The position numbers and the translations under genes were made by a program. Source: Streptomyces sp. NBS 14/10 (lineage in GTDB: Bacteria; Actinomycetota; Actinomycetes; Streptomycetales; Streptomycetaceae). From it: a stretch of DNA of 64,000 bases. Where the stretch lies: contig NZ_NCSM01000001.1 of the NCBI RefSeq assembly GCF_002224125.1, positions 62,001 through 126,000 of the forward strand, read 5' to 3'. Shown in pieces: positions 1 through 64,000 of this stretch (within the stretch, counting starts at the first letter, position 1; every line of letters starts with the position of its first letter). A model generated the notes under the pieces. That model saw nothing but the letters and a program-made list of their open reading frames with translations, was not told the origin of the DNA and did no database searches.

Positions 1-213
1 GACGTCACCGGCGGCACGCTGCGCGTCGAACTCGAGACGCTGGCGGCCGACGGGCGCGGGCATGTGATCTCCGTCCACCGGTGCCGCGCGGAGCGCGAGG
101 ACCGCGGCCTCGATATGAAGGAAGGCATGTTCTTCACGATCGTCGGCGGGAAGATCAGCGACATCGACGAATGCCATGAGGACATCGACGCCTCGAACGC
201 GTTCTGGCGCTGA
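1..213 (+). CDS. NTF2/SnoaL-like protein, C-terminal part
   Basis: The reading frame is already open at base 1 and stops with TGA at 211-213, so only the last 70 residues are present. The visible part alternates beta-strand-like stretches (GTLRVELETL, HVISVHRCRAER, MFFTIVGGKISDIDECHE) and ends DASNAFWR. This is the usual end of a small cone-shaped NTF2-like/SnoaL-like protein, a fold used for ligand binding or isomerase-type chemistry. No catalytic residue can be assigned from the fragment. It converges on purL with a strong hairpin between them. The family call is moderate; the substrate is unknown. Confidence 0.6.
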   Translation, partial: DVTGGTLRVELETLAADGRGHVISVHRCRAEREDRGLDMKEGMFFTIVGGKISDIDECHEDIDASNAFWR

Positions 214-238
214 CCGCCACCGCCACCGCCAAGAAGCG

Positions 239-272
239 GCCCCGCTCCCTGTGTGACGGCAGGGAACGGGGC
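239..272. terminator. Bidirectional hairpin between the NTF2-like gene and purL
   Basis: A 13-base arm, gccccgctccctg (239-251), pairs with cagggaacggggc (260-272) across an 8-base loop, with one mismatch-like position. It sits between two convergent stop codons (213 on plus, 296 on minus), where a shared terminator is expected. Confidence 0.75.
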
Positions 273-295
273 TTGTTCCGTAGCTCAGACGAGTC

Positions 296-3218
<2,923 letters not shown>

Positions 3219-3222
<4 letters not shown>

Positions 3223-3506
3223 GACTCCGCCCGCGCGGCGAGGGCGGCATCCGCGGCCTGGTCGGCCTCGATCCGCACGGTGAAGTCCTCGATCACGGTG
3301 TTGGCGAGGAAGGTCTCCGCGATCTCGCGGATACGGGCGAGGGCGGCATCGTCGACCGGGCCCTCCACCTCGAGTTCAAAGCGCTTGCCCTGACGGACGT
3401 CGGCGATCCCCTCGAAACCGAGACGGGGCAGTGCACGCTGCACCGCCTGTCCCTGGGGGTCGAGGATCTCCGGCTTGAGCATGACGTCGACTACGACGCG
3501 TGCCAC
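3219..3506 (-). CDS. purS: FGAM synthase subunit PurS
   Basis: This small subunit bridges PurL and PurQ and helps channel ammonia. It starts [19 protein letters not shown], continues [10 protein letters not shown] and TVIEDFTV, and is about 95 residues long, as expected for PurS. I chose the GTG at 3506 because GGGAG (3512-3516) lies five bases upstream. The GTG at 3512 overlaps that ribosome-binding site and would add only two residues. It is the first gene of purSQL and overlaps purQ by four bases. Confidence 0.93.
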
Positions 3507-3813
3507 TGGCACTCCCGGTGGTGTGGTGCTGGTGCGTAAGGCGGTTCGCCCAGCGTACCCCGGCCCAGAATCTACGCGGGTAGATCAGCCTTGCCTTCCG
3601 TCACGTTTAAGCATCGGCGCCACCATCCACTGGGGAAAGTTCCAGGAAAAACGTATGGTCCCGATTGCGGCGTGACACGCGGGCAGAATTAGCGGGGCTT
3701 CACAATGTATTGCTCGCCGCTGTACAAATGAAAAAGCATTGTTCACTAACAACAGGACAGCTGCCATCTTTGCACGTCAACGCATCGATGCAGCCCGAAA
3801 GGACCGATATCCC
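3507..3813. other. Divergent intergenic region purS / Lsr2-like gene
   Basis: About 300 bases without a credible gene hold the promoters of purSQL (minus) and the Lsr2-like gene (plus). The half nearer the Lsr2-like gene (about 3680-3780) is clearly richer in A/T than its surroundings, including aaatgaaaaagcattgttc and a TTGTT-CACT-AACAA inverted repeat near 3738. Lsr2 proteins bind A/T-rich DNA, so autoregulation is plausible but inferred. Confidence 0.5.
3570..3585. promoter_or_regulatory. Perfect palindrome ATCTAC-N4-GTAGAT upstream of purS
   Basis: ATCTAC (3570-3575) and GTAGAT (3580-3585) flank GCGG. The site lies 64 bases upstream of the purS start. On the minus strand it contains TAGATT, which could be a -10 element, so a repressor bound here would cover the promoter. 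I did not see the same sequence upstream of purC, purD or purA. The binding protein is unknown. Confidence 0.45.
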
Positions 3814-4131
3814 GTGGCGCAGCGCGTAGTAGTCACGCTCTCCGACGACATCGACGGGGGTCAGGCGGAGGAGACGGTCTCGTTCGGACTCGACGGCAAG
3901 GCGTACGAGATCGACCTCAACACTGCCAATGCGGAGAAACTCCGCGGCCTTCTCGAGCCCTACGTGGAAGCCGGCCGCAAGCGGGCCCGCTCCGGCAAGG
4001 CGTACCGCCGCACCTCCGTCGCCCCCGACCCGGCCGCGGTCCGCGCCTGGGCCCGGTCGCACGGCATGGAGGTCCCGCCGCGCGGCCGGATCCCCAAGAA
4101 GGTCTACGAGGCGTTCAACGCATCGAACTGA
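3814..4131 (+). CDS. lsrL: Lsr2-family nucleoid-associated protein (LsrL-like paralogue)
   Basis: This small H-NS-like protein bridges A/T-rich DNA and silences genes in actinobacteria. The 105-residue product has the N-terminal dimerisation beta region (MAQRVVVTLSDDIDGG, then ETVSFGLDGKAYEIDL). A basic linker follows, and then the C-terminal DNA-binding domain with VRAWARSHGMEVPPRGRIP, whose RGR at 90-92 is the minor-groove hook. I chose the GTG at 3814 because AAAGGA lies about ten bases upstream and the product then matches Lsr2 length; an upstream ATG would add a non-conserved tail. The position beside purS matches the S. coelicolor paralogue LsrL (recalled as SCO4076). Confidence 0.92.
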   Translation: MAQRVVVTLSDDIDGGQAEETVSFGLDGKAYEIDLNTANAEKLRGLLEPYVEAGRKRARSGKAYRRTSVAPDPAAVRAWARSHGMEVPPRGRIPKKVYEAFNASN

Positions 4132-4134
4132 GCC

Positions 4135-4149
4135 GGCCGCCGAGCGGCC
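4135..4149 (+). terminator. Short hairpin after the Lsr2-like gene
   Basis: GGCCGC (4135-4140) pairs perfectly with GCGGCC (4144-4149) across a 3-base loop, starting four bases after the stop codon. There is no T-run, which is usual for GC-rich actinobacterial terminators. Confidence 0.4.
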
Positions 4150-4172
4150 AGTGAGCGGCCTCCGCCGCCGAG

Positions 4173-4203
4173 TTGCACACCCACCCTGGTGATCCGCTAG
4201 AGT
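4173..4203 (+). promoter_or_regulatory. Putative promoter of the first tRNA-Gly(UCC)
   Basis: TTGCAC (4173-4178) and TAGAGT (4198-4203) resemble -35 and -10 boxes, although the 19-base spacer is slightly long. The same -10-like hexamer recurs before each tRNA in the cluster: TAGGGT at 4383-4388 and TAGAGT at 4534-4539, both about 40-45 bases upstream. Each tRNA may therefore have its own promoter. Confidence 0.5.
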
Positions 4204-4251
4204 CTGGATCACGCCGAGGGGCGAGGCCGGAAGGCAAACCCCGAGGAACAT

Positions 4252-4323
4252 GCGGGTGTAGCTCAGTAGTAGAGCGCCCTCTTTCCAAGAGGGAGGCGCA
4301 GTGTGCAATCCCTGTCACCCGCT
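4252..4323 (+). tRNA. tRNA-Gly (anticodon UCC), copy 1, atypical D and T arms
   Basis: The acceptor stem GCGGGTG/CACCCGC and anticodon stem CCCTC-TTTCCAA-GAGGG are clean, with anticodon TCC at 4284-4286, reading GGA/GGG. The D loop is AGTAGTA, lacking the usual adjacent G18-G19. The T arm reads GTGTGCAATCCC where canonical tRNAs read ..GTTCGAATC.., so the TTC that becomes T-psi-C is absent and the T stem has a mismatch. The CCA end is not encoded. See the finding on non-canonical glycine tRNAs. Confidence 0.9.
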
Positions 4324-4427
4324 CTCATCGCCTTACCGAACCACCTCGGTGGATCGGAGCCGAACCACTCCGGTGGATCGGGTAGGGTGATGGACACGCC
4401 GATCGGCGAGAGCCGGTCGGATGCCAT

Positions 4428-4499
4428 GCGGGTGTAGCTCAGTAGTAGAGCGCCCCCTTTCCAAGGGGGAGGCGCAGTGTGCAATCCCTGTCACCCGCT
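4428..4499 (+). tRNA. tRNA-Gly (anticodon UCC), copy 2, atypical D and T arms
   Basis: This gene is nearly identical to copy 1, which starts 176 bases upstream. Only the anticodon stem differs (CCCCC-TTTCCAA-GGGGG); the anticodon TCC is at 4460-4462. It shares the AGTAGTA D loop and GTGTGCAATCC T arm. The spacer from copy 1 carries two CCACC-TC-GGTGG-like hairpins within a repeated ccgaaccac..cggtggatcgg unit. A related hairpin also precedes the third tRNA, pointing to local tandem duplication. Confidence 0.9.
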
Positions 4500-4576
4500 C
4501 TCATCATCGCCTCGACCACTTCGGTGGATGGGGTAGAGTGATGCCGCGCCGGTTGGTGAAAGCCAGTCGGATGCAT

Positions 4577-4649
4577 GCGGACGTGGCTCAGTTGGTAGAG
4601 CATCACCTTGCCAAGGTGAGGGTCGCGAGTTCGAATCTCGTCGTCCGCT
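4577..4649 (+). tRNA. tRNA-Gly (anticodon GCC)
   Basis: This is a canonical cloverleaf of 73 bases. The acceptor stem is GCGGACG/CGTCCGC, the D loop AGTTGGTA carries G18-G19, and the anticodon stem TCACC-TTGCCAA-GGTGA places GCC at 4610-4612. The T arm GCGAG-TTCGAAT-CTCGT is canonical. It decodes GGC/GGU, the main glycine codons in high-GC genomes. The contrast with the two upstream UCC genes is useful as an internal control. Confidence 0.96.
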
Positions 4650-4654
4650 CCATG

Positions 4655-4697
4655 GCCTTGAGGCGCCGGTCGAATCGACCGGCGCCTCAAGGCTTTT
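4655..4697 (+). terminator. Strong intrinsic terminator of the tRNA-Gly cluster
   Basis: An 18-base arm (4655-4672) pairs perfectly with 4676-4693 across the 3-base loop aat, followed by TTTTAT. This is a textbook Rho-independent terminator six bases after the last tRNA. Confidence 0.93.
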
Positions 4698-4793
4698 ATG
4701 GCCTCATGGTCCCCCGCTCCTGCTGACATTTGTCATCCGGGCCCATGACAGCCCGCACTACCCGCGCCCCTCGGACGCCGGAAGCCTGGAGAC

Positions 4794-5786
4794 ATGGATC
4801 TCGGGGACAGTGCGCTGAGCGACAGCGCGATACATGTCACAGAACTTCGACGCAGGTACGGACGCCCATCAGGCCCTTCCTCGGACCAGGGCTACGAGGC
4901 CGTGCGCGGCGTCTCCTTCTCGGTCGAGCACGGCGAGCTGTTCGCGCTGCTGGGCACGAACGGCGCCGGGAAGACCTCCACCGTCGAGCTGCTGGAAGGA
5001 CTGGCCGCCCCGACCGGCGGCCAGGTGCGGGTGCTGGGCCGTGACCCGTACCGCGAGCGGGCGGAGGTCCGGCCGCGGATCGGGGTGATGCTGCAGGAGG
5101 GCGGCTTCCCGTCCGAGCTGACCGTGAGTGAGACCGTACGGCTGTGGGCCGGGTGCACCAGCGAGGCGCGGCCGGTCGGCGAGGCCCTGGAGCTGGTGGG
5201 GCTCGAACGGCGCCGGAACGTACGGGTCAAGATGCTCTCCGGCGGCGAGCGGCGCCGCCTGGACCTGGCGCTCGCGCTGCTCGGCCACCCGGATGTGCTC
5301 TTCCTCGACGAGCCGACGACCGGCCTCGACGCGGAGGGGCGGCGGGAGACCTGGGAGCTGGTGCGCTCCCTGCGCGACCAGGGCACCACGGTGCTGCTGA
5401 CCACGCACTATCTGGAGGAGGCCGAGGCGCTGGCCGAACGGCTCGCGATCATGCACGAAGGGCGGATCGCCGCCTCCGGACGGGTCGCGGACATCGTCGC
5501 CGAGCGCCCCTCGCAGCTCTCCTTCGCGCTCCCGGCCCCCCTCTCCGCCGCCGATCTGCCCTCGCTCGCCCAGCTCGGCGCCGCCGAGCGCGAGACGGAC
5601 GGGCGGACGGTACGGCTGCGCACCCGCGACCTGCAGCGCACGGCCACCGAGGTGCTGGTGTGGGCACGGGACAAGGGGCTCGAACTCGGCGGGCTCGACG
5701 CCCGGTCGGCGTCGCTGGAAGAGGCGTTCCTGCATATCGCCCAGGGACTGGAGAAGACGGAAACGGCGAAGGGGAACGCCCGATGA
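4794..5786 (+). CDS. ABC transporter ATP-binding protein (DrrA-type exporter)
   Basis: This is the nucleotide-binding subunit of an ABC exporter, 330 residues, cytoplasmic. It has Walker A GTNGAGKT (54-61), signature LSGGE (148-152), Walker B VLFLDE (168-173), the H-loop in LLTTHYLEEAE, and a C-terminal extension of about 100 residues typical of DrrA-like ATPases. GGAG lies a few bases before the ATG. The start of the permease gene overlaps its stop by four bases (ATGA). The histidine kinase and response regulator that follow suggest a drug or cell-envelope stress exporter under their control. The substrate cannot be read from the sequence. Confidence 0.93.
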   Translation: MDLGDSALSDSAIHVTELRRRYGRPSGPSSDQGYEAVRGVSFSVEHGELFALLGTNGAGKTSTVELLEGLAAPTGGQVRVLGRDPYRERAEVRPRIGVMLQEGGFPSELTVSETVRLWAGCTSEARPVGEALELVGLERRRNVRVKMLSGGERRRLDLALALLGHPDVLFLDEPTTGLDAEGRRETWELVRSLRDQGTTVLLTTHYLEEAEALAERLAIMHEGRIAASGRVADIVAERPSQLSFALPAPLSAADLPSLAQLGAAERETDGRTVRLRTRDLQRTATEVLVWARDKGLELGGLDARSASLEEAFLHIAQGLEKTETAKGNAR

Positions 5787-6607
5787 CCACGACCCACACC
5801 ACCACGACAGGCGCCACCACCGGCGCCACGACAACCGGCGCCCGCACGACCGCGCGCGCCCGCGTCGCCTCCCTCGCCCGCGCCGAACTGACGCTGCTGG
5901 TACGGAACAAGGCAGCGCTGACCTACGCCCTGCTGCTGCCGGGTTCGCTCACCCTCAGCATGACCACCGTCACCAGCGAGATCGACCTCGACAAGGTCGG
6001 TCTGGACCTGGCCACGCTGGTCCTCCCCGGCTCGATCGGCCTGGCGCTGATCCTCGCCGTCTATATGAACCTCGTGGGCGTCTACGTCGTCCGGCGCGAG
6101 GAGTTGGTCCTCAAGCGGCTGCGCGCCGGTGAGCTGACCGACCCGGAGATCCTGGCCGGGGCGGCGCTCCCCGCCGTGCTGATGGGGCTGGTGCAGTGCG
6201 TGCTGATGGTCGCCGCGGTGGGCCCGGCGCTTGACGCGTCGGCGCCCAAGGCGCCGCTTCTGGCCGTGCTCGGGGTGGCGGCCGGTCTGGTCCTGATGCC
6301 CGCGCTGGCCGCCGCGACCGCGGCCTTCACCAAGACCGCGGAGTCAGCGCAGCTGACCCCCATGCCGATGATGCTGGTGTCGATGCTGGCCTCGGGTCTG
6401 TTCGTACCGCTCGACGTCATGCCGGACCGGGTGGCGGCGGTGTGCGAATGGGCGCCGCTGACCCCGGTGGTCGACCTCGTACGGGCCGGGTGGACCGGCG
6501 AGATGGGCGCGGGGCAGGCACTGACGGCCCTGGCCACGGCGGCGGCCTGGACGGCCCTGGCAGGGTGGACCGTACGCCGGCGGTTCCCCTGGGAGCCGCG
6601 GCGCTGA
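5783..6607 (+). CDS. ABC-2 type transporter permease
   Basis: This 274-residue membrane subunit partners the preceding ATPase. After a Thr/Ala-rich cytoplasmic N-terminus with a Thr-Gly-Ala-Thr repeat, it has a soluble stretch (VRNKAALTYALLLPGS) and about six hydrophobic spans. These include LATLVLPGSIGLALILAVYMN, AALPAVLMGLVQCVLMVAA and MLVSMLASGLFVPL, the last two fitting the ABC-2 permease pattern. It ends with a cytoplasmic VRRRFPWEPRR. It overlaps the ATPase gene by ATGA and is followed 41 bases later by the sensor kinase, so the four genes probably form one transcript. Confidence 0.88.
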   Translation: MTTTHTTTTGATTGATTTGARTTARARVASLARAELTLLVRNKAALTYALLLPGSLTLSMTTVTSEIDLDKVGLDLATLVLPGSIGLALILAVYMNLVGVYVVRREELVLKRLRAGELTDPEILAGAALPAVLMGLVQCVLMVAAVGPALDASAPKAPLLAVLGVAAGLVLMPALAAATAAFTKTAESAQLTPMPMMLVSMLASGLFVPLDVMPDRVAAVCEWAPLTPVVDLVRAGWTGEMGAGQALTALATAAAWTALAGWTVRRRFPWEPRR

Positions 6608-6648
6608 CCGGTCCTGGTCTCCAGGGTCCGAAGGGGAGGGCGGAGTTC

Positions 6649-7983
6649 GTGATACGCCGATGGAAGCGGCGCAGCCGACAGGTGCGCGTGGAGCTGTTCA
6701 CGCGGTGGACGCTGTACGCGCTGCCCTGGATCATGCTGCTCGCCATGGCGGGTCCGCTGCCCGGCAGACTGCGGTCGGAGGCACCGGCGAACGGGCTGGC
6801 CTGGGGGCAGTTCGGCCTGGCGGTGGTCCAGAACGTGCTCGCGACTCCGCTGCTGCGGCGGGGGATCGAACACCGGCTGCGCGAGCGCGTGGCGCCGCGG
6901 GGGCTGTTGGCGCTCGCCGGGGCGATGATGGCGGCAGGGCAGTGCGCGGGGGTGGCGCTGCTGATCGTGGACGGTGCGTCGGAAGGCTCGGCGTTCATGT
7001 CGGCGGCGACGATGAACACGCTGCCGTTCTCCCTCTCGTGCCCCCTGCTGCTGTCCGTCCGCGCCTTCACCCTGGTGCACGCGGGCATCGCCGCGGCGAC
7101 GCTCGCGGCGCTGTCCGTCGCGCAGGCGAGCGTCTTCCTGTCGGTGTCCTCCCCCCTGGCGGTGCTCCTCATGGCCGCCCTGTCCGCGTTCTCGGTCCGC
7201 AGCTCGATATGGATCCTGGAGGTGATGTGGGAGCTGGACGCCAGCCGCGAGGTGCAGGCGCGGCTCGCGGTGGCGGAGGAGCGGCTGCGGTTCGGCCGCG
7301 ATCTGCACGATGTGATGGGCCGGAACCTGGCGGTGATCGCGCTCAAGAGCGAGCTCGCGGTGCAACTGGCGCGGCGCGGGCGGCCGGAGGCCGCCGAGCA
7401 GATGGTCGAGGTGCAGCGGATCGCGCAGGAGTCGCAGCGGGAGATCCGGGACGTGGTGCGCGGCTATCGGGAGGCGGATCTTCAAGTGGAGCTGGCCGGA
7501 GCGCGGTCGGTGCTGCGGGCGGCCAAGGTCGACTGCCGTATCGACTACCGAATCCCGGACGAGGGCGAAGGCGAGGCCGCACAGCCCGCTTCGGCGGTGC
7601 GGTCGGCGCTGGCGTGGGTGGTGCGCGAGGGCACGACCAATGTGCTGCGCCATGCGGAGGCGGCCCGCTGCACGGTGCGGGTACAGGTGGGGCGGGCGGC
7701 GGACGGGGGCCGTACGGCGGTGCTGGTCATGGAGAATGACGGGGCGCCGGAGGCCGAGCCACGCGTGCCCGGTACGTCGAACGGTACGTCGGGCAACGGT
7801 ACGTCGGGCAACGGTACGTCGGGCAACGGGCTCAAGGGGCTGCGGGAGCGGCTGGCGCCGCTGGGCGGCACGCTGTGGTCGGGCCCCGGGGAAGGCGGTA
7901 CGTACCGGCTGCGGGCCGAACTTCCGCTGGAGGGACACGAGGGGCCCGGGACGGACAACAGGCATGAGGGGGCCGGCGTATGA
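6649..7983 (+). CDS. DesK-type membrane sensor histidine kinase
   Basis: This 444-residue kinase has an N-terminal sensor of about six hydrophobic segments. A HisKA_3 dimerisation domain follows, with RDLHDVMGRNLAV placing the phosphorylated His at residue 220, and then a HATPase domain with N-box REGTTNVLRHAEA and END..G / GNGLKGLRERL boxes. I chose GTG 6649 because GGAGGG lies eight bases upstream; an earlier in-frame ATG would overlap the permease gene. It overlaps the response regulator by ATGA. A 15-bp tandem repeat (7771-7827) expands the ATP-lid loop with Gly-Thr-Ser-Gly-Asn units, which is unusual. It probably senses a membrane or drug signal for the adjacent exporter. Confidence 0.92.
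   Translation: MIRRWKRRSRQVRVELFTRWTLYALPWIMLLAMAGPLPGRLRSEAPANGLAWGQFGLAVVQNVLATPLLRRGIEHRLRERVAPRGLLALAGAMMAAGQCAGVALLIVDGASEGSAFMSAATMNTLPFSLSCPLLLSVRAFTLVHAGIAAATLAALSVAQASVFLSVSSPLAVLLMAALSAFSVRSSIWILEVMWELDASREVQARLAVAEERLRFGRDLHDVMGRNLAVIALKSELAVQLARRGRPEAAEQMVEVQRIAQESQREIRDVVRGYREADLQVELAGARSVLRAAKVDCRIDYRIPDEGEGEAAQPASAVRSALAWVVREGTTNVLRHAEAARCTVRVQVGRAADGGRTAVLVMENDGAPEAEPRVPGTSNGTSGNGTSGNGTSGNGLKGLRERLAPLGGTLWSGPGEGGTYRLRAELPLEGHEGPGTDNRHEGAGV
7771..7827 (+). repeat. 15-bp tandem repeat inside the histidine kinase gene
   Basis: One shortened unit (7771-7782) is followed by three identical copies of ggtacgtcgggcaac (7783-7797, 7798-7812, 7813-7827). The repeat keeps the frame and encodes GTSGN units between the two glycine-rich boxes of the ATPase domain, in the flexible ATP lid. 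Copy number could vary by slippage without a frameshift. Confidence 0.95.
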
Positions 7984-8600
7984 GCGGGACGTCCGCGATC
8001 CGGGTGCTGCTCGCGGATGACGAGCATCTGATCCGGGGCGCCCTCGCCGCCCTGCTGTCCCTCGAAGAGGATCTGCTGGTGGTCGCGGAGGCCGCGTCCG
8101 GTCCCGAGGCGCTGGCGATGGCCCGGGCGCACCGGCCCGATGTGGCGGTGCTGGACCTGGAGATGCCGGGGGCGGACGGGGTGTCGGTGGCCGCTTCCCT
8201 GCGGTCGGAGCTGCCCGGCTGCCGGTCCATGATCGTGACCAGCCACGGCCGTCCGGGCCATCTCAAACGGGCGCTGGAGGCCGGGGCACGGGGCTTTCTG
8301 CCCAAGACCGCGTCGGCGCAGCGGCTCGCCGAGATCATCCGTACGGTGCACGGCGGCAACCGCTATATCGACCCCGATCTGGCGGCCGACGCGATCAGCG
8401 CGGGCGACTCCCCGCTGACCGCGCGGGAGACGGAACTGCTGGAGCTGGCGGCGGACGGCGCGTCCATCGCGGAGATCGCCCAGCGGGCCGCGCTGTCGCA
8501 GGGGACGGTCCGCAACTATCTGTCCTCGGCCGCGTCCAAGATCCCGGCCGAGAACCGCCACGCGGCGGCCCGGATGGCACGCGAGCGCGGCTGGATCTAG
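7980..8600 (+). CDS. NarL/DesR-family response regulator
   Basis: This 206-residue two-domain regulator pairs with the upstream kinase, with an ATGA overlap. The receiver domain has the acidic pair at Asp13-Asp14, phosphoacceptor Asp59 in VAVLDLEMPG, and the Lys in FLPKTAS. The C-terminal LuxR-type helix-turn-helix has LTARETELLELAADGASIAEIA and SQGTVRNYLSSAASKI. It is expected to activate transcription of the upstream ABC exporter when phosphorylated, by analogy with DesKR-like systems. It converges on the hydrolase gene with only eight bases between the stops. Confidence 0.94.
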   Translation: MSGTSAIRVLLADDEHLIRGALAALLSLEEDLLVVAEAASGPEALAMARAHRPDVAVLDLEMPGADGVSVAASLRSELPGCRSMIVTSHGRPGHLKRALEAGARGFLPKTASAQRLAEIIRTVHGGNRYIDPDLAADAISAGDSPLTARETELLELAADGASIAEIAQRAALSQGTVRNYLSSAASKIPAENRHAAARMARERGWI

Positions 8601-8608
8601 CGACTGAG

Positions 8609-9298
8609 CTAAGCAGCCGCCTCGAGCAGGATCCGGGCCAGCTCCTGGGGCTGGGAGAACATCGGCCAGTGGCCGGTGTCCATCTCGACCAGCCGCCACC
8701 GCTCGCTCTTCAGCAGCTCGACCACGTCGTCGCTCGGCTGGGGCCAGTCGAGCAGGCACTTGATGTACGTCGTCGGCAGCTCGCCGAGCGGGCGCGACAG
8801 CTGGGCCGGTTCGATCAGGGAGGCGCCCGGGTGCGGGGTCGCGCGGTCGACGAAGTGGGCGATCTGCTCGTCGGTGAGGTCCTGACCGGCGAAGTCGGCC
8901 GCGAGGGGCACCGCCCAGAAGCCGCCGTTCTCGGCGATCTCGGCCGTCTCCCGCCCGTCAGCCCAGCCGGAGACGAACGACTCCCCGTCGGTCGGCACAT
9001 TGGAGTCGACGAACACCACATGGGCCAGCCGGTCGCCGATCCGCTCGGCGGCCTGGCCGACCGGGATGCCCGAGTAGCTGTGGCCGACCAGCACGACATC
9101 GCGCAGATCGAGACGCTCGACCTCGCCGACGATGTCCGCCACATGCGTCTGCTGCCCGGCCGGCGCGCCCCGCTTCTCCGCCACGCCGGACAGCGTCAGC
9201 GGATGGGCGCCGTGCCCGGCCGTCCGTAGCTCCGGCACCACCTCGTCCCACGCCCACGAGCCCAGCCACGCACCCGACACCAGTACGAATTCAGCCAT
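8609..9298 (-). CDS. Alpha/beta-fold hydrolase (esterase/methylesterase-like)
   Basis: A 229-residue alpha/beta hydrolase starting MAEFVLVSGAWLGSWAWDEV. The oxyanion-side motif is VSGAWLGSW, the nucleophile elbow is VGHSYSG (Ser), and the C-terminal His lies in EMDTGHWPMFSQP. This arrangement matches the small plant-methylesterase/salicylate-binding-protein-like hydrolases common in Streptomyces. The substrate is unknown. I placed the start at the ATG at 9298, because earlier in-frame starts would run into the divergent AlkB-like gene. Confidence 0.85.
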   Translation of the reverse strand: MAEFVLVSGAWLGSWAWDEVVPELRTAGHGAHPLTLSGVAEKRGAPAGQQTHVADIVGEVERLDLRDVVLVGHSYSGIPVGQAAERIGDRLAHVVFVDSNVPTDGESFVSGWADGRETAEIAENGGFWAVPLAADFAGQDLTDEQIAHFVDRATPHPGASLIEPAQLSRPLGELPTTYIKCLLDWPQPSDDVVELLKSERWRLVEMDTGHWPMFSQPQELARILLEAAA

Positions 9299-9385
9299 GC
9301 GGGGAACCGTAACGCAGGGGTACGACAGCCCGCAGCCCGACCGCCAAATCGCACACACATTCGGTCGACCGGTTACCCTGGATCC

Positions 9386-10012
9386 ATGCCCCCGTACCTC
9401 CAGGGCTCGCTCTTCGACCAGGCCGACGACATCCGTCTCGGCCCGCTGACCGATACGCGCAGGACGGTGCTCGGCGACGGGGCCTGGATCGATCTGCTGC
9501 CCGGGTGGCTGAGCGGGGCGGACGCCCTGTTCACGCGCCTCGCCGACGAGGTGCCCTGGCGGGCGGAGCAGCGGCATATGTATGACCAGGTCGTGGACGT
9601 GCCGCGGCTGCTCGCCTTCTACGGCGCCGACGACCCGCTACCGCACCCCGTTCTGGACGAGGCGCGGGCCGCGCTCTCCGCGCACTACGCCGCCGAGCTG
9701 GGCGAACCGTTCACCACCGCCGGGCTCTGCTACTACCGGGACGGCCGGGACAGCGTGGCCTGGCACGGCGACCGGATCGGCCGGGGCGCCCGCGAGGACA
9801 CCATGGTGGCGATCCTGTCCGTGGGCGCCCCGCGCGACCTCGTGCTGCGCCCGCGCCACGGCGGGGCCGGCGTGCGGCAGCCGCTCGGGCACGGCGATCT
9901 GATCGTGATGGGCGGCTCCTGCCAGCGGACCTGGGAGCATGCGATCCCCAAGAGCACCCGGGCCACGGGGCCGCGGATCAGCGTCCAGTTCCGGCCGCAC
10001 AACGTCGCCTGA
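9386..10012 (+). CDS. alkB: AlkB-like Fe(II)/2-oxoglutarate-dependent dioxygenase
   Basis: This 208-residue enzyme matches AlkB, which removes methyl adducts from DNA or RNA bases by oxidative demethylation. The iron ligands are visible: His127 and Asp129 in VAWHGD and the distal His185 in TWEHAIPK. Arg197 and Arg203 in GPRISVQFR match the 2-oxoglutarate-binding pair. The LFDQ and TTAGLCYYRDGRD stretches are typical of actinobacterial AlkB proteins. It stands alone, divergent from the hydrolase, with no adjacent Ada or glycosylase gene. Base repair is the likely role; tRNA or protein targets cannot be excluded. Confidence 0.9.
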   Translation: MPPYLQGSLFDQADDIRLGPLTDTRRTVLGDGAWIDLLPGWLSGADALFTRLADEVPWRAEQRHMYDQVVDVPRLLAFYGADDPLPHPVLDEARAALSAHYAAELGEPFTTAGLCYYRDGRDSVAWHGDRIGRGAREDTMVAILSVGAPRDLVLRPRHGGAGVRQPLGHGDLIVMGGSCQRTWEHAIPKSTRATGPRISVQFRPHNVA

Positions 10013-10044
10013 TGGCGGGAACCGGGCCCGTGCGGGGAACGAGG

Positions 10045-10074
10045 TAGTTCCCTCGTCTCGGGTTTGGTTATAGT
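10045..10074 (+). promoter_or_regulatory. Putative promoter of the isolated tRNA-Gly(GCC)
   Basis: TATAGT (10069-10074) is a good -10 box, with TAGTTC (10045-10050) 18 bases upstream as a weak -35. The tRNA begins 54 bases further on. Confidence 0.5.
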
Positions 10075-10128
10075 GGAGGCGCGCCGGACGGAATCCGTCC
10101 CGAATCCGGACGGAAGTGACCGGCGCAT

Positions 10129-10201
10129 GCGGACGTAGCTCAGTTGGTAGAGCGCAACCTTGCCAAGGTTGAGGTCGCGAGTTCGAGCCTCGTCGTCCGC
10201 T
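10129..10201 (+). tRNA. tRNA-Gly (anticodon GCC), second copy
   Basis: The acceptor stem is GCGGACG/CGTCCGC, the anticodon stem CAACC-TTGCCAA-GGTTG carries GCC at 10162-10164, and the T arm GCGAG-TTCGAGC-CTCGT is canonical. It is nearly identical to the GCC gene at 4577. No integrase or duplicated tRNA 3' end is visible, so it does not look like an occupied attachment site. Confidence 0.96.
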
Positions 10202-10207
10202 CTTACA

Positions 10208-10242
10208 ACGAAGGCCCTGGCCATATCGGCCAGGGCTTTCGT
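10208..10242. terminator. Hairpin terminator between tRNA-Gly and purC
   Basis: Arms 10208-10222 and 10228-10242 pair over 15 bases with one G:T, around gccctggcc/ggccagggc. It follows the tRNA by seven bases and precedes the convergent purC stop at 10263, so it can end both transcripts. Confidence 0.85.
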
Positions 10243-10262
10243 CGTACCGGGACGACCGGCTG

Positions 10263-11183
10263 TCAGGACCAGCGGGTGCCGGTCAGGCGCTCGTACGCCT
10301 CCACGTACTTCGCCCGCGTCCGCTCCACGATCTCCTCCGGCAGCGTGGGCGGCGGCTGCTCGCTGTGGCGGTCCCAGCCGGAGGCCGGGGAGGTCAGCCA
10401 GTCGCGGACGAACTGCTTGTCGAACGACGGCTGCGGGCGCCCCGGCTGCCACTGGTCGGCGGGCCAGAAGCGGGAGGAGTCGGGGGTCAGCACCTCGTCG
10501 GCGAGGACCAGCTCATGCCCGTCCGCACCGCCCTCGGCCAGCGCATGGCCGAACTCGAACTTGGTGTCGGCGAGGATGATCCCCCGGTCGCGCGCGATAT
10601 CGCGGCCCCGGTTGTAGACCGCGAGGGTGGCCTGGCGCAGCTGGGTGGCGGTCTCGGTGCCGACCCGGCGGGCCACCTCCTCGTACGGCACGTTCTCGTC
10701 GTGCTCGCCGACCTCGGCCTTGGTGGCCGGGGTGAAGATCGGGGAGGGCAGCTCGGAGCCGTCGGCCAGGCCCTCGGGCAGGGCGATCCCGCAGACCGTA
10801 CGGCTCTCCCGGTACTCGGCCAGGCCCGAGCCGGTCAGATAGCCGCGGGCCACGCACTCCACCGGGAGCATGCTCAGCGACTGGCACACCAGCGTGCGGC
10901 CCGCCCAGTCGGCGGGGGCGCCCTCGGGCACCTCGGTGGACAGGACGTGGTTGGGCACGACGTCGATCAGCTGGTCGAACCACCACAGGGAGAGCTGGGT
11001 GAGCACCCTGCCCTTGTCGGGGATCTCGGTCGGCAGTACCCAGTCATAGGCGGACATCCGGTCGCTGGCGACCATGATGAGGTCGCCCTTCTCGTTCCGG
11101 TAGAGGTCGCGCACCTTGCCTGTGTGCAGATGCACAAGGCCGGGCACCTCCACCGGCTCGGGCTTCTCCACGAATCCGGACAC
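10263..11183 (-). CDS. purC: Phosphoribosylaminoimidazole-succinocarboxamide synthase
   Basis: PurC joins CAIR and aspartate using ATP to form SAICAR. The 306-residue product has the expected length. Motifs include HTGKVRDLY at the N-terminus, [22 protein letters not shown], and the family signature around [15 protein letters not shown] and LADTKFEFG. The start is the GTG at 11183, preceded by AGGAGGAACC. An upstream extension would run through a Gly/Arg-rich non-conserved stretch. Transcribed alone on the minus strand. Confidence 0.96.
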
Positions 11184-11277
11184 GGTTCCTCCTGGTGGGT
11201 TTGTCCAAGACCCCACGATTCTGCCCCACGCCCCACCGCCCGGCCGAAGCGGGGCGCACCGGGCGTGGCCTGGGGCC

Positions 11278-11442
11278 AGGCCCTGTCTCCCCGACCTCCG
11301 CGGGCCCGCGACGCCTGGCACGCGCGCTCACTGCGTTGTCGGGCTCGACCAAGTAGGCCCACTACGAGGTCGACCCTCCGCCTTGCGATCACACGCACCA
11401 GACGCCGCGGGCTGATCCACGGAGATCGGGGAGACAGGACCT
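11278..11442. mobile_element. MITE-like miniature inverted-repeat element
   Basis: A 26-bp left arm (11278-11303) and right arm (11417-11442) are inverted copies matching at about 23 of 26 positions around ctgtctccccgacc / ggtcggggagacag-type sequence. The 113-bp interior is itself a loose palindrome (gggctcgacc..ggtcgaccc and gcctgg..ccagacgc). It has no coding capacity. The right end overlaps the TAG stop (11441-11443) of the next gene. I remember similar sequences recurring between genes in Streptomyces; copy number was not checked. Confidence 0.6.
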
Positions 11443-12928
11443 AGCCCCGTTTGCAGATACGGTCCAGGAGGTTGGCGGTGGCCCGCTGCACCCGTACGTC
11501 GGTATGGCCGGGCCGGTCGAGCGCCGGGGTCCAGGCGAAGGTGCCGGAGGCGAAGACGAGGGCGCCGCTGGGCGCCCGGTACAGCGAGGTGTCCTGGTGC
11601 CGGAGGGCCCCCTCGGCGTCCCGGTACGGGGAGTGGGCTAGCAGGATCCGGCGCAGATGCGCGGGCAGGCAGGTGCGCGGGAAGTAGCGGTCGGCCTCGC
11701 CCGCGACCAGACCGGGCAGCTCATCGCCCTCGTCGGCGCCGGTCGCCTCCCACAGCCAGTGGCTCGCGTTCCGCACGATCAGCGGGCTCGGCTCGGGCAC
11801 CGGGCCCACGTACTGGATGCCCAGCAGCTGCTGCTCGGGCGCCGTCTCCCGCCACAGCGCCGAACGGCCGGGGCCGCGGCGCTTATGGCAGGTCAGCAGG
11901 CGGTCCGGACCGGAGGGCGACGGCACGAGGCCGACCTGCCAGTACATGGTGTTGGCGGAGAGGAAGACCAGCGAGGTGCCGCCGTCGCGGGCCTCCTCGA
12001 CGGTGCGCCGAAGCGGGACCGACCAGTACTCGTCATGGCCGGGGAAAACCAGACCGCGGTAGCGGGTCGGGTCGATACGGCCCGCGTGCAGATCGCGGGT
12101 CTCGGCGTACGCGAGGTCGTAGCCCATCCGCTCGGCGAAGCGGATGAAATCGTACGCGTGGCCCACGTGCAGCGGCAGCCCGGCGCCCGCGTACGGCCGG
12201 TCGAAGGAGACCGTGACCGCCGCCCGCGACTCGCCGAGCAGCCGGCCGCGCTCGTCCCACGCGTGGTACAGGCTGGCGCCGGTCCGGCCGTCCTCCGGGT
12301 AGAGGTTGTACGCCTGCCAGGTGATGTCCGGGAGGACGAGGAGCAGATCGGCGGGGTGGGTGTCGCGGACCGTGAAGGGGATGTGGTTGCGGTAGCCGTC
12401 GGCCGTGGTCAGCACGGCGACATAGGCGCCGGGGTTCCAGTACGAGGGGATCTGGAGCCGCCAGGACAGCCACCAGTGGTGGCAGGAGACGGTGCGGTCG
12501 GCGGCGAGCGGGGGCGGCTGGACGATACCGGCCAGCCGCGGGCTGCTGGTCATCTTGGCGGCGCCGTCGCCGCCGTAGTGGCCGATGCGGTAGACGTCCG
12601 CGCTGAACTGCTGGGGCGGGTCGACGGTGATCCGGAAGTCGATGGACTCGCCGGGGGCGGCGGCGGAGGCCGAGGTGAAGCCCTTGATCTGGCGGTGCAC
12701 GTCGTCGGCGGTCCGGGTGGAGGGGATATGGCCGGGCCCGGGGTCGGCGGTCTCGGCGGCCCCCGTAGCGGTGTCGTGGTCCACGTACCACGGCACCAGG
12801 CGGCCCGTCTCGCTGAAGTAGGTCTGCCTGCCCCGCAGCCAGGGCAGCGGGCCCTGGCCGAAAGGGTCCGTCACCGCGTGTGCGAGCGCTCCCGACTCCC
12901 AGCGCCTGACCGGTTCCGTGGCGTCCAC
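11441..12928 (-). CDS. N,N-dimethylformamidase beta-subunit-like protein
   Basis: A protein of about 495 residues resembling the large subunit of N,N-dimethylformamidase. Recognisable parts are the beta-sandwich-like N-terminal region (GESIDFRITVDPPQQFSADVYRIGHYGGDGA) and the core with DITWQAYNLYPEDG, RGLVFPGHDEYWS and FLSANTMYWQV, which contain conserved aromatic and acidic residues of this family. The substrate is unlikely to be dimethylformamide itself; the family is widespread without known function. I chose GTG 12928 because a GGGAGGGGAG site lies just upstream; starts to 12991 are possible. Its stop codon is supplied by the MITE-like element end. Confidence 0.8.
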   Translation of the reverse strand: MDATEPVRRWESGALAHAVTDPFGQGPLPWLRGRQTYFSETGRLVPWYVDHDTATGAAETADPGPGHIPSTRTADDVHRQIKGFTSASAAAPGESIDFRITVDPPQQFSADVYRIGHYGGDGAAKMTSSPRLAGIVQPPPLAADRTVSCHHWWLSWRLQIPSYWNPGAYVAVLTTADGYRNHIPFTVRDTHPADLLLVLPDITWQAYNLYPEDGRTGASLYHAWDERGRLLGESRAAVTVSFDRPYAGAGLPLHVGHAYDFIRFAERMGYDLAYAETRDLHAGRIDPTRYRGLVFPGHDEYWSVPLRRTVEEARDGGTSLVFLSANTMYWQVGLVPSPSGPDRLLTCHKRRGPGRSALWRETAPEQQLLGIQYVGPVPEPSPLIVRNASHWLWEATGADEGDELPGLVAGEADRYFPRTCLPAHLRRILLAHSPYRDAEGALRHQDTSLYRAPSGALVFASGTFAWTPALDRPGHTDVRVQRATANLLDRICKRG

Positions 12929-13132
12929 GACTGGCTCCCCTCCCTGCCTTCCCTGCCTCCCCTGGCGGCCTGTCGCCACCAGCCCCAGCACATCACATTA
13001 CGCACTCAATCCATCACTGATCGTCGCGAATTTGCCGAACCCAGACCCAGGGCGTTCACGCCTGAGTGCCATCCGGGCGGGCCTTGATCGCGGGCCTTGA
13101 TCAAGGTGCTGAGCTGCGAGATCGCGCGGGCG

Positions 13133-13149
13133 GTGACGCCCGGCGTCAC
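13133..13149. terminator. Small hairpin spanning the stop codon of the M48-like gene
   Basis: GTGACGCC (13133-13140) and GGCGTCAC (13142-13149) form a perfect 8-bp palindrome around one base. On the minus strand it includes the TGA stop. The upstream 60 bases also hold CCTTGATCAAGG. Terminator function is uncertain. Confidence 0.3.
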
Positions 13150-15041
13150 ACCAGCCGGACCGGCTTCTCCGGCCGTACGCCCACCTCGCCGAGCCAGGAG
13201 CGCAGCGGCTCGGCGTCCCCGTCCTCGACCAGGCTCAGCACCGGATGCGCCAGATCGGCCCGCCGCCGCCCGCCGAACAGCAGCGTGGGCCCGTCCAGCC
13301 AGTCGAGTCCCGGCGCCGCGCCCGCGGTGTCCATGGCGGCGCAGCACACCATGGCCGTGACATGGTCGGCCAGCAGCTCCCGGCCGGTACGGGGCGGCTG
13401 CAGCGGGAAGAGCGGCGCGAAGCCGTCGATCCACGGGTCACCGCCCCCGGGCCCGGCCCCCGCGTCCGTAAGGGCGCCGGCCTGGCCGGTCGACCGGGTG
13501 GCCGCCTGGTGGGCGGCCTCCTCGCGGGCCACCTCCGTGCTGAGCCGGGCCGCGACCTCCTCACCGAGCTGCCCCGTCGGGGCGAGGCCGGGGGCGGCGG
13601 TGAGCCGGTCCATGACGCGGGCGAGGGTGGGCGCGGCGGGCCCGGACTCCGGACCCTGGCCGCCCGTCGCCTCATGGGGCGCCCCTTCATGGGCCGCCGC
13701 GCGGCCGGATCCGGAGCCGCCGGAGCGGGTCTGCTCATCGAGCAGGGTCTGCTCATCGAGCACACGGTGCAGACGAGCGGCCTCCACCCGCCATTTGCGG
13801 TCCACGACCTCCTCCGGATACTCGCCCCAGTCGACCGGCGCCCAGTCCGGGCCGGGCTCGCTCGGGCCGCCGTGGAACAGCCGGGCGGCCAGCAGGGACG
13901 TCGCCTCGTCGATCAGCCCCGGCTCCTCCAGCAGATCGCAGGCGGGCCGCTCGCTGAGCCGGGAGGCGAACCCCTCGGCCAGCCGGTCGCGGCGGGAGAG
14001 CTCGGTGAGGGCCGCGACCACGCCCGCGTCCAGCCGGGCCGGCCAGCGGCCCATCCGCCACGCGGGCAGCGCGACCCTGGTCAGCAGCCGGTCCCACCCC
14101 GCGTACGCCAGGCCGACCTGCTCCTGGGCCACGATCCGCAGGCCGTAGTCGACGGTCTGGGCGCGCTCGGAGGCGGCCGCGGCGACGGCCCGCTCCATCT
14201 CGGCGGCGTGGTCCCGGCAGCCGCGCAACAGCAGCCGGGCGATCCAGCCGAGGAACGCGAGGGCAGGGCGGCGAACCGCGCGGCCGAGGGCGGCGACAGG
14301 GGCCGTACGGCCGGTGTCCCCGGCCTTGCCCACGCCCCCGGAGCCCCGGGCGACGGCGACGGCGGCGTCCAGGCCACGGACGAAGCGGCGGGCGGCCGCT
14401 ATGTCCGGGTGTACGGAAGGGCCGGTGCCCGCGACGACGGGCGCGAGCAGGGCGCGCAGCTCGGCGACCCGCATCCACCACAGGAACGGCGAGCCGATGA
14501 CCAGCACCGGGGCCTGCGGGCCCCGCCGCTCGCCTCTCCCCACCACCGAAGCACCGGCGGGCGCGCTGCCCATGCCAGCGCTGCCCTTGGGACCGCTGCC
14601 CTTGGGACCGCCGCTCTTGGCGCCGTGCGCCCGATGCGTACGGTCCTCCAGCCAGCTGTCGCAGTCCGGCGTGAGCGCTATCGCGGACGGGGCGGGCACC
14701 TCCAGCCGATCGGCCAGGTCGCGGACCAGGCGGTAGAGGTCCGGGGCCGTCTCCTCGGCGATGGGCACGGTGGGGCTGAGCGCCGGTCTGGCCCGGACCA
14801 CCACGGCGGCCACGGCCGCCGCCAGCAGCAGAACGACCACGGCCCCGCCGACCACCGCCCAGCGGACGGCGGTCCACTCCTCGCCATGGGAGCCGCCGAG
14901 CCGCCCCGTGGCCCCGCCGACCAGCAGCACGGCGGCGATCGCCGCCGGGAGAAGCGCCACTGCGAGCGCGGTGCTCCGGATCCGCAACACCGCGAGAGCG
15001 CGGGCGCGCGCGGAAAGCGCGCCTGCTTCTGGACCTGCCAC
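13146..15041 (-). CDS. M48-peptidase-like membrane protein lacking the HExxH motif
   Basis: About 631 residues. Two N-terminal membrane spans (about 24-43 and 61-83) are followed by a soluble region that reads like an M48/Ste24-type protease. APDLYRLVRDLADRLEVPAPSA is followed by APVLVIGSPFLWWMRVAELRALLAPVVAG (178-205). In active relatives the last part ends with an HExxH zinc site after the EL..LLA motif; here the position reads PVVAG, so no zinc ligand is present. A basic Gly/Pro/Lys repeat (142-160) interrupts the domain. It is therefore likely a pseudo-enzyme acting as scaffold or regulator. The start GTG 15041 is chosen because it keeps the first span near the N-terminus; the ribosome-binding site is weak. 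Confidence 0.65.
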   Translation of the reverse strand: MAGPEAGALSARARALAVLRIRSTALAVALLPAAIAAVLLVGGATGRLGGSHGEEWTAVRWAVVGGAVVVLLLAAAVAAVVVRARPALSPTVPIAEETAPDLYRLVRDLADRLEVPAPSAIALTPDCDSWLEDRTHRAHGAKSGGPKGSGPKGSAGMGSAPAGASVVGRGERRGPQAPVLVIGSPFLWWMRVAELRALLAPVVAGTGPSVHPDIAAARRFVRGLDAAVAVARGSGGVGKAGDTGRTAPVAALGRAVRRPALAFLGWIARLLLRGCRDHAAEMERAVAAAASERAQTVDYGLRIVAQEQVGLAYAGWDRLLTRVALPAWRMGRWPARLDAGVVAALTELSRRDRLAEGFASRLSERPACDLLEEPGLIDEATSLLAARLFHGGPSEPGPDWAPVDWGEYPEEVVDRKWRVEAARLHRVLDEQTLLDEQTRSGGSGSGRAAAHEGAPHEATGGQGPESGPAAPTLARVMDRLTAAPGLAPTGQLGEEVAARLSTEVAREEAAHQAATRSTGQAGALTDAGAGPGGGDPWIDGFAPLFPLQPPRTGRELLADHVTAMVCCAAMDTAGAAPGLDWLDGPTLLFGGRRRADLAHPVLSLVEDGDAEPLRSWLGEVGVRPEKPVRLV

Positions 15042-15339
15042 GGTTCCATCACCCCCTGCTGTCCAGCCCTGAATGAACAGCGGACGACGGCGGTGTTGTG
15101 CCCTTACACCCCCACTGTCGCACCGGCCGCCCGCGCCGCAATGCCGGTGGGCCACTTGCCGCACCGCGCCTGAGCGGCACACTAGTTGGGGGTCCGCGCG
15201 TGCGTCAGCAGGATGCCGGGAGGGCTCACCCGATGGAATGGCCTTGGCCAGAACCGGGAACTTCTCGAGGAACCTTCTGGACGCTTACAGGCCCGCCTCG
15301 ACCCCAGCTCTACCCTCTCTCGACCGGACCTCAAGGGCC
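15042..15339. other. Intergenic region between purD and the M48-like gene
   Basis: About 300 bases with no convincing gene in either strand. It should contain the promoter of the minus-strand M48-like gene and the 3' untranslated region of purD. I see no strong hairpin or repeat. Confidence 0.4.
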
Positions 15340-16620
15340 TCAGCCCGACGCCACCCCGGGCCCGGCGTCCTCCGCCGCCTTGGCGGCGATGTCCGAGCGG
15401 TGGTGGGAGCCGTCCAGGCCGATCCGGGCGACCGCGCGGTACGCTCGTTCGCGCGCCTTGACCAGGTCGGAGCCGGTCGCGGTCACGGACAGCACCCGGC
15501 CACCCGCGCTCACCACGTCACCCGACGCAACGTCCCGCTTGGTGCCCGCGTGCAGGACGTACGCCTTGGGCGCGTCCTGCTCCGCCACCTCCGCCAGACC
15601 GGTGATCGGATCGCCCGTACGGGGCGTCCCCGGATAGTTGTGCGAGGCGACCACGACGGTCACCGCCGCGCCATCGCTCCAGCGCAGCGGCGCCAGCGAG
15701 TCGAGCCGACCGGTCGCGGCGGCCAGCAGCACACCGGCCAGCGGGGTCTTCAGCCGGGCCAGGACCACCTGGGTCTCCGGGTCGCCGAAACGCGCGTTGA
15801 ACTCGATCACCCGCACCCCGCGCGAGGTGATCGCCAGCCCCGCGTACAGCAGCCCCGAGAACGGCGTCCCCCGGCGGCGCAGCTCGTCCACGGTCGGCTG
15901 CAACACGGTCGCCAGCACCTCGTCGACCAGCTTGGGGTCCGCCCACGGCAGCGGGGAGTACGCACCCATGCCGCCCGTGTTCGGGCCCTCGTCGCCGTCG
16001 TAGGCGCGCTTGAAGTCCTGAGCGGGCTGCAGCGGCACGACCGTCTCGCCGTCCGTGACGGCGAACAGCGACACCTCCGGACCGTCCAGGTACTCCTCGA
16101 TCACCACCCGCCCGCACGCCAGCGCGTGCTCGCGGGCGGCGGCGATATCGCTGGTCACGACGACGCCCTTACCGGCCGCCAGCCCGTCGTCCTTGACGAC
16201 GTACGGCGCGCCGAAGGCGTCCAGCGCCTCGTCGATCTCCGCCTCGTTCGTACAGACGTAAGCACGCGCGGTGGGCACGCCGGCCGCCGCCATCACATCC
16301 TTGGCGAACGCCTTCGACCCTTCCAGCTGCGCCGCGTCGGCGGACGGCCCGAACGCCGGGATCCCCCGCTCCCGCAACACATCCGCCACCCCCGCCACCA
16401 GCGGAGCCTCCGGGCCGACCACCACCAGCTCCGCCTCCAGCGAGGCGGCCAGCTCGGCGACGGCCGCGCCGTCGAGGGCGTCGACCGTACGCAGCTCGGC
16501 GACCTCCGCGATGCCGGCGTTGCCGGGCGCGCAGTACAGAGCCGTGACGTCGGGGTCGAGGGACAGTGCGCGGCACAGGGCGTGTTCGCGGGCGCCGCTG
16601 CCGATGACGAGGACCTTCAC
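15340..16620 (-). CDS. purD: Phosphoribosylamine-glycine ligase
   Basis: PurD condenses phosphoribosylamine with glycine and ATP to form GAR, the second step of purine synthesis. The 426-residue product begins [15 protein letters not shown], the family signature. It shows the ATP-grasp elements [44 protein letters not shown] and [13 protein letters not shown], which hold the metal ligands. Length and ends are normal. It is monocistronic on the minus strand. Confidence 0.97.
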
Positions 16621-16655
16621 GGTGTGCAGCCTATTGCCTCCCCCCCTGGTCCCTC

Positions 16656-16697
16656 CGCTCCGGGGGCCCGACCGCGCCTTGCGGGCGGCCGGGCGGA
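16656..16697. terminator. GC-rich hairpin downstream of the DUF397 gene
   Basis: CTCCG..GCCCG pairs with CCGGGC..GGAG around a central gcgccttgcgggc loop, immediately after the DUF397 stop on the minus strand. It is imperfect, but the position fits a terminator of the XRE-DUF397 transcript. Confidence 0.45.
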
Positions 16698-16702
16698 GTG
16701 GC

Positions 16703-16930
16703 TTACAGCTCGCCGGAGCGGACGCCCTTGCGGAAGGCGTCCCACTCCTCGGCGGTGTAGCGGAGGGCCGGGAAGGCAGGGTTCTTCGAGTCGCGGATGG
16801 CGATACCGCCGCCGGGGAGATCGGTGATCTCGACGCACTGGTTGCCAGCGTTGCTGTACCGCGACTTGCGCCACTTCGCCGCGCTCAGGTCTATCGCGTA
16901 GAGGTCGTCCTTGCGGCCAGGGGTGCTCAC
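16703..16930 (-). CDS. DUF397 protein of a WhiJ-type module
   Basis: A 75-residue DUF397 protein with the characteristic core [22 protein letters not shown] and AIRDSKNP followed by FRKGV. It begins at GTG 16930, overlapping the stop of the XRE gene by four bases (GTGA), so the two are coupled. In Streptomyces such small proteins are encoded beside XRE/DUF5753 regulators and are thought to bind and antagonise them, as in the whiJ locus. The biochemical action is unproven. Confidence 0.93.
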
Positions 16931-17796
16931 GTGATGTTCCTCTCCAAAAGGGCCTTGAGGGTCTCCAGGGAATCATCCACCGAAAGGGCCGCCGCAACGA
17001 TGCGTTCGAACGCCATCTCGAAGACCTTCGCGTCCTCGGCTCCTTCCAGGAAGTAGCCGCCCTGGATGTTCTCGATGTTGACCACGGTGGGCCACGGCTG
17101 CGGGAAGCGCACAACCTCGAAGAGCCCGGCCATTCCAGGGTGCGGGGTCGAGTTCAGCGGCATGATCTGGATGGTGATGTTCGGGAGTTCCGACATGTCC
17201 AGCAGATGCCGCAACTGTTCCCGCATGAGCGCCGGATACGAGGCGAAGCGCTGGTACAGCGCGCCCTCATGGATGACGGCCCACAGCTTCATCGGCCGGT
17301 CGGGCTTGGTCAGGATGGCCTGCCGCATCTTGCGGACCTCCGCCAGAGCCATCACTTCTTCCGTGGTGCGTGTCATGGCCGTGGCGGCGATGATCTCGCG
17401 CGCATAGGTCCCGGTCTGCAGTAGACCGGGGATGAGACCCGGTGCGTAGATGTACGTACTTTCCGCGTCGGATTCCAGGGTCAGGTAGTCCTTGTACGAC
17501 AGGCCCACCACATCCCCGTACGCCCGCCACCAGCCCTGCTTCCCCGCGTCGCGAGCCAGGTCGATCAGTGCGGAGATTACCTCCGAGTCCGTCACCCCGT
17601 ACTGCTTCAGCAGCTTCGCCATGTACTGCGGCGGCATCCGCGCCTTGGCGTTCTCGATACGGGACAGCTTGCTCTCGTCCCAGCCCATCGCCTCTGCGGC
17701 CTTCTCCAGACTCAGGGACGCGCCGCGACGGTAGGTTCGCAGAGCGTCACCGAGGCGGCGCCTACGCAGGGTGGGCATAGCCCGAACATTCGGCAT
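16927..17796 (-). CDS. XRE-family regulator with DUF5753 domain (WhiJ-like)
   Basis: A 289-residue regulator. Residues 10-65 form a helix-turn-helix (LGDALRTYRRGASLSLEKAAEAMGW, then DESKLSRIENAKA), and the rest is DUF5753 with TYIYAPGLIPGLLQTGTYAREI, WAVIHEGALYQRF and NITIQIMPLN. These regulators modulate development and antibiotic production. A GGAGGGG site precedes the ATG by 11 bases. It is co-transcribed with DUF397 and divergent from a small ATPase gene, completing the three-part module. Confidence 0.93.
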   Translation of the reverse strand: MPNVRAMPTLRRRRLGDALRTYRRGASLSLEKAAEAMGWDESKLSRIENAKARMPPQYMAKLLKQYGVTDSEVISALIDLARDAGKQGWWRAYGDVVGLSYKDYLTLESDAESTYIYAPGLIPGLLQTGTYAREIIAATAMTRTTEEVMALAEVRKMRQAILTKPDRPMKLWAVIHEGALYQRFASYPALMREQLRHLLDMSELPNITIQIMPLNSTPHPGMAGLFEVVRFPQPWPTVVNIENIQGGYFLEGAEDAKVFEMAFERIVAAALSVDDSLETLKALLERNIT

Positions 17797-17983
17797 GGTG
17801 CTTATTTCCCCTCCAAGGTGCGCCAGAAGGCGACTTAGGTGCAGCCTGACACAACCGCGGTTCGCAATTCCATGGAACAGCTGTTCTTCACTCTGCGAAT
17901 TCGGGCCACAATCTTGCTAGTTACGCTGCGACCAGGGCATTCTTCCTGCACGCCACGAGCAATCTCATGCCGCTGGAGCTGCC

Positions 17984-18463
17984 ATGCCTGCGCCGCTGAA
18001 CCCCCAACTCCCCACCCCCGGCTCGACCTTCAGCAGCGCCATAGCGTCCACGACCGGCCACCCCGCCTACAGCCAAACCCTCCCCTGCGAACCCGAATCC
18101 GCCCGCCGAGCCCGCCTCCTCGTCCGCACCGCCTGCGAGACCTGGCACCTCCCCGGCCTCGCCGACCGCGCGGAACTGGTGATCTCGGAGCTGGTGAGCA
18201 ACGCCGTGGCGCACAGCGGCAGTCGGGCCATGCGCGTGACCGTCTCCCGCCCCGCGCCTGACCGGGTACGGCTGTCCGTCGTCGACCGATCCCACGCCAA
18301 ACCCGCCACCCGCACCGCATCCGAGGACGACGAGCACGGACGCGGCCTGGCGCTCATCGAGGCGGTCTCCGACCGCTGGGGCACGGATCCGCTCCGCTGG
18401 GGCAAGCGGGTCTGGGCGGAGTGCGCCCTGGGGGCGCCTGACCTCACACCGCACGGGGGGTAG
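17984..18463 (+). CDS. RsbW-like ATP-binding protein (AbaA/WhiJ-module type)
   Basis: A 159-residue single HATPase domain resembling anti-sigma-factor kinases. It has the N-box LVISELVSNAVAHSG, VDRSHAKP in the D-box position, and the glycine-containing lid EDDEHGRGLALIEAVSDRWG. The N-terminal 35 residues are Pro/Ser/Thr-rich. GGAG lies about five bases before the ATG. It is divergent from the XRE-DUF397 pair, the common arrangement in Streptomyces. Whether it phosphorylates a partner or only binds one is not known. Confidence 0.9.
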   Translation: MPAPLNPQLPTPGSTFSSAIASTTGHPAYSQTLPCEPESARRARLLVRTACETWHLPGLADRAELVISELVSNAVAHSGSRAMRVTVSRPAPDRVRLSVVDRSHAKPATRTASEDDEHGRGLALIEAVSDRWGTDPLRWGKRVWAECALGAPDLTPHGG

Positions 18464-19156
18464 GTGCGCTCCGCTGCGCTGCGCGTGGGCTCCGCTTCGC
18501 TTCGCCTGCGCCTACGCGCCATCTCGCGGCATTCGGCTCACGCGGGTGCGGCTTTCGTCTCGGACCCTCCGGGTCCAAAGCGCCGGCGAGAAGGGGGAAG
18601 GGGGCGGCTGGTCCGGTGTCCGGATTCCTCGGCCCGGCGGGTGGCTGAGCTCAAAGAGGCTCCGCTGCGCTCCGCCGCAGCTGCTGCCGCGCGGTGGCCG
18701 GCCGGTCAGTCCAACGGTGCGCTGGACCGGGGCCCGGGAGCGCGACGGACAGACGAGCTCAAACGAGCGGAATCGGCTCTCCACCCACCTGCTCTCAGAA
18801 AAACGATTGATGCAGTACTTGATGCAGATCAAGCATTCTTTTTAGAGCAGGTGGGTGGAGGGCCCCAACCGGACCGGCGTCGACGCCTCCGGCACCCCCT
18901 CCCCTTCCCGCTGCTGGCCGCTGTGCGCCAAAGGCGCGAGACGATACGCGCACGCGGCGTCCGGACCATGCCGCCCCAGCGGCGCCGGCCCCTACGTCGC
19001 GCTCCCGCACCCCGGCCAAGCGCACCGCTGATCCCTCGCCCCGCCACCGCGCGGCAGCAGCTGCGGGCGGAGCGCAGCGGAGCCTCTTTGACCCCAGCCA
19101 CCCGCCGAGCCGAGGTATCGGGACACCGGACCAGCCGCCCCCTTCTCGCCGGCGCT
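18464..19156. repeat. Long imperfect inverted repeat with nested hairpin, non-coding
   Basis: The left arm (about 18579-18747) and right arm (about 18995-19156) are inverted copies that align over roughly 165 bases, with one small insertion and scattered mismatches. They share stretches such as agcgccggcgagaaggggg and caaagaggctccgctgcgct. The 247-base centre contains a second, perfect 17-bp inverted repeat. Bases 18464-18578 are low-complexity gctccgct/gcttcgc repeats. Frames stay open only because of high GC; no recognisable protein is encoded. The right end abuts the truncated cupin gene exactly. Confidence 0.85.
18779..18860. repeat. Perfect 17-bp inverted repeat with A/T-rich loop
   Basis: ctccacccacctgctct (18779-18795) pairs with 18844-18860. 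The 48-base loop is strikingly A/T-rich for this genome. It contains ttgatgcag twice and an internal CTTGAT-GCAG-ATCAAG hairpin, with polyA and polyT at its edges (cagaaaaacg..attcttttt). Confidence 0.85.
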
Positions 19157-19456
19157 GAGTTGTTCTACATGCTGGACGGCACCGCGCAACTGCTGTCCGG
19201 CGAGCAGGTCGTGACCGCCGAACGCGGCGATCTGGTCATCGTCCCGCCCGGCCTCGCACACGCCTTCGCCGCCGCACCGGGGCACAACGCCGACATCCTC
19301 ATCGTCATCACCCCCGGCGTCGAGCGGTTCGAGTACTTCCGCCACCTGGAGCGCATCGCTTACGGGAAGGTGCCGCCGGAGAGCCTGCTGGAGGTCCAGG
19401 AGCTCTACGACACCTACTTCCGTACCAGTTCCCCCTGGGACCAGGCCCGATCCTGA
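19157..19456 (+). pseudogene. Truncated cupin-domain gene (C-terminal half)
   Basis: The frame reads ELFYMLDGTAQLLSGEQVVTAERGDLV, then VPPGLAHAFAAAPGHNADILIVITPG, then YFRHLERIAYGKVPP and a stop. This is the second half of a cupin barrel plus C-terminal helices. The preceding strands, which normally hold the HxH metal ligands, are replaced by the right arm of the inverted repeat ending at 19156. An ATG exists at 19169, but the product would be an incomplete barrel. Likely inactivated by insertion or rearrangement; the 5' half is not found left of the repeat. Confidence 0.7.
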
Positions 19457-19483
19457 AGGCCCTCGACGACCTTCTCGACCTGC

Positions 19484-20689
19484 TCAGCGATCTGAGGGGA
19501 CGTCCTTGACGAACACGATCCCGTCGTAGTCGGCCAGGCGGGCCGGGTCGAGGGGGGCGTAGCCGAACCAGGGGGAGACGCGGGCGGCGGGCCGCGGGTC
19601 GGCGAGGGAAGTGGCCAGCTGGGGCGTGTCGACGAGGTAGCGGTCCTCCGGGAGGGCGTACAGGAGGCCTTCGAGGGTGTCCGGGGGCGGGGTGTCCACA
19701 CCCTGGTGCCGGATCGTGCCGAGCGCCGTGGCCACGAAGGCGTACCCCTCGGCCAGGTGGGCGCTCACCAGCGCACCGGCGCTCCACCACTCCACCGGCC
19801 CCTGCCACATCTGCATGGTGCTCTTCTCCCGCTGGAGATGAGAGTTGTGGGCGTGGATGAGTACCGGGCCCCGTTCGACGACGGCGAGGAGGTTGTCGGC
19901 CATCATCCGGTCCCGCAGCGCGCACAGCCGGGTCATACGGGCCTGTGAGGTGTCGGCCATCCAGTAGTGGTAGCGCAGCAGACCGGTGGCGGCGCGCCCG
20001 TACAGGCGGGCCCGGTCCCAGTCGTTCCGCGAGGTCGCCGCGATCAGGTGTGGCGTCTGCACATCGAGCAGCGCCACCAGATCGTCGGCGAACAGCCGCA
20101 GCTCCCTCGCCTCGGCCGACTGCCCCACGGACTGGGCCGGGTCCATCATCGCGTCGGGATTGGTCCACTGGTCGTCGGCGCCGAGCAGGCGGTCGAGGGT
20201 TTCCGCAGTGCAGGGGAGCAGATCCGCGGCCACGTGGGCCGTGAGGTAGCCGTGCAGTGCCGTGAGGGCCTGCCGGGGGCTCGCGGCGCCGCTGATCTCC
20301 AGCGGGCCGTCGATACCGGCGAAGCGCAGCCGCTCGGGCTCGGGCCGGCCGTCGTTGTACTCCCTTATCCAGCGGACGAGTTCGCGGTTGGCCGCGGACG
20401 CGCCGAAGCCGTGGCTGAATCCGTGCTCCATGACGTCGTCGAGGGTGCCGGTGCCCGAGGTGACGTAGTCGTCCACGACCAGGCCCATCACGCAGTCGCT
20501 CTCGATCGCGATCGTCCGGTAGCCCTCCTGCTCGACGAGTTGGCGGAAGAGGTCGTTGCGCACATCGAGCAGCGTGTCCTCGCCGTGGGTGGGCTCGCCC
20601 AGGGCGAGCAGCCGGGGCCGGGCCGGAAACAGCCTCATGACGGCTTCGGCCTCGACGGCATGGGTGGTGTCCTTGATGTCGGTAGCCAT
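19484..20689 (-). CDS. Erythromycin esterase family protein
   Basis: A 401-residue Ere-like hydrolase. The family hallmarks are present: LALGEPTHGEDT (His35), YRTIAIESD (Glu63) and VLIHAHNSHLQRE with the third-site histidines. Ere enzymes open macrolide lactone rings, but many chromosomal homologues have unknown or succinoglycan-related substrates, so macrolide resistance is only possible. The gene is divergent from a double-MerR regulator with 58 bases between the starts, suggesting local control. It converges on the cupin remnant. Confidence 0.88.
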   Translation of the reverse strand: MATDIKDTTHAVEAEAVMRLFPARPRLLALGEPTHGEDTLLDVRNDLFRQLVEQEGYRTIAIESDCVMGLVVDDYVTSGTGTLDDVMEHGFSHGFGASAANRELVRWIREYNDGRPEPERLRFAGIDGPLEISGAASPRQALTALHGYLTAHVAADLLPCTAETLDRLLGADDQWTNPDAMMDPAQSVGQSAEARELRLFADDLVALLDVQTPHLIAATSRNDWDRARLYGRAATGLLRYHYWMADTSQARMTRLCALRDRMMADNLLAVVERGPVLIHAHNSHLQREKSTMQMWQGPVEWWSAGALVSAHLAEGYAFVATALGTIRHQGVDTPPPDTLEGLLYALPEDRYLVDTPQLATSLADPRPAARVSPWFGYAPLDPARLADYDGIVFVKDVPSDR

Positions 20690-20702
20690 GCCTTAAACGG
20701 TA

Positions 20703-20720
20703 TCGTTGAACCTCCGGTTG
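20703..20720. promoter_or_regulatory. Candidate operator between the Ere-like and MerR genes
   Basis: AACC-TCC-GGTT (20709-20719) is an inverted repeat within TTGAACCTCCGGTTGAAAC, in the 58-base divergent spacer. MerR proteins typically bind dyads inside such spacers. The half-sites are short, so this is tentative. Confidence 0.4.
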
Positions 20721-20747
20721 AAACTTTTCCGCGTTATCGGCAGGCCC

Positions 20748-21479
20748 ATGGGACGAAACCTTCAAAACGGCGAACGGCTCAGGCCCGTTGACCTGGCACG
20801 CGGGCACGGTCTGTCCACGCAGGCGATCAGAAACTACGAGGAGGCCGGCATCCTCCCGGCCGCCGATCGCACGCCCCACGGCTACCGCACCTATACGCCA
20901 CTGCACGCGCGGGCCCTGGACGCGTTCCTCGCCCTGGTGCCCGGTCACGGCCACCACACGGCGACGTCGATCATGCGGGCGGTGAACGAGGGCGCGGTCG
21001 ACGAGGCGTTCCGCCTCATCGACGGGAGCCACGCCCAACTGCTCGACGACCGGCGGACCCTCCAGGCCGTGGAGAGCGCCCTCCGCGACTTGGCGCCCAC
21101 GACGCCAACGCCCGACCCGACGGCGTCCGGGCCCGGCGGCACGTTCATCGGGCCGCTGGCCGAAGAGCTCGGCCTCCGGCCCGCGACGCTGCGCAAATGG
21201 GAGCGTGCCGGGCTGGTCCGCCCGCCCCGCGACCCGCTGACCGGGTACCGCGTCTATGACGAGGCCGCCGTACGGGACGCCCGCCTCACCCACCAGCTCA
21301 GGAGGGGCGGCTACCTGCTGGAGCAGATCGCCCCACTGATCGCCCAGGTGCGGGCGGCCGGTGGGCTGGAGCCGCTGGAGGCGGCACTGCGCGACTGGCA
21401 CGGCCGGCTGTCCGCCCGCGGGCGGGCGATGCTGGCCGGGGCGGCCGAGCTGGAGGCGTATCTGCGCGAACGCGGATGA
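20748..21479 (+). CDS. MerR-type regulator with two HTH domains
   Basis: A 243-residue protein with two MerR-like DNA-binding segments. The first, about residues 12-60, reads VDLARGHGLSTQAIRNYEEAG with HGYRTYTP; the second, about 132-190, reads GPLAEELGLRPATLRKWERAGL with TGYRVYDEAAVRDARL. The two are separated by an alpha-helical linker and a Thr/Pro-rich stretch. Tandem HTH copies in one MerR protein are uncommon and could allow binding as a monomer. The start at ATG 20748 avoids overlap with the divergent promoter. Likely regulator of the Ere-like gene. Confidence 0.85.
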   Translation: MGRNLQNGERLRPVDLARGHGLSTQAIRNYEEAGILPAADRTPHGYRTYTPLHARALDAFLALVPGHGHHTATSIMRAVNEGAVDEAFRLIDGSHAQLLDDRRTLQAVESALRDLAPTTPTPDPTASGPGGTFIGPLAEELGLRPATLRKWERAGLVRPPRDPLTGYRVYDEAAVRDARLTHQLRRGGYLLEQIAPLIAQVRAAGGLEPLEAALRDWHGRLSARGRAMLAGAAELEAYLRERG

Positions 21480-21484
21480 CACGC

Positions 21485-21543
21485 GTCGGTCGACGGCCGA
21501 TGCGATGTCGGTCGACGGCCGATCGGACGTCGGTCGACGGCCG
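21485..21543 (+). repeat. Three 15-bp direct repeats with 22-bp period
   Basis: gtcggtcgacggccg occurs at 21485-21499, 21507-21521 and 21529-21543. Each copy contains the palindrome GTCGAC, and the 22-bp spacing places all copies on one face of the helix. They lie between the MerR stop and the DinB-like start. Confidence 0.93.
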
Positions 21544-21584
21544 GAGAACCCGCGCTGTCAGTGCCGCCTGCGACACTGCCCACC

Positions 21585-22190
21585 ATGCCGGAACCGAATG
21601 CGAAAACCCATCTCCACCGCTACCTGGGCAGCGCCCGCGAAGCTCTGCTGTGGAAGCTCGACGGACTCTCGGAGTACGACATCCGCCGCCCGCTGACGCC
21701 GACGGGCACCAACCTCCTGGGGCTGGTCAAACACTCCGCCGGAGTGGAGGCGGGCTACTTCGGCGACGTCTTCGGACGGCCGTACGACGAGCCGCTGCCC
21801 TGGATGGCGGAGGACGCCGAGCCCAACGCGGACATGTGGGCGACCGCCGACGAGTCGCGCGAGGACATCGTCGGGCTGTACCAGCGCGTATGGACCCACG
21901 CGGACGCCACGATCGAGGCGCTACCGCTCGACGCCGGCGGTCAGGTGCCCTGGTGGCCGGAGGACCGGCGCGAGGTGACGCTGCACCAGATCCTTGTGCA
22001 TGTGATAGCCGACCTTCAGCGGCACGCCGGGCACGCCGATATCGTCCGGGAGCTCATCGACGGGGCTGTCGGACTGCGGGCCGGCAACGAGAACATGCCC
22101 CCGGGCGAGCAGTCGTGGTGGGAGGAGTACCGGGGCCGGCTGGAGCGTGTGGCCCAGGAAGTCGGCCGTACCCAGAAGGAGATGCCCTGA
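21585..22190 (+). CDS. DinB-like (DUF664) protein
   Basis: A 201-residue four-helix-bundle protein of the DinB/YfiT superfamily. It shows LLGLVKHSAGVEAGYFGDVFG and the downstream pair HQILVHVIADLQRHAGHAD, which supply the usual three metal-binding histidines. Members include thiol-dependent S-transferases (mycothiol or bacillithiol); the substrate here is unknown. I chose ATG 21585 because MPEPNAKTHLHRYL aligns with family starts; a GTG at 21561 would add eight residues. It overlaps the next GNAT gene by one base (TGATG). Confidence 0.87.
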   Translation: MPEPNAKTHLHRYLGSAREALLWKLDGLSEYDIRRPLTPTGTNLLGLVKHSAGVEAGYFGDVFGRPYDEPLPWMAEDAEPNADMWATADESREDIVGLYQRVWTHADATIEALPLDAGGQVPWWPEDRREVTLHQILVHVIADLQRHAGHADIVRELIDGAVGLRAGNENMPPGEQSWWEEYRGRLERVAQEVGRTQKEMP

Positions 22191-22666
22191 TGCGGATAAC
22201 CCTGCGCGACGTGAGAGACAGTGACCTCTCCGTCTTCTGGGCTCAGAGCAATGAGCCCGAGGGGATTCACATGGCGGCCTTCACCGCCAAGGACCCCTCG
22301 GACCGCGCCGCTTTCGACGCCCACTGGGCGCGGATCCGCCAGGACCCGGCGGTCGTGCTGCGCACCGTCGTCGGCGAGAGCGGTGAGATCGTCGGGCACG
22401 TAGCCGTGTTCGGCCCGCCCGAGGAGCGCGAGGTCACGTACTGGATCGGGCGGCAGCACTGGGGTCGTGGAGCGGCTACCGCCGCCCTGCGAGAGCTGCT
22501 CGCTGTCGTGCCGGAGCGGCCGCTGTACGCCCGGGCGGCGGCGGACAACGACGGCTCGATCCGGGTCCTGGAGAAGTGCGGATTCGTGCTGACCGGCAGG
22601 GAGCGCGGTTTCGCGAACGCACGGGGCGAGGAGATCGAGGAAGTGCTGCTCACCTTGAACGGCTGA
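22190..22666 (+). CDS. GNAT family N-acetyltransferase
   Basis: A 158-residue acetyltransferase of the GNAT_3/RimJ-like type. It has MRITLRDVRDSDLSVFW at the start, and EIVGHVAVFG and EVTYWIGRQHWGRGAATAALREL holding the acetyl-CoA pyrophosphate loop. DNDGSIRVLEKCGFVLTGRERG is the usual C-terminal signature. It is translationally coupled to the DinB-like gene. The acceptor is unknown. Confidence 0.9.
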   Translation: MRITLRDVRDSDLSVFWAQSNEPEGIHMAAFTAKDPSDRAAFDAHWARIRQDPAVVLRTVVGESGEIVGHVAVFGPPEEREVTYWIGRQHWGRGAATAALRELLAVVPERPLYARAAADNDGSIRVLEKCGFVLTGRERGFANARGEEIEEVLLTLNG

Positions 22667-22699
22667 CCTTGAGCGGCTGACCCGGTACCTTCGCCCGCC

Positions 22700-23014
22700 A
22701 TGGAACACACCTGGGACACCGTCCAGCGCCTCGTCGCATGGCTGGACGCGGAGAGCGCAGCCATGTCGCCGGAGGTCGCGCGGCTGCTGCGCGTACTGAA
22801 GATCAGCGAGGAGGCCGGGGAGGTCGCCGAGGCGATGCACGGCGTCATGGGCGGCAATCCGCGCAAGGGCGCCAGCCACACCTGGGCCGATGTGGAGCGG
22901 GAGTTGTGCGATGTGATCCTGACCGCCATGGTCGCGCTGGCCAGTCTGACCCCGGATGCCCGGAGGCGGTTCGAGGAGCATGTGTCGTACGTCGCCGGCC
23001 GGTCGCTGGGGTGA
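22700..23014 (+). CDS. MazG-like nucleotide pyrophosphohydrolase
   Basis: A 104-residue all-alpha NTP-PPase. The metal-binding motif is split as LKISEEAGEVAEA (EExxE) and ELCDVILTAMVAL (ExxD), as in MazG-like and dCTPase-type proteins. It probably hydrolyses a non-canonical or regulatory nucleotide to the monophosphate. It follows the GNAT gene by 33 bases and precedes a SLATT-domain membrane protein, so a nucleotide-related role for this small region is possible but speculative. Confidence 0.85.
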   Translation: MEHTWDTVQRLVAWLDAESAAMSPEVARLLRVLKISEEAGEVAEAMHGVMGGNPRKGASHTWADVERELCDVILTAMVALASLTPDARRRFEEHVSYVAGRSLG

Positions 23015-23214
23015 GATCGCCGCCGGTCGCCCCTGGCACCCTTTCGGGTGAGGCGGCGGACGGCGCCTTTATCGGATGACGCATCTCGTACGGGCGGTTG
23101 TCTTGCGATCTCGGCCGTGTGGCCAGCCGTTCGGCGGTAGGTAAGGTGGTTGCGCATCAGCCGCGCGCCAAGAGAGACGCAGCGAGTACATGCAGCGCAG
23201 AGGGAGTGCCACGG

Positions 23215-23946
23215 GTGAGTCAGCCGGAGATGCAACCCGAGGGGCTTCCTCGGCAGGAGGGCGCGAAGAAGCAGGGGGACCTGCTCGGTCGGCCCTTCCC
23301 GCACGGCGACTGGGGCGAGCCCGCCGAGCGCCTTGACGAGCTGTACCGGTGGGTTGAGGAAGGCGCGCTGCAGGTCGCGGAGTGGTATCTCGCGGACCGG
23401 GTGTGGAAGCGGCGGACCGCGCGGGCGCTGCGCGTGGGGGCCGCGGTGCTGGGGGTCGTGGGGGCGTCGCTGCCGCTGCTGGATCTGAACGGGGTACTGG
23501 GCGACGGGGCGGCCTGGGGCTGTCTGGTGCTGCTGATCGCCGCCGCGTGTGTGGCGTGCGACCGGTTCTTCGGGCTGACCTCGGGATGGATGCGGGACGT
23601 GGCGACCGCGCAGGCCGTACAGCGGCGGCTGGAGGCGCTGCAGTTCGACTGGGCGTCGGAAAGCGTACGCGAAGTGCTCGGCCCGACCGAGGGCACCGCG
23701 GCCGAGGCCGTGGAGCGCTGCCTGGCCGTGCTGCGCCGCTTCTGTGAGGACGTATCGGAGCTGGTACGGACCGAAACCGCGGGCTGGATGGTGGACTTCG
23801 GCTCCGGCTCGGCGCCCCTGTTCACTCAGGCCCTGGTGGCCCAGGGCTCCCGCCCGGAGGGTGGAGGCCCCGCGAACCGCCTCCCGATGCCGCCCACCGC
23901 CCGTCCCAACATGCCGCGCCAGCGCCCGCCGGAGCCGCCCCGGTAA
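23215..23946 (+). CDS. SLATT-domain two-TM membrane protein
   Basis: A 243-residue protein with a SLATT-like core. An amphipathic helix (RLDELYRWVEEGALQVAEWYLADRV) and basic KRRTAR precede two membrane spans (about 71-90 and 101-120). A long helix (VATAQAVQRRLEALQFDWAS) and a C-terminal helix pair follow, then a Pro-rich tail. SLATT proteins are predicted membrane effectors often linked to nucleotide-signalling defence systems. No SMODS or CD-NTase gene is adjacent here, only a MazG-like gene upstream. GTG 23215 is chosen for AGGGAG eight bases upstream. Confidence 0.75.
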   Translation: MSQPEMQPEGLPRQEGAKKQGDLLGRPFPHGDWGEPAERLDELYRWVEEGALQVAEWYLADRVWKRRTARALRVGAAVLGVVGASLPLLDLNGVLGDGAAWGCLVLLIAAACVACDRFFGLTSGWMRDVATAQAVQRRLEALQFDWASESVREVLGPTEGTAAEAVERCLAVLRRFCEDVSELVRTETAGWMVDFGSGSAPLFTQALVAQGSRPEGGGPANRLPMPPTARPNMPRQRPPEPPR

Positions 23947-23981
23947 GGGCGCCCCGTACGCCGCTCCGCGCGCACCGGCGC

Positions 23982-24536
23982 TCAACCGCGCAGCGCCGAC
24001 CGGTGATCGTCGCCCTGGAGCCGGTACACCACGCTCCGGCGCAGCGGACCCTCGGACACGGTCATGTCGTCGAAGTCGTCGGCCGGGTCGCGGGTCATAC
24101 CGAGGCGGCGCATCACCGCCTGCGAACGGAGGTTGGTGGCCGTCGTGATCGCGAGGATTTCGGTGAGGCCGACGCTTTCGAAGCCGTGGTCCAGCGCCGC
24201 GCGGGCTGCCTCGGTGGCGTAGCCGTGCCCCCAGTGCGGGCGGGCCAGCCGCCAGCCGACCTCTACTCCGGTGAACGGCGTGTCCTCGTCCACCGGATCG
24301 AGCCCGGTGAACCCGATGAACGCTCCGGTGGCCTTCACCTCCACCGCCCACCACCCCCAGCCCCGCTGATCGAGGTCGGCCTGGAAGTGGGCCACCGACG
24401 CATCGCTCTGCTCGCGGGTCAGGATGCCCGGGAAGTACTCGCGGACTTCGGGATCGGCATTCATGGCGGCCCACGGCGCGAGATCGGATTCCCGCCACCC
24501 GCGGAGCACAAGACGGTCGGTACGCAGTTCGGACAT
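23982..24536 (-). CDS. RimJ/RimL-type GNAT acetyltransferase
   Basis: A 184-residue GNAT_3 acetyltransferase beginning MSELRTDRLVLRGWRESDLAPW. The acetyl-CoA motif is VEVGWRLARPHWGHGYATEAARAAL, followed by TTATNLRSQAVMRRLGM. Such proteins acetylate ribosomal N-termini, antibiotics or small amines. It converges on the SLATT gene and has no obvious partner. Confidence 0.9.
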   Translation of the reverse strand: MSELRTDRLVLRGWRESDLAPWAAMNADPEVREYFPGILTREQSDASVAHFQADLDQRGWGWWAVEVKATGAFIGFTGLDPVDEDTPFTGVEVGWRLARPHWGHGYATEAARAALDHGFESVGLTEILAITTATNLRSQAVMRRLGMTRDPADDFDDMTVSEGPLRRSVVYRLQGDDHRSALRG

Positions 24537-24600
24537 CGCGTCAACGTAAAGGGCGCATGAGCGCGGAGCAATCAAATAAAGGGGGCCCGATGGATCAGCT

Positions 24601-24635
24601 CCGTGCCGGTCCGCCGGTGGGCGGGACCGGCACGG
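24601..24635. terminator. Hairpin after the unknown gene at 24648
   Basis: CCGTGCCGGTCC (24601-24612) pairs perfectly with GGACCGGCACGG (24624-24635). On the minus strand it follows the stop of the hypothetical gene by 12 bases. Confidence 0.75.
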
Positions 24636-24647
24636 GGACGGGTGGGC

Positions 24648-25298
24648 CTAGCTGAAGACGATCATCGAGCCCTGGCCCAGGCTGCGTGTCGCCGCCGCGT
24701 GCAGGCCCAGCCAGACATGGCGCTCACGGGCGAAGGGACTGTCCTCGTACGGGATCGGCGCCGCCGGTTCCTCCAGGGTGGTGGGGCGGGCCGGGGGTGC
24801 GGGGGTGGCCGGGGGGTTGGCGGGGTCGATACCGAGGGCCGGGGCGACCGTCTCCAGCTCTCTCAGCAGGCCGTGGCTCGACCCCAGGGGGCCACCGCCT
24901 TCGAGGAGTTCGTCGTTGGACAGCGGGCGTTCGAAGTCGACGGGGACATAGGCGCCGGCGTGGTCGTAGTGCCACACCAGATGCGACTGCTGGGCCGTGG
25001 GCTCGAACATCTCCAGCAACTGTTCGTAGTCCCCGCCGAGTTCGTCCACCGGCGTGACGGCCAGCCCGCAGACCTGCAGCAGATAGGCGCGGCGCAGCAA
25101 GTGCAGGGCGTCGTAGTCGAAGGCCGCGACCGGGGCGACGTCCCCGGACAGGCCCGGCATATAGCCGAAGACGGGCACGGGCGGCAGTCCGGCGTCACCG
25201 AGCGCCTTGTCGTACGCGGCGATCTCCTCCGCGAAGGGGTTGTCGGGGCTGTGACACAGCACATCGACGAGGGGGACCAGCCAGAGGTCACATGCCAC
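24648..25298 (-). CDS. Hypothetical protein, unknown function
   Basis: I do not recognise this 216-residue protein. It begins MACDLWLVPLVDVLCH, has an alternating alpha/beta appearance with conserved-looking aromatic and His residues (FDYDALHLLRRAYLLQVCGL, SHLVWHYDHAGAYVPVDF), a Pro/Ala linker, and ends WLGLHAAATRSLGQGSMIVFS. No signal peptide or membrane span is visible. The GTG at 25298 is the only plausible start. Codon bias is normal for the genome, so it is probably real. It has its own hairpin terminator. Confidence 0.7.
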   Translation of the reverse strand: MACDLWLVPLVDVLCHSPDNPFAEEIAAYDKALGDAGLPPVPVFGYMPGLSGDVAPVAAFDYDALHLLRRAYLLQVCGLAVTPVDELGGDYEQLLEMFEPTAQQSHLVWHYDHAGAYVPVDFERPLSNDELLEGGGPLGSSHGLLRELETVAPALGIDPANPPATPAPPARPTTLEEPAAPIPYEDSPFARERHVWLGLHAAATRSLGQGSMIVFS

Positions 25299-25379
25299 GC
25301 GATCTCACTCTCGTATCCGTACGGTCGGTGGTCGGCCCAGCGTAATGCTCCCCGTACGCCGCGCGAAGGGCCCTGTACG

Positions 25380-25913
25380 TCAGGGGGGCGCGGTGGTGGC
25401 GAATGTCGTCCCGGACGGGCTCGCCGGTGACGTGAATGCGCCCCTGTCCGAGCCTGACTGCGTGCCCGACGGCGTGCCCGACGTATCCGTCGGGGCGTCC
25501 GGCGACCCGGTGGGCGATCCGCTCGGCGGCTCCGTGGTCGGCATGTACTCCGATCCGCTCGGTGATCCGCTCGGCGACGCGGACGATGTCCCGGTGGGGT
25601 CGGTGGGCTCGGTGGGCGACGGCGTCGGGCTCTGCTCCAAGGTCGTCGTCGGATCGGTGCGGGTCGGGCCCGGGCCCGCGGGCGGGGCGTCGCGGCCGGG
25701 CAGTATCTGTACGGCCAGGGCCAGCGCCACGGCCACCAGCGCGACGACCAGCCCCGCGGCCACGGGCAGCGCCGCCCGGCGCGCCCGCACCCGCCGCCGG
25801 CCGTGCCGTACGGCCCGGGCCACGTCCACCCCCGGCGCCGCGGGGCCCGGTTCAAGACCGCGCAGCGGGGAGAGCAGCCGTGCGGCCTCCCGTTCCAGCT
25901 CGTCGTCCCGCAT
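25380..25913 (-). CDS. One-pass membrane protein with Ser/Thr/Pro-rich exterior, sigma-linked
   Basis: A 177-residue protein with a short cytoplasmic N-terminus (MRDDELEREAARLLSPLRGLEP..), a basic patch RHGRRRVRARR, one membrane span (about 48-70), and a roughly 100-residue extracellular tail of Ser, Thr, Pro, Asp and Gly repeats. It lies five bases after the ECF sigma gene. That position and topology fit an anti-sigma factor or sigma-associated sensor, but there is no zinc-binding HxxxCxxC motif. The tail is a good candidate for O-mannosylation. Confidence 0.7.
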   Translation of the reverse strand: MRDDELEREAARLLSPLRGLEPGPAAPGVDVARAVRHGRRRVRARRAALPVAAGLVVALVAVALALAVQILPGRDAPPAGPGPTRTDPTTTLEQSPTPSPTEPTDPTGTSSASPSGSPSGSEYMPTTEPPSGSPTGSPDAPTDTSGTPSGTQSGSDRGAFTSPASPSGTTFATTAPP

Positions 25914-25918
25914 GGCGG

Positions 25919-26500
25919 CTACTCCTTCCCCACAGGTGGCATCGGAACAATCGGCTGACCGCCGAGTTGGGCGCGCAGCCGGGCGAGGCCCCGGGCGGTC
26001 TGGCTCTTCACGTTCCCCTCGGAACAGCCGAGAACCGCGGCCACCTCGGCCACCGGCAGATCGCACAGGAAACGCAGCACCAGCACGGCGCGTTGGCGCG
26101 CCGGGATGCGCGAGAGCGCGGTGTGCACGACCGTACGCGTCTCGATGTCCGGTACGCCCGCGACGGGCGGCAGCCCCGGCGTCTCGTGCGGCGCGCCCGA
26201 GAGCCGGACGACCCGGGCCCAGCCGAGGCGCTGCTCGTTGAGGAAGCAGCGGACGAGGATCGTGTGGACGTAGCGGTCCAGGTCGTCGGCGGCGCGGGCG
26301 CGGTTCCAGTGGACGTACAGCTTGGTCAGGGCGGTCTGGACGACGTCGTCGGCGCGGTGCGGGTCCTTGCAGAGCAGATGCGCGATGCGGCGGAGCGCGG
26401 GCAGCCGTGTGGAGACGTACGCGGTGTACGCCCCTTCGGCCTCCGCCCTGTCCCCGGAAGCCCTGTCCCCGAAAGCCCTGTCTCCGGACGCCCGGCTCAC
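25919..26500 (-). CDS. SigE-family ECF RNA polymerase sigma factor
   Basis: A 193-residue ECF sigma factor. Region 2 reads YVSTRLPALRRIAHLLCKDPHRADDVVQTALTKLYVHW, and region 4 reads ALSRIPARQRAVLVLRFLCDLPVAEVAAVLGCSEGNVKSQTARGLARLR. The N-terminus has three GDRA(F/S)-type repeats. GTG 26500 is chosen because GGAGGAAC precedes it directly; it overlaps the stop of the glycosyltransferase gene by GTGA. The following membrane protein is the probable regulator. Confidence 0.93.
   Translation of the reverse strand: MSRASGDRAFGDRASGDRAEAEGAYTAYVSTRLPALRRIAHLLCKDPHRADDVVQTALTKLYVHWNRARAADDLDRYVHTILVRCFLNEQRLGWARVVRLSGAPHETPGLPPVAGVPDIETRTVVHTALSRIPARQRAVLVLRFLCDLPVAEVAAVLGCSEGNVKSQTARGLARLRAQLGGQPIVPMPPVGKE
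26446..26490 (-). repeat. 15-bp tandem repeat at the start of the sigma gene
   Basis: Three near-identical units (ccctgtccccggaag at 26446-26460, then 26461-26475 and 26476-26490) encode the GDRA-type repeats at residues about 4-18 of the sigma factor. They preserve the frame. Confidence 0.9.
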
Positions 26501-29094
26501 GTTCCTCCGTGCACTTCCCACACCCACATGCCCCCGATCCACTCCCCCTGCCACCCCAACAGCCGCTCCAAGGTGACACGCAGCGCCTCGTCCCCCGGTT
26601 GCGGGGCCAGCACAACCGCGCCCGCGCGCCAGAATTCGAGGTCCGCGCGGACCGCGCGGCGCTGCTTCCGGCCGATGTGCGGGACCCGTCCGGTGCGGTG
26701 GACCTCCTCCAGGAGGGCGGAGGTGTAGCGGTACTGCGGGCCGTAGATGCCCCTCCGGTCAGGGCCGCCGGGGCCGTTGAAGTAGCCGCCGGGGAGCGGG
26801 AAGCCGAGTCCGGCGGCGGTCTGCCAGTGCAGGGGCTCCGCGTTTCCGGGGCTGGGCAGCGGTACGGGGACGAGGGAGTAGCCCTTGGGGACGTGGGCGC
26901 GCCAGGTGCCGTCCGCGATGAAGGACGGGACGGGGACGCGGTCGGCGGTGGTGTACGGCGTGGGCGCGAGGGGCAGCAGGGCGGCGGTGACGGCGGCCCA
27001 TCCGGCGATCCGCAGCGCCAGGTCGATGGCGCCCGGCTCACCGGCCTTGGCGGCGCCCGGCTCCCCCGCGCCCGGCGCCCCCGGGCCTGGTTCCCGCCCC
27101 AGCGCGCACAGTTGGTCGCAGGCCAGGGCCAGCAGGATGCCGAGCGCGGGCACCGCCGCCATCGCCACCCGCGACTCGATGACCGACTCGAACAGCGGCT
27201 GATCGGCGAGCGCCCGCCACGGCCCCGGCAGCACGATCCCCGTCCAGGGCACGGGGATCGTGCGCCCGAGGGAGAGCACGGATGCCGCGAACGCCACCCA
27301 CCCGAGCGCCCGCACCCGCGGATCCCGCCACAGCCACACCACCACGGCGGCGGTCAGGACGAGCAGCGGCCAGCCGAAGAAGGCGTTCTGCTCGGTGCGG
27401 TTGATCGCCAGCGCGTCGGCGGTGGCCTCGTGCCCGGCCAGCGAGCGGCCCGCGAACTCCCAGAACGCGCGCGGTGAGTTGCCGACCGGGCCGTGCAGCA
27501 CGCTGTGATAGCTCTGGGCGCCGAAGAACTGCCACAGCAGCGGATACGCGAGCAGCGGTACGCACACCGCGGCGGCGAAGGCCAGCCCCCGGGCCAGCGG
27601 GCGCACCGCCGCGCGCGCCTCGGCCGGGCGTACGGCCGTGTAGCCGACCGCGAAGAGGACGAGGCCCACGGCGGCGAGCAGCAGCGCCTCCTCGCCGAGG
27701 AAGACCTGGTAGGTGAGGAAGAGGCCGAGGACGACCCCGTCGCGTCTGACGCGGGTGCCCGCGCACAGCCGCAGCAGCCGGTCGATGATCAGCGGCATCA
27801 TGAAGAGCACCGCGAAGTTGGGGTGCGCGTTGGCGTGGGAGATCATCGGCGGGGCGAAGGCGCACAGGGCGCCGCCGAGCGCGGCGGCCCGGCGCGCCCG
27901 TACGAACCGCTTGCGCAGCAGCCAGTACCAGGCGCCCGCGGTCCCAGCCAGCCCGCAGGTCAGCACCAGCGCCCAGGTGGCCCCCGGGCCGAAGAGCGCG
28001 GTGACGGGCGCGAGCGGGACGCCGAGGCCGAGCATGGCGGTGTTGGCCATCAGGTTGACCCCGAGCGGGGTGTTCTGGAGCTGGGTGAAGAACGGGTCTT
28101 CGAGCCCGGATCCCCCGAAGACCTTGTCGGCGGTGACCGCGAAGAACCACTCCCACTGGTTCTGGTCCTGCCCGCTGTCGACGAGATAGCGGTGGCCGAC
28201 GTCCGCCCACAGCCCCTTGTAGAGCAGCACCGACAGCAGCAGATAGCCGAGGAGCACGGCCATGTCGCCCGCGCGCAGCCGCTCCCGTACGCCCCGCCGC
28301 CACAGCCGCAGCAGCTCAAGCAGCACCCGGCCGTAGTCCAGCGGACGGATCTTGGAGCCCGCCTGGTGCGCCCAGCGCACCGGCACCTCGGCGACCGGCC
28401 AGTCCGCGCGGCGGAAGGCGCGCAGGATCTCCACGTCGATACCCCATCCGTCGAGCCGCGACCGCCCGAAGGCGGCGCGCGCCCGGTCGCCGTCGAAGAG
28501 TTTGAAGCCGCACTGGGTGTCGCCGACGCCGGGCAGGACGACCGCGCGTATCACGCGGTTGCCCGCGCGGCCCGCCAGCCGCCGCAGCGGGTGCTGGTCG
28601 ACCTCGATCAGCGCGTCGGGGTGCGCGCGGGAGCCGATCGCGGCGGCGAAGCCCGCGTCGAGCCGGTCGTGCAGCGCCGGCAACTCCTCGATGGGGGTGG
28701 CGAGGTCGGCGTCGGTCAGCAGCACCCGGCGCCCGCGCGAGGCGAGCACGCCCAGGCGCAGCGCATGGCCCTTGCCGTGGTTGCGTGCGCGCCCAGCGGA
28801 CGCGGGCGGCGGGGCAAGCAGCCGGATACGCGGCTCGACCGCCGCCGCGTCGCGGACGACGGCCGCGGTGGCGTCGCTCGACCCGTCATCGACGACGATC
28901 AGCTCCCACTCGGCGTGGCGGCCGGGCGAGGAGCGCAGATAGCGGCAGATCGCGTCGAGGGTCCGGGGCAGCCGGTGCTCCTCGTTGTACGCGGGCACGA
29001 CAACGGTCAGATCGACGGTGTCGGTGTCGGTGTCGATGCCGGTGCCGGTCGCGGGCCGAAGGGCCAGGGACCGGGCTGGCGGAGTGTGCAGCAC
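26497..29094 (-). CDS. Polyprenyl-phosphate GT2 glycosyltransferase fused to multi-span GT-C-like domain
   Basis: An 865-residue bifunctional membrane protein. Residues 1-270 are a family 2 glycosyltransferase (VVVPAYNEEHRLPRTLDAI, VVDDGSSD, LLTDADLATP, CGFKLFDGDRA), as in dolichyl- or undecaprenyl-phosphate mannosyl/glucosyltransferases. About 10 membrane spans follow, with a GT-C-like layout (SGQDQNQWEWFF, NLMANTAMLGLGVPL, ISHANAHPNFAVLF), and a soluble C-terminal domain of about 170 residues ends the protein. One chain may thus load a lipid carrier and transfer the sugar. Its stop overlaps the start of the sigma gene, which is rare for this kind of enzyme. Confidence 0.85.
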   Translation of the reverse strand: MLHTPPARSLALRPATGTGIDTDTDTVDLTVVVPAYNEEHRLPRTLDAICRYLRSSPGRHAEWELIVVDDGSSDATAAVVRDAAAVEPRIRLLAPPPASAGRARNHGKGHALRLGVLASRGRRVLLTDADLATPIEELPALHDRLDAGFAAAIGSRAHPDALIEVDQHPLRRLAGRAGNRVIRAVVLPGVGDTQCGFKLFDGDRARAAFGRSRLDGWGIDVEILRAFRRADWPVAEVPVRWAHQAGSKIRPLDYGRVLLELLRLWRRGVRERLRAGDMAVLLGYLLLSVLLYKGLWADVGHRYLVDSGQDQNQWEWFFAVTADKVFGGSGLEDPFFTQLQNTPLGVNLMANTAMLGLGVPLAPVTALFGPGATWALVLTCGLAGTAGAWYWLLRKRFVRARRAAALGGALCAFAPPMISHANAHPNFAVLFMMPLIIDRLLRLCAGTRVRRDGVVLGLFLTYQVFLGEEALLLAAVGLVLFAVGYTAVRPAEARAAVRPLARGLAFAAAVCVPLLAYPLLWQFFGAQSYHSVLHGPVGNSPRAFWEFAGRSLAGHEATADALAINRTEQNAFFGWPLLVLTAAVVVWLWRDPRVRALGWVAFAASVLSLGRTIPVPWTGIVLPGPWRALADQPLFESVIESRVAMAAVPALGILLALACDQLCALGREPGPGAPGAGEPGAAKAGEPGAIDLALRIAGWAAVTAALLPLAPTPYTTADRVPVPSFIADGTWRAHVPKGYSLVPVPLPSPGNAEPLHWQTAAGLGFPLPGGYFNGPGGPDRRGIYGPQYRYTSALLEEVHRTGRVPHIGRKQRRAVRADLEFWRAGAVVLAPQPGDEALRVTLERLLGWQGEWIGGMWVWEVHGGT

Positions 29095-29165
29095 ATGAGG
29101 GTGACCGCTTCGGACCCCCGACAGGTTGTGTGTTCTGCGTCACACCACCGTGAGGGTGGGGTGAT

Positions 29166-29858
29166 TCAGTCCTGCTCGTCTCCGGTGACCAGGCGCTCGA
29201 TCAGGGCGACGGAGTGCGCGTTGTACGCGGTTATCAGCCGCTCGGAGACCTCGGCGTCGCCGCGGGTGACGGCCGCGGTGAGCTCGCAGTGCCCGGCCCA
29301 CAGCCGCCCGCGCAGATCCGGTACGCGCCGCAGATACGGCACGGTGAAGACCCAGGACTGCACCCGCAGCCGCTGGAGGAAGTCGAGGATGTACGGATTG
29401 CCGACCAGCCCGCAGAGCTCACGCCAGAAGCGCAGGTCGTAGCCGATCAGTATGTCGAGGTCGCCGGAGCGCGCGGCGCGCTCGGCCTCCTCCGCCCGGC
29501 GCCGCACCGAGGCCAGCGCCTGCGGGGTCATGGTGCGCAGGGTCTCCTCGACGGAGTGCCGGAAAAGTCCCTCGACCACCATGTTGCGGGCGTTGATCAT
29601 GTGCCGGAAGTCCTCGAACGTGAACTCGTGGACCCTGAAGCCACGGTGTTCCTCGACGTCCAGCAGCCCCTGCGAGCACAGATCGAGCAGGGCCTCGCGG
29701 ACGGGGGTGGCGGAGACCCCGTACTGGTCCGCCATCTCCTTGACCGTGAACTGCCGTCCGGCCGGAAGCCGGCCCGCCAGCACCTCGTCACACAGCGCGT
29801 CGGCGATCTGCTGCCGCAGCGTGTTGCGCTTCACCGGGCTGGTGCCGGGCACGGGCAT
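29166..29858 (-). CDS. GntR-family regulator (FadR/FCD type)
   Basis: A 230-residue transcription factor. The winged helix has LRQQIADALCDEVLAGRLPAG, then FTVKEMADQYGVSATPVREALLDLCSQGLLDVEEHRGFRV. The C-terminal helical FCD domain has the metal/ligand-binding pattern DLRFWRELCGLVGNPYILDF and LWAGHCELTAAVTRGD. The start ATG 29858 has AAGGAG upstream. It lies 141 bases after the class III aminotransferase on the same strand and may control it. Confidence 0.92.
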   Translation of the reverse strand: MPVPGTSPVKRNTLRQQIADALCDEVLAGRLPAGRQFTVKEMADQYGVSATPVREALLDLCSQGLLDVEEHRGFRVHEFTFEDFRHMINARNMVVEGLFRHSVEETLRTMTPQALASVRRRAEEAERAARSGDLDILIGYDLRFWRELCGLVGNPYILDFLQRLRVQSWVFTVPYLRRVPDLRGRLWAGHCELTAAVTRGDAEVSERLITAYNAHSVALIERLVTGDEQD

Positions 29859-29999
29859 CGAGGACCGTCTCCTTCCGCGGCCGTCGTGTCGTACGGATGC
29901 GGACGGCCCTCGCATCACGATATGCGAGGGCGTTGCGCGAAGTACGCGAAGAGTGCGCGGGTGAAGCGGTCTACACCGTTATTTGATCTCCATCTGAGC

Positions 30000-31397
30000 C
30001 TACGGGCGCGGCATGGCGTGGGCGTCGGCCGCCGACAGGGCCTCGTCCAGGATCGCCAGCCCCTCCTTGGCCTCGGCCTCGGTGATGGTGCACGGCGGGA
30101 CCACATGCGTGCGGTTCATGTTCACGAACGGCCACAGACCGCCGCGCTTGCAGGCCGCCGCGAAGTCGGCCATGGGCCGATTGGCCGGGCCGGTCGCGTT
30201 GTACGGGACCAGGGGCTCGCGGGTGGCCTTGTCCTTGACGAGTTCGACCGCCCAGAACACGCCCAGCCCGCGGACCTCGCCCACACAGGCGTGGCGCTCG
30301 GCGATCTCGCGCAGCCCCGGGCCGATGATCTCCGCCCCGATCGCGGCGGCGTTCGCCACGATGCCCTCCTCCGCCATCGCGGTGATCGTGGCGACGGCGG
30401 AGGCGCAGGCCAGCGGGTGGCCGGAGTAGGTGAGGCCGCCGGGGTAGGGCCGCTGGTCGAAGTCCGCGGCGATGGCGGCGCTGATCGCGACCCCGCCGAG
30501 CGGGACATAGCCGGAGTTGACGCCCTTGGCGAAGGTCAGCAGGTCCGGGGTGACACCGAAGTGGTCGGCGGCGAACCAGTGGCCGGTGCGGCCGAAGCCC
30601 GCCATGACCTCGTCGAGGATGAAGACGATGCCGTAGCGGTCGCAGATCTCGCGGACCCCGGCGAGATAGCCGGGCGGCGGCACCATGATCCCCGCGGTGC
30701 CGGGGACGGTCTCCAGGAGGATCGCGGCGATGGACTGCGGGCCCTCGAAGGCGATGGTCTGCTCCAGATGCGCGAGGGCGCGCTCGCACTCCTGCCGCTC
30801 GTCGGTGGCGTGGAAGGGCGAGCGGTAGAGGAACGGCCCCCAGAAGTGGACGACGCCGGCCGAGGCGGTATCCGAGGCCCAGCGACGCGGATCGCCGGTC
30901 AGGTTGATCGCGGCGGCGGTGGCGCCGTGGTACGAGCGATAGGTGGAGAGCACCTTGGTGCGGCCGGTGTGCAGCCGGGCCATGCGGACGGCGTGCTCGA
31001 CGGCCTCGGCGCCGCCGTTGGTGAAGAAGATCTTGTCCAGGTCGCCGGGTGTGCGCTCGGCGACCAGCCGCGCCGCCTCGGACCGTACGTCCACGGCGAA
31101 GCCCGGCGCGAACGTGCACAACCTGGCGGCCTGTTCCTGGATGGCGGCGACGACCTTGGGGTGCTGATGGCCGATGTTGGTGTTCACCAGCTGGCTGGAG
31201 AAGTCGAGGTAGCGGTTTCCGTCGTAGTCCCAGAAGTACGAGCCCTCGGCGCCCGCGACGGCGAGGGGGTCGATAAGCCCCTGGGCCGACCACGAGTGGA
31301 AGACATGCGCCCGGTCCGCCGCCTTGACGGCCGCACCGGTGGCGGGGTCGGGCACGGGGCCGGGGGTCGGGGCGGAGTGCGCGGTCTTTGCGGCCAC
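30000..31397 (-). CDS. Class III PLP-dependent aminotransferase
   Basis: A 465-residue omega-type aminotransferase. It shows GSYFWDYDGNRYLDFSSQLVN, FFTNGGAEAVEHAVRMAR, the PLP-phosphate loop region YRSYHGATAAA, the Asp in FILDEVMAGFGRTG, and the Schiff-base Lys in LLTFAKGVNSGYVPLGG. Relatives use beta-alanine, taurine, 4-aminobutyrate or polyamine-derived amines with pyruvate or 2-oxoglutarate; the donor cannot be decided. The GTG at 31397 has GAGG upstream. The downstream GntR gene suggests substrate-responsive control. Confidence 0.92.
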   Translation of the reverse strand: MAAKTAHSAPTPGPVPDPATGAAVKAADRAHVFHSWSAQGLIDPLAVAGAEGSYFWDYDGNRYLDFSSQLVNTNIGHQHPKVVAAIQEQAARLCTFAPGFAVDVRSEAARLVAERTPGDLDKIFFTNGGAEAVEHAVRMARLHTGRTKVLSTYRSYHGATAAAINLTGDPRRWASDTASAGVVHFWGPFLYRSPFHATDERQECERALAHLEQTIAFEGPQSIAAILLETVPGTAGIMVPPPGYLAGVREICDRYGIVFILDEVMAGFGRTGHWFAADHFGVTPDLLTFAKGVNSGYVPLGGVAISAAIAADFDQRPYPGGLTYSGHPLACASAVATITAMAEEGIVANAAAIGAEIIGPGLREIAERHACVGEVRGLGVFWAVELVKDKATREPLVPYNATGPANRPMADFAAACKRGGLWPFVNMNRTHVVPPCTITEAEAKEGLAILDEALSAADAHAMPRP

Positions 31398-31448
31398 GTT
31401 CGGTACCTCGGATCGCTCGGGATCGCTCGCGGGTCTGTCGGGCCCAGG

Positions 31449-31493
31449 GTACGGATCGGCGGCCCGGGCCCAAGTACGGATCGGCGGCCCGGG
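31449..31493. repeat. Two 20-bp direct repeats upstream of the aminotransferase
   Basis: gtacggatcggcggcccggg occurs at 31449-31468 and 31474-31493, 25 bases apart, in the divergent spacer between the aminotransferase and the first Ser/Thr kinase. Confidence 0.9.
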
Positions 31494-31590
31494 CGCGGCA
31501 CCGGAGAATCGACACGGTCAGATACGGAACCGATAACGGATCCCATGCGTCGTCCACTTCGCTCTCAGCCCCCTTTATTCTCTGGCCAGA

Positions 31591-31629
31591 GGCTGATCGC
31601 AGGGGCTGATCACAGGGGCTGATCAGGGG
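31591..31629 (+). repeat. Three 13-bp tandem repeats upstream of the first kinase
   Basis: ggctgatcgcagg, ggctgatcacagg and ggctgatcagggg lie in tandem at 31591-31629, ending 22 bases before the kinase start. They may be a protein-binding array or form part of the 5' untranslated region. Confidence 0.9.
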
Positions 31630-31651
31630 AACAGGGGAAGGACAGCGACGC

Positions 31652-34318
31652 ATGGAAGACCTGGGGCCCGAGGACCCTCGTTGGATCGGCGAGTACCGGT
31701 TGATCCGCCGGCTGGGGGCGGGCGGTATGGGACGGGTGTTCCTCGCCCATTCACCGCGCGGCCGTACAGTCGCGGTGAAACTCGTACAGACCGAACTCGC
31801 GCAACAGGCCGAATTCCGGCGTCGCTTCAAGCAGGAAGTGCGGGCCGCGCAGCGGGTCGGGGGCGAGTGGACCGCGCCCGTACTCGACGCGGACACCGAG
31901 GCCGCCACTCCCTGGGTCGCCACGGGCTATATCGCCGGGCCGTCCCTGCACTCGATCGTGTCCGAATCGGGTGCCCTGCCCGAGCGGTCGGTGCGCATCC
32001 TGGGCCATGGACTCACCAAGGCGCTGCAGGCCATCCACGGCGTCAACCTGATCCACCGTGACCTCAAACCCTCCAACGTCCTGATCACCATCGACGGGCC
32101 CCGCGTCATCGACTTCGGCATCGCGCGCGCCCTGGAGACCGTCACCGACGGCATCCTCACCCGCAGCGGCGCCGTGGTCGGCTCGCCGGGCTTCATGTCC
32201 CCCGAGCAGGTGCGCGGCGAGCGGGTCACCCCGGCCAGCGACATCTTCTGCCTCGGGTCGGTGCTCGCGTTCGCGGCGATCGGCCGCCAGCCGTTCGGCA
32301 CCAGCGACAGCGGGGTGCACGCGGTGATGTACCGCATCGCCCAGGAGGAGCCCGACCTGGAGGGGCTGCCCGAGGGGCTGCGGGACCTGGTCACCGACTG
32401 TCTGAACAAGGACCCGGCCGCCCGGCCGACCCTGGAGCAGCTGCTGGCCCTTACGGCCGAGCCCGAAGGCGCGGAGGGCGCCGACGAGCCCTGGCTGCCG
32501 GGCAGCCTCGTCGCCCAGCTCGGGCGGCACGCCGTACAGCTCCTGGACGCGGAGACCCCGGCCGCGCCGCCGGCGCACGGCGTGCCCGCGCCGCCGTCCG
32601 CTCCCCCGGCCGCTCCCACGGCCGCTCCGCCCGCCTTCCCGCCGGCCAAGCCGACCGTTCCGGCGCCCCCGACCACACCGCCGACGGCCACGTCATACCC
32701 GCTGGCGCCCGCGGAGCCGCCGACGCCCCCGCCGCCGACCAACCCCCCGCCGCAGACGGCCCCCACCACGCCTCTGGCCGCTCCCCCGGCCACGCCCCCG
32801 GCCGTTCCGCCCGCCATGCCCGCCGCACCGCCGGTGGGGCCCGTGGCGCCCGCCGCCGCGGCCCAGACGCCGCAGGCGCCGCAGCCGCCCGCCGCACCGC
32901 CACAGGCGGCTGCCGCGCCCGCGGGCGAAGCCCGGACGCCCGCCGCGGGCGCGGTGCCCGAGCCGCGGGCGGAGAACGCCGCCGCCGCGCCGGGCGCGCC
33001 GACCCCGGAGGCCACCCCGCCGGCACAGGGCGCGACTCCGGCCGCGACGCCGCAGGGCGCGACGCCCGGCGTGACTCCGCAGGGCGCGACGCCGGGCGCC
33101 ACTCCGCAGGCCGCGGTTCCCGGCGCGAACCCGTCCGGCGCGACCCCGCAGGCCATGCCCCCGCAGGCCACCGAACCGGCGCCCACGCCGCCGCAGGCGT
33201 TCGGGCCGCCGGAGATCACCTCCTTCGACGCCACGCCTAACACACCCCCCGCGGGCCTGGGCTCCGTCGGCCTGGGCGGCCCGGGCGGACCCGGCGGGCC
33301 CAGTGGCCCTGGCGGACCCGGCGGCCCCGGCGGACCGTTCGGACCCGCGCCCACGCCCACACCCCCGCCCGCCGCCAAGCGCAGCAGGCGCAAGCCGGTC
33401 ATCATCGCCTCCGCCATCGCCGCGACCCTGGTCATCGCGGGCGCGGCCACCTTCGCCTACGTCGCCTCCAACGACGACAAGGACAAGAAGCGGGACTACA
33501 GCAAGATGACCCACACGCCCCCCGCCAAGTCCTCGCCCTCGGGCGGGGCGTCACCGTCCGAGGGCGAGGACTCGGCCTCGCCCGAGCCGTCCTCGACGTC
33601 CCTGGGCTCCAACGGCGACGTCCCCAAGGAGTACGTGGGCGCCTGGGAAGGCGAGATCATGGACAGCGGTTCGGCCACCGGCAAGATCCGCCGCATCGTG
33701 ATCAGCCAGGGCACCACCGGTTCGAAGATCATCGAGACCTTCACCGCCGCCTCCGACTCCTTCTGCGCGAGCAAGGCCACGCTCGACAGCACGGACAACC
33801 TGCTCGTCATCGAGGACGAGGAGGTGGACACCAGCGTCCCCAGCGACAGTTGCAGCACCGTGGGGAAGCAGACCCTGCGGCTGGGCAACGACGGCTCGAT
33901 CGCCTGGAACACGACGGACGGTTCCTACTCGGCCAAGCTGCGCCCCTCGAATTCCGGCGACAAGCCCATCCCCGACAAGTACCTGGGCACCTGGCTTGCC
34001 AAGGACGCGTTCGGGGTGTCGGGTGCCACCCTGAAGATCACCGTCAAGCAGGGTGCGATCGGCACGGAGGTCGGCGAGGACACCGCGGACAGCAGCAAGT
34101 ACCACTGCGAAGGCAAGAGGATCCTGGTCTCGGTCGACAAGGGGCTGGTACTGAGCCCGGTCGACATCACCGACGAGACCTACGAAGACGCCTGCAACGC
34201 GGGCAACATGCTCACCTTCACCGCCGACGGATCTGACAAACTCCGGGTGCAGTACGACGATCCGAACGACTACAGCAGCGATGAGACCAAGACGCAGACG
34301 TTCACCCGCGTAAGCTGA
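31652..34318 (+). CDS. Transmembrane Ser/Thr protein kinase with duplicated extracellular domain
   Basis: An 888-residue PknB-type kinase. Kinase domain (14-275): glycine loop LGAGGMGRVF, Lys43, Glu62, IHRDLKPSN (Asp137), DFG (154-156), and APE-equivalent SPEQVRG. A Pro/Ala/Gly-rich linker of about 300 residues with TPQGATPGxTPQGATPG repeats follows, then one membrane span (about 582-606). The exterior holds two similar repeats beginning PKEYVGAWEG and PDKYLGTWLA, each with a matching pair of cysteines. No PASTA repeats. It is followed 77 bases later by a second kinase. Confidence 0.92.
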   Translation: MEDLGPEDPRWIGEYRLIRRLGAGGMGRVFLAHSPRGRTVAVKLVQTELAQQAEFRRRFKQEVRAAQRVGGEWTAPVLDADTEAATPWVATGYIAGPSLHSIVSESGALPERSVRILGHGLTKALQAIHGVNLIHRDLKPSNVLITIDGPRVIDFGIARALETVTDGILTRSGAVVGSPGFMSPEQVRGERVTPASDIFCLGSVLAFAAIGRQPFGTSDSGVHAVMYRIAQEEPDLEGLPEGLRDLVTDCLNKDPAARPTLEQLLALTAEPEGAEGADEPWLPGSLVAQLGRHAVQLLDAETPAAPPAHGVPAPPSAPPAAPTAAPPAFPPAKPTVPAPPTTPPTATSYPLAPAEPPTPPPPTNPPPQTAPTTPLAAPPATPPAVPPAMPAAPPVGPVAPAAAAQTPQAPQPPAAPPQAAAAPAGEARTPAAGAVPEPRAENAAAAPGAPTPEATPPAQGATPAATPQGATPGVTPQGATPGATPQAAVPGANPSGATPQAMPPQATEPAPTPPQAFGPPEITSFDATPNTPPAGLGSVGLGGPGGPGGPSGPGGPGGPGGPFGPAPTPTPPPAAKRSRRKPVIIASAIAATLVIAGAATFAYVASNDDKDKKRDYSKMTHTPPAKSSPSGGASPSEGEDSASPEPSSTSLGSNGDVPKEYVGAWEGEIMDSGSATGKIRRIVISQGTTGSKIIETFTAASDSFCASKATLDSTDNLLVIEDEEVDTSVPSDSCSTVGKQTLRLGNDGSIAWNTTDGSYSAKLRPSNSGDKPIPDKYLGTWLAKDAFGVSGATLKITVKQGAIGTEVGEDTADSSKYHCEGKRILVSVDKGLVLSPVDITDETYEDACNAGNMLTFTADGSDKLRVQYDDPNDYSSDETKTQTFTRVS

Positions 34319-34394
34319 GCGTCCGTCAGTCGAACGCACGTCAGTCGATCGCCCCGTCGTCGACCGAGCGCACACGGACAGGAGCCGCACGGCA

Positions 34395-36230
34395 ATGGAG
34401 AACCTCGGGGCCCAGGACCCGCGGTGGATAGGCGAGTACCGGCTGCTCGGCCGACTGGGCGAAGGCGGAATGGGCAGGGTCTACCTGGCCCGTTCCGCCC
34501 GCGGTCGCACGGTCGCCGTGAAGCTGGTGAAGGCCGAACTCGCCCGCCACGCCGACTTCCGCAGCCGCTTCAAGCGCGAGGTCGCCGCCGCCAGACGGGT
34601 CGGCGGACAGTGGACCGCGCCCGTCCTGGACGCCGACACCGAGGCCGAGGTGCCCTGGGTGGCCACCGGCTATATCGGCGGTCCCTCCCTGCACGACGTC
34701 GTCGCCGAGCAGTTCGGGGCGCTGCCCGAGCACTCCGTACGGACCCTCGCGCACGGGCTGGCCCTCGCGCTCCGCGATATCCACGGCGCCGGGCTGATCC
34801 ACCGCGATCTCAAGCCCTCCAACATCCTGATCACCATCGACGGGCCGCGCGTCATCGACTTCGGCATCGCGCGGGCACTGGAGACCATCGCCGGTGTGGG
34901 CACCAATCTGACGGTGGCGGGTGGGGTCGTCGGCTCGCCCGGCTTCATGTCGCCCGAGCAGGTCCGCGGCGAGACCGTGACCACCGCGAGCGATCTCTTC
35001 TGCCTCGGGTCGGTGCTGGCGTTCGCGGCCACCGGCCGGCAGCCGTTCGGCAATGTGACCAGCGGGGTGCACGCCCTGCTGTACCGGATAGCCCAGGAGG
35101 AGCCCGACCTCGCGGGCCTGCCGGAGGGGCTGCGCGAGCTGGTCACCGGCTGTCTGCACAAGGACCCGGCCGTCCGGCTCTCGGTCGAGGACGTGGTGGC
35201 GCGTACGGCCCCGGAGGCCGGCCCGGCCACAACGGGCACCTGGCTGCCGGGCGAACTGCTCGCCAAACTCGGGCGGGACGCGCTCCAGCTGCTCGAGATG
35301 GAAGCAGACGCCGATACGGACTCCGACACCGCCACCCTGCGGACCACCGGGCCGATCGGGTCCGTGGGCGCCGCTGCGCCCGGCCCGGCGACGCCCGGGA
35401 CGCCGAGCGGTTACGCGACCCCGGCCACACCCGGCGCACCCGGCGCGGCCGGCTACCCCGCCTCCGGCGCCCAGCCCGGATATCCGATGGCCGGCGGGGC
35501 CGGGCAGCCCTGGCCGGGCGCCGCCCACCACCACTTCCCGGGCCCCATCTCTTCCCCGCCCGCCCGGAGCCTGCGCACCTCGCGGGGCCTGGGCTCCGCC
35601 CTGAGATGGCTGCTCGGCGCCTTCGCGCTGCTGTCCGTCGCCCATCTGGGCCTGAGCGGCACGCTGTTCAGCGCCTACGACGACTACCTGACCGGCAGCG
35701 ATGCCGCCAGCGGGGCGATCAACGACGCCAAGAACTCCTTGGAGATCTTCGAGGTCTTCACCGGGGTGCTGGCGATCGTGCTCGTCGTGACGTTCCCGGT
35801 GTGGTTCCGGCGCGTGTACCTGAACGCCACCTTCCTCGCGCCCGGCCGCCAGCGCTACGACAGCGGCATGGCGATCGGCTCGTGGTTCATCCCGGTCGCC
35901 CAGCTGTGGATGCCCAAGCAGATGGCCAACGACATCTGGACCTCCAGCACCGCCCCGGGCACCCGGCCCGCCTCCCGCGCGGTACTGCACTGGTGGTGGA
36001 CGCTGTACGTGACGATGTTCGTCGTCGTCGCCGTCTCGACGCTGGCGGAGGCCCTGGCCCGGTCGCCCGAGGACAACCAGGTCGTCGCCGGCCTGGCCAT
36101 CTTCGACGATCTGGTCACGATCCCCGCGTCCGTGCTCGCGATGGCCGTGGTGGCCCGTATCACCAAGATGCAGCAGCCCCAGCAGTGGCAGCCGGAAGGG
36201 GCGGCCTTCGGGCCTCCCGTCATGCGCTAG
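34395..36230 (+). CDS. Ser/Thr protein kinase with C-terminal DUF4328 membrane domain
   Basis: A 611-residue kinase whose catalytic domain is clearly a paralogue of the preceding one, down to the opening pattern M-E-x-L-G-x-x-D-P-R-W-I-G-E-Y-R-L. It has LGEGGMGRVYLA, AVKLVKAELA, IHRDLKPSN and DFGIARALET. After a Pro/Gly/Ala linker, the C-terminal 210 residues form a four-span DUF4328 domain (FPVWFRRVYLNATFL, MAIGSWFIPVAQLWMPKQMANDIW, HWWWTLYVTMFVVVAV). Replacing an extracellular sensor by a polytopic domain suggests a membrane-state signal. The catalytic residues are complete. Confidence 0.92.
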   Translation: MENLGAQDPRWIGEYRLLGRLGEGGMGRVYLARSARGRTVAVKLVKAELARHADFRSRFKREVAAARRVGGQWTAPVLDADTEAEVPWVATGYIGGPSLHDVVAEQFGALPEHSVRTLAHGLALALRDIHGAGLIHRDLKPSNILITIDGPRVIDFGIARALETIAGVGTNLTVAGGVVGSPGFMSPEQVRGETVTTASDLFCLGSVLAFAATGRQPFGNVTSGVHALLYRIAQEEPDLAGLPEGLRELVTGCLHKDPAVRLSVEDVVARTAPEAGPATTGTWLPGELLAKLGRDALQLLEMEADADTDSDTATLRTTGPIGSVGAAAPGPATPGTPSGYATPATPGAPGAAGYPASGAQPGYPMAGGAGQPWPGAAHHHFPGPISSPPARSLRTSRGLGSALRWLLGAFALLSVAHLGLSGTLFSAYDDYLTGSDAASGAINDAKNSLEIFEVFTGVLAIVLVVTFPVWFRRVYLNATFLAPGRQRYDSGMAIGSWFIPVAQLWMPKQMANDIWTSSTAPGTRPASRAVLHWWWTLYVTMFVVVAVSTLAEALARSPEDNQVVAGLAIFDDLVTIPASVLAMAVVARITKMQQPQQWQPEGAAFGPPVMR

Positions 36231-36252
36231 GAGGCCCATCGGGCCGTGGCCC

Positions 36253-36320
36253 CTGAGGTGCGGCCGTGGTTCACAGGCTTGCCGTGGCTCACAGGCTCAA
36301 GGCCGCAGGCCGCACCTCAG
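36253..36320. terminator. Large hairpin between the second kinase and purA
   Basis: ctgaggtgcggcc (36253-36265) pairs perfectly with 36308-36320. The loop carries an 18-bp direct repeat, gccgtggttcacaggctt (36263-36280) and a variant at 36281-36298. It lies between convergent genes and can serve both. Confidence 0.75.
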
Positions 36321-36327
36321 CGGCTCA

Positions 36328-37611
36328 TCACAGGAACGAGTTGATCTGAATCGTCTCGTCGCGGCCCGGTCCGACGCCGATCGCCGAGATGGGCGCGCCC
36401 GACATCTCCTCCAGCGCCGATACGTACTTCTGCGCGTTCTTCGGCAGCTGGTCGAAGGACTTGGCCTGGGTGATGTCCTCCGACCACCCCGGCAGCGTCT
36501 CGTAGATCGGCTTCGCGTGGTGGAAGTCGGTCTGGCTGTACGGCAGCTCGTCGACCCGCTTGCCGTCGATCTCGTACGCGACGCACACCGGAATCCGCTC
36601 CCAGCCGGTCAGCACGTCCAGCTTGGTGAGGAAGAAGTCGGTCAGGCCGTTGACCCGGGTCGCATAGCGCGCGATGACCGCGTCGAACCAGCCGCAGCGC
36701 CGGTCGCGGCCGGTCGTCACGCCCCGCTCGCCGCCGATGGTGCGCAGCTTGTCGCCGTCCTCGTCGAGGAGCTCGGTCGGGAACGGGCCCGCGCCCACGC
36801 GCGTGGTGTAGGCCTTCAGGATCCCGATCACGCGGTTGATCTTCGTCGGGCCGACCCCGGTCCCCGTACAGGCACCGCCCGCGGTGGGGTTCGAGGAGGT
36901 GACGAAGGGATACGTGCCGTGGTCGACGTCGAGCAGCGTGCCCTGGCCGCCCTCGAAGAGGACGACCTCGCCGTCGTCGATGGCGTTGTTCAGGAGCAGC
37001 GTGGTGTCCGCGACAAAGCCGCTGAGCTGGTCGGCATAGCCCAGCAGCTCCTCGACGACCTGCTCGATGGCGATGGCGCGCCGGTTGTAGAGCTTGGCGA
37101 GGACCTGGTTCTTGAAGTCGAGGGCCGCCTCGACCTTCTGCCGCAGGATCGACTCGTCGAAGATGTCCTGCACCCGGATGCCGACACGGTTGATCTTGTC
37201 GGCGTACGCCGGGCCGATGCCCCGGCCGGTGGTGCCGATCTTGCGCTTTCCGAGGAAGCGTTCGGTCACCTTGTCGAGGGTGGTGTGATACGGAGTGATC
37301 AGATGCGCGTTACCGCTGATCAGCAGCTTGGACGTGTCGATGCCGCGCGCGTTCAGCCCGCTCAGCTCGGAGAGCAGGACCGCCGGGTCCACGACGACGC
37401 CGTTGCCGATGACCGGGGTGCATCCCGGGGAGAGGATTCCGGAAGGGAGGAGGTGGAGCGCGTACTTCTGGTCGCCGACGACGACCGTGTGGCCGGCGTT
37501 GTTGCCACCCTGGTAGCGCACCACATAATCCACCGAGCCACCGAGCAGGTCGGTGGCCTTTCCCTTGCCTTCATCACCCCACTGAGCACCGAGCAGCACA
37601 AGTGCGGGCAC
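36328..37611 (-). CDS. purA: Adenylosuccinate synthetase
   Basis: PurA joins IMP and aspartate using GTP, the first committed step to AMP. The 427-residue product starts [21 protein letters not shown], with the GTP loop GDEGKGK. It continues [52 protein letters not shown] and [19 protein letters not shown], the normal active-site segments. Start GTG 37611 has GGAAGGGG upstream and gives the standard length. It is monocistronic and divergent from the kinase-like gene. Confidence 0.97.
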
Positions 37612-37703
37612 AGGCGTACACCCCTTCCGGGCGGGGCATGTCCAACGTGCGCGGTGGCTTGTGCCACCACAAGAGCCGTCGAACCGGTGCCCCGGATAGA
37701 CGA

Positions 37704-37731
37704 AGCCCCTGGCGCAACAGCGACAGGGGCT
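37704..37731. promoter_or_regulatory. Hairpin in the purA divergent promoter region
   Basis: agcccctg (37704-37711) pairs perfectly with caggggct (37724-37731) across a 12-base loop, 93 bases upstream of purA and 35 bases before the divergent start. It could be an operator or a leader hairpin for either gene. Confidence 0.4.
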
Positions 37732-37765
37732 CTTGCACCGAGAGATTACCTGAGGAAGGACCGAG

Positions 37766-38812
37766 GTGTCGGCTCCAGATCCCTGGCAGGTTTCCCCGGA
37801 CGCCGTCCGGGGGCGCCCCCTGCTTGTGCTCATCGACCCCACCGCCCGTCGAACCGACGGGGAGTCGGTGCGGATCGCGAAAGATGTGCTGTGTGCGCGC
37901 GCATCTGCGAAAATCTGCCTGCCGGAGGGGCCCGACGAGGTCGAGCGGGCGCTCGCCCGCCGTGGCAGCCGCCGGCCCGTCGTGGTCGGTGACCACCGGG
38001 CCCTGCTGCGCACCGTGGAGCTGCTGCACCGCAAGCGGGAGCTGGCGGACGCGGCGCTGTCGGTGGTGCCGGTGGGCGGCTCGGCCACGGTGGCCCTGGC
38101 CCGCGCCCTGGGCCTGCCCACGGACGCGGTGAGCGCGGCGCGTACGGCGCTCGACGGCACCGCGCACCGGCGTGACCTGCTGGTCGACGAGAGCGGCGGG
38201 GTGGTCCTCGGGGGCCTGCGGATCTTCGGCGGGGAGCAGCCGGGAGGCGCGGACGGGGGCGTGGACGGCGTAGACGGCGTAGACAGAGACGCGGACGAGG
38301 GCGGGGACGGAAGCGGGACGAGCGGCGGCTCGGGCGGCGGCTCAAGCAGCGGCTCGGGCGGCGGCGCGGGCGGCAGTACGGACCGGTACGACGGCGGCCA
38401 GAAGCCGTGGTGGACCCCCGCGGCCCGTACCGCGCGCACCGCGCTGACGCTGCTGTCGCTGCCGGGCGGCGGCCTGGGCGGCTCCCGGCGGCGGACCCGG
38501 CCGCCCGCGCAGCGGCTGCGGGTGGAGGCGGACGGGGTGCTGCTGGCGGATCTGGACCGGCCGGTCGAGCGGGTCTCGGTGTCCACGGCAGCGGCGGGCC
38601 GCGGCGGGCTGGCCGAGGTCGTGGTGCACCCGTGCGTCGGATCCGGACCCGGATCCGGGTCGGGCCCGGTCCGTGCGCGGGCCCGCGCGGTCACCGTCTC
38701 GGGTCCGGACTTCCGCTACCACGCGGACACCCTGACCCGTGGCCCGGTGCGCACCCGCACCTGGACGGTCCTCACCGAGGCGTGGCGGCTGATGCTCCCT
38801 CCGGGAGGCTGA
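37766..38812 (+). CDS. Diacylglycerol-kinase-like protein with degenerate catalytic motif
   Basis: A 348-residue protein related to lipid/diacylglycerol kinases. It starts [18 protein letters not shown], and [23 protein letters not shown] corresponds to the family PxGTxNDxARxLG region. The ATP motif GGDGT is not present at the expected place ([12 protein letters not shown]). An acidic Gly/Ser-rich insertion (about 163-212) with Asp-Gly-Val and Gly-Ser repeats splits the C-terminal beta domain. It may have lost kinase activity. GTG 37766 follows AGGAAGGA. It is conserved beside purA as I recall from other Streptomyces. Confidence 0.7.
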
Positions 38813-38828
38813 GCCGGTGCCGGCGCGG

Positions 38829-39425
38829 TTACGTTTCTCCGTTCTTCTGTTCTCCCACCCGTGGTATTTCCCGCGTCTCCCGCTGGCCGCTCTCCTCGTG
38901 GGCCCGCCAGCGCGCCAGCATGTCGACCAGTTCCTTCTGCATGAACTCGTAGAAATCCGCGGACTTGTTCGCCCGCGCCCCCGCCGGGGTGTGCGGGCCG
39001 AGCGCCCGCGCGCCGTCCCGCATCGTGTTCGTCCAGCGGGCGAGGAGGGAGTCGCGGTGGGCCACGGCCTCGTACCAGACCTCGTTGTAGAGGCGGTAGG
39101 AGTCGCGCCGCGAGCCCGGCTCGCGCTCGCGCGTGATCAGATCCAACTGGGAGAGATAGCGGACCGCGCCCGACACCGCGGCGGGGCTGATCCGCAGCTG
39201 CTGGGCGATCTCGGCGGCGGTGGCCTTGCCGGAGTCGGAGACGAGCAGGGTGGCGAGGACCCGCGCGCCCATCCGCTGCATCCCGGCTTCGGTCATATCC
39301 ATGGCGAATCGCTCGACGAACCGCGTTACCGCCTCGTCATCGCGCACAACGTCCCCGCCCGCGCCCCCGCCCGTACCGCCGTCCATGTCCTCGCGCGCGC
39401 TCTCCTCCTGCGCCACCTCCGTCAC
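38829..39425 (-). CDS. GbsR/MarR-type transcriptional regulator
   Basis: A 198-residue winged-helix regulator. It has AGMQRMGARVLATLLVSDSGKATAAEIAQQLRISPAAVSGAVRYLSQLDLITREREPGSRRDSYRLYN, typical of GbsR/MarR proteins, and a C-terminal helical dimerisation part. The first 30 residues are acidic and Gly-rich. It is divergent from an ABC exporter with 92 bases between the starts, containing a perfect 16-bp palindrome. It is therefore the probable repressor of the exporter and of itself. Confidence 0.9.
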   Translation of the reverse strand: MTEVAQEESAREDMDGGTGGGAGGDVVRDDEAVTRFVERFAMDMTEAGMQRMGARVLATLLVSDSGKATAAEIAQQLRISPAAVSGAVRYLSQLDLITREREPGSRRDSYRLYNEVWYEAVAHRDSLLARWTNTMRDGARALGPHTPAGARANKSADFYEFMQKELVDMLARWRAHEESGQRETREIPRVGEQKNGET

Positions 39426-39481
39426 CGCCTCATCATCTCCCTCCGTTGCCTCTTCGATATCAGTTTATACGCTTCTCTAAC

Positions 39482-39497
39482 TTCACAAATTTGTGAA
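39482..39497. promoter_or_regulatory. Perfect 16-bp palindrome, operator of regulator/ABC exporter
   Basis: TTCACAAATTTGTGAA (39482-39497) lies between the divergent GbsR/MarR and ABC ATPase genes, 20 bases before the ATPase start. It is A/T-rich in a very GC-rich genome and close to the likely promoter (TAGCGT at 39500-39505), as expected for a MarR-type operator. Confidence 0.82.
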
Positions 39498-39517
39498 ACT
39501 AGCGTAGCTTCAAAAGC

Positions 39518-40432
39518 ATGACAACGGCAATCTCCACCTCCGGCCTCCACAAGTCATTCGGCCGTACCCATGCGTTGGACGGCCTCGACCTGGAGGTCGA
39601 GACGGGCGAAGTCCACGGCTTCCTCGGGCCCAACGGGGCCGGGAAGTCCACCACCATCCGCGTACTGCTCGGCCTTCTGCGCGCGGACAGCGGAGCGGTC
39701 CAGCTGCTGGGCAAGGACCCCTGGCACGACGCGGTCGAGCTGCACCGCCGCATCGCGTACGTACCCGGCGACGTCACCCTGTGGCGCAACCTCAGCGGCG
39801 GCGAGGTCATCGACCTGTACGGGCGGCTGCGCGGCGGCCTCGACCAGGACCGGCGCACCGAGCTGCTGGAGCGGTTCGAGCTCGACCCCACCAAGAAAGG
39901 ACGCACCTACTCCAAAGGCAACCGGCAGAAGGTCGCGCTGGTCGCCGCCTTCGCCTCGGACGTCGACCTGCTGATCCTGGACGAGCCCACCTCCGGGCTC
40001 GACCCCCTCATGGAGGAGGTCTTCCGGGACTGTGTGATCGAGGAGCGGGAGCGGGGCCGTACGGTGCTGCTGTCGAGCCACATCCTCAGCGAGGTCGAGG
40101 CGCTCTGCGACCGGGTCAGCATCATCCGCAAGGGCCGCACCGTCGAGACCGGCTCACTCGCCGAGCTCCGCCACCTCACCCGCACCTCCGTCACCGCCGA
40201 ACTGTCCGGCCCGCCCAACGGCCTTTCCGCCCTTCCCGGCATCCACGGCCTCGACGTCCAGGGCAAGCGCGTCAAGCTCCAGGTCGACACCGACAAGCTG
40301 GACGCCGTGCTGCGGCAGCTCAGCGAGTCGGGCGTGCGCAGCCTCATCTCCACCCCGCCCACCCTGGAAGAGCTCTTCCTGCGCCACTACCAGGACGACA
40401 TCCGCGACGAGGCAGAGGCGGTCGCCCGATGA
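39518..40432 (+). CDS. ABC transporter ATP-binding protein
   Basis: A 304-residue ABC ATPase. Walker A is [10 protein letters not shown] near residue 38. The signature is the variant [11 protein letters not shown] instead of LSGGQ, seen in several drug-export ATPases. Walker B is [12 protein letters not shown], followed by [13 protein letters not shown]. The C-terminal 90 residues are a DrrA-like extension. The start codon is 12 bases after a candidate -10, so the mRNA may be nearly leaderless. It overlaps the permease gene by ATGA. Confidence 0.93.
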
Positions 40433-42090
40433 CCGCCGTAGCCGACACCGACACCCGCGTCGCGGCCTCCGGGCGCACCGGCTCCCGCGACCTGGCCGGC
40501 ACCCGCACCCTGCTGCGGCTCGCGCTGCGCCGCGACCGGGTCATGATCCCGGTGTGGGTGCTGGTCATCGGCCTGACCGGCAACAGCACGCTCAGCCGGC
40601 TCAAGACCACCTACGAAACGGCCGCCGACCGGGCCAAGGTCGTCAGCGACATGAACGGCAACGGCTCGATGCGGTCGATGCTCGGCGTCGCGTTCGGCGA
40701 CTCGTACGGCGCCCTCACCGCCTGGCGCGTGGGCGTCTTCCTCGCGGCCTTCGCCGGGATCATGAGCCTGCTGCTGGTGATCAGGCACACCCGCGAGGAG
40801 GAGGAGTCGGGCCGCCAGGAGGCGCTGTCCGCCGGTATGGTCGGCCGCCGCGCCGGACTGACCTCCGCCCTGCTCACCGTGGCCATCGCCAACGCCGCCC
40901 TGACCCTGCTGATCATGGCCACCCTCGCGGGCCAGGGCGGCAAGGGCGCGTTCGCCCTGGGCCTGGGCGTCGGGCTGACCGGTATGGCCTTCGGCGGGGT
41001 GGCCGCCCTCACCGCCCAGATCACCGAGAACACGCGGCTGGCCAGGGGCCTGGCCGCCGGCGCGGTCGGCGTCGCGTACATGCTGCGGCTGATCGGCGAC
41101 GCGGCCGACGACGCGTCGGACGGCTCCGGCAATGTGCTGGTGTGGCTCTCGCCCATCGGCTGGGCGGAGTACGCCCGGCCGTTCGCGAACGAGCGGTGGT
41201 GGGCGCTGCTCCTGCTGGCCGCCTTCACCGCCGTCACCTTCGGCCTCGCCTACACCCTCGCGGGCCGCCGCGACATCGGCGCCAGCTTCCTCGCCTCCCG
41301 CCCCGGCCCCCCGGCTGCCGGAAGCTCCCTCCAGGGCGCGTACGGCCTGGCCTGGCGCCTCCAGCGCGGCACCCTGCTGGCCTGGGTGATCGGCATCGCC
41401 CTCTCCGCGGCCGGCCTCGGCGGCGTGGCCAACGGCGCCGACGACATCATCGGGGACAGCGAGAAGAACCGCGACATCATCGAGCGCATGGGCGGGGCGC
41501 AGAACCTCTCCGACGCCTTCCTGGCCGCCATGGTCGCCGTCATCGGCGTGGTCCTCACGATCTACGCCGCCAGCGCGGTGCTGCGGCTGCGCACCGAGGA
41601 GACCGAACAGCGCGCCGAACCGCTGCTGGCCAACGCCGTCGGCCGGCTGCGGTGGGCCGCGAGCCACCTCGTCATCGCCTACCTCGGCCCGGTCCTCGTC
41701 CTGGCCGTCGGCGGCCTCGCGATGGGCCTGGTCTACGGGGCCGCGGCCGACGACCTGGGCGGCCAGCTGCCGCGCGTCCTGGGCGCCTCGCTCGCCCAGC
41801 TCCCGGCGGTGTGGGTGGTCACCAGCGTGCTGGTGTTCCTGTTCGGCCTGCTGCCCTCGTACACGATTCCCGTCGGCTGGGGCGTGGTCGGCGCGGTCGT
41901 CGCCCTCGGCTGGCTCGGCCCCGCGCTCGAGGTGCCGCAGGGCGTCCTGGACCTCTCCCCCTTCGGCCATCTGCCGAATCTCCCGGGGGAAAGCGTCTCG
42001 GCGACGCCCTTCGTCGTGCTGCTCCTGCTGTCGGCCGTGCTGACTGCCGCGGGGCTGTGGGGGCTGCGGCGGCGGGACATGACCAGCTGA
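40429..42090 (+). CDS. Large ABC exporter permease (two-half, antibiotic-transport type)
   Basis: A 553-residue permease with about 12 membrane spans in two similar halves of about six, like the tetronasin/polyketide-antibiotic exporter permeases. Recognisable parts are [32 protein letters not shown] and its second-half counterpart [27 protein letters not shown], both cytoplasmic loops with acidic residues after a span. It pairs with the upstream ATPase. The substrate is unknown; control is likely by the adjacent GbsR/MarR regulator. Confidence 0.9.
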
Positions 42091-42106
42091 CGAATCCCTG
42101 ACCGAC

Positions 42107-42153
42107 AGAACCCTCGTCGTCGTCCACAGCCTGTGGACGACGACGAGGGTTCT
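42107..42153. terminator. Perfect 23-bp stem bidirectional terminator
   Basis: Arm 42107-42129 is perfectly complementary to 42131-42153, centred on one base (42130). It lies 16 bases after the permease stop and 46 bases before the convergent P450 stop. The outer bases are agaac/gttct. Confidence 0.92.
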
Positions 42154-42198
42154 ACCGTTTGGGGGTTTGAGAGTTTGCGGGTTCAGACTTCTGCGAGT

Positions 42199-43425
42199 TC
42201 AGACCTCGACCAGCAGCTCCCGCAGCCCCCGGATGACAAACCCGGGATTCCACCGCGGCTCCGCGACCAGCCGCAGCCCGGGCGCTCTGCGCAGCAGCGC
42301 GCCGAAGGACGCGGCCAGTTCGAGGCGGGCCAGGGGCGCGCCCAGGCAGTAGTGGATGCCGCCGCCGAAGGTGAAGTGGGCGTTGTCCGTACGGGACAGA
42401 TCCAGCCGGTCGGGGTCGGGGAAGCGCTCCGGATCCCGGTTGGCCGAACCGAAGAGGAGCGCCACCTCACTGCCGCGCGGGATGACCGTCCCGCCGACCT
42501 CGATATCGTCCAGCACCCACCGCTCGAACAGTTGCAGCGGCGTGTCGTAGCGCAGCAGCTCGTCGACGGCGGTGGGCAGCAGCGCACCGGGGGCGGAGCG
42601 CAGCAGCGCGAGCTGATCGGGGTGGCGGAAGAGGGCCAGCCAGCCGTTGCCCGTGGAGTTGACCGTGGCCTCGTGACCGGCGTTCAGCAGCAGCACACAG
42701 GTGGAGATCATCTCCTGCTCGGTGAGGCGGTCCCCCTCGTCGTACGCCGCGACGAGCCCGCTGATCAGATCCTCCCCCGGGGCCCGGCGGCGGGCGGCGA
42801 TCAGCTCACGCAGATACGCCGAGAACTCGACGGAGGCACGGACCGCGCGCCGCGCGGCCTCGTCGCTCGGGTTCAGCTCGAACATCCCGCAGATATCCGC
42901 CGACCAGGGGCGCAACTGCGCGCGGTCCTCCGGCGGAATGCCCAGCATCTCGGCGATGACGGCCACCGGCAGGGGCTCGGCGACCGCGTGGACAAGATCG
43001 CCGCCGCCCTCCGCGACGAACGCCTCCACCAGCTCGTCCGCCAGCCGCTCGACGACCGGCGCCAACCGCTCGACCGTACGCGGCGTGAACGCCTTGGACA
43101 CCAGACGGCGCAGCCGGGTGTGGTCCGGCGGCTCCAGGTCCAGCATCCCGTGGCCGTTGAGCGTATGGAACGGCTCGTGCTCGGGCGGCGGGGCGGTGCG
43201 GCCGAACTCCTCGTGGCTGAAACGGTGCAGATAGGTACGGCCGAGGCGGCGGTCCCGCAGCAGGGCCCGGACGTCCTCGTGGCGCGGGATCAGCCACTGC
43301 CGGGAGGGGGCGTAATAGTGCGCGCGGCCACGCTCGCGCAGCACCGCGTACGCCGGGTAGGGGTCGGCGACGAAGGAGGGCTGCCAGGGGTCGAAGGCGG
43401 GGGCGGGGGCTGCGCTGCTGCTCAT
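42199..43425 (-). CDS. Cytochrome P450 (CYP107-like)
   Basis: A 408-residue soluble P450. The I-helix is LLLNAGHEATVNSTGNG (AGxExT-type), the K-helix ExxR is ELLR, and the heme loop FGGGIHYCLGAPLARLE places the thiolate at Cys360. It starts MSSSAAPAPAFDPWQPSFVADPYPAYAVLRE, a standard bacterial class I start. It is the last gene of the tryptophan/kynurenine operon, 30 bases after the hydrolase, so it could act on kynurenine-derived metabolites or be separate. No ferredoxin gene is adjacent. Confidence 0.93.
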   Translation of the reverse strand: MSSSAAPAPAFDPWQPSFVADPYPAYAVLRERGRAHYYAPSRQWLIPRHEDVRALLRDRRLGRTYLHRFSHEEFGRTAPPPEHEPFHTLNGHGMLDLEPPDHTRLRRLVSKAFTPRTVERLAPVVERLADELVEAFVAEGGGDLVHAVAEPLPVAVIAEMLGIPPEDRAQLRPWSADICGMFELNPSDEAARRAVRASVEFSAYLRELIAARRRAPGEDLISGLVAAYDEGDRLTEQEMISTCVLLLNAGHEATVNSTGNGWLALFRHPDQLALLRSAPGALLPTAVDELLRYDTPLQLFERWVLDDIEVGGTVIPRGSEVALLFGSANRDPERFPDPDRLDLSRTDNAHFTFGGGIHYCLGAPLARLELAASFGALLRRAPGLRLVAEPRWNPGFVIRGLRELLVEV

Positions 43426-43455
43426 GCCGGGACGCTACTTCCTTTTCCAATCGCC

Positions 43456-44568
43456 TCAGCGGCGGGTGTTACGGGTGTTACGGGCGACGTGGGCGATCTC
43501 GTCGGCGACCGTGCGTACGGCGGCCGCCGTGGGGTCGATCAGCGGGAAGTGCCCGGTGGAGGCGAGGCGCACCGCCCGGACCGGCTGGCCGGCGCGCCGC
43601 GCGGTCTCCGTGAACGCGTACGCCACCTGCGGCGGGACGTCGATGTCGGTGGCGCCCTGCACGATGGCGGTGGGGACGGCGGTGGGGAGCAGCGCGGCGG
43701 GGTCGGCGAGCGGCAGCCGGTCCTGGTGGTGGGCCTGGTTGCCGGGGATGTCGAGGTCGAGGAACTGGCTGACGGCGTCGGAGCACACCCGCAGCTCGCG
43801 GGCGGTGGTGAAGTCCGCGATGGGGGCGAGGGCGACCACGCCGCATACGGGGGGAGGCGAGGGGAGATGCCAGGGGCAGTCCGGCGGCAGGACATGGCGG
43901 GCCGCGGCCCACAGCGCGGCATGCCCGCCCGCCGAGTGCCCGACGAGCACCACGCGCGCCAGGTCCACGGGCAGCGCCAGACCCCGCGCGAGCCCGGGCA
44001 CGGTGTCCACGGCGGCCGCGATGTCGTCCAGCGTCTCCGGCCACCGCCCGGCCCGCGGCGGGGAGCCGTCTCCCCCGTCCGGGCCACCCCGGCGGTACTC
44101 CACCGACGCCACCACGAACCCGCGCCCCGCCAGATACGCGGCGAACGGCGAGAGGTGGCGCCGGTCGTACGGGGCGCGCCAGGCGCCGCCGTGGAACAGC
44201 AGCACCAGCGGGGCGGGCGCTCCGGCAGCGCCCGCCGCCGCCGTCTCCGCCTCGGGCAGATAGAAGTCGACCACCTGGTCGCGGTGGTCGCCGTACGCCG
44301 CGACGCGGTCGGGGGACACGGGCGCGAGGCCGAAGAGGGACGCCTCCTCGGCCTCGGTCTCGGTCTCGGTCTCGGCGGACGCCGCCGGGCCGGCTTGGTC
44401 GGCGGGGGCGGCCGAGGATGCCTGGGCAGCCCGATCAGCTTGGCCGACCCGGTCAGCCTGATCGACCGGGTCGGCCTGATCGGCCCGGCCAGCCCGGCCA
44501 GCCATCCGCGCGTCCGGCCACACCGTGTGGTGCCCCACGCGCGGCCAGGCGTCGCGGCGGCGCGACAC
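43456..44568 (-). CDS. Alpha/beta hydrolase, probable N-formylkynurenine formamidase
   Basis: A 370-residue hydrolase. The catalytic part starts near residue 85 with DHRDQVVDFYLPEAE. It has the HGGAW oxyanion motif (126-130), the nucleophile elbow GHSAGGH (Ser212), an Asp in GATDIDVP and a His in STGHFPLID. Between kynureninase/tryptophan dioxygenase and a P450, hydrolysis of N-formylkynurenine to kynurenine is the natural role. Residues 20-75 are an Asp/Gln/Ala repeat and a Glu-Thr run of doubtful function; translation may begin further in. The spacing to kynU is two bases. Confidence 0.8.
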   Translation of the reverse strand: MSRRRDAWPRVGHHTVWPDARMAGRAGRADQADPVDQADRVGQADRAAQASSAAPADQAGPAASAETETETEAEEASLFGLAPVSPDRVAAYGDHRDQVVDFYLPEAETAAAGAAGAPAPLVLLFHGGAWRAPYDRRHLSPFAAYLAGRGFVVASVEYRRGGPDGGDGSPPRAGRWPETLDDIAAAVDTVPGLARGLALPVDLARVVLVGHSAGGHAALWAAARHVLPPDCPWHLPSPPPVCGVVALAPIADFTTARELRVCSDAVSQFLDLDIPGNQAHHQDRLPLADPAALLPTAVPTAIVQGATDIDVPPQVAYAFTETARRAGQPVRAVRLASTGHFPLIDPTAAAVRTVADEIAHVARNTRNTRR

Positions 44569-44570
44569 GG

Positions 44571-45839
44571 CTAGGCCACCCCGCCCGGCGCACCCGGCTC
44601 GCCCGCCAGCACCGCGGCCAGCACGCGCGCCGCGCGCTCCGTATCGGCGAAGCCCGTGTAGAGCGGGGTGAAGCCGAAGCGCAGCACGTCGGGGCGGCGG
44701 AAGTCGCCCACGACGCCGCGGCGGATGAGCTCGGCCATCACCTCGCCCGCATCGGCGCAGCGCAGCGCGATCTGACTGCCGCGCCGCTCATGCGCGGCGG
44801 GGGTGACGGACTCGACGCGCCCCGCCGGGACGTATGCCTCGACGCAGCGCAGGAAGAAGTCCGTCAGGGCGAGGCTTTTGGCCCGTACGGCGGCCGTCGA
44901 GACGCCGTCCCAGACGTCCAGCGCGGCCTCCAGCGCGAGCATGGACAGGATGTCGGGGGTGCCGACCCGGCCGCGGACGGCGCCGTCGGCCGGGGTGTAC
45001 GCGGGCGCCATGCCGAACGGGTCGGCGTGGGAGTTCCAGCCGGGAAGCGGGGAGTCGAAGCGGGGCTGGTGTTCGTGCGCGACGTACAGATAGGCGGGCG
45101 AACCGGGCCCGCCGTTGAGGTACTTGTACGTACAGCCGACCGCGAGGTCGACCCCGTGCGCATCGAGCCCGACCGGCAGCGCGCCCGCGCTGTGGCACAG
45201 GTCCCAGACGACGAGGGCGCCCGCGGCGTGCCCGGCCGCCGTGGTGCCGGGCAGGTCGTGGAGGCGGCCGGTGCGGTAGTCGACGTGGTTGACGAGCGCG
45301 ACGGCGGTGCGCGGGCCGACGGCGGCGGCCATCTCGGGGGCGGGTACGGGCCGCAGGGTGCAGCCGGTCAGCCGGGCGGCGGACTCGGCGATATAGCCGT
45401 CGGTGGGAAAGGTGGACTCGTCGACGAGAATTTCGTCCCGGACCGCATCGCCGGCATCGCGCCCCGCCGGCCGCCCCTGGACGATCCGTACGCCGCCGAC
45501 GAGGGCCTTGAAGACATTGACGCTGGTCGAATCGCCGACCACCACCTGCCCGGGTGCGGCGCCGACGATCCGCCCGACGCGGTCGCCGATCCGCTCCGGC
45601 GCGGTCCACCAGCCGCTCTCCTCCCAGGAGCGGATGCGCAGCTGCCCCCACTCTCGGGCCACGACATCGGCCAGCCGGGCGGGGACGGCGGCCGGCAGGG
45701 CGCCGAGCGAGTTGCCGTCGAGGTAGATCGTGTCGTCGAGGACGAAGTCGGCGCGCTTGGCGCGCAGCTCGTCGGCGGCGTCCAGCTTCGCCGCCTCCTC
45801 GGCCAGGGAGGCGGTGGCGGACGCGTTCGGCTCAGACAT
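44571..45839 (-). CDS. kynU: Kynureninase
   Basis: KynU cleaves kynurenine or 3-hydroxykynurenine to (hydroxy)anthranilate and alanine with PLP. The 422-residue product shows IYLDGNSLGALP near the start, VVGDSTSVNVFKAL, VVWDLCHSAGALPVGLDAHGVDLAVGCTYKYLNGGPGSPA with the PLP Lys, and DVLRFGFTPLYTGF at the end. Length and motifs are complete. It overlaps the tryptophan dioxygenase gene by eight bases. Confidence 0.96.
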   Translation of the reverse strand: MSEPNASATASLAEEAAKLDAADELRAKRADFVLDDTIYLDGNSLGALPAAVPARLADVVAREWGQLRIRSWEESGWWTAPERIGDRVGRIVGAAPGQVVVGDSTSVNVFKALVGGVRIVQGRPAGRDAGDAVRDEILVDESTFPTDGYIAESAARLTGCTLRPVPAPEMAAAVGPRTAVALVNHVDYRTGRLHDLPGTTAAGHAAGALVVWDLCHSAGALPVGLDAHGVDLAVGCTYKYLNGGPGSPAYLYVAHEHQPRFDSPLPGWNSHADPFGMAPAYTPADGAVRGRVGTPDILSMLALEAALDVWDGVSTAAVRAKSLALTDFFLRCVEAYVPAGRVESVTPAAHERRGSQIALRCADAGEVMAELIRRGVVGDFRRPDVLRFGFTPLYTGFADTERAARVLAAVLAGEPGAPGGVA

Positions 45840-46674
45840 GGCTGCGCGCCGTCCACAGCTCGGGGAAGACGTTCTTCGTCGCCCGCTTCTCCAGCCAGGC
45901 GACCCCCGCCGAGCCCCCCGTACCGGCCTTGGCCCCCATGGCCCGCCGGGTCGCGACGAGATGGTCGTTACGCCAGCGCCACACCAGCTCGGCGACCTCG
46001 GTCAGCGCCTCGCCCAGCCGGGCCGCCGCCGTGTCGTCCGGGCCGGAGTAGATCTCCTGCCACACCCGCTCGACCGCGCCGTCCGGCTCGTACCGCCGCG
46101 TGGGATCGCGGTCCAGCACGGAGTCGGGGACCGCGAAGCCCTGGCGGGCGAGATAGCCCAGCACCTCGTCGTAGAGGCTGGGCTCGGTCAGGGCCTTCTC
46201 CAGCTCCGCGTGCACGCGCGGCGCGCCCCGGTGCGGGACGAGCATCGACGCGGACTTCTCGCCCAGCAGAAACTCCATCCGCCGGTACATCGCGGACTGG
46301 AAGCCGGAGCCCTCGCCGAGCGCGGAGCGGTAGGAGTTGAACTGGCCGGGTGTGAGGTGCGCGAGCGGCTTCCACGACGCGTTGAGCGATTCGAGCTCGT
46401 ACGTGGAGCGCTTGAGCGCGGCCAGCGCGGTGGGCAGATCGTCCTCGCGCAGCGCCTGCGCGGCGGTGTGCCACTCGTGGACGATCACGGTGAACCACAG
46501 CTCCATGACCTGGGTGGTGACCAGGAAAACCATCTCTCCGGGGTCGTCGGAGAGCGGGTGCTGGAGGTGGGTGAGCACGGACGCCTGGACGTAGTCCTCG
46601 TATGGGGTCGTGCCTTGGAAGTCGAGATTCGGGGTGTCCGGCTCGGCTTCGTGCGGGGCAGGCTGATGCGACAT
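45832..46674 (-). CDS. kynA: Tryptophan 2,3-dioxygenase
   Basis: This heme enzyme opens the indole ring of tryptophan to N-formylkynurenine. The 280-residue all-helical protein has TPYEDYVQASVLTHLQHP, the substrate/heme helix EMVFLVTTQVMELWFTVIVHEW, then GFQSAMYRRMEFLLGEKSASML and the C-terminal VWRWRNDHLVATRRAMG with GTGGSAGVAWL. These are the usual conserved segments. It is the first gene of the kyn operon. It supplies anthranilate-type precursors or degrades tryptophan. Confidence 0.96.
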   Translation of the reverse strand: MSHQPAPHEAEPDTPNLDFQGTTPYEDYVQASVLTHLQHPLSDDPGEMVFLVTTQVMELWFTVIVHEWHTAAQALREDDLPTALAALKRSTYELESLNASWKPLAHLTPGQFNSYRSALGEGSGFQSAMYRRMEFLLGEKSASMLVPHRGAPRVHAELEKALTEPSLYDEVLGYLARQGFAVPDSVLDRDPTRRYEPDGAVERVWQEIYSGPDDTAAARLGEALTEVAELVWRWRNDHLVATRRAMGAKAGTGGSAGVAWLEKRATKNVFPELWTARSHV

Positions 46675-46824
46675 CGCCGTCTCCTGAGAATGCTGCTACC
46701 GGGTAGCGGTCCGCCCCTCGTACTCGGCATCGGAGCCCCGGTCCCCTCGGGACCCGCCCTGGGCGGGCCCCGAGCGCATCATGCGTGTCATGCGCACCCA
46801 TCCGCAAGTGCGCTGTCGGCCAGG

Positions 46825-46872
46825 CCTCAGGACCTCAGGACTTCAGGGCCTCAGGACTTCAGGACCTCAGGA
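46825..46872. repeat. Six tandem 8-bp repeats at the DUF3151 3' end
   Basis: Units cctcagga, cctcagga, cttcaggg, cctcagga, cttcagga, cctcagga occupy 46825-46872. The last unit contains the TGA stop (minus strand, 46867-46869) of the DUF3151 gene. Confidence 0.92.
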
Positions 46873-47280
46873 AAGGGTGTCCGCCGCCGTCGGGGAGCTC
46901 TCCCGCAGGAACGTCGAGCAGCGCTCGTACTCCTCCTGCTCGCCGATCGCCTGGGCGGCGCGGGCCAGCGCGTGCAGGGCACGCAGAAAACCGCGATTGG
47001 GCTCGTGCTCGAAGGGCACGGGCCCATGCCCCTTCCAGCCGTTGCGCCGCAGCGCGTCCAGCCCACGGTGGTATCCGGTACGCGCGTACGCGTACGACTC
47101 CACCACGCGTCCGGCCTCGAACGCCTCGTCGGCGAGCTGCGCCCAGGCGAGGGAGGAGGCCGGGTACTTCGCCGCGACCTCGGTCGGAGCGGCACCGGAG
47201 GCAAGCAGCTCACGCGGCTCGGGGTCATCGGGCAGCTGGGTCGGGGGCGGTCCCCCGAGCAGGTTCTCATGAATGGCCAT
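46867..47280 (-). CDS. DUF3151 protein
   Basis: A 137-residue actinobacterial protein of unknown function: AIHENLLGGPPPTQLPDDPEPRELL, then AWAQLADEAFEAGRVVESYAYARTGYHRGLDALRRNGWKGHGPVPFEHEPNRGFLRALHALARAA, which matches my memory of DUF3151. It is helical, with no signal or membrane segments. The start at ATG 47280 fits the family; an upstream in-frame start would add 16 basic residues. Two genes further along is class II aldolase, a recurrent neighbour. Confidence 0.88.
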   Translation of the reverse strand: MAIHENLLGGPPPTQLPDDPEPRELLASGAAPTEVAAKYPASSLAWAQLADEAFEAGRVVESYAYARTGYHRGLDALRRNGWKGHGPVPFEHEPNRGFLRALHALARAAQAIGEQEEYERCSTFLRESSPTAADTLS

Positions 47281-47340
47281 GCCCCCAGTCTGCCTGGTCC
47301 GCGGCCGGGCGGGGCGCGTCCGGAACACCCGCTCGGCGGG

Positions 47341-49020
47341 TCAGCGGCCCGGGTCGCGGGGGCGGCTGCCCAGGTCGCCGGGGTCCAGTGGCGGGGCACC
47401 GACGCCGCAGTGGTACGCGCACTCGGGGCGGCACGGCCGCCGCGGCACGGCGGCCTTCTCCGCCGCGGCTTCCCCCATAACCTCCGCCGCCTTCTCCGCC
47501 GCCGGCGCACCGGCGGGCGGGGCGGCGGCCTCGGGAGGCGCCTGCTCCAGCACATCCGACCGGACCGTGCACCAGGCGATGATGGCGCCCACGACCAGCA
47601 CCCCGGCACAGATCGGCATCGCGCGCCCGAACGTCTCCGAGAACCGGGCCGCCGAACGGTAGGCCTCCGGCCCCATACCGGCCAGCAGCGGCAGCGCCGC
47701 CACCGCGATCAGGCCCGCCGCCCGCGCCGCCGCGTTGTTGATGCCGCTGGCCAGGCCCGCGCGTTCGACCTCCACCGAGGCCAGTACGGTCGCGGTGAGC
47801 GGGGCGACCAGGGCGACCATGCCCAGGCCGAGCACCAGCAGCGCGGGCAGCACATCGCGCCAGTAGACCGCCCCCACCCCGACCCGCGTCATCAGCAGCA
47901 TCCCGGCCGCGGCCAGCAGCGGGCCGACGGTCAGCGGGATACGCGGCCCGATACGCCGCCCCAGCTCGCCGGAGCGCGCGGACAGCAGCAGCATCAGCAC
48001 GGTGGTCGGCAGCAGCGCGGTGCCCGCGGCGAGCGCGGAGTAGCCGACGACCACCTGGAGCTGGAGCACGGACAGGAAGAAGAAGCCGCTGAACGCCGCG
48101 TACACGCACAGGGTCACCGCGTTGACGGCGGTGAACTGGTGGGAGGCGAAGATGTCGAGCGGCAGCATCGGGTCCGGCCGCCGCCGCTCCACGTACACGA
48201 AGGCCACGCCCAGCAGCACCCCCAGGACGGCCGGGACGATCACGGCGGGCGAGACGCCCTGGACGGGCGCGGCGATCAGGGCGTACGTCACCCCGGCGAG
48301 CGCGAGCGCGCCCAGCGCGGCCCCCAGGACGTCGAACCGCCCGTGCGCGCGCGGATCGCGGGACTCGGGCACATGGCGCAGGGCGACCGGCACACACACC
48401 GCCGCCAGCGGCACATTGAGGAAGAACACCCAGCGCCAGCCGGGTCCGTCCACCAGCCAGCCGCCGACGAACGGCCCGATCGCCGCCCCGACCCCGCCGA
48501 ATCCGGACCACAGGCCGACCGCCCGCGCGCGGTCGTCGGGGTGGAAGGTGGCCTGGATCAGCGCCAGGGACCCCGGTGTGAGCAGCGCCCCGCCGATGCC
48601 CTGAAGGGCGCGGGAGGCGATGAGCATTCCGGCGCTGGGCGCCAGCCCGCACAGCAGCGAGGCCACGGAGAACCACACCACACCGATGACGAAGACCCGC
48701 CGCCGCCCGAACCGGTCCCCCAGCGCACCGCCCAGCAGGATCAGCCCGGCGAGGGTGAGCATGTAGGCGTTGATGGTCCACTGCAGGACGGGGAGATCGG
48801 CGTTCAGGTCGAGGCCGATATGCGGCAGCGCGACATTGACGACGGTGCTGTCGAGCAGCGCCATCGACGACCCGAGCACGGTGGTCAGCAGGACCCAGTG
48901 CCCCACCGGCGAGGACACGCGCATCGTGCCCGCGCCCCCGGCCCCGCCCGCCACCGCCGGCGCGGGGGGCGGAGCGCGATGCTCACGCCGTGGGCCGGGC
49001 CCCGGCCCGGAGTCACCCAT
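47341..49020 (-). CDS. MFS drug:H+ antiporter, DHA2 (EmrB/QacA) type
   Basis: A 559-residue transporter with about 14 spans. The DHA2 motifs are present: motif D1 SSMALLDSTVVNVALPHIGLDL, motif A LGGALGDRFGRRRVFVIG, and motif C GFGGVGAAIGPFVGGWLVDG. The N-terminus (about 30 residues) is Pro/Gly-rich, and the C-terminal tail is Ala/Glu-rich and ends with a Cys-containing CRPECAYHC. The start ATG 49020 has GGGAGGA seven bases upstream. The substrate is unknown. Confidence 0.93.
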   Translation of the reverse strand: MGDSGPGPGPRREHRAPPPAPAVAGGAGGAGTMRVSSPVGHWVLLTTVLGSSMALLDSTVVNVALPHIGLDLNADLPVLQWTINAYMLTLAGLILLGGALGDRFGRRRVFVIGVVWFSVASLLCGLAPSAGMLIASRALQGIGGALLTPGSLALIQATFHPDDRARAVGLWSGFGGVGAAIGPFVGGWLVDGPGWRWVFFLNVPLAAVCVPVALRHVPESRDPRAHGRFDVLGAALGALALAGVTYALIAAPVQGVSPAVIVPAVLGVLLGVAFVYVERRRPDPMLPLDIFASHQFTAVNAVTLCVYAAFSGFFFLSVLQLQVVVGYSALAAGTALLPTTVLMLLLSARSGELGRRIGPRIPLTVGPLLAAAGMLLMTRVGVGAVYWRDVLPALLVLGLGMVALVAPLTATVLASVEVERAGLASGINNAAARAAGLIAVAALPLLAGMGPEAYRSAARFSETFGRAMPICAGVLVVGAIIAWCTVRSDVLEQAPPEAAAPPAGAPAAEKAAEVMGEAAAEKAAVPRRPCRPECAYHCGVGAPPLDPGDLGSRPRDPGR

Positions 49021-49095
49021 ATCTGGATCCTCCCCGCCCCCGCCCCTCCCCGCCACCTCGGCAGCGGGAAAAGCCAGCGGAGGGAAAAAACCAGC

Positions 49096-49127
49096 GGGCC
49101 CGGCACCCACCGTGGGGTGCCGGGCCC
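49096..49127 (-). terminator. Intrinsic terminator of fba
   Basis: gggcccggcaccc (49096-49108) pairs with gggtgccgggccc (49115-49127). On the minus strand the hairpin starts 19 bases after the fba stop and is followed by gctggtttttt, a clear Rho-independent signal. Confidence 0.93.
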
Positions 49128-49145
49128 GGAGAAGCGCCGCGTGCG

Positions 49146-50168
49146 CTACTTCAGCTTGGTGCCCGTGGAGCGCAGGTCAGCGCAGGCCTTGGTGACGCGG
49201 GCGGCCATGCCCTTCTCGGCCAGCTTGCCCCAGCTGCGCGGGTCGTACGTCTTCTTGTCGCCGACCTCGCCGTCGACCTTCAGCACACCGTCGTAGTTGC
49301 GGAACATGTGGTCCGCGATCGGGCGGGTGAAGGCGTACTGCGTGTCGGTGTCGAGGTTCATCTTCACCACGCCGTTCTCCAGCGCGGTACGGATCTCGTC
49401 CTCCGTGGAGCCGGAGCCGCCGTGGAAGACGAAGTCGAACGGGTCGGTCTTGCCGTGCTTCGCCGCCACGCCGTCCTGCAGGTCGCGCAGCAGCTCGGGG
49501 CGCAGTACGACGTTGCCGGGCTTGTAGACGCCGTGGACGTTGCCGAAGGAGGCGGCCAGCAGGTAGCGACCCTTCTCGCCCAGGCCGAGCGCCTCGGCGG
49601 TCCGCTCGACATCGGAGATGGTGGTGTACAGCTCGTCGTTGATCTCGTGGCTGACGCCGTCCTCCTCGCCGCCGGTCGGGGTGATCTCGACCTCGAGGAT
49701 GATCTTGGCCTTGACCGCCTCGGCCAGCAGCTCCTGCGCGATCCGAAGGTTCTCGTCGAGCTTCTCCGCGGAGCCGTCCCACATGTGGGACTGGAAGAGC
49801 GGGTTCTGCCCGGCGGCGACGCGCTCCTGGGAGATCGCGATCAGCGGGCGCACATACCCGTCGAGCTTGTCCTTGGGGCAGTGGTCGGTGTGCAGGGCGA
49901 TGTTGACCGGGTACTTCTTGGCGACGACTTGCGCGAACTCGGCAAGGGCGACCGCACCGGACACCATGTCCTTGCTGTACTGACCGCCCAGGAACTCCGC
50001 ACCACCGGTGGAGATCTGGACGATGCCGTCGCTCTCCGCCTCGGCGAAGCCGCGGAGCGCGGCGTGCAGAGTCTGCGTGGAGGTCACGTTGATCGCCGGG
50101 TAGGCGAACTTGCCTGCCTTCGCCCGGTCGAGCATCTCGTTGTAGATCTCGGGGGATGCGATGGGCAT
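49146..50168 (-). CDS. fba: Class II fructose-bisphosphate aldolase
   Basis: Zinc-dependent aldolase of glycolysis/gluconeogenesis, 340 residues. It has PAINVTSTQTLHAALRGFAEAESDGIVQIS, the catalytic/zinc region ALHTDHCPKDKLDGYVRPL, and the substrate loops ASFGNVHGVYKPGN, FHGGSGSTEDEI and VKMNLDTDTQYAFTRP. It starts at ATG 50168 and ends just before a strong terminator, suggesting a monocistronic, highly expressed gene. Confidence 0.97.
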   Translation of the reverse strand: MPIASPEIYNEMLDRAKAGKFAYPAINVTSTQTLHAALRGFAEAESDGIVQISTGGAEFLGGQYSKDMVSGAVALAEFAQVVAKKYPVNIALHTDHCPKDKLDGYVRPLIAISQERVAAGQNPLFQSHMWDGSAEKLDENLRIAQELLAEAVKAKIILEVEITPTGGEEDGVSHEINDELYTTISDVERTAEALGLGEKGRYLLAASFGNVHGVYKPGNVVLRPELLRDLQDGVAAKHGKTDPFDFVFHGGSGSTEDEIRTALENGVVKMNLDTDTQYAFTRPIADHMFRNYDGVLKVDGEVGDKKTYDPRSWGKLAEKGMAARVTKACADLRSTGTKLK

Positions 50169-50305
50169 CTGTCCGCTCCTTGTGATCTGCGGGGTGTTGT
50201 TTCTTGGCCCTGACCTAAGGGATGTGGGGGCGACGTCGCCGTCGTGGCCATCCTCCCAGACTCTGCGGATTGCTCCACACGGCGCACGGTGGGATGACTC
50301 GGACG

Positions 50306-50339
50306 GAGGGTGGTGGTTTCACGTGAAACCACCACCCTC
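50306..50339. promoter_or_regulatory. parS-like site within a 34-bp perfect palindrome
   Basis: The core GTTTCACGTGAAAC (50316-50329) equals the Streptomyces parS consensus bound by ParB, and it is extended by perfectly paired 10-base arms (50306-50315 and 50330-50339). It lies eight bases past the pyrE stop on the minus strand, so it could also end pyrE transcription. Origin-proximal position (fba/pyrE region) fits a centromere cluster. Confidence 0.85.
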
Positions 50340-50346
50340 GGTCATC

Positions 50347-50886
50347 TCAGCCCAGGTCGAGGTCGGCCAGCGAGTACGCCGGTACGTACCGCAGCCCCGC
50401 CTCCGCGATCGCCGGCGCGGCCCCGCGCTCGACGATCGTCGCCACCGCTACCACCTCCGCACCCGCCTCGCGCGCCGCCTCGACGGCGGTCAGCGGGGAG
50501 CCGCCGGTGGTGGAGGTGTCCTCGACCACCAGCACCCGGCGGCCCTTGATGTCCGGGCCCTCGATACGCCGCTGCATACCGTGGGTCTTCTGGGCCTTGC
50601 GTACGACGAAGGCGTCGAGCTTGCGGCCCCGCGCGGCGGCGATATGCAGCATGGACGTGGCCACCGGGTCGGCGCCGAGGGTGAGCCCGCCCACCGCGTC
50701 GTACTCCAGGTCGGCCGTGGTGTCGAGCATGACCTGGCCGACCAGCGGCGCCGCCTCGGAGTCCAGGGTGATCCGGCGCAGGTCGATGTAGTAGTCGGCC
50801 TCAAGCCCGGAGGAGAGGGTCACCTTGCCGTGGACCACGGCCTTGTCCTTGATCTGCTGCAGCAGGGCGTCACGCGCATCGCTCAT
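50347..50886 (-). CDS. pyrE: Orotate phosphoribosyltransferase
   Basis: PyrE makes orotidine 5'-phosphate from orotate and PRPP. The 179-residue product has KVTLSSGLEADYYIDLRRITL at the start, the catalytic-loop region FVVRKAQKTHGMQRRIEG, and the PRPP-binding motif RRVLVVEDTSTTGGSPLTAV. It is a normal actinobacterial PyrE. It ends beside the parS-like palindrome. No attenuator is seen upstream. Confidence 0.96.
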   Translation of the reverse strand: MSDARDALLQQIKDKAVVHGKVTLSSGLEADYYIDLRRITLDSEAAPLVGQVMLDTTADLEYDAVGGLTLGADPVATSMLHIAAARGRKLDAFVVRKAQKTHGMQRRIEGPDIKGRRVLVVEDTSTTGGSPLTAVEAAREAGAEVVAVATIVERGAAPAIAEAGLRYVPAYSLADLDLG

Positions 50887-50920
50887 GCACCTGAGCCTAG
50901 ACGCTGCCCCGCGGCGGGAC

Positions 50921-51754
50921 TCAGGCGAGCCGCCGCCAGCTCCAGGTCATGGACATCTCCAGCGGGTCGATGGGGGTGACGAGGCGCGGCAGCGTGTTCA
51001 GACCGTTGGGCGGGCCGGACTGCGGCTCCACGCAGACGGCCTCCGCCTGCTCGTCGTAGACCACGACCCACTCGCTGCGGCTGGTCACCTTCAGCTCCAG
51101 CCGCCCCGGCCAGGTGAGCGTCACGTCCACGCCGTCCGGCATGCCGAAGCAGTCGTCCCAGGGCCCGGGTCGGGGCTCGATCCGGCGGCCGGTGGGCAGA
51201 TGGTTCTCGCCGCGCTCCTCCTGCCACTCGGGCTGGAAGGAGATCTCCGCCTCGCCGCCGCCGGCGCCGTCAGCAGCCTCTTCACCGAGATCACGCAGGA
51301 ACCACGGGTGCCAGCCCGCCTGCGCCGGGAAGGAGTCGCCCTCGGTCTCCACGCTCATCGTGGTGGTCAGCGAGTCCGGGGTCAGCTGGAAGGTCTGGCT
51401 GACCCGGCCGCTGTACGGCCAGGGGTCGGCGAGGTCGTAGGCGAAGGCCGCGGCGGTGGTGTCGGCGCTGATCGTGCGCCAGGCGACCTCCCGCCCGGTG
51501 CCGTGGATCGCGTGCGGGGGCGCGTTCACGGGCAGTTGATGGCTACGGCCGCCGTTGCGGAACCGCCCGAGCTCGACCCGGCCGCACCAGGGCACCATCG
51601 GGAACGATCCGAACCTCGGGCCCTGCCGCAGCAGCTCCGTACCGTCGATGCGCAGCGAGGCGACGCGGCAGCCGTTGTCGGGGGCGACGGTCAGCTCGAC
51701 ATCCCCGGCGCTCAGCCGTACGCCGCGGGTATCCGTTCTCTCTTCGGTGGTCAC
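50921..51754 (-). CDS. Aldose 1-epimerase (mutarotase) family protein
   Basis: A 277-residue beta-sandwich epimerase. It has RFGSFPMVPWCGRVELGRFRNGG, NAPPHAIHGTGREVAW with the substrate His, PAQAGWHPWFLRD with the second His, and EAVCVEPQSGPPNGLNTLPRLVTP with the catalytic Glu. It probably interconverts alpha and beta anomers of a hexose or a hexose phosphate. GTG 51754 has AAGGTCGGGGC upstream. It follows pyrE by 34 bases on the same strand but is transcribed towards it. Confidence 0.9.
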   Translation of the reverse strand: MTTEERTDTRGVRLSAGDVELTVAPDNGCRVASLRIDGTELLRQGPRFGSFPMVPWCGRVELGRFRNGGRSHQLPVNAPPHAIHGTGREVAWRTISADTTAAAFAYDLADPWPYSGRVSQTFQLTPDSLTTTMSVETEGDSFPAQAGWHPWFLRDLGEEAADGAGGGEAEISFQPEWQEERGENHLPTGRRIEPRPGPWDDCFGMPDGVDVTLTWPGRLELKVTSRSEWVVVYDEQAEAVCVEPQSGPPNGLNTLPRLVTPIDPLEMSMTWSWRRLA

Positions 51755-51829
51755 GCCCCGACCTTATGCGCCCGCGCGCGCCTCGCTCACCTTCTCCGAG
51801 CCTTCTGCCGCGGTCACTTTCTACAGCGG

Positions 51830-52666
51830 TCACTTTCTGCGGCGCAGCATCCGGCTGACCACGACGGCGGAGGCGAGCACCACCGCGGCGGCGGGCGCGG
51901 CCCAGCGCAGCGCGATACCGGAGGACACGGTCTGGGGCGCGGGTACGGGGGCGTAGCGGCCGCGCGGCGGGGCGTGGTCGACCTCCTCCGTGCTGCGGCC
52001 GATCATGGTGCGGCGCGCATGCGCGGCCTCGGCGGGGGGCTCGTCGTCGAGCTCGCCCAGCTCTTCGAGCTCGCTCAGCTCACTGAGGTCGCCGACCTCG
52101 GCCACGTCCTCGGCATCGTCAAGATCGTCGATGTCGTCGAGGTCCCCGACGTCGTCCACGGCGACCCCGTCGTCGGCCGTATCGGTGTCCTCGACAACCT
52201 CGACGTCCTCGACATCGTCGGGCGTGGCGACCGGCTCCTTCTCCAGGCCGGTGGCCAGCGCCGCGCCGAAGCGGTCCAGCAGCCGCCGGGCGACCATGAC
52301 GGCCGCCTGCTCATCGAACTCCGCCAGCCGCCCCTCGCTGCGCACCGTCCCGGAGCAGACCAGCGCGGTCCCGCCGGACACGGCCCTGGGCACCACGGTC
52401 AGCGCGAGCTTCACCGAGCCGCTGCCGCGCGCCTCCGTCCCCTCGCCCGCCACCTCGAAGCCGGCGCCGCGCTCGGCGATCCGCAGCGAGCCGCGGTAGG
52501 TGATGGTCGAGCCGCCGATCCGCACCCGGAGCCGCCCGGCGAGCGGACCGGCCGCCGCGTCGGCGTCCTGCTGGAGCCCGGGAACGCAGCGGGCGACGCG
52601 GTCCGACTCCGTGAGCGCCAGCCGGACGGTGTCGACGGGAAGCGGAACGAACACCTCATGCTCCAT
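51830..52666 (-). CDS. Tail-anchored SRPBCC/CoxG-like protein with acidic repeats
   Basis: A 278-residue protein. Residues 1-145 are an SRPBCC/CoxG-type lipid- or ligand-binding fold (MEHEVFVPLPVDTVRLAL, VARCVPGLQQ, GSVKLALTVVP, ARRLLDRFGAAL). Residues 150-215 are almost entirely Asp/Glu-Asp-Val-Leu repeats with SELSELEELGELDDEPP. A single C-terminal span (about 253-272) ends in basic VVSRMLRRRK. This layout makes it tail-anchored with an acidic spacer, rare for the family. Its ligand is unknown. Confidence 0.8.
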   Translation of the reverse strand: MEHEVFVPLPVDTVRLALTESDRVARCVPGLQQDADAAAGPLAGRLRVRIGGSTITYRGSLRIAERGAGFEVAGEGTEARGSGSVKLALTVVPRAVSGGTALVCSGTVRSEGRLAEFDEQAAVMVARRLLDRFGAALATGLEKEPVATPDDVEDVEVVEDTDTADDGVAVDDVGDLDDIDDLDDAEDVAEVGDLSELSELEELGELDDEPPAEAAHARRTMIGRSTEEVDHAPPRGRYAPVPAPQTVSSGIALRWAAPAAAVVLASAVVVSRMLRRRK

Positions 52667-52780
52667 AGCTCAAGACACTACCCATCGCGCCTCCCGTGAG
52701 ACCCGTTCCGCCGCGACTTTCCCCGCGTGCGCCCATGAATTCCCCGCGACCCGGCGATATGCGATACGGCGAGTGCGCCG

Positions 52781-52840
52781 GTGCCGTCATGGCGTGTGCG
52801 GCGCCGTCATGGCGTGCCCGGTGCGGTCATGGCGTGTACC
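52781..52840. repeat. Three 20-bp tandem repeats at the spermidine-synthase-like 3' end
   Basis: gtgccgtcatggcgtgtgcg (52781-52800) and two variants (52801-52820, 52821-52840) are in tandem. The third covers the stop codon (52827-52829, minus) of the upstream gene, so copy number can change the C-terminus or the untranslated region. Confidence 0.9.
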
Positions 52841-54608
52841 GGGGGTGCGTCAGCGTCGAGGCGGGCAGCCCCGGCTCCCGCTGCCGCGCCGCCTCCCGCC
52901 CGCCCGCGCGCAGCGCGCCCGGCGTGAGGGACCGCGGGCGCGGGCCGTGGCCTGGCAGGCCCAGCCGTACGGGGGCGCGCCCGGCCAGGACGAAGCCCCA
53001 GTCCTGCGGCGCCGCGGCGGCCCCGCCCGGGGCGCGGTCCGGGGTGCGGTCCGGCCCGCCGGAGGAGCCCGGCGGCTGCCTGCCGACCGTGTACGGCGCG
53101 GTCCGCAGGCCGACCGCGCGCACCGTCGCCTCGACCGTCCAGTACGCCCGCGGGCGCGCGCTCAGCGTTCCCGCGTGCACCGCGAGCCGTCCGCCGGGCG
53201 CCAGCGCGCGCTCCACCAGCCCGTAGAACTCCTGGGAGTAGAGCTTGGTACTGGGCGTGATGCCGGGGTCGGGCAGATCGCAGACCACCACGTCGTACGC
53301 ACCGGGCGTACGCGAGGCGGGCCCGCCTGCCGAGTCGTACGCACGGCCCCCGCCGTCCGCCCGGCGCAGCCAGTCGAACGCGTCGGCGGTGACCACTTGC
53401 ACCCTCGGGTCGCGGTAGGCGTGCGCGTTCAGGGCGGTCAGCCCGGGGTCGGTGCGGGCCAGCCGCACCACCTCGGCGTCGATTTCGACCACGGTGACCG
53501 AGCCGACCCCGCCGTACCGCAGGACCTCGCGCACCGCGAGTCCGTCGCCGCCGCCCAGCACCAGCACGCGCCGGTGCGGTCCGGCCATCGCGGGGTGGAC
53601 CAGCGCCTCGTGGTAGCGGAGCTCATCGCGCCCGCTCACCCGCAGCCGGCCGTCGAGGAAGAGGGACAGCGGCCGCCCGTCCGCCCCGCCGCCGGTCAGC
53701 ACGATCTCCTGGACGCCGGTCCGTACGGCGACCCGTATGTCCGGCCCGTACACGGCCCGCCGGGCGGCCCGCTCGAAGGCGGGGGTCAGCGCCGCGGCGG
53801 CGGCCAGCAGGGCGAGCACCACCACATTGGTCACGACCAGCGTCCACCGCGCCCGCACGCTCAGATCGCGGCGGAACAGCCACAGCACCAGCGCCCCGCC
53901 CGCGACCGCGTTGACCGCGCCGGTCACCAGCGCACCGGTCAGCTGGCCGAGCGCGGGCAGCAGCAGGAACGGGAACGCCAGCCCGCCGACCAGCGCGCCC
54001 ACATAGTCCGCCGCGAACAGATCGGCGACCGCGCCGCCCGCGTCCTGCCGCCGCACCCGCTGGATGAGGGTCATCAGCAGCGGCACCTCGGCGCCGATCA
54101 GCACCCCGATCGCCAGCGAGAAGCCGACGAGCGCGGTGCGCGACTGCCCGGACCATACGAAGCACGCGTACAGCGCCATCGCCGAGCAGCCGCCGACCAG
54201 CGCGAGCACCGCCTCGACCGCGCCGAAGCCGACCGCGGCGCGGCAGCGCAGCCGCTTGGCCAGCAGCGAGCCGAGGCCCATGGCGAAGACCATGACCGAC
54301 AGCACGACGGACGCCTGGGTGACCGAATCGCCCATCAGATAGGAGGCGAGGGCGACCAGTTCGAGCTCGTAGACGAGCCCGCACGCGGCGCAGACGAAGA
54401 CGGTGCCGAGCACGACGAAGCGGCCGAGCCCGGCCGGGACGGGCAGCCGCGCCGGGCGCTCCGGCTCGGCGAGAGACGGCGCGCCCGGCGCGGAACTCGG
54501 CGCAGCGCCCGGGGTGTCGCTCGGCGCGGAACTCGTTGCGGCACTCCCGTCGGCACTCGGCGCGGAACTCGGGGCGGCGGGCACCGGCGAATCGATCACG
54601 AAGGGCAC
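52827..54608 (-). CDS. Membrane-embedded spermidine synthase-like methyltransferase-fold protein
   Basis: A 593-residue protein with an Ala/Ser/Pro-rich N-terminus, about seven membrane spans (residues 60-270), and a C-terminal Rossmann domain of the polyamine synthase type. The motifs are [38 protein letters not shown] (SAM/dcSAM loop), [11 protein letters not shown] and [11 protein letters not shown]. Fused membrane spermidine synthase-like proteins are known in actinobacteria; the donor and product are unproven. It probably acts at the inner membrane face. Confidence 0.85.
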
Positions 54609-54698
54609 GCTACGTTACATATCGCCCATGCCCCGTCACCCACACGGATGCATTGCCCGCCGCTCATCCGTGCCTAGCCCCACTCCCGGAAGGGGACT

Positions 54699-55217
54699 TC
54701 ACAGCGCCGCCGCCACCCGCGCCCCCACACATGTACGCGTCGCCACCAGCCGCCCCTCCTGCGGATAGGCGTGCCAGGTCCGCCAGCTCAGCGCCCCTTC
54801 GCGGCACTGCGCGACCATCGCCGTGAACGCGTGCGGACTGCCGGGGAAGGTGCCGGCCAGCCCGTGTGGATGGTCCGCCACCAGCGCGAGCAGTTCCTGC
54901 GCGCGCCCCGCGAACGAACCGCGCGACAGTTCCTCGACGCGCGCCGCGAATTCGTACTCGCGGCCGTCGACGACCGTGGAGACGCCCATCGGCAGCGGGG
55001 TGCTGTTCCCCGACATACAGGCCACGGTCTCCGAACAGGAGCCCTCCTCGCCCTCCATGAGGACCTGATGGGAGGCCCCGAGCAGCCTCAACTGTACGGA
55101 GAACTCGCGCAGTCGCAGATCGAGCACGGCCAGGGCCGGGAGCGGCTCCCGCCCCAGGGACCAGGCGAGGTCGTCGGCGCGGGTGTCGGTGTAGGCAGTC
55201 TTGAGGGTCGTGAGCAT
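54699..55217 (-). CDS. DUF2617 protein
   Basis: A 172-residue actinobacterial protein, start MLTTLKTAYTDTRADDLAWSLG, with LREFSVQLRLLGASHQVLMEGEEGSCSETVAC and HPHGLAGTFPGSPHAFTAM, matching DUF2617 as I remember it. Function is unknown; no membrane segments. ATG 55217 has GGAG seven bases upstream. It lies divergently placed relative to the aminotransferase cluster and beside the spermidine-synthase-like gene. Confidence 0.85.
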   Translation of the reverse strand: MLTTLKTAYTDTRADDLAWSLGREPLPALAVLDLRLREFSVQLRLLGASHQVLMEGEEGSCSETVACMSGNSTPLPMGVSTVVDGREYEFAARVEELSRGSFAGRAQELLALVADHPHGLAGTFPGSPHAFTAMVAQCREGALSWRTWHAYPQEGRLVATRTCVGARVAAAL

Positions 55218-55448
55218 GGGTCGGCTCCGCAAACAGCGCAGGGGGAAGAGATGGGCCGGCCCGCCCCGCCGTGAGCCGGGCGCGTTCGGATGCGCCGACT
55301 CGGGCTCACACGGGGTCCGTAGGGTCGGTGGTATACGGAATCATGGAATGAGCGCGCGCCACATCGTTTTTACCCATCTTCGCCAGGTTTCCACCCCTGC
55401 GGGCGCCTATCAGTTCATGTGTTCAATAGGCACTGGCGCTCAACAGCC

Positions 55449-55482
55449 GTGCGCCCGGCGTGCCTTGGCACGCCGGGCGCAC
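55449..55482. terminator. Perfect 16-bp stem hairpin downstream of the Cys/His/Gly-rich gene
   Basis: Arms 55449-55464 and 55467-55482 pair without mismatch (gtgcgcccggcgtgcc and its complement). On the minus strand it lies 32 bases past the stop at 55514. The 296-base stretch 55218-55513 holds nothing else clear besides promoter space for the DUF2617 gene. Confidence 0.85.
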
Positions 55483-55513
55483 GGGGCGGATGGAGAAGCC
55501 GACCCCCCGTGAG

Positions 55514-55801
55514 TCAGCTGCCCCCTCCGCAGCCACCACCTCCGCCGCCGCCGCAAGACGAGCCGCCCCCACACGACGACCCGCTGCCACCGCACGAGTG
55601 GTGATGTCCTCCCCCGTGTCCCCCGTGTCCCCCGTGACTGTGTCCCCCGAACCCGTCGGAGCCGGCCCACCAGCTGCCATGGGACCTGCCGCCGTACGCG
55701 GAAGTGCCCCAGGCCCTGGCCCGCCGGGTCCGCGCGGTGCCGAGCGCGGCCAGCGCCGCGACGGCGAACGCCACCACGACCAGCACGACCATGAAGGTCA
55801 T
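55514..55801 (-). CDS. Small membrane protein with His/Cys/Gly-rich tail
   Basis: A 95-residue protein: one N-terminal span (about 4-21), a basic stretch GTARTRRARAW, then a low-complexity tail. The tail contains HSHGGHGGHGG, HHHSCGG and several Ser-Cys-Gly-Gly units ending CGGGGGGGCGGGS. The histidine and cysteine clusters suggest metal binding. With the N-in or N-out orientation undecided, it could be a surface-exposed chelator. The family is unknown to me; codon bias supports a real gene. Confidence 0.75.
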   Translation of the reverse strand: MTFMVVLVVVAFAVAALAALGTARTRRARAWGTSAYGGRSHGSWWAGSDGFGGHSHGGHGGHGGGHHHSCGGSGSSCGGGSSCGGGGGGGCGGGS

Positions 55802-55932
55802 CGGACCTCACGCTCCCTTCCGTTTCCCCCGTAGCGAGGTACCGGTCCGTACCTGTTAAGAACGATGCCCGGGCCCCTGAGGGGTCAAAGCGGAGTTGAG
55901 GAAGTCCAGAGGTTGGGCGGAGGATGGCCCCC

Positions 55933-57102
55933 ATGGGACGACCGCTGCTCAACCGCCGCCTGGCCGAATTCGGCACCACGATCTTCGCGGAGATGTCGGC
56001 GCTCGCCGTGGAGACCGGCTCGATCAACCTCGGCCAGGGCTTCCCCGACAGCGACGGCCCCGAAGAGGTGCGCGAGGCGGCGGTCCGCGCGCTGCGCGAC
56101 GGCCGCGGCAACCAGTACCCGCCGGGTCCCGGCATCCCCGAGCTGCGCACCGCCGTCGCCGAGCATCAGCGGCGGTGGTACGGACTGTCGTACGACCCGG
56201 ACCGCGAGGTGCTGGTCACCGCGGGCGCGACCGAGGCCATCGCCGCCTCGCTGCTCGCGCTGCTGGAGCCGGGCGACGAGGTGATCGCCCTGGAGCCGTA
56301 CTACGACTCGTACGCCGCGTGCATCGCGATGGCGGGCGGCAGCCGCGTCCCGGTCACCCTCCGCCCCGACGGTGACGCCTTCCGGCTCGACCTGGACGAG
56401 CTGCGCGCCGCGGTCACCGACCGCACCCGGCTCATCCTCCTCAACACCCCCCACAACCCCACCGGCACCGTCCTCACCCGCGAGGAGCTGGCCGCCGTCG
56501 CCGAGCTCGCCACCGAGCGGGATCTGCTGGTGGTGACGGACGAGGTCTACGAGCACCTGGTCTTCGGTGCCGAGCACACCCCGCTCGCCTCCTTCCCCGG
56601 TATGCGCGAGCGCACCGTCACCATCAGCTCGGCGGGCAAGACCTTCTCCTTCACGGGGTGGAAGGTCGGCTGGGTGACCGGATCGGCGGAGCTGGTCGCG
56701 GCCGTACGCTCCGCCAAGCAGTTCCTCACCTACGTCTCCTCCGGCCCCTTCCAGTACGCGGTCGCCGAGGCGCTGCGCCTGTCCGACAGCTACTTCCACA
56801 CCATCCGCGCGGACCTGCTGGCCAAGCGCGATCTGCTGGCCGGCGGCCTCGCCGACGCGGGCTTCACGGTCTTCCGCCCCTCCGGCACGTACTTCATCAC
56901 CACCGATATCCGCCCCCTCGGCGAGACCGACGGCTTCGCCTTCTGCCGCGCCCTCCCCGAGCGCTGCGGCGTCGTGGCGATCCCCAACGCCGTCTTCTAC
57001 GACCACCAGGACCAGGGCGCCCCCTTCGTCCGCTTCGCGTTCTGCAAGCGCGAGAGCGTCCTCGAAGAGGCGGCGACCCGCCTCAAGAGCCTCGCGGGCT
57101 GA
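55933..57102 (+). CDS. Class I/II PLP aminotransferase (DapC/kynurenine aminotransferase-like)
   Basis: A 389-residue aminotransferase. It has SINLGQGFPDSDGPEEV, GNQYPPGPGIPELR, TAGATEAIAASLLAL, LNTPHNPTGTVL, VVTDEVYEHLVF, the Schiff-base Lys in ISSAGKTFSFTGWKVGW, and the C-terminal FVRFAFCKRE. The family includes N-succinyldiaminopimelate aminotransferase (DapC) and kynurenine/methionine aminotransferases. The ATG at 55933 is chosen because GCGGAGG directly abuts the ATG at 55924 and better serves the second ATG. Confidence 0.92.
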   Translation: MGRPLLNRRLAEFGTTIFAEMSALAVETGSINLGQGFPDSDGPEEVREAAVRALRDGRGNQYPPGPGIPELRTAVAEHQRRWYGLSYDPDREVLVTAGATEAIAASLLALLEPGDEVIALEPYYDSYAACIAMAGGSRVPVTLRPDGDAFRLDLDELRAAVTDRTRLILLNTPHNPTGTVLTREELAAVAELATERDLLVVTDEVYEHLVFGAEHTPLASFPGMRERTVTISSAGKTFSFTGWKVGWVTGSAELVAAVRSAKQFLTYVSSGPFQYAVAEALRLSDSYFHTIRADLLAKRDLLAGGLADAGFTVFRPSGTYFITTDIRPLGETDGFAFCRALPERCGVVAIPNAVFYDHQDQGAPFVRFAFCKRESVLEEAATRLKSLAG

Positions 57103-57240
57103 GCCGGCCCCAGCCCCCCGTACGGGTCACCCCGGTCGCGGGCGGGCGCGGCGTCGCGCATGGTCGTGGTGTGCCGGGCCCCGCCGCATTCCCGGGGCTC
57201 GGCACGCGACAGCCGCGTGTACCCCCTCCGGAGGTGCCCC

Positions 57241-58437
57241 GTGTCCGCCGACACCAGCGCGCCCATACGGGTCCCGGAGCCCCCGGCGCCGCCCCCGGTT
57301 CCGCTCAGTGCCACCACCCGCCTGCGCGCCTCGCTGCGCCGGGCCGCGCCCGCGCTCGGGCTGTACGCCGCCGGCCGGCTGATCGGGCTGGTGTGCCTGG
57401 CGGTCTGGGCCGGGTGGGTCGGCAAGCATCCGCGTACGCTGCTCGGCTACTCCTGGGACAGCGTCTGGTACGTGGGCATCGTCCGGCACGGCTACACCAG
57501 CACCCTCCCGCCGGACCCCGCCAAGCACGGCGTCACCTTCAGCGACATGGCCTTCTTTCCGCTGTTCCCGATGCTCATGCGGACCCTCACCACCTTCCTG
57601 CCCATCACCGCGGTGACCGCCGGGCTCGTGGTCGCCTGGGTTTCGGCGGGGCTGGCGGCCTGGGGGATCCACGCCGTCGGGGAGCGGCTGCACGGGCGGC
57701 GCGTGGGCGCGGCGCTGGTGGTGCTGTGGGGGCTGCTGCCGCACGCGATCGTGCAGTCCATGGCGTACACCGAGCCGCTGCTGACCGCGCTGGCCGCCTG
57801 GTCGCTGTACGCGGTCCTGACCCGGCGCTGGCTGTGGGCGGGGACGCTGGCCCTGCTGGCCGGGGCGTCCCGGCCCAACGGCATCGCCGTCGTGGCGGCG
57901 GTCTGCTGCTGTGCCGCCGCCGAAGTGTTGGGACGCCAAGCGTCGTGGCGGGTGTGGGCGGGCGCCGCGCTCTCGCCGCTGGGGTGGCTCGGCTATCTGG
58001 CCTGGGTGGGCTACCGGCGCGGCAGCTGGCACGGCTACTTCGCCGTCCAGGACGAGTGGGGGTCCCGGTTCGACTTCGGGGTGAACGCCCTCCGGTTCGT
58101 CCGGCACCTGCTGATCAGCAAGGCGTCGTTCGCGTACTTCGTGGCGCTGGTGATCCTGGGTGTCGCGCTGGTGCTGTTCGCGCTGCTCACGGCCGACCGT
58201 CCGCCGCTCTCGCTGCTGATCTACACGCTGGTGCTGGTCACCATCACCCTCGGCGGCAGCAACTACTTCGCCTCCAAGCCGCGCTTCCTGCTGCCCGCCT
58301 TCCCGCTGCTGCTCCCGGTGGCCGTGGCCATGGCGAGAGCCCGGCCGCGCACCGCCATGCTGACCGGCGGCGCGCTGGCCGGGCTCTCCTTCGTCTATGG
58401 GACGTATCTGCTGACCGTGGCCCGCATCCCGATGTAG
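57241..58437 (+). CDS. PIG-V-like mannosyltransferase, multi-span membrane protein
   Basis: A 398-residue GT-C-type membrane protein with about eight spans. The first luminal/extracellular loop has WDSVWYVGIVRHGYTSTLPPD and FFPLFPMLMR, which match the conserved WD..WY and FFPLYP patterns of PIG-V/mannosyltransferase family proteins. SMAYTEPLLTALAAWSLY and GASRPNGIAVV follow. It probably transfers mannose from polyprenyl-phosphate-mannose to a lipid or protein acceptor. GTG 57241 has GGAGGTGCCCC upstream. Confidence 0.85.
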   Translation: MSADTSAPIRVPEPPAPPPVPLSATTRLRASLRRAAPALGLYAAGRLIGLVCLAVWAGWVGKHPRTLLGYSWDSVWYVGIVRHGYTSTLPPDPAKHGVTFSDMAFFPLFPMLMRTLTTFLPITAVTAGLVVAWVSAGLAAWGIHAVGERLHGRRVGAALVVLWGLLPHAIVQSMAYTEPLLTALAAWSLYAVLTRRWLWAGTLALLAGASRPNGIAVVAAVCCCAAAEVLGRQASWRVWAGAALSPLGWLGYLAWVGYRRGSWHGYFAVQDEWGSRFDFGVNALRFVRHLLISKASFAYFVALVILGVALVLFALLTADRPPLSLLIYTLVLVTITLGGSNYFASKPRFLLPAFPLLLPVAVAMARARPRTAMLTGGALAGLSFVYGTYLLTVARIPM

Positions 58438-58479
58438 GCAGGCGTCAGCAGGGCCCGGGGCCGGGTTCGGGCCGGGCCG

Positions 58480-59010
58480 TCAGGCCTCGTCGTCGTCCGG
58501 CTTGTCGTCGCCGTCGGACTCGATATCGGCCTCCAGGCCCAGCTGCTCGACCAACCACTTGTCGAATTCGATCGAGGCCCGCACCCAGCTGACCGTGCTG
58601 GACACAAAGTGCTCCAGGCTGACGCCGGTGCCGATCAGCATCTGCGCCTCGCCGATCAGCCGGACCGTGCCGTCGTCGTTGGTGTGGCTGTAGACCTTCG
58701 GCCACAGCGTACGACGGTTCCAGTCGTCGATCGCTTCGAGCAGTCGCGGCTTCTCGTCGATCTCGTGCGGCCGGTCGTAGAAGGTCCGGACCGAGAAGAC
58801 CTGCTGCTCCTCCTCACCACGGAACATGAAGTAGGTGCGGAACTGCTCCCACGGCGCGGCGAGGTCCCCCTCCTCGTCGACGACGTACTTCAGCTCCATC
58901 TGCTCCAGCAGCTGCTTGACCAGGTCCTGGTCGGGCAGCACGGGGCCCGTCGGACCCTGCGGCTCGGGCTGGCCCCCGAAATTCGGAATCGAGGACGGGT
59001 CGATGCTCAC
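58480..59010 (-). CDS. YbjN-domain protein
   Basis: A 176-residue YbjN family protein: LVKQLLEQMELKYVVDEEGDLAAPWEQFRTYFMFRGEEEQQVFSVRTFYDR, then LLEAIDDWNRRTLWPKVYSHTNDDGTVRLIGEAQMLIGTGVSLEHFVSSTV. The fold resembles type III secretion chaperones; roles in actinobacteria are unknown. The C-terminus is strongly acidic (ESDGDDKPDDDEA). GTG 59010 has AAGGGAAATCC upstream. It follows clpB on the same strand, 74 bases after its stop. Confidence 0.9.
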   Translation of the reverse strand: MSIDPSSIPNFGGQPEPQGPTGPVLPDQDLVKQLLEQMELKYVVDEEGDLAAPWEQFRTYFMFRGEEEQQVFSVRTFYDRPHEIDEKPRLLEAIDDWNRRTLWPKVYSHTNDDGTVRLIGEAQMLIGTGVSLEHFVSSTVSWVRASIEFDKWLVEQLGLEADIESDGDDKPDDDEA

Positions 59011-59084
59011 CGTGGATTTCCCTTCGTCTGGATACCGCCATCCTCCCTCACACCCGCCCCCGACGTGCAAGTGCGGGCGGACTG

Positions 59085-61676
<2,592 letters not shown>

Positions 61677-61751
61677 GTCCCCGTGTTCCTCCTCATCGCG
61701 CTGGTGGCACTCAGTTCGTACTCAATCCCTGCCGTGCCCAACATCCGTAAA

Positions 61752-61772
61752 GTTGAGTCTATTCCACTCAAG
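61752..61772. promoter_or_regulatory. HAIR element (HspR-binding site) upstream of clpB
   Basis: GTTGAGT (61752-61758), seven bases and ACTCAAG (61766-61772) match the HAIR consensus CTTGAGT-N7-ACTCAAG with one mismatch in the left half. It lies about 76 bases upstream of clpB and overlaps the expected promoter, so the repressor HspR should bind. It is also close to the divergent PPOX gene. Confidence 0.9.
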
Positions 61773-61819
61773 TGTGGCCAGTCGAGAGAGGGAACACCCT
61801 GGCCGATAGATTGGCCACC

Positions 61820-62224
61820 ATGGCCCTCGACCCCCGCGACCCCGGCCCCGACTACCTCGCCTTCTGGCGCGAGCGCCATGTGTGCACCCTGACCACACCG
61901 CGCCCCGACGGCACGCCGCATGTGGTCCCCGTCGGTGTCACATACGACCCGGCGGCCGGAATCGCTCGGGTCATCGCCAACAAGCACAGCCGCAAGGTCG
62001 CCCATGTCCAGGCGGCCGGCCCCTCCGGCGCACCCGTCGCCGTCTGCCAGTTCGCCGGAAAACGGTGGGCGACGCTCGAGGGCCGGGCGGTGATCCGCAC
62101 CGAGGCCGAGCTCATCGACAACGCGGTGCGGCGCTACGCCGAGCGCTACGAGCGCACCCCCGCCCCCAACCCGGACCGGGTGCTGATCGAGATCACGCTC
62201 ACCAGGGCGCTGGGCCGGGCGTGA
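61820..62224 (+). CDS. PPOX-class F420/FMN-binding oxidoreductase
   Basis: A 134-residue split-barrel flavin/deazaflavin protein. It has FWRERHVCTLTTPRPDGTPHVVPVGVTYDP, IANKHSRKVAHVQ and VCQFAGKRWATLEGRAVI, the standard F420-dependent PPOX layout. The cofactor cannot be fixed by eye, but F420 is common in Streptomyces. The ATG 61820 lies only eight bases after TAGATT (61806-61811), so the mRNA may be leaderless. It is divergent from clpB. Confidence 0.88.
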   Translation: MALDPRDPGPDYLAFWRERHVCTLTTPRPDGTPHVVPVGVTYDPAAGIARVIANKHSRKVAHVQAAGPSGAPVAVCQFAGKRWATLEGRAVIRTEAELIDNAVRRYAERYERTPAPNPDRVLIEITLTRALGRA

Positions 62225-62258
62225 GCACGAGAGCGTGAGCACGAGGGGCTGAGCACGA

Positions 62259-62291
62259 GGGGCGCCGCCGGGCCTCACCCGGCGCCGCCCC
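62259..62291. terminator. GC-rich hairpin between the PPOX and cupin genes
   Basis: ggggcgccgccggg and its near-complement form a stem with two mismatches around a short loop, between convergent stops at 62224 and 62308. Just before it, three gagcacgag copies occur in tandem-like spacing. Confidence 0.5.
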
Positions 62292-62307
62292 TGTCCCCCA
62301 TCGCCAC

Positions 62308-62676
62308 TCAGCTCGGACCTTTCGCCTTCGCGTACTCGGTGGCCATCTCGCCGGCGACGTCGTACAGCACGACGGCCTCGTCACCGACCACCCGCGCTTC
62401 ATGCCCCGGGGAGACGACAAAGACATCGCCGGGTCCGATCTCGGACTCCGCCCCGTCGTCCATCCGAATGCGCATCCGCCCCCGGGCCACGATCCCGCGG
62501 TGCCCCACCTGGCAGCTGTCCGTCCCGGCTATCTCCCGGACGGATTCCGTCCAGCGCCAGCCGGGCTCGAAGGTGCCCACGGCGAAATCGAGACCGCTCA
62601 GGTGCAGGACCTCGATATGGCCCCGGGGAAAGTCACGCCGCTCGTCGGGCTTTTCGATCGTCTTGACTTCCAACAT
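62308..62676 (-). CDS. Cupin-domain protein
   Basis: A 122-residue single-domain cupin: MLEVKTIEKPDERRDFPRGHIEVLHLSGLDFAVGTFEPGWRWTESVREI, then SCQVGHRGIVARGRMRIRMDDG and GDVFVVSPGHEARVVGDE. The first metal motif is largely replaced (W-R-W and Q-V-G-H instead of HxH...), so metal binding is partial at best. The start ATG 62676 has CAGGAGGTACCGCC upstream. Role unknown; a small-molecule sensor or decarboxylase-like protein is possible. Confidence 0.85.
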   Translation of the reverse strand: MLEVKTIEKPDERRDFPRGHIEVLHLSGLDFAVGTFEPGWRWTESVREIAGTDSCQVGHRGIVARGRMRIRMDDGAESEIGPGDVFVVSPGHEARVVGDEAVVLYDVAGEMATEYAKAKGPS

Positions 62677-62775
62677 GGCGGTACCTCCTGTGCCGTACTT
62701 CCATGGTGCACTCGACGGCAGGCACTTCCATCGTGCGCCGGGCGGCGGCACCTCGCACGCCGCGGTCGACGGTGA

Positions 62776-62801
62776 CTCAGATCACTGAGAGTAAAGCTCA
62801 G
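62776..62801. promoter_or_regulatory. Three-part CTCAG/CTGAG dyad in a divergent spacer
   Basis: CTCAG (62776-62780), ATCA, CTGAG (62785-62789), AGTAAAG and CTCAG (62797-62801) form two overlapping inverted repeats between the cupin and small membrane protein genes. Tentative operator. Confidence 0.4.
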
Positions 62802-62858
62802 GCCAAACCCTCGCGACGCAGCGTCACACAAGGCCGCGGCCTGAAATGATCCCCAAAT

Positions 62859-63242
62859 ATGTTCCTATCGCTGTCCACCAGCACGTGGATGCTGATCGCC
62901 GCGGGCGCCACGCTCTTCAACCTCGTCGCCATGCAGTGGATCATCGAGATCCCGCAGTACCGCATGAAGCAGTTCTTGATGCCGGTCGTCGGCATCATCG
63001 CGGTGGGAGGGAACGGCCTCACCCAGGGTGATGCGCCGGCCAGCATTTGCTACCAGTACACGGCGCTCATGATCATCATGCCGGTCATGCTCGCCCCTGT
63101 ACGCAGCCGGATCACCCGCGACTACTACCGGTGGGTCCAAAACCCGGCGACGAAGCCGGGCAAGGGGACGATGGCCTGGCTCACCACCTCGTTCCTGATC
63201 ATGGTGATCGCGGCCACGGTCCTCTGGCGAGTGGGGAACTGA
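62859..63242 (+). CDS. Four-span membrane protein of unknown function
   Basis: A 127-residue hydrophobic protein with about four membrane spans (about 10-29, 39-57, 66-81 and 105-123). Between spans it has short loops: IIEIPQYRMKQ, NGLTQGDAPASICYQY and PVRSRITRDYYRWVQNPATKPGKGT. It contains many Ile and Met residues and its base composition is visibly lower in G+C than its neighbours, which can simply reflect membrane codons. I do not recognise the family. No ribosome-binding site is evident at the ATG. Independent of its neighbours. Confidence 0.65.
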   Translation: MFLSLSTSTWMLIAAGATLFNLVAMQWIIEIPQYRMKQFLMPVVGIIAVGGNGLTQGDAPASICYQYTALMIIMPVMLAPVRSRITRDYYRWVQNPATKPGKGTMAWLTTSFLIMVIAATVLWRVGN

Positions 63243-63288
63243 TCATGACCGCCTGCCGGACGCCGCACCCCCGGCCCCGGTCACCGGA

Positions 63289-64000
63289 TCACCGCTCCCC
63301 GCCACCGCCCCCACCGTGGTCCCCGCCCCCGCCGTGGTCCCGGTAGTGCTGCGCCGCCCACGGGTGACGCAGCCTGATCCACACATCCCGCGCCCGCCGC
63401 CCGGCCCGGGCCCGGCTCACCGCCACCAGCCTCCGGGCCTCCTCGACGGTCTCCACCATGGGCCCCGAGCCGCGCAGCGGCCTGCCCGCCGTCTCGTGCA
63501 GGAAGTGCGCGGAGACCAGCCCGATCAGGCCCGCGGCCATCAGGTAGTACGCCGGCACCAGGTCGTCACCGGTCGTGGCGACCAGCCAGGAGGCGACCAG
63601 CGGGGTGGTGCCGCCGAACAGCGACACCGAGATGTTGAACGAGATCGACAGCGCGCCGTAGCGCAGCCGGGTCGGAAACAGCGCGGGCAGCGTGGCCGCG
63701 CTGGTCCCCGCGAAGATCACCAGCAGCAGCCCGAGGATCACACAGCCCACCGCGGGCATCAGAATCCCGCCCGCCTGGATCAGCAGCACCGCCGGAATCG
63801 CGAGCGCGATCATCGCCACACTGCCGGCCATGAACATCGGCCGCCGCCCCCAGCGGTCGGAGGAGCGGCCCACCACGGTGATCGTCAGCGCCACGAGGAT
63901 CATGGTGGCGAGCACCAGCACCTGGGCCGTGGTGGCGTCCTGGCCGAGGGTGGAGGTCATATACGTCGGCAGGTAGGACGTCACCATGTAGTTGGTGACG
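63289..64000 (-). CDS. MFS (metabolite:H+ symporter-like) transporter, 3' part
   Basis: The C-terminal part of an MFS transporter whose frame remains open to the window end; the codons before 63987 read V-T-N-Y. Visible are about six spans with the mid-loop motif VGRSSDRWGRRPMFMAG. LFPTRLRYGALSISFNISVSLFGGTTPLVASWLV is characteristic of MHS/ProP-like symporters. The tail is His/Gly-rich (HYRDHGGGGDHGGGGGGER). It likely imports a carboxylate or osmoprotectant with protons. The start codon lies outside the window. Confidence 0.85.
   Translation of the reverse strand, partial: VTNYMVTSYLPTYMTSTLGQDATTAQVLVLATMILVALTITVVGRSSDRWGRRPMFMAGSVAMIALAIPAVLLIQAGGILMPAVGCVILGLLLVIFAGTSAATLPALFPTRLRYGALSISFNISVSLFGGTTPLVASWLVATTGDDLVPAYYLMAAGLIGLVSAHFLHETAGRPLRGSGPMVETVEEARRLVAVSRARAGRRARDVWIRLRHPWAAQHYRDHGGGGDHGGGGGGER

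Follow-up and report, generated by a model that had tools for sequence, protein, structure and literature searches.

A conserved second tRNA-Gly(UCC) of divergent structure in Streptomycetaceae and its likeness to staphylococcal cell wall tRNAs

Introduction

Why should a streptomycete carry, just downstream of an lsr2 gene, two tandem tRNA-Gly(UCC) genes whose D and T arms depart from those of nearly every other tRNA in the genome, and what process might such tRNAs serve? A precedent is offered by the non-proteinogenic tRNA-Gly of staphylococci, in which a GUGC motif stands in place of G-T-psi-C; tRNA-Gly(UCC) species of this kind were reportedly described from S. aureus and S. epidermidis by Roberts (1974) and Giannouli et al. 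(2009). To our knowledge, dedicated wall tRNAs are known only from staphylococci. In S. aureus, the non-proteinogenic tRNA-Gly are described as having A49-U65 and A51-U63, which are weak EF-Tu pairs, and as having lost G18G19, with UU or CU at these positions (PMC4052509). For an S. aureus UCC tRNA, efficient charging but poor binding by EF-Tu is reported, and variation of the T loop is also described (PMC8007984). How Fem-type enzymes gain access to aminoacyl-tRNA against EF-Tu is, by one account, somewhat unclear in most instances (PMC4052509).

The genes in question lie in a window of 64,000 nucleotides, the whole stretch of Streptomyces sp. NBS 14/10 DNA that was analyzed. An initial annotation had likened them to the staphylococcal tRNAs and proposed that they may be dedicated to the cell wall or may serve both wall and ribosome with weak EF-Tu binding. 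Here, their structure, distribution and conservation were examined across relatives, together with the Fem enzymes of the same genomes.

The window contains two tandem tRNA-Gly(UCC) genes with an unusual elbow

ARAGORN and the Rfam model RF00005 agree on two tandem tRNA-Gly(UCC) genes where the initial annotation had placed them, and ARAGORN calls both tRNA-Gly(TCC). The locus is arranged as follows, with two genes that we take, from their protein sequences, to be purL and purQ.

296-2545, minus strand: purL, anchor of the syntenic locus
2542-3222, minus strand: purQ, anchor of the syntenic locus
3814-4131, plus strand: gene for an Lsr2-type nucleoid protein (Pfam PF11774 and PF23359; synteny), upstream neighbor of the variant tRNA genes
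4198-4203, plus strand: TAGAGT, a probable -10 element that precedes copy 1 by about 50 nt
4252-4323, plus strand: variant tRNA-Gly(UCC) copy 1, 72 nt including T73, with no encoded CCA (ARAGORN, Rfam RF00005)
4265-4271, 4284-4286 and 4298-4315, plus strand: D loop (A18 G19), anticodon and T arm of copy 1
4302 and 4304-4310, plus strand: bulged U of the T stem and T loop UGCAAUC of copy 1, as read from the sequence
4383-4388, plus strand: TAGGGT, which on sequence only may be a -10 element serving copy 2 separately
4428-4499, plus strand: variant tRNA-Gly(UCC) copy 2, bulged U at 4478 (ARAGORN, Rfam RF00005)
4577-4652, plus strand: ordinary tRNA-Gly(GCC), CCA encoded, usual downstream neighbor of the variant
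4794-5786, plus strand: ABC transporter ATPase gene (Pfam PF00005), downstream of the tRNAs and not at this place in all relatives

Both variant genes pass the RF00005 cut-off; with 54.9 and 52.4 bits they place 56th and 60th among the 66 tRNAs of the genome, and the sole difference between them is a compensated anticodon-stem pair, T-A in copy 1 and C-G in copy 2. The D loop is AGTAGTA, as the initial annotation had written it; its statement that G18-G19 is missing was half right, since the loop aligns as A14 G15 U17 A18 G19 U20 A21, in which G19 is kept and G18 alone is replaced. The T arm, GCAGTGTGCAATCCCTGT in both copies, also stands as first written, with the refinement that it is one base longer than a normal T arm. 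The likeliest reading is GCAG-(U)-G / UGCAAUC / CCUGU, with five pairs (G49-U65, C50-G64, A51-U63, G52-C62 and, past one bulged U, G53-C61) and a seven-base loop of U54 G55 C56 A57 A58 U59 C60. The minimum-energy fold contains an alternative hairpin, which was rejected because it is not conserved and is broken in relatives with GAACACC. In the elbow so drawn, G-T-psi-C becomes G-U-G-C and G18-psi55 becomes A18/G55, while G19-C56 and U54-A58 can still form. Two features of a canonical elongator tRNA-Gly(UCC), G18G19 and the T-psi-C elbow, are therefore missing from both genes.

A scan with an E. coli-type promoter model found no promoter for the variant genes. The motif GCTANN(G/T)T was present no more than 90 nt upstream of the first variant copy at 55 of 60 loci, whereas randomly drawn 90-base stretches from these 60 loci give an expectation of 0.85.

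A canonical tRNA-Gly(UCC) is encoded elsewhere in the genome

The genome (12.1 Mb in 127 contigs) has 66 tRNA places by Rfam tRNA search; those outside the window were fetched, and all 66 were re-read with ARAGORN. A GTTCRA T arm was found in 64 of them, the sole exceptions being the variant pair, and 63 have GG in the stretch of the D loop that was scanned. Besides the variant pair, GG is missing there from a tRNA-Leu(UAA) (G000:C106:45560-45642, L348), which we take to be the bldA tRNA. The tRNA-Gly(GCC) next to the variant pair is normal in its arms, as had been stated. Glycine tRNAs number three GCC, one CCC, one canonical UCC and two variant UCC; the whole-genome check proposed in the initial annotation thus turned up a second, normal Gly-UCC gene outside the window (G000:C95:729159; L010:1470-1540), and the variant is not the sole UCC tRNA. 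A pattern search across 392 genomes of the genus found the canonical UCC gene in 390. The same pattern found none in G1060 and G1089; if that absence is real, another tRNA, perhaps the variant, would have to translate in these two genomes. With a normal Gly-UCC gene in this genome and across the genus, the variant copies need not serve translation, and since the canonical gene (390/392) and the variant (40/40) are each so widespread in the genus by pattern, neither has replaced the other.

The canonical gene shares with the variant the GCGGG acceptor (in this genome), the D-loop length, the anticodon and U73, and at 69.4 bits it had the top score among the normal tRNAs scanned. It is 71 nt long, against 72 nt for the variant, in which G18 and U55 are both replaced and the T stem carries the bulge. 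The pair 51-63 is A-U in the variant and G-C or C-G in canonical UCC genes (G-C 44, C-G 6 and A-U 0 of 50, a set of 27 + 7 + 16 sequences, distinct within each of three sets).

As far as sampled, the variant appears confined to the family

All distribution patterns required GCGG, and the variant-specific pattern also GTGC. The latter matched all 40 genomes sampled from the genus and none of 354 other genomes of the class. Within the family, 35 of 121 genomes have a sequence with at most three mismatches from the window form. A covariance model (R1), run on 22 chosen family genomes, gave 14 positives (at least 86 bits) and eight with canonical scores only, and it revealed more divergent variant forms in other genera of the family. 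One genome of genus g16 (G028) has no variant by R1 and another of the same genus (G016) has one, a gap or a recent loss. Identical tRNA sequences tie genus g3 to Streptacidiphilus and g7 to Actinacidiphila.

In a phylum sample of 296 genomes, a general Gly-UCC pattern matched in 205; both forms occurred in nine of nine genomes of the genus, and among the matches listed all others keep the TTCRA T loop. A second covariance model (R2), by which five variant genes score 98-104 bits, was run on 80 genomes chosen from the 354 of the class; under stricter filters it had matches in at least 74, the best among the matches listed reaching 76.9 bits. Ten fetched stretches with lower-scoring 72- or 73-base R2 matches held tRNA-Gly(GCC) and other anticodons and no UCC, and 17 of the 18 tRNAs in them carry GTTCRA. 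The eighteenth is a tRNA-Gly(GCC) from outside the family (L359:78-153, genome G617) with GTCCGA for GTTCGA and a normal copy beside it. Overall, as far as sampled, these matches indicate a tRNA confined to the family. The initial annotation had named similar arm changes in other species with no glycine bridge as weakening its cell wall proposal; no such changes appeared outside the family in the samples searched by pattern, among the matches listed. A plasmid- or phage-borne tRNA was ruled out, as no match to the variant was found in the plasmid or phage collections and the locus is syntenic.

Stem pairing is under selection, and positions 18 and 55 vary together

A first alignment took in 17 variant sequences, 15 of them distinct, and 100% of the cells of its 21 stem pairs are paired. 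A second, of 35 sequences, has 99.1% of stem cells paired and 99.4% of those in the T-stem pairs. Changes on both sides of a pair occurred in five pairs of the first alignment against 1.6 in shuffles, and in eight of the second against 4.7 (its pair list has one pair drawn one column off), the shuffles ignoring relatedness in each case. Further pair types do not exceed the control (7 versus 5.6, a value reached by 82 of 500 shuffles, and 12 versus 13.7, reached by 496 of 500). Together, the covariation and conservation of the stems argue against a pseudogene and indicate that the variant tRNAs are functional RNAs. That the arm changes are not chance is borne out by the uniform T arm of 64 of the 66 tRNAs and by family-wide conservation with compensatory changes.

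Across the 35 aligned sequences, positions 18/55 are A/G in 30 and G/U in five, never mixed; G-U-G-C is present in 30, and five, from genera g2 and g5, keep UUC, the G18/U55 forms having been found in these two genera. G19-C56, U54-A58 and A51-U63 each occur in all 35, as does U73, and nine have A-U where the others have G-C at the third pair of the acceptor stem. A recount at the lsr2 locus, with a pattern leaving the T arm free, covered 66 loci with 94 copies and 29 distinct sequences: A51-U63 is present in 28 of the 29 (in the remaining one, an inserted base shifts the columns), 49-65 is G-U in 24 and A-U in four, and 18/55 is A/G in 24 and G/U in four. The variant forms thus share A51-U63 as well as the additional base of the T stem, and the elbow switch is either a further step or one since reverted. 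The polarity of U55 and G55 is not decided by a tree of PurQ+PurL, in which the nodes at the U55/G55 split are weak and Kitasatospora falls in two parts. Embleya has a published place outside the core; if g5 is Embleya, that place would make G18/U55 ancestral.

Kitasatospora and Peterkaempfera lack the variant at a conserved locus

Contigs were scanned with Lsr2 from one member of the family, and the best 80 of 468 loci were used. At 51 of these best 80, one to four tandem variant copies lie just downstream of lsr2 (at least two in 14), and at 49 of these 51 loci they are followed by a GCC gene. One of four tandem copies in Streptomyces sp. UNOB3_S3 (L262:3702) has an extra A in its T arm, GCAAGTGTGC, and is perhaps decaying. 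The other 29 of the best 80 have only GCC genes, two in 27 loci and one each in L208 and L229, the contig of L229 ending at the locus. These 29 comprise all 18 Kitasatospora records, the one Peterkaempfera and 10 records labeled Streptomyces, for which the nearest rows in the PurQ+PurL tree (108 rows; L172 and L174 were left out as short rows) are Kitasatospora. Seven further Kitasatospora and Peterkaempfera genomes (g14 and g11) likewise have only GCC genes at the locus.

In the tree, 36 rows without the variant nest inside the variant-bearing family, as groups of 30 and six. The six Kitasatospora-type rows of the smaller group stand with Streptacidiphilus, apart from the other 30 (L165-L171, L205-L232 and L234 are concerned), which suggests exchange of the locus among these lineages. 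In Kitasatospora, lsr2, purQ and purL are also retained. Some variant-bearing relatives (L235, L236) have two GCC genes behind the variant, so that a simple deletion would explain the Kitasatospora arrangement. An explanation of the loss by wall chemistry was also considered, Kitasatospora having meso-DAP in part of the mycelium; it is weakened by Peterkaempfera, for which LL-DAP is reported and which nonetheless lacks the variant.

FemX is present both with and without the variant

The initial annotation had invoked a Fem-like enzyme, and a FemX-type protein is indeed present: the genome encodes two FemAB proteins (Pfam PF02388), and the best solved match of its FemX is S. aureus FemX (6snr, 9e-33). 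The second FemAB protein (G000:C34:590719; L042:1270-2571) is 49% identical to FemX. The FemABX family includes tRNA users such as S. coelicolor FemX and VanK, and this genome encodes a sequence relative of FemX, a likeness of protein family and not of tRNA. FemX of S. coelicolor is reported to add a single glycine (PMC4790382); its gene is given as SCO3904. FemAB proteins were found in 120 of 121 genomes of the family, and G022, the sole genome without a FemAB match, carries the variant. No gene linkage of the variant tRNA to femX was found.

Among 30 FemAB loci examined, all 17 g14 (Kitasatospora) loci encode a FemX, 77-80% identical and with the same neighbor gene. Kitasatospora and Peterkaempfera have both kept FemAB and lack the variant. 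In one muropeptide study of wild-type K. viridifaciens, nearly all muropeptides are given as having Gly on DAP, with Tri(-Gly) at 0.69% and Tetra(-Gly) at 1.00% (PMC8092295); these wall data come from K. viridifaciens, and absence of the variant was read in other Kitasatospora genomes. A FemX and DAP-linked glycine in a lineage lacking the variant, the latter according to that one paper, indicate that the variant is not required for the bridge. Strict coupling of the tRNA to the glycine bridge was therefore rejected, and the necessary link that the initial annotation had suggested is not upheld. The wall interpretation, excluded in this strict form, is nevertheless the leading one, and we put its chances at about even.

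Discussion

The first observation at this locus was right, and stronger than it was stated: the variant is a second tRNA-Gly(UCC) with a structure of its own that extends across the family. Compared by published description, it resembles the staphylococcal non-proteinogenic tRNA-Gly in its UCC anticodon, its Gly-type acceptor end with U73, its altered D and T loops with G-U-G-C and the presence of separate normal Gly isoacceptors. With the S. aureus tRNA it also shares its occurrence as extra copies beside normal Gly tRNAs, a Fem enzyme in the same cell and A51-U63, the last a likeness that exceeds the list first drawn up. It is unlike the staphylococcal tRNAs in keeping G19 (35/35) and changing G18 to A (30/35) where they have UU or CU at 18-19, in the single bulged U of the T stem and in mostly keeping G49-U65. 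Of the two weak EF-Tu pairs, A51-U63 is found in 28 of 29 distinct locus sequences and A49-U65 in just four; in this genome only the former is changed, and G49-U65, listed as strong, is kept, which counts against a wall role. The systems differ as well in that a single glycine per stem peptide is added here, unlike in staphylococci.

In the reading that we favor, with close to an even chance of being correct, the variant is a divergent second tRNA-Gly, under selection in Streptomycetaceae, that evades EF-Tu and donates glycine to FemX. It would most likely be charged by the normal glycyl-tRNA synthetase, as the Gly-type acceptor end and U73 are kept, and may bind EF-Tu poorly through A51-U63 and the bulged T stem. 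A pool of Gly-tRNA would thereby be left free for FemX (and VanK-type enzymes), the enzymes that supply the stem peptide with its one glycine. Since relatives without the variant still make the bridge, it could only boost or buffer the glycine supply.

Restriction to one family argues for an origin separate from that of the staphylococcal genes, and we infer that the two arose independently. A fuller scenario is tentative, its chances falling a little short of even: independently of staphylococci, a dedicated non-translational Gly tRNA would have arisen in which 18/55 switched from G-U to A-G with G19-C56 kept, and in which a bulged T stem allowed escape from EF-Tu and supply of the wall Fem enzymes; it would later have been lost in Kitasatospora and Peterkaempfera, which would have gone back to ordinary Gly-tRNA.

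A rather unlikely alternative is that the variant works in translation as a specialized tRNA-Gly(UCC). It would then read GGA/GGG as an additional isoacceptor, perhaps at some point in development or in stressed cells, with an elbow that has drifted no further than the ribosome tolerates. With G19-C56 and U54-A58 intact it may fold normally and be used by ribosomes; these pairs, U33 and A37 are kept in 35 of 35 sequences, and the anticodon stem covaries. The pair 32-38 speaks on both sides. It is always U-A (17) or C-G (18) in the 35 variant sequences and mostly C-A in 54 canonical UCC genes (C-A 48, U-A 6, C-G 0); the two copies in the window share their U32-A38 with ordinary Gly tRNAs elsewhere in this genome, whereas C32-G38 is found once among its 66 tRNAs, in tRNA-Pro(GGG). 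Canonical UCC and CCC genes are present in the genome, and the variant is not found wherever GGA/GGG must be read, being absent from the Kitasatospora/Peterkaempfera group and, in a pattern search, from all 354 genomes of the class that lie outside the genus. Codon use in four genes of the locus is likewise divided. GGG makes up 11.6% of Gly codons in variant-bearing lineages against 5.7% in those without it, a difference that could reflect a decoding role, or lineage, and counts against the wall reading. The share of GGA is similar (4.5% versus 4.1%), so Kitasatospora manages without the variant at comparable GGA use, and GGA is rarer in species with at least two copies than in those with one (2.8% versus 5.1%; GGG 11.9% versus 11.5%), neither codon clearly gaining with copy number.

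It is improbable that the variant donates glycine to some other aminoacyl-tRNA-dependent reaction (modification of a peptide, lipid or protein), conserved in Streptomycetaceae and lost in Kitasatospora and Peterkaempfera. Its disappearance from two genera that have FemAB does separate the tRNA from FemX, and the changes in its body hint at EF-Tu avoidance and name no acceptor; against this, no partner gene was found, and the locus neighbors lsr2, purQ and purL are not tRNA users and stay in Kitasatospora too. A role in regulation or storage, such as that of a sink reporting glycine charging, would fit the conserved promoter-like element upstream and is highly improbable given that tRNA shape and the Gly-type acceptor end are conserved. 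A decaying pseudogene or assembly artefact, as the low tRNA scores might suggest, is almost certainly wrong in view of the variant form in 40 of 40 sampled genomes of the genus, compensatory stem changes with 99.1-100% of cells paired and one to four tandem copies at one syntenic place.

A search of the literature by title and start of abstract found no paper on such a Streptomyces tRNA; subscription papers lay largely outside it, and an earlier report may exist. Structurally, the variant presents an elbow in which positions 18 and 55 change together. For the favored role as a glycine donor to FemX, a conserved, genetically tractable second case in model organisms that are harmless, together with relatives that have lost it, would make the competition between EF-Tu and Fem enzymes directly testable.
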